10,905 bases of DNA, from assembly GCA_025356795.1 (NCBI GenBank), contig JANXRR010000428.1, positions 1 through 10,905 on the forward strand. Reading direction: 5' to 3'. Below are positions 1 through 10,905 of this stretch, piece by piece. A program made the position numbers and the translations under genes. The notes under the pieces were generated by a model. The model did no database searches. It saw nothing but the letters and a program-made list of their open reading frames with translations, and was not told the origin of the DNA. This stretch comes from Bacteroidia bacterium (GTDB taxonomy: Bacteria > Bacteroidota > Bacteroidia > Cytophagales > Cyclobacteriaceae). How positions within the stretch are numbered: the stretch's first letter is position 1; every line of letters begins with the position of its first letter.

Positions 1-681
1 GAAAGAGTATTTCCCGAAAAATTCTTCATAAAATTCTGACTTGGGTTTGCTTCCCAAAATATAGTTAGCTAGGTGAATGGCCTCTTCCATATCGCGAACA
101 ATAACAGAATGTGCATTGTTGGCACTATGAGAAAATGTAGCCCGTGTTTCTTCATGGTCAGGTTTTCCGTGAATGATTACCGTATGGTTTTCTTTTCCAA
201 GCTTCTCGGCACGGTTCCAAACCTTTTCAACAAACGGACAAGTGGTATTGTATTTTTGAACTTCGATTCCCTTATCCAATAGCAAATGCTCAATTTCCAA
301 TGTTGTCCCAAAAGCCGGAATGATCACAATATCTTGATTGTTAATCTCAGCCCATGGAATCAATTGAGAGCCATCAGTATCTATAATAAATTTAATGCCC
401 TGTGCCTGTAAATCATTGTTTACTTCTTGATTGTGGATCATTTGGCTCAATAGGAACACTTTTTTATGAGGGTTTTCCTTAATGGCTCTATAGCTTATCT
501 CAATAGCATTCTCCACACCATAACAAAAACCAAAATGCCTGGCCAATACAAATTGAACAGGGCCAAAGTCTAAAATAGTGGGTGTAAAGTTTTGCTTTCG
601 CAGATCTTTTAGCCTCCTCGATTCTTTGACCTTACCTGTAATAGAAGATCTGTAATAAGATGGGATTTCAAACTTTTTGAT
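1..681 (-). CDS. ispH: 4-hydroxy-3-methylbut-2-enyl diphosphate reductase (IspH/LytB), 3' end outside window
   Basis: IspH is a cytoplasmic [4Fe-4S] enzyme that performs the last step of the MEP isoprenoid pathway, reducing HMBPP to IPP and DMAPP. The 227 visible residues, read by hand from the minus strand, show HFGFCYGVENAIE with the first cluster cysteine near residue 53, MIHNQEV near 81-87, NTTCPFV with the second cysteine near 148, and GKPDHEET near 172-179, whose H-x-E matches the catalytic HPE of E. coli IspH. The third cysteine lies beyond the window. The roughly 45 residues before the first cysteine are typical of the long Bacteroidota form. The frame is closed upstream by TAA at 694-696 and has no ATG, GTG or TTG before the conserved region. 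The best start is ATC at 679-681, giving (M)KKFEIPSYYRSS. Family assignment is secure; the start codon is inferred. Confidence 0.93.
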   Translation of the reverse strand, partial: MKKFEIPSYYRSSITGKVKESRRLKDLRKQNFTPTILDFGPVQFVLARHFGFCYGVENAIEISYRAIKENPHKKVFLLSQMIHNQEVNNDLQAQGIKFIIDTDGSQLIPWAEINNQDIVIIPAFGTTLEIEHLLLDKGIEVQKYNTTCPFVEKVWNRAEKLGKENHTVIIHGKPDHEETRATFSHSANNAHSVIVRDMEEAIHLANYILGSKPKSEFYEEFFGKYSF

Positions 682-704
682 GGTGAGTTTTAATTACAAA
701 GGTA
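682..704 (-). promoter_or_regulatory. Candidate Bacteroidota promoter -7 box for ispH
   Basis: On the minus strand TACCTTTG (704-697) matches TAnnTTTG exactly and lies about 16 bases before the proposed ATC start. A TTTG sits about 24 bases further upstream, slightly farther than the usual -33 spacing. Such boxes also occur by chance in AT-rich DNA. Confidence 0.35.
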
Positions 705-739
705 CTCGATTTTGAAGTCAATCGTAGGCAAATTTTGAA

Positions 740-798
740 ATATTGATAGTACAACTTTTGGTTGTCATGGATTGTACAACCAAAAATATTTTCAATAT
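740..798. promoter_or_regulatory. Nested inverted repeats in the ispH/marR divergent region; candidate MarR operator
   Basis: TTTTGGTTGT (756-765) and ACAACCAAAA (776-785) are perfect 10-bp inverted arms around a 10-base spacer. An outer pair, ATATTGA (740-746) and TCAATAT (792-798), is nearly concentric. The right part contains the perfect palindrome TTGTACAA (772-779), and GTACAAC also occurs directly repeated at 749-755. MarR-family dimers bind short imperfect palindromes, often beside their own gene, so autoregulation is a reasonable inference. No -33/-7 pair is clear for marR; TACCTTCG (826-833) is a weak -7 candidate only 7 bases before the start. Confidence 0.5.
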
Positions 799-840
799 GG
801 TATGCATGCATAATAAATTAATTAATACCTTCGCTAACGT

Positions 841-1290
841 TTGAAACGAGAAGAAACCATAGACTACCATATAAAAACTGCTTGGCATGCCATTGCTCGT
901 ATGTACAATCAGCAAGCGTTAAAATATGATGGAACCATGTCAATTGGTTATGCCTTATTAAATATATCTTCCGAAGAAGGAACGCCCGCGATGAAGATTG
1001 GGCCACCGATGGGATTAGAGCCAAGGAGCTTAACGCGACTTTTGAAATCAATGGAAGAGAAAAGGTTGATTTATCGGCAAGTAGATAAAAATGATAAAAG
1101 GTCAGTGAAGGTGCTGCTCACCAACGAGGGCAAGAAAATGAAAGAGAAAGCGCGCGAAACGGTATTGCGCTTTAATGAGGTTTTGCGTGAAGAAATACCC
1201 GCTGAAAAACTGACTATCTTTTTTGAAGTAGTGCAAAACATAAATCAAGTAGTTGAAAAGAACGAGATTTATGAAAACAAATTGATCTAA
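841..1290 (+). CDS. MarR-family transcriptional regulator
   Basis: This 149-residue protein has the size and layout of MarR winged-helix repressors. An N-terminal dimerisation helix (about residues 7-30) is followed by the helix-turn-helix (about 45-75, with GLEPRSLTRLLKSMEE as recognition helix), a wing around KNDKRSVKV (83-91), and C-terminal dimerisation helices (about 98-140). The start must be the TTG at 841, because an in-frame TAA lies at 835-837 and the first residues MKREETIDYHI look like the family N-terminus. It sits directly upstream of the beta-oxidation operon on the same strand and diverges from ispH. By context it probably controls the fad genes and itself, perhaps sensing an acyl-CoA or fatty acid. 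The ligand is inferred; Bacillus uses a TetR-type FadR for the matching operon. Confidence 0.88.
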   Translation: MKREETIDYHIKTAWHAIARMYNQQALKYDGTMSIGYALLNISSEEGTPAMKIGPPMGLEPRSLTRLLKSMEEKRLIYRQVDKNDKRSVKVLLTNEGKKMKEKARETVLRFNEVLREEIPAEKLTIFFEVVQNINQVVEKNEIYENKLI

Positions 1291-1309
1291 CTTATGTCTT
1301 ACTGAAATA

Positions 1310-1396
1310 TTGGAAACAGTTAAGAAAAAGTTAGATAGGCTTCCACCCGAAAAGCAAAAACAAGTTGAACCCTTCGTTGATTTTCTATTGGACTAA
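1310..1396 (+). pseudogene. Possible remnant of a DUF2281/VapB-like small antitoxin-type ORF
   Basis: The 196-base gap between marR and fadN holds an open stretch from a TTG at 1310 to TAA at 1394-1396. It encodes 28 residues including KKLDRLPPEKQKQVEPFVDF, which resembles the LPxxxQ-x(n)-FxxFLL core of DUF2281 and VapB-like proteins. It has no ATG and no partner toxin. It may be a decayed fragment, a short peptide or chance. The rest of the gap to 1486 is A-rich with nothing recognisable. Confidence 0.35.
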
Positions 1397-1486
1397 ACAA
1401 AAAAATGCAGAAAGCAGATGAAGGCAAAGAAAAAGAAATTAACAAATCTCAATAAAAAATTATAACGTTCACCTACACACTTTATC

Positions 1487-3886
1487 ATGAATCGCACCAT
1501 TCGCAAAGTAGCAGTTTTAGGATCTGGCATTATGGGCTCGCGCATTGCATGCCATTTTGCCAATATTGGCGTTGATGTATTATTGCTGGACATCGCACCA
1601 AAGGAATTAACGGAAGATGAAAAAAAGAAGAATCTCACACTCGATCATCCTTCGGTAAAAAACAGAATTGTCACTAGTGCTTTCGAAGCTACATTGAAAG
1701 CCAATCCCGCACCACTTTTTAGCAAGAAATTTGTGGCGCGAATTAAGCTTGGCAATTTTACTGACGATATGGCCAAAATCAAAAATGTTGATTGGACTAT
1801 AGAAGTTGTTGTTGAAAATCTCGACATCAAAAAGAAAGTGTATGAAGAAGTAGAAAAGCATCGAACACAGGGCACACTTGTTACCTCCAATACATCAGGT
1901 ATACCTATTCATTTGATGGGCGAAGGCAGAAGCGAAGACTTTCAAAAAAACTTTGCAGGCACCCACTTCTTCAACCCTCCGCGCTACCTGAAATTATTGG
2001 AGATTATTCCAACTCAAAAAACAGATTCTGGTGTAACAAAATTCCTGATGAACTACGGTGACCTTTTCTTAGGCAAGACCACCGTTCTTTGCAAAGACAC
2101 TCCCGCATTTATTGGTAATCGAGTAGGTGTTTATGGAATGTTGAAAGTAATAGATTCTATGCGCAAGTTCGATTTGAATGTAGATGAGATAGATAAACTA
2201 ACTGGGCCAGTAATAGGAAGACCAAAGTCAGCTACTTTCAGAACTTCAGATGTTGTTGGCCTGGATACCATGGTGAAGGTTTCAAACAACCTGTATGCGG
2301 GTTTGCCCAATGACGAAAGCCGCGACATGTTCAAGTTACCAGAAGTTGTGTCAAAGCTAGAAGCCAACAAGTGGTTGGGAGATAAAACAGGTCAGGGTTT
2401 TTATAAGAAAACAAAAAACGCTAAGGGCGAAACCGAAATTCTTACCCTCGATTTGAAAACGCTCGAATACAAATCAAAAGAAAAAGTAAGATTCGCTACG
2501 CTTGAAACAACCAAAACGATCGACAATTTAAAAGATCGGTTTAAGGTTCTACTTGCGGGAAAAGACAAAGCCGGAGATTTTTATCGAGATTGTTTCTTCG
2601 ACATTTTCAAATACGTTACTAATCGCATTCCTGAAATCAGTGATGAGCTGTTCAGAATAGATGATGCCATCTGTGGTGGCTTCGGTTGGGAGATTGGTCC
2701 GTTCGAAACATGGGATGCCGTTGGTCTAGAAAAAAGTATTCCGTTAATGGAGGCGGCTGGATATAAACCGAATCAATGGGTTTATGATATGATACAGGCA
2801 GGCAATAAATCCTTCTATATAGTGGAAGGCGGACAGCGCAAGTACTATGACATTCCTACAAAATCATATAAGTCCATTCCTGGAAAAGAAAGCTTCATCA
2901 TCTTAGAAAACAAAAGCGAGAATGTGGTTTGGAAAAATCCAGGATCTAAAATCATTGACCTTGGTGGTGGCATTTTAAATTTCGGCTGGCATACCAAGAG
3001 CTACACATTGGGTAGTGAAGTAATTGAAGGACTTAACAAAGCTATTGACCTTGCCGAAAAAGATTACAGAGGATTGGTAGTTGGGCATCAGGGATCAGAC
3101 TTTTCACTGGGTGCAAATCTTGGTTTAGTCTTCATGTATGCTATCGAGCAGGAATATGACGAGATCGATTTTATGATCAAGCATTTCCAAAACACGGTAA
3201 TGCGCCTTCGCTATTCTTCAATACCTGTTGTTGTTTGTCCACAAAGCAGAACGTTAGGTGGAGGTTGCGAAATGACCATGCATGCTGATGTGGCTCAAGC
3301 TGCAGCCGAAACGTATATTGGTTTGGTTGAAGTTGGAGTCGGCCTGATACCTGGAGGAGGAGGAACAAAAGAGTTTGCCAAACGCGTGAGTGATTCTTTT
3401 GAAGAAGGTGATATTGAATTGAATGCGTTGCAAAATTCCTTTATGAATATTGCCACAGCAAAGGTGGCCACTTCAGCAGAAGAAGCGCGTGAACTGGGCA
3501 TTCTTAAAAAACTGGACAGAATTTCTATGAACAAGGATCGCCAGATTTCTGATGCGAAGGAAACGGCTATAGAATTAGCCGAAGCCGGTTATACCATGCC
3601 ACTTCAAGCTAGAAACATTCGTGTGCAAGGCAGATCCGGTCAGGCTCTTTTCCTTGCGGGATTACAGGGCATGTTGATGGGCCGTTATGCTTCTGAACAT
3701 GATGTGAAAGTATCAAAGTGGATTGCAAACGTTATGTGCGGTGGCGATCTCACATCTCCACAAGAAGTGAGCGAACAATATTTATTGGATCTAGAGCGTG
3801 AAGCTTTTTTATCGTTAACAGGAGAAAAGAAAACACTCGAAAGGATACAGGCAATATTAACAGGAGGGAAACCTTTGAGAAACTAG
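1487..3886 (+). CDS. fadN: 3-hydroxyacyl-CoA dehydrogenase / enoyl-CoA hydratase fusion (FadN type)
   Basis: This 799-residue bifunctional enzyme hydrates trans-2-enoyl-CoA and oxidises the L-3-hydroxyacyl-CoA with NAD+. The dehydrogenase part comes first: Rossmann motif GSGIMG at 12-17, acidic D35 closing the second strand, and THFFNPPRYLKLLEIIPT with the catalytic His160-Glu172 pair at the 12-residue spacing of the family, followed by DTPAFIGNR with N211. The C-terminal dehydrogenase domains run to about 440. A crotonase domain follows (about 485-700), with oxyanion-hole region GSDFSLGANL and the two hydratase glutamates, E595 in LGGGCEM and E615 in GLVEVGVGLIPGGGG, 20 residues apart as in classical hydratases. 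Length and order (dehydrogenase first) match Bacillus FadN (about 790 aa), not E. coli FadB. It leads an operon with thiolase and acyl-CoA dehydrogenase. The symbol is by similarity and order. Confidence 0.93.
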   Translation: MNRTIRKVAVLGSGIMGSRIACHFANIGVDVLLLDIAPKELTEDEKKKNLTLDHPSVKNRIVTSAFEATLKANPAPLFSKKFVARIKLGNFTDDMAKIKNVDWTIEVVVENLDIKKKVYEEVEKHRTQGTLVTSNTSGIPIHLMGEGRSEDFQKNFAGTHFFNPPRYLKLLEIIPTQKTDSGVTKFLMNYGDLFLGKTTVLCKDTPAFIGNRVGVYGMLKVIDSMRKFDLNVDEIDKLTGPVIGRPKSATFRTSDVVGLDTMVKVSNNLYAGLPNDESRDMFKLPEVVSKLEANKWLGDKTGQGFYKKTKNAKGETEILTLDLKTLEYKSKEKVRFATLETTKTIDNLKDRFKVLLAGKDKAGDFYRDCFFDIFKYVTNRIPEISDELFRIDDAICGGFGWEIGPFETWDAVGLEKSIPLMEAAGYKPNQWVYDMIQAGNKSFYIVEGGQRKYYDIPTKSYKSIPGKESFIILENKSENVVWKNPGSKIIDLGGGILNFGWHTKSYTLGSEVIEGLNKAIDLAEKDYRGLVVGHQGSDFSLGANLGLVFMYAIEQEYDEIDFMIKHFQNTVMRLRYSSIPVVVCPQSRTLGGGCEMTMHADVAQAAAETYIGLVEVGVGLIPGGGGTKEFAKRVSDSFEEGDIELNALQNSFMNIATAKVATSAEEARELGILKKLDRISMNKDRQISDAKETAIELAEAGYTMPLQARNIRVQGRSGQALFLAGLQGMLMGRYASEHDVKVSKWIANVMCGGDLTSPQEVSEQYLLDLEREAFLSLTGEKKTLERIQAILTGGKPLRN

Positions 3887-3888
3887 CC

Positions 3889-3915
3889 TTGAGAAGAGAG
3901 TATAGAGTAGCAAGA
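3889..3915. repeat. Upstream flank of first four-helix-bundle insert (imperfect inverted-repeat arm)
   Basis: This GA-rich stretch begins two bases after the fadN stop. Compared with the reverse complement of 4274-4300 it matches at 17 of 27 ungapped positions, and two further positions could form G-U pairs. The pairing is modest by itself but mirrors the much stronger flanks of the second insert. Confidence 0.4.
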
Positions 3916-3919
3916 TTTT

Positions 3920-4273
3920 ATGCATAACCACAAAGAACTTAAAGTTTGGAAAAGGGCAGTTGATTTAGCTACAACAGTGTATGCTATTACTCAAGAATTT
4001 CCCAAAGTTGAGCAATATGGTTTAACACAACAGATAAGGAGAGCCGTAGTTTCTGTAAGTTCTAATATTGCTGAAGGTGCCGGTAGAAAAACGGACAAAG
4101 AGTTTTCTTATTTTTTAAATATTGCGTATGGCTCTCTTTATGAATTAGAAACGCAATTGATTATTTCATCAAACCTTGGTTTTGTGTTGACAGACAAGAT
4201 TAAACCAATAGAAATTGAAATAACGGAGTTACAAAAAATGATATTCAAATTAATCAAAAGTCAATCACTATAG
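3920..4273 (+). CDS. Four-helix-bundle protein, S23 ribosomal / 23S rRNA intervening-sequence family
   Basis: The 117-residue product starts MHNHKELKVWKRAVDL and contains the family signatures F-x-x-x-E-x-x-GL-x-x-QIRRA, SNIAEGAGR (about 49-57) and FLNIAYGSLYELETQL (about 65-80). These define the small all-helical proteins first known from ORFs inside 23S rRNA intervening sequences; the same fold is used by Avd proteins of diversity-generating retroelements. They assemble as oligomers with a basic, nucleic-acid-binding surface. Their cellular role is unclear. The gene lies between fadN (33 bases upstream) and fadA (31 bases downstream) on the same strand, so it is probably part of the fad mRNA, although nothing links it to fatty-acid oxidation. 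About half its residues match the second copy at 5575. No reverse transcriptase is nearby. Confidence 0.92.
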   Translation: MHNHKELKVWKRAVDLATTVYAITQEFPKVEQYGLTQQIRRAVVSVSSNIAEGAGRKTDKEFSYFLNIAYGSLYELETQLIISSNLGFVLTDKIKPIEIEITELQKMIFKLIKSQSL

Positions 4274-4300
4274 TCTCATTACTTACGACTCAATACTCAA
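4274..4300. repeat. Downstream flank of first four-helix-bundle insert (imperfect inverted-repeat arm)
   Basis: It begins immediately after the stop codon and is made of short related units (CTCATTACTTACGACT, CAATACTCAA). It is the partially complementary partner of 3889-3915 and leaves four bases before the fadA start. Confidence 0.4.
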
Positions 4301-4304
4301 ATCT

Positions 4305-5477
4305 ATGGAAGCATACATCGTAGCCGGATTCCGCACCGCGGTAGGCAAAGCAAAAAAAGGAGGGTTTCGTTTTGTACGGCCAGATGATCTGGCTTCGGAC
4401 GTGATCAAGTATTTGGTCAAGTCAATTCCGGGTTTGGAAAACAAAATGGTAGATGATTTGATTGTGGGCAATGCCGTGCCAGAAGCAGAACAAGGTATGC
4501 AGATGGGACGAATGATTTCACTTTTGGCATTAGGCCTAGATACTCCCGGTATGGTAATCAACCGCTATTGCGGATCAGGCGTGGAGGCAATTGCCATCGC
4601 GAGCCATCGCATACAGGCAGGGCAAGCAGATGTTATCATTGCTGGTGGAACAGAGTCTATGTCACTTGTTCCAACGATGGGCTTTAAAACAGCATTGAAT
4701 TATACTATCGCTAAAGACAACCCCACTTACTACACAAGCATGGGTTTAACAGCCGAGGAGGTGTCAAAGCAATTCAAAATTTCTCGCGAAGAGCAAGATC
4801 AGTTTTCCGTTGAGTCTCATGCGAAAGCTGCCGCTGCCTGGGCAGAAGGTAAATTCAAAGGTGAAGTTGTTCCCATCACCGTGAAAGAAGTGTATGTGGA
4901 TGAGAACATGAAAAAGAAAACACGCGAATATGTAGTTGAAAAAGACGAAGGCATACGGGCTGATACAACTCTTGAAGGACTTTCAAAACTACGACCCGCT
5001 TTTGCTGCTGGTGGAAGCGTAACGGCAGGTAACTCCTCACAAACATCGGACGGTGCAGCATTTGTTGCTGTGATGAGCGAACGCATGGTAAAGCAATTGA
5101 ATTTAAAACCGATAGCACGCATGGTAAGTTATGCCACCGCAGGCGTTGATCCGCGCATCATGGGCATTGGCCCTGTAGCGGCCATTCCTAAAGCATTGAA
5201 GATTGCCGGCATGAAATTGCAAGACATCGATTTGATAGAATTGAATGAAGCGTTTGCCGCGCAGTCATTAGCGGTAGTAAAAGAGCTTGGCATTGACAGG
5301 AAAAAACTAAATGTAAATGGAGGTGCTATTGCAGTGGGTCATCCGCTTGGTTCATCTGGTGCAAGATTATCAGTTCAGCTTTTCAATGAGTTAAGAAGAC
5401 AAAATAAAAAATATGGAATGGTAACGGCTTGCGTAGGTGGAGGACAAGGAGTGGCGGGGATTTATGAGCTTCTGTAA
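4305..5477 (+). CDS. fadA: Acetyl-CoA C-acyltransferase (3-ketoacyl-CoA thiolase)
   Basis: This 390-residue thiolase has the usual family length. It cleaves 3-ketoacyl-CoA with CoA to give acetyl-CoA and a shortened acyl-CoA, the last step of each beta-oxidation round. The nucleophilic cysteine is C89 in NRYCGSGVEAIA, the active-site histidine is H346 in GGAIAVGHPLGSSGAR, and the second, proton-transferring cysteine is C376 in TACVGGGQG. The IELNEAFAAQ motif is also present. The N-terminus MEAYIVAGFRTAVGK fits the family, so the ATG at 4305 is well supported. It follows the first four-helix-bundle gene in the operon and supplies the activity needed after the FadN-type enzyme. A biosynthetic acetoacetyl-CoA thiolase is the alternative, but operon context favours beta-oxidation. 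Confidence 0.94.
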   Translation: MEAYIVAGFRTAVGKAKKGGFRFVRPDDLASDVIKYLVKSIPGLENKMVDDLIVGNAVPEAEQGMQMGRMISLLALGLDTPGMVINRYCGSGVEAIAIASHRIQAGQADVIIAGGTESMSLVPTMGFKTALNYTIAKDNPTYYTSMGLTAEEVSKQFKISREEQDQFSVESHAKAAAAWAEGKFKGEVVPITVKEVYVDENMKKKTREYVVEKDEGIRADTTLEGLSKLRPAFAAGGSVTAGNSSQTSDGAAFVAVMSERMVKQLNLKPIARMVSYATAGVDPRIMGIGPVAAIPKALKIAGMKLQDIDLIELNEAFAAQSLAVVKELGIDRKKLNVNGGAIAVGHPLGSSGARLSVQLFNELRRQNKKYGMVTACVGGGQGVAGIYELL

Positions 5478-5484
5478 CTAGACA

Positions 5485-5505
5485 TTAGACATAAGTATCA
5501 AGACG
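5485..5505. repeat. Upstream inverted-repeat arm of second four-helix-bundle insert
   Basis: The 21-base element starts eight bases after the fadA stop and reads TTAGACATAAGTA, then T, then CAAGACG. It is the reverse complement of 5941-5961, beyond the ORF, with one mismatch in 21. Its core GACATAAGTATCAAGA (5488-5503) is also the exact reverse complement of 5539-5554, so two alternative pairings exist. Confidence 0.85.
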
Positions 5506-5538
5506 CAAGACGTACAATATAAATCAACTTCTGGAATA

Positions 5539-5554
5539 TCTTGATACTTATGTC
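5539..5554. repeat. Local 16-bp inverted partner in fadA/four-helix-bundle gap
   Basis: TCTTGATACTTATGTC is an exact reverse complement of 5488-5503, with 35 bases between the arms. In the transcript it would form a 16-bp hairpin 20 bases before the start codon at 5575. No U-tract follows, so it does not look like an intrinsic terminator. Confidence 0.85.
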
Positions 5555-5574
5555 CGACTACCTGATACCTTATT

Positions 5575-5940
5575 ATGCATAATTTCAAAGAGTTAAAGGT
5601 TTGGCAGATTTCGAGAAAGTTGGTAAAAGAGGTTTACGAGATTACTTCAAACTTTCCGGCAAGTGAAAAATTTGGATTAATTTCTCAAATACGAAGATGT
5701 ACGGTATCAATTCCAACAAATATTGCTGAAGGATCTGGAAGAAATACAGATAAGGATTTTGCTCACTTTTTGAATATCAGCCTTGGTTCTGCGTATGAGT
5801 TGGAAACGCTACTTATTCTATCTCTTGATGTTGACCTTATTTCTCAAGACCAACTCGATAAACTTTTAATTAAAATTTCGGAAATACAAAAAATGACTTT
5901 TGGCCTGATCAAGACGTTGCGCCAAGAGTCTTATGTCTAA
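5575..5940 (+). CDS. Four-helix-bundle protein, S23 ribosomal / 23S rRNA intervening-sequence family (second copy)
   Basis: The 121-residue protein begins MHNFKELKVWQISRKL and carries the same landmarks as the copy at 3920: F-x-x-x-E-x-x-GL-x-x-QIRR, TNIAEGSGR (about 48-56), DKDFAHFLNISLGSAYELET (about 58-77) and a final amphipathic helix EIQKMTFGLIKTL. By eye about half the residues are shared, so the two are diverged paralogues, not a recent duplication. It lies between fadA and fadE on the same strand, with fadE starting 30 bases downstream. Its last codons (SYV and stop) and the bases just after are built from the repeated TTATGTCTAAC unit, so the ORF ends inside the flanking repeat. Function is unknown; RNA or DNA binding is suggested by the fold family. 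Confidence 0.92.
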   Translation: MHNFKELKVWQISRKLVKEVYEITSNFPASEKFGLISQIRRCTVSIPTNIAEGSGRNTDKDFAHFLNISLGSAYELETLLILSLDVDLISQDQLDKLLIKISEIQKMTFGLIKTLRQESYV

Positions 5941-5962
5941 CGTCTTGCTACTTATGTCTAAC
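5931..5962. repeat. Downstream inverted-repeat arm of second four-helix-bundle insert, with internal direct repeat
   Basis: TTATGTCTAAC occurs twice (5931-5941 and 5952-5962), separated by GTCTTGCTAC. Bases 5941-5961 are the reverse complement of 5485-5505 at 20 of 21 positions. The first unit overlaps the stop codon of the preceding ORF. Confidence 0.85.
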
Positions 5963-5970
5963 AAAAAATT

Positions 5971-7770
5971 ATGAGCACAATAACACAAACAAAAGCAATT
6001 AAAGGAGGCGAGTTCCTCATTCGTGAAACATTGGCAAAAGACATCTTCATACCAGAAGAATTTAATGAAGAGCAGCGCATGATTGCGCAAACATGTAAAG
6101 ATTTTTTGAAGCAGGAGGTGTATCCTCGCTTGAATGAAATCGATTCTCAGAAAGATCCAACGCTGATGCCTTCGCTACTTGATAAGGCAGGTGAACTAGG
6201 TTTGTTAGGAACTTCCGTGCCACAAGAGCTTGGTGGGTTCGGGATGGATTTTAACACCACAATGTTGGTTGCCGAAACGTTGGGTGCAGGCTATTCATTT
6301 GCGGTGGGTATTTCAGCGCACACCGGAATAGGTACATTGCCGATTTTGTATTACGGTAATGAAGCACAGAAGCAAAAATATATTCCTAACCTCGCCAGTG
6401 GCAAATGGAAGGCCGCATATTGCTTGACAGAACCAGATTCAGGTAGCGATGCTAACTCCGGAAAAACCAAGGCCGTGCTAAGTGCCGATGGAAAGCACTA
6501 CGTTATCAACGGCCAAAAGATGTGGATCACCAACGGTGGCTTTGCCGATATATATGTGGTGTTCGCAAAAATTGACAATGATAAAAACCTAAGTGCCTTC
6601 ATAGTTGAAAAAGCTTTTGGTGGCATCACCATGAATGAAGAAGAGCATAAGATGGGAATCAAGGGATCGTCTACCCGTCAGATTTTCTTCAACGACTGCA
6701 AAGTGCCTGTTGAGAATTTGTTGAGCGAACGTGAGAATGGTTTCAAAATAGCGGTAAACATTCTTAACATAGGAAGAATAAAATTGGGGATTGCGGCCAT
6801 CGGTGGAAGCAAAGCGACCATTTCACAGGCCGTGAAATACGCCAAAGAACGCAAGCAGTTTGGAACATCCATTGCCAACTTCGGAGCCATCAAACATAAA
6901 ATTTCAGAGATGGCTACAAAAGTTTTCGTTTCTGAATCTGCCTGCTATCGTGCCTCGCAAAACATTGATGATGCTTATGAAGCCCTTTCTGCCGCAGGAA
7001 TGGACAAGGCGCAAGCTCGTTTGAAAGCACTGGAAGAATTTGCCATTGAGTGCGCCATCCTTAAAGTTCACGGAAGTGAGGTGTTGGATTTCACGGTAGA
7101 CGAAGGTGTTCAGATTTACGGTGGCATGGGCTTCTCGGCAGAAGGGCCGATGGACAGAGCGTATCGCGATGCCCGCATCAACCGAATCTTTGAAGGCACA
7201 AACGAGATCAACCGACTTCTTACTATTGACATGCTGATGAAGCGTGCCATGAAAGGCACCATCGATTTGATGACACCGGCCATGGCTGTGCAAAAAGAAC
7301 TGATGGCTATACCTGACTTTGGTAGTGCCGATGACAGTGCTCTATTTGCGAAGGAGAAAAAAGCATTGGCTAACTTAAAAAAAGCTGGCCTTATGATTTC
7401 GGGGGCAGCGGTACAGAAGTTCATGATGAAACTTTCTGAAGAACAAGAAGTGCTTATGAACCTGGCCGACATGCTGATTGAAAGTTACGCAGCCGAATCT
7501 GTGTTGTTGAGAGTGGAAAAGCTAATTGGTATACGTGGCGAGGCAGCTTGCGCAGTTGAAAAAGATATGGCAATTGTGTATTTGCATTATGCTATTGAAA
7601 AGGCGGCAGGTGCAGGCAAGCAAGCTATTTACGCTTTCGCGGAAGGAGACGAACTTCGCTTTATGCAACTGGGCTTGAAGCGCTTCACCAAGATTGACCC
7701 ATTCAATTTGAAAGAAGCAAGAAGAAGAATTGCCAACCACATTATTGCTAAGGGAGAGTACCCATTTTAG
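5971..7770 (+). CDS. fadE: Acyl-CoA dehydrogenase (FadE/YusJ-like, long form)
   Basis: This FAD enzyme introduces the trans-2 double bond into acyl-CoA, the first step of beta-oxidation. The protein is 599 residues, close to Bacillus FadE (about 590), and longer than the 380-residue short- and medium-chain enzymes. Landmarks are the N-terminal helical domain (about 30-145), the flavin-binding YCLTEPDSGSDANSGKT (150-166) and WITNGGFADIYVVFAK in the beta domain, and the C-terminal core IYGGMGFSAEGPMDRAYRDARINRIFEGTNEI. E408 of FEGTNEI is at the catalytic-base position of the short-chain and VLCAD-type enzymes. An extra helical region (about 430-599) resembles the C-terminal extension of VLCAD-like proteins. 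It is the last gene of the operon; a REP-like palindrome starts four bases after its stop, followed by a terminator. Chain-length preference cannot be read from the sequence. Confidence 0.94.
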   Translation: MSTITQTKAIKGGEFLIRETLAKDIFIPEEFNEEQRMIAQTCKDFLKQEVYPRLNEIDSQKDPTLMPSLLDKAGELGLLGTSVPQELGGFGMDFNTTMLVAETLGAGYSFAVGISAHTGIGTLPILYYGNEAQKQKYIPNLASGKWKAAYCLTEPDSGSDANSGKTKAVLSADGKHYVINGQKMWITNGGFADIYVVFAKIDNDKNLSAFIVEKAFGGITMNEEEHKMGIKGSSTRQIFFNDCKVPVENLLSERENGFKIAVNILNIGRIKLGIAAIGGSKATISQAVKYAKERKQFGTSIANFGAIKHKISEMATKVFVSESACYRASQNIDDAYEALSAAGMDKAQARLKALEEFAIECAILKVHGSEVLDFTVDEGVQIYGGMGFSAEGPMDRAYRDARINRIFEGTNEINRLLTIDMLMKRAMKGTIDLMTPAMAVQKELMAIPDFGSADDSALFAKEKKALANLKKAGLMISGAAVQKFMMKLSEEQEVLMNLADMLIESYAAESVLLRVEKLIGIRGEAACAVEKDMAIVYLHYAIEKAAGAGKQAIYAFAEGDELRFMQLGLKRFTKIDPFNLKEARRRIANHIIAKGEYPF

Positions 7771-7774
7771 ATGG

Positions 7775-7808
7775 AGGCGTCAAGACACTTTGAAAGTGTC
7801 AGACGCCT
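7775..7808 (+). repeat. REP-like palindrome 1 (plus orientation)
   Basis: Layout: AGGCGTC, AA, GACACTT, loop TGA, AAGTGTC, A, GACGCCT (34 bases). The outer and inner stems are 7 bp each, with an AA/A asymmetric bulge that gives direction. A GGAG tetranucleotide (7773-7776) overlaps the left end. Compared with the other copies, the inner stem carries a C-to-T change matched by G-to-A on the opposite arm. Confidence 0.9.
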
Positions 7809-7828
7809 TTCTCATTAGTGAGACTAAG

Positions 7829-7860
7829 AAAGCCCGGAAGTATTTCTGGGCTTTTTCGTT
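7829..7860 (+). terminator. Intrinsic terminator of the fad operon
   Basis: AAAGCCC (7829-7835) pairs with GGGCTTT (7848-7854). The stem can continue inward (GGAA against TTTC/T with one wobble), and the hairpin runs into TTTTTCGTTTTT. This is a standard Rho-independent layout about 60 bases after fadE, and no plus-strand gene follows closely. Confidence 0.75.
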
Positions 7861-7868
7861 TTTCCTCG

Positions 7869-7902
7869 AGGCGTCAAGACACCTCAAAGGTGTCAGACGC
7901 CT
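7869..7902 (+). repeat. REP-like palindrome 2 (plus orientation)
   Basis: AGGCGTC, AA, GACACCT, loop CAA, AGGTGTC, A, GACGCCT. It is identical over all 34 bases to the copy at 9257-9290 and in the same orientation. It marks the left edge of the low-GC two-gene segment. Confidence 0.9.
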
Positions 7903-7998
7903 TCTCCTTCGTTAAACGGAAGTCAATGGTTTTTTTTAAGTGTTTTAATCTATAAGCAGCTCAAGTGATTTTAGTAGTGAAAATTATAAAATAGGTTT

Positions 7999-8039
7999 TT
8001 GGAAAAGCCCTTCAAATTTTTGTTATAATTTTAGTTTTG
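7999..8039 (+). promoter_or_regulatory. Candidate promoter for the cyclase-like gene
   Basis: The gene-free stretch 7771-8115 holds two palindromes, the fad terminator and then about 200 AT-rich bases. In the latter, TAGTTTTG (8032-8039) matches TAnnTTTG but has no -33 TTG at proper distance. TTGGAA (7999-8004) with TATAAT (8024-8029) gives a sigma70-like pair with a 19-base spacer. Either is plausible and neither is decisive. Confidence 0.28.
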
Positions 8040-8115
8040 AAAATATTTCGCGTTATTGAAAACTATCGGGAAGCAGTTTGGTATGATAGGTCGATAGGGC
8101 ACCAAACAATTAACA

Positions 8116-8895
8116 ATGTCCTACTCAAAAAGAATTGTTGCCTTTATAGATATCCTAGGATTTAAAAGTATGGTCGGATCAAATGATTTTGACCGTGTTA
8201 ACGCTGTATATGAGGAATTCAATAAATTAGTAAAGAATGCCACCCAGCATAGTGAGTGGTATTTTGAAATTGCCAAGGATATATCAAAAGACCCGCCCGC
8301 TCAATATTCGTTTTCTGAGTCTGAACAAGAACTAATATTTTTTTCGGATTGTGTTGTCTGGTCATATCCAATGAAAAAATTAGTGGATGTTAGTCTGGCT
8401 TATACCCTTTCATTCCTTTGTCAAAGTTTGTCTGTTCTTCAATATTCATTATTCAACAAGAAAATTGTGATTAGAGGAGGTGTTTGTGTTGGTGATTTAT
8501 ATATAGACAATAACAAAGTTTTTGGTCCCGGTCTTGTTGAAGCCTATGAGCTTGAAAAGAAAGCGAAATACCCAAGAATAGCTTTTGATCAAAAGATGAT
8601 TGAAGGCATTTCCAAATCTGAAATGAGTTGGTTAAGCAGATATATATCCTATGATTATTGTGGCTTTTATTATTTAGATATTTTCAAACGGCTAAATTCT
8701 ACAAATAAATCATTAAAAGCGGCCACTGACCCTATTCAAAAGATAGCTCTCGAAAAAGCCATGAAAATGTACCTTAATGTAATTATGCCAGTCATTAGTG
8801 AGGGAATTAAAAATGAAGATAGCAATGTAAAAATCAAGTATGAATGGCTAAGGACTAAATTATTTGAAATAGAAGATTTAGTATATTTAAGTTAA
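8116..8895 (+). CDS. Nucleotide-cyclase-like domain protein, function unknown
   Basis: This soluble 259-residue protein has features of the class III nucleotidyl-cyclase fold. RIVAFIDILGF (6-16) holds D12 where cyclases keep the first metal-binding aspartate. FFSDCVVWSY (75-84) puts D78 at the second metal position in the beta hairpin. IRGGVCVGDLYID (119-131), followed by VFGPGLVEAYELEKKAKYPRI, resembles the G-I-x-x-G ... G-P-x-V-N-x-A-x-R-L-E segment, but the transition-state Asn is replaced (VEAYELE) and the later Arg is not obvious. A C-terminal helical region (about 195-259) has no recognised motif. The reading is by motif resemblance only, and activity and substrate cannot be assigned. 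The gene is AT-richer than the fad operon, lies between two identical palindromes, and is followed 71 bases later by a small membrane protein. Cyclase plus membrane effector is the architecture of some anti-phage systems (Pycsar), an inference here. Confidence 0.6.
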   Translation: MSYSKRIVAFIDILGFKSMVGSNDFDRVNAVYEEFNKLVKNATQHSEWYFEIAKDISKDPPAQYSFSESEQELIFFSDCVVWSYPMKKLVDVSLAYTLSFLCQSLSVLQYSLFNKKIVIRGGVCVGDLYIDNNKVFGPGLVEAYELEKKAKYPRIAFDQKMIEGISKSEMSWLSRYISYDYCGFYYLDIFKRLNSTNKSLKAATDPIQKIALEKAMKMYLNVIMPVISEGIKNEDSNVKIKYEWLRTKLFEIEDLVYLS

Positions 8896-8966
8896 GTGTT
8901 TTTAGTCAAGTGTAGCAGTATAAATGTTTCAGGCAATAACTCTGATACTTTAAGAAAGTAACTATT

Positions 8967-9230
8967 ATGGAAATGACTTGGATAGATTGGATAGCAATTT
9001 TCTTGTTATTATGTGGCGTGACTTTAGGACTTGCCATTTCTGTCGATCGCCTGCTTTATAAATTAGGGCTATGGAAAGCGTGTTATAAAACACTGATATT
9101 TTTTGCCGACATATTGTTCAAAGAAAATGATGATGATCACAATAGTGCTAGATCATTAATTTGGTGTGTAGTTGCATTTCCTCTTACTGCCGGTATTTAT
9201 AAATTTATCATTCATTTATTTAATCGGTAA
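8967..9230 (+). CDS. Small two-helix membrane protein, unknown function
   Basis: The 87-residue product has two clear hydrophobic segments: about 8-28 (WIAIFLLLCGVTLGLAISV) and about 64-84 (LIWCVVAFPLTAGIYKFIIH). They are joined by a semi-hydrophobic helix and a charged stretch KENDDDHNSAR. There is no signal-peptidase site, lipobox or recognisable ligand-binding domain. It has the same strand and low-GC composition as the cyclase-like gene 71 bases upstream and ends shortly before palindrome 3, so the two probably form one cassette. No family is recognised. The ATG at 8967 is the first in frame and gives a sensible N-out or N-in hairpin topology. Confidence 0.6.
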   Translation: MEMTWIDWIAIFLLLCGVTLGLAISVDRLLYKLGLWKACYKTLIFFADILFKENDDDHNSARSLIWCVVAFPLTAGIYKFIIHLFNR

Positions 9231-9256
9231 CAAGACTCTTGAACCTCCTCTCTTGG

Positions 9257-9290
9257 AGGCGTCAAGACACCTCAAAGGTGTCAGACGCCT
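9257..9290 (+). repeat. REP-like palindrome 3 (plus orientation), upstream of RAYT
   Basis: It is identical to palindrome 2 (7869-7902). GGAG at 9255-9258 overlaps its left end, as in palindrome 1. It lies 54 bases before the transposase start and is oriented opposite to palindromes 4 and 5 on the other side of that gene. Confidence 0.9.
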
Positions 9291-9305
9291 AACTTCGCAC
9301 CTAAC

Positions 9306-9340
9306 TTGCCTTACCATTATGGAAACCTTCTTTATCTTTG
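9306..9340 (+). promoter_or_regulatory. Candidate promoter of the RAYT gene
   Basis: TATCTTTG (9333-9340) matches TAnnTTTG exactly, with TTG (9306-9308) 24 bases upstream. The box ends four bases before the ATG, so a transcript from it would be almost leaderless. This is a weak call. Confidence 0.27.
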
Positions 9341-9344
9341 AACT

Positions 9345-9920
9345 ATGCAGTTCACAGAGGGCAGTTTTTATCATATCTATAATCGTGGCAACGATAAGCA
9401 AACCGTCTTTTTTCAAGAACGCAACTATCATTTCTTTTTGCAAAAGGTGGAGAAATATATAGCCCCGAATGCAGACTTGTTGGCATGGTGCCTAATGCCA
9501 AATCATTTTCACTTTCTTGTAAAAGCAAATGCTGCCTCCGCCAAAATTATCAAGGAAAAACCGATACCAATAAACGCGCTGACAGAGGGCATTCGGTTAC
9601 TATTAAGTTCTTATGCGAAGGCCATTCAAAAGCAAGAATCAATTACAGGCAATCTTTTCCAGCAGAAAACTAAGTTCAAATGTGTGGATGTATATCTTTC
9701 TACTGCTTTTCATTATATTCATCAAAATCCATTAAGGTCAAATCTTGTTGATCGGCTTGAAGATTGGCCTTGGTCTTCTTTACCAGAGTATCTTGGAAAA
9801 GGCGCAACTCAACTGTGCAAAAGAGAAACTGCGTATCAGTATATAGATATCAATTGGCAGAGATTATTAGAAGAATCCTATTTGGTAATTCCTCCGAATT
9901 TCCAATCCAAGATTTTATAG
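9345..9920 (+). CDS. REP-associated tyrosine transposase (RAYT, IS200/IS605 TnpA-related)
   Basis: This 191-residue Y1 HUH-type single-strand DNA transposase is of the RAYT class. FYHIYNRGNDKQTVFF (8-23) is the characteristic N-terminal block. LMPNHFHFLV contains the HUH histidines H54 and H56. GNLFQQKTKFK and FHYIHQNPLRSNLVDRLEDWPWSS (122-145) include Y124, the likely catalytic tyrosine in the Y-I-x-x-N-P segment. RAYTs are single-copy host-kept transposases that are thought to move short REP palindromes in trans. It is flanked here by palindromes of opposite orientation (9257-9290 and 9927-9959), as expected for a RAYT locus, and has no typical IS ends or accessory TnpB. The C-terminus (VIPPNFQSKIL) is encoded in a stretch duplicated downstream at 9996-10031. 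All key residues are present, so it may be active. Confidence 0.9.
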   Translation: MQFTEGSFYHIYNRGNDKQTVFFQERNYHFFLQKVEKYIAPNADLLAWCLMPNHFHFLVKANAASAKIIKEKPIPINALTEGIRLLLSSYAKAIQKQESITGNLFQQKTKFKCVDVYLSTAFHYIHQNPLRSNLVDRLEDWPWSSLPEYLGKGATQLCKRETAYQYIDINWQRLLEESYLVIPPNFQSKIL

Positions 9921-9926
9921 CCGATT

Positions 9927-9959
9927 AGGCGTCTGACACCTTTGAGGTGTCTTGACGCT
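9927..9959 (-). repeat. REP-like palindrome 4 (minus orientation)
   Basis: AGGCGTC, T, GACACCT, loop TTG, AGGTGTC, TT, GACGCT. This is the reverse-complement orientation of copies 1-3 and is one base short, because the terminal C pair has lost a C. It starts six bases after the RAYT stop. Confidence 0.88.
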
Positions 9960-10037
9960 TGCCCTAAAAAGACTTTCCCGTTCGCACGCCTCTTCGGTAA
10001 TTCCTCCGAATTTCCAGTCCAGATTTTATAGCCGATT

Positions 10038-10071
10038 AGGCGTCTGACACCTTTGAGGTGTCTTGACACCT
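10038..10071 (-). repeat. REP-like palindrome 5 (minus orientation)
   Basis: It has the same orientation as palindrome 4 and full length (34 bases), but the last arm reads GACACCT instead of GACGCCT, leaving one mismatched outer base pair. It belongs to the duplicated unit. Confidence 0.88.
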
Positions 10072-10126
10072 GCCCGAAACGATCAAAAAACCCAATTTAA
10101 GCCTTTTTCGCTTCGCACCAGTCTTC

Positions 10127-10357
10127 CGTGCAATCGCACGGGCCATCGGTGCGTACGCACGCCTCTTCGGTGCGGTGGAACGGGTCATTAGTGCGGTCGC
10201 ACCACGCTTCGGTGGCATGGCACGCGCCTTAGGTGCGTACGCACCGTTCATCCGTGCAGTCGCACGCGTTATGGGTGCGTAGCCACGCACGCTCGGTGGC
10301 ACCGCACGCGGCATCCGTGCGACCGCACCACCCTTCGGTGCGTACGCACCGCTCATC
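10127..10357. repeat. Array of eleven 21-bp tandem units with palindromic GTGCG..CGCAC cores
   Basis: Eleven consecutive units of exactly 21 bases start at 10127, 10148, 10169, 10190, 10211, 10232, 10253, 10274, 10295, 10316 and 10337; a degenerate unit may precede at 10106. By hand alignment, unit positions 2-4 (GTG), 12-13 (AC) and 20 (T) are invariant, and the rest vary. The units at 10232 and 10337 hold the perfect 14-bp palindrome GGTGCGTACGCACC; that at 10148 holds its inner 12 bp. A 7-base linker ending mostly in TTC or ATC follows each core. The array is strongly GC-rich in an AT-leaning region. Since 21 is a multiple of three, several frames stay open as 7-residue repeats, but no convincing gene is present. 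The gene-free stretch 9921-10371 otherwise holds palindromes 4 and 5 and about 50 featureless bases (10076-10126). Confidence 0.92.
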
Positions 10358-10371
10358 GGGGGCAACTATTT

Positions 10372-10515
10372 ATGGCAATGCCGAGCCTACTATTTCCCAT
10401 TATTACCCCTCCGTTCTATTATGAATTGGTACTTGGTGGCGTTGGAGGCCATCATGGCTTTTGGATGAATTTCTATGCTATCAATGAGGTGTCAGCTAAT
10501 GCGGTTATTGAATAA
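10372..10515 (+). CDS. Orphan 47-codon ORF, possible gene remnant
   Basis: An ATG at 10372 opens a frame ending in TAA at 10513-10515. It encodes a 47-residue product that starts MAMPSLLFPIITPPFYYE and includes LGGVGGHHGFWMNFYAINEV. The composition (aromatic, Gly-rich, little bias) looks more protein-like than the array frames. The frame stays open upstream through part of the 21-bp array to a TAG at 10189-10191, with no usual start codon in that part. The hairpin at 10525-10546 follows the stop by nine bases, as for a real gene end. It could be the C-terminus of a gene whose 5' part was replaced by the array, a small protein or chance. No family is recognised. Confidence 0.33.
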   Translation: MAMPSLLFPIITPPFYYELVLGGVGGHHGFWMNFYAINEVSANAVIE

Positions 10516-10550
10516 CAAAAAGCATCCGAGAGCTTAACATCTCGGACGTC
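10515..10550. terminator. Bidirectional hairpin terminator between convergent reading frames
   Basis: TCCGAGA (10525-10531) and TCTCGGA (10540-10546) form a 7-bp stem with an 8-base loop. On the minus strand the stem runs into TGCTTTTTGTT, a good U-tract for the YHS gene that ends at 10573. On the plus strand only CGTCTTTAATT follows, so termination in that direction would be weaker. Confidence 0.65.
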
Positions 10551-10572
10551 TTTAATTACTAGAATTACTAGT

Positions 10573-10905
10573 CTAGTCTTTTTTTATCTTCGGCCACTGA
10601 TCGTCAGCCTTTTTAATCAACCCGGGTCTGTCCTTGTTCCACAAGTCTTTTACTTTCAGGTTGTAGTTGAAATAAAGCTTGTTGTTATATATCGTCCAAG
10701 TATCGGTTTCAGTTGGAGCCTTGTGGCCATCTGCGGTACCGTAAGCACAGTATCCTCCGTATTGAGGTGCATACTTTTCAGGATCAGCAACAAACAAATC
10801 TTTATTCTTATTAGTCGCAAAGTGCCACATAGCTCCTTGCCACTCGTAAGTAATTTCTTTATCACCTTCAACTGCTTTGTTATCTGTAAAGAAAGCAACA
10901 GGATC
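10573..10905 (-). CDS. YHS-domain-containing protein, 5' end outside window
   Basis: The visible C-terminal 110 residues begin DPVAFFTDNKAVEGD and continue ITYEWQGAMWHFATNKNKDLF, ADPEKYAPQYGGYCAYGTADG and KLYFNYNLKVKDLW. This is the D-P-V-A-Y-F ... W-x-F-x-x-x-x-N-x-x-x-F-x-x-x-P-x-x-Y-x-P-x-Y-G-G-Y-C-A-Y pattern of bacterial YHS-family proteins. They are usually exported proteins of about 150 residues with a signal peptide that would lie past the window edge. YHS modules are linked to metal binding in other contexts, but the role of this stand-alone form is not established. The coding frame is open through the window end and stops with TAG at 10573-10575. The hairpin at 10525-10546 probably terminates it. 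Confidence 0.85.
   Translation of the reverse strand, partial: DPVAFFTDNKAVEGDKEITYEWQGAMWHFATNKNKDLFVADPEKYAPQYGGYCAYGTADGHKAPTETDTWTIYNNKLYFNYNLKVKDLWNKDRPGLIKKADDQWPKIKKD

Follow-up and report, generated by a model that had tools for sequence, protein, structure and literature searches.

The array and its period

What keeps a row of DNA repeats at one exact length while the sequence of its units varies widely? The question is raised by a locus in a window of 10,905 nucleotides (the whole stretch of DNA that was analysed) from a Bacteroidia bacterium of the family Cyclobacteriaceae. A sequence-only reading of this window had described eleven units of strictly 21 bases, with retained GTG and CAC arms and drifting linkers, and had proposed that selection acts on their spacing and hairpin shape and not on a peptide. 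The core array was located at positions 10128..10358 (no strand assigned). It consists of 11 units of exactly 21 bp, each made up of a 12-bp core, GTGnnnnnnCAC, and a 9-bp linker, with one unit ending in AAC. A degenerate leading unit at 10107..10127 (TTCGCTTCGCAC plus a 9-bp linker; no strand assigned) precedes it in register, and from 10359 onward the 21-bp register is lost. At a lag of 21, identity amounts to 0.56, whereas lags of 20 and 22 give 0.24 and 0.25; the value at lag 21 was reached by none of 5000 single-base shuffles of the array. The strict period of the eleven units is thus confirmed.

The core array contains no indels but 59 departures from the unit consensus, and the mean identity of the units is 0.73. 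GTG is present in 11 of 11 units and AC likewise in 11 of 11, while CAC is found in 10, unit 3 having AAC instead. Columns 1-3, 11, 12 and 19 are invariant, the last of these being a linker position that is T in all 11 units. Departures occur at 24 of 132 core positions and at 35 of 99 linker positions (p = 0.004), so the description of kept arms and drifting linkers was accurate. The G+C content is 65% in the array and 41% in the whole window. Similarity does not fall with distance (identity 0.56 at lag 21, 0.63 at lag 84 and 0.65 at lag 189), which suggests that the array is old and not freshly expanded.

Surroundings of the array

The array sits between a gene for a REP-associated tyrosine transposase (9345-9920, plus strand; Y1_Tnp with E = 5e-4 and NCBIfam with E = 1.8e-14, both below the curated cut-off) and a YHS-domain gene (10573-10905, minus strand). 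In the part searched for them (7700-10905), five REP copies were found at 7775-7808, 7869-7902, 9257-9290, 9925-9958 and 10038-10071, and REP hairpins flank the transposase gene on both sides in opposite orientation. In BLAST searches of the same part, the five copies match one another and never the array. It therefore lacks the sequence relation to the REP hairpin that would place it among REP or BIME elements, in agreement with the earlier view that it does not belong to the REP family next to it. The 3' end of the transposase gene and a REP copy form a tandem duplication (9877-9968 and 9989-10079, 92% identity). At the junction of this duplication lies a stray 20-bp piece resembling an array unit (9979..9998, plus strand, 95% identity to query positions 47-66), a match that is weak taken alone (E = 0.107).

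A tie between the array and either of its neighbours was considered and rejected. In the genome G034, a transposase-REP unit 90% identical to that of the window stands at another locus without an array, and in G010 a YHS gene 83% identical to the one in the window has no array alongside. No orthologue of the window array was found beside the homologues of neighbouring genes that were inspected, nor was one found by pattern. Elsewhere in the window, two genes of the four-helix-bundle family TIGR02436 (3920-4273 and 5575-5940) are interleaved with beta-oxidation genes (FadB-like, thiolase and FadE-like).

In CRISPR arrays, near-identical repeats alternate with unique spacers some 30 bp long, and cas genes accompany them. 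The window array resembles them in being composed of regular direct repeats with variable parts. However, its 12-bp core is itself variable, its spacer measures 9 bp, and 12 window ORFs, of which 6 were scanned against Pfam and 8 against NCBIfam, gave no match to replication, partition or cas families. The array thus does not fit CRISPR, in agreement with the sequence-only reading. A BLAST search of positions 9900-10500 against plasmids gave no match.

Arrays of the same period in other genomes

In the array's own genome, a draft of 640 contigs with 77.5% completeness, no second copy was detected by BLAST or by pattern, and 48 kb sampled from it contained no further array. Other genomes were searched for this array by patterns, not by BLAST. 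Among 57 other genomes of the same genus, two had 21-bp arrays that differ in sequence: that of G025 was detected by pattern, and that of G022 turned up by chance in flanking sequence. A looser pattern of four units with 3 mismatches matched 10 of 62 genomes of the genus, and its reversed control produced one match each in G820 and G003. The congeners G820, G011 and G050 carry arrays with a GC....GCAC core together with further 21-bp arrays of other sequence, and G045 has one 21-bp array of other sequence. The matches in G003, G044, G019, G048 and G037 were obtained with 2-3 mismatches only.

A scan of the class (395 genomes, linker lengths of 4-14 allowed) matched G000, G181 and G478. Since its reversed control also matched two genomes (G158 and G362), the identification of an array in G181 rests on TRF. 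In this genome, which belongs to another family of the same class, GTGCnnnnGCAC cores are joined by linkers of exactly 9 bp. Two such arrays are found 84 kb apart, the first with higher-order periods of 42 and 84 bp, and both start with a TTGCTTCGGCAC unit, like the degenerate leading unit of the window array. The G478 match was read by eye from its sequence as coding and was discarded. When 395 genomes of the phylum were scanned with the pattern GTGC....GCAC and 3 mismatches, no further array was found; the matches outside the own genome were in G069 and G709, and the pattern reversed as a control gave matches in 4 genomes as well. Scanning named genomes for the exact core gave two Streptomyces loci, L139 (with a 19-bp period) and L140. 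The GC....GCAC core is common to the three congeners and to G181, a recurrence that is partly built in because the search patterns asked for that core. Array families without this core appear to be limited to single species, as judged from narrow searching.

The first 400 kb of contig C2 of G181, picked because two arrays were known farther along the contig, contain 26 tandem-repeat loci of at least 60 bp: 17 with a period of 21 or 42, 3 with a period of 20 or 43 and 6 with other periods. At least four G181 loci have a true period of 42, not 21. A 400-kb stretch of G820, likewise picked because arrays were already known there, has a period of 21 or 42 in 6 of 11 loci, two of which are parts of one array. 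For 1.18 Mb from the congeners G041, G023 and G022, the corresponding figure for period 21 is 2 of 23 loci, one of them known beforehand. Genomes thus divide into those rich and those poor in 21-bp arrays, and the small number in the three sampled congeners means that any function is dispensable. Random unit lengths elsewhere had been named as an outcome that would remove the argument from spacing; instead, periods of 21 or 42 prevail where arrays are abundant. The proposed search for arrays of this period succeeded in relatives, where the sequence is often another one, but not for a second array in the own genome. Arrays of the same size and different sequence within one genome were seen in G181 and G820, and the own genome shows one array by sequence and pattern search, with no other in the sampled 48 kb.

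Around 20 G181 loci (periods 20, 21, 42 and 43), the neighbouring genes are in tandem in 10 cases, divergent in 6 and convergent in 4; these numbers were counted by hand from the listing of a crude ORF caller, in which the repeat itself may form "coding?" ORFs. Arrays may also lie close together. Two stretches of G011 (L251 1002-1786 and L253 823-1466) hold several different 21-bp arrays, as well as 20- and 43-bp ones, within less than 800 bp. A 21-bp array of G181 whose unit contains a CTGAG-GTAT-CTCAG dyad (L189 930-1118) is found about 8 kb from a GTGC....GCAC array, and the latter lies upstream of what we take, from its sequence, to be a dnaK-like gene.

Indels and substitutions in orthologous arrays

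Two arrays with the architecture of the window array occupy orthologous places in congeners. The pair G820:C30/G011:C65 could be aligned over 275 bp and shows 49 substitutions and no indels. The pair G820:C18/G050:C237, aligned over 291 bp, differs by 45 substitutions and by a single indel, which comprises one whole unit of exactly 21 bp. Together, 94 substitutions are thus accompanied by one indel. As a control we used intergenic sequence from the same contigs plus the flanks of a third pair (C36/C322), in which 35 indels and 305 substitutions were counted at 1662 sites. The third pair entered into the control only, since its alignment ends at the array start, about 230 bp from the contig end. 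For 94 substitutions, 10.8 non-unit indels would be expected and none was observed (Fisher p = 1.8e-4); counting the 21-bp indel gives p = 0.002.

These values depend on several choices. The control gaps are clustered, and merging those within 30, 60 or 100 bp leads to p = 0.017, 0.047 or 0.046. The array limits were set after the alignments had been seen. A wider array mask raises the count to 106 substitutions and, besides the 21-bp indel, takes in a gap of 1 bp located 37 bp beyond the original limit, which makes 2 indels in all; p is then 8e-4 with raw counts and 0.08-0.21 with control gaps merged. The scarcity of indels in the two orthologous arrays is thus suggestive, not settled: the test is small and dependent on such choices. 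For the 59 departures of the window array itself, 6.8 indels would be expected from the control ratio (P(0) = 0.001), or 2.5-3.3 with merged control gaps (P(0) = 0.04-0.08), if departures from the consensus are treated as separate changes. The distribution of substitutions within the orthologous units was also uneven, with 38 at 324 core positions and 56 at 242 linker positions (p = 4e-4). The rate of change in the core is half that of the linker.

At other fixed sites the sequence has turned over. Site C52:51k of G820 (L193 11088-11381) is occupied by 14 units, TTCGTGCACAGTGCAAAGTGG, with a period of 21, while the orthologous site in G011 (C36; L242 1162-1451) carries a 42-bp array of unrelated sequence. 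Here the flanks are alike on both sides (77% and 79%), and no shared word longer than 10 bp was found. The arrays G820:C52:248k and G050:C380 are built from related 42-bp units, and most units of a species share its changes. This pair was excluded from the indel counts, as it is homogenised within species and has one 1-bp gap inside the array, in a badly aligned part. Two further candidates were not accepted as array pairs. For C52:168k/G011:C84, the alignment covered a single flank, beyond which lies a repeat of a different type (7/21 bp); C52:51k/G050:C20 aligned on one side only, and no array was found. Apparently, replacement, seen at one site, and homogenisation both renew the sequence of the arrays but leave the period intact.

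Coding potential and palindromes

A period that is a multiple of three could reflect a heptad-repeat protein, with 21 nt encoding 7 residues, in the window on the minus-strand ORF 10036-10365. This minus frame has an ORF of 109 aa in the window, its counterparts in the two G181 arrays have ORFs of 113 and 93 aa, and A-x-A heptads would result; in G820:C18/G050:C237, one plus frame is open in both species past a stop near the 5' end. However, searches at the thresholds used gave no protein homologue for the window minus ORF or for a plus ORF in a G181 array, G820:C30/G011:C65 has no frame that is open in both species, and some arrays have a period of 20 or 43. In the two orthologous pairs, the substitutions are spread evenly over the three phases (35/30/29), compared with 2034/385/185 at codon positions 3/1/2 in the flanking genes, where 2034 of 2604 changes (78%) affect the third position. 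The synonymous bias in one frame by which the sequence-only reading would have recognised a coding array is thus absent from the arrays of relatives. If this result carries over to the window array, as we presume, the array is not selected as a peptide, and we regard a heptad-repeat protein as very improbable.

The units had also been called palindromic. Indeed, 46 of 55 arm pairs in the window (83.6%) can pair, although in 5 of 11 units the innermost pair cannot form, and the consensus core is almost self-complementary. With 5 of 6 pairs, however, the consensus palindrome is not significant against shuffles of its own letters (p = 0.154). We also assembled 35 arrays, hand-picked from the genus and G181; a palindromic 12-mer is present in the consensus of 2 of them at p < 0.05, neither being the window array, with a combined p of 0.89. 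The arrays G011:C65, G050:C237 and G050:C322, the repeat at L188 7965-8094, the repeat of L133 on a G022 contig and the period-20 and period-43 loci were left out of this list although already known, and L242, L248-L251 and L253 were found after it had been drawn up.

A row of RNA or cruciform hairpins, whose palindromic arms are kept for the sake of structure, would be expected to show compensatory changes. Arm covariation, which had been suggested as a check, does not exceed that of shuffles in the window units (273 of 500 reach the score), and of the 22 outer arm pairs with a change in the two orthologous arrays, none went from paired to paired by changes on both sides. Folded as a single strand, the array scores better than its shuffles (RNA z -4.6 and -3.7, DNA z -4.2), but the predicted folds chiefly pair distant units and do not form a row of hairpins, and Rfam gave no match to the array at the gathering threshold. 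Together with the rarity of palindromic consensus sequences, this makes a row of hairpins improbable. The period is the property common to the arrays, and the palindrome is at most a trait of some families. The initial reading is therefore partly supported: the feature is real and non-random, the stress on spacing was right, and the constraint appears to act there. Hairpin shape did not receive such support.

Possible explanations for the constant length

The explanation that we tentatively prefer, and which may well be correct, is that the array is a noncoding, length-constrained repeat whose 21-bp register is selected, likely for cooperative binding along one face of the helix by a protein of low specificity. 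In such an array, every unit would show its 12-bp core on the same helix face, and a DNA-binding protein, probably an architectural one, would bind cooperatively along this face. A substitution weakening one weak site would be tolerated, as would the gain or loss of whole units, but an insertion or deletion rotating all downstream sites would not. The slower core and the few indels of the two orthologous arrays, and the recurrence of the period with other sequences, are consistent with this model, which supposes that selection, not a repair bias, removes indels and that the findings in relatives hold for the window array too. Its support from the indels is strong with raw counts and weak once clustered control gaps are merged. 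The main rival is a mutational ruler, in which the period is set by the process that makes or homogenises the repeats (whole-unit slippage or recombination), without selection on function. We consider it possible, if somewhat doubtful. Whole-unit change between orthologues, the changes common to most units within a species in G820:C52:248k and G050:C380, and the higher-order periods of 42 and 84 bp, which TRF also gives for the window array, speak in its favour. However, orthologous units are 82-85% alike in the two alignable pairs and neighbouring units only 0.56-0.59, which indicates little homogenisation, and still there are no non-unit indels. The constancy of similarity with distance in the window array also argues against a ruler of this kind, as does the fact that two-copy 21-bp duplications are uncommon: there are none in G181 and G023, one each in G041 and G022, and five in G820, which may overlap known arrays.

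Plasmid iterons are direct repeats that typically span about two helical turns. The window array, likewise made of direct repeats phased at about two turns, might in principle be a plasmid-type iteron or centromere array serving as a replication or partition site. However, it is G+C-rich, its units are more degenerate than those of iterons, and a replication or partition family is absent from the window ORFs scanned. Relatives moreover carry arrays of this period at many sites, with many different ones within one genome (G181). We therefore give an iteron or centromere hardly any credence. A more far-reaching reading than phased protein binding, and an unlikely one, is that the arrays are a length-coded DNA element. 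Their sequence would be exchangeable wholesale while the 21/42-bp register is kept, for which G820:C52:51k/G011:C36 is the one example so far, and a dedicated protein or array-writing process would read or maintain the helical phase only.

Relation to known repeats

The window array appears to belong to a known class, the "constant size, variable sequence" repeats of Subirana and Messeguer. In Bacillus, these authors describe tandem repeats with a constant size of 20-21 or 52 nt and a variable sequence, and repeats with a constant size of 20-23 nt are reported in individual species of many bacterial groups (PMC8161180). The 20-21-nt repeats are generally noncoding and equal two helical turns; they are thought to be constrained in size, for which a polymerising protein or a role as small RNA is considered, and are given no obvious function by their describers (PMC8161180). 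With 11 exact units of 21 bp, the window array has the size and the copy number (at least four) of this class. The invariant GTG, AC and T19 provide a short characteristic sequence, and a noncoding nature is indicated by the flat phase in the two orthologous arrays of relatives and by the missing homologue of the window ORF. Several sequence families per genome, another trait of the class (PMC8161180), were seen in G181 and G820, and the division into species rich and poor in arrays recurs here.

The window array differs from the described repeats in its degenerate units (mean identity 0.73) with a dyad core. The families of Subirana and Messeguer are species-specific, with exceptions among close species (PMC8161180), whereas those with the GC....GCAC core are shared between species. 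The main text of their paper names such repeats for Bacillus, other Firmicutes, Cyanobacteria and Actinobacteria, and the string "Bacteroid" is absent from it (PMC8161180). Word searches of the literature, chiefly outside the subscription journals, gave no report of such arrays in Bacteroidetes or with an argument from helical turns. A size constraint had been proposed for the known repeats (PMC8161180). Comparison of orthologous arrays turns it into a direct test, in which the only indel within the original limits is a whole unit amid plentiful substitutions, albeit in a small sample. As far as we could see, this use of orthologous arrays is new.

The analysis thus sets spacing apart from palindrome shape and singles out G181, G820, G011 and G050 as array-rich genomes in which the nature of the ruler could be settled. 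If the length-coded reading were true, the arrays would represent a bacterial genetic element that is phase-specific and independent of sequence.
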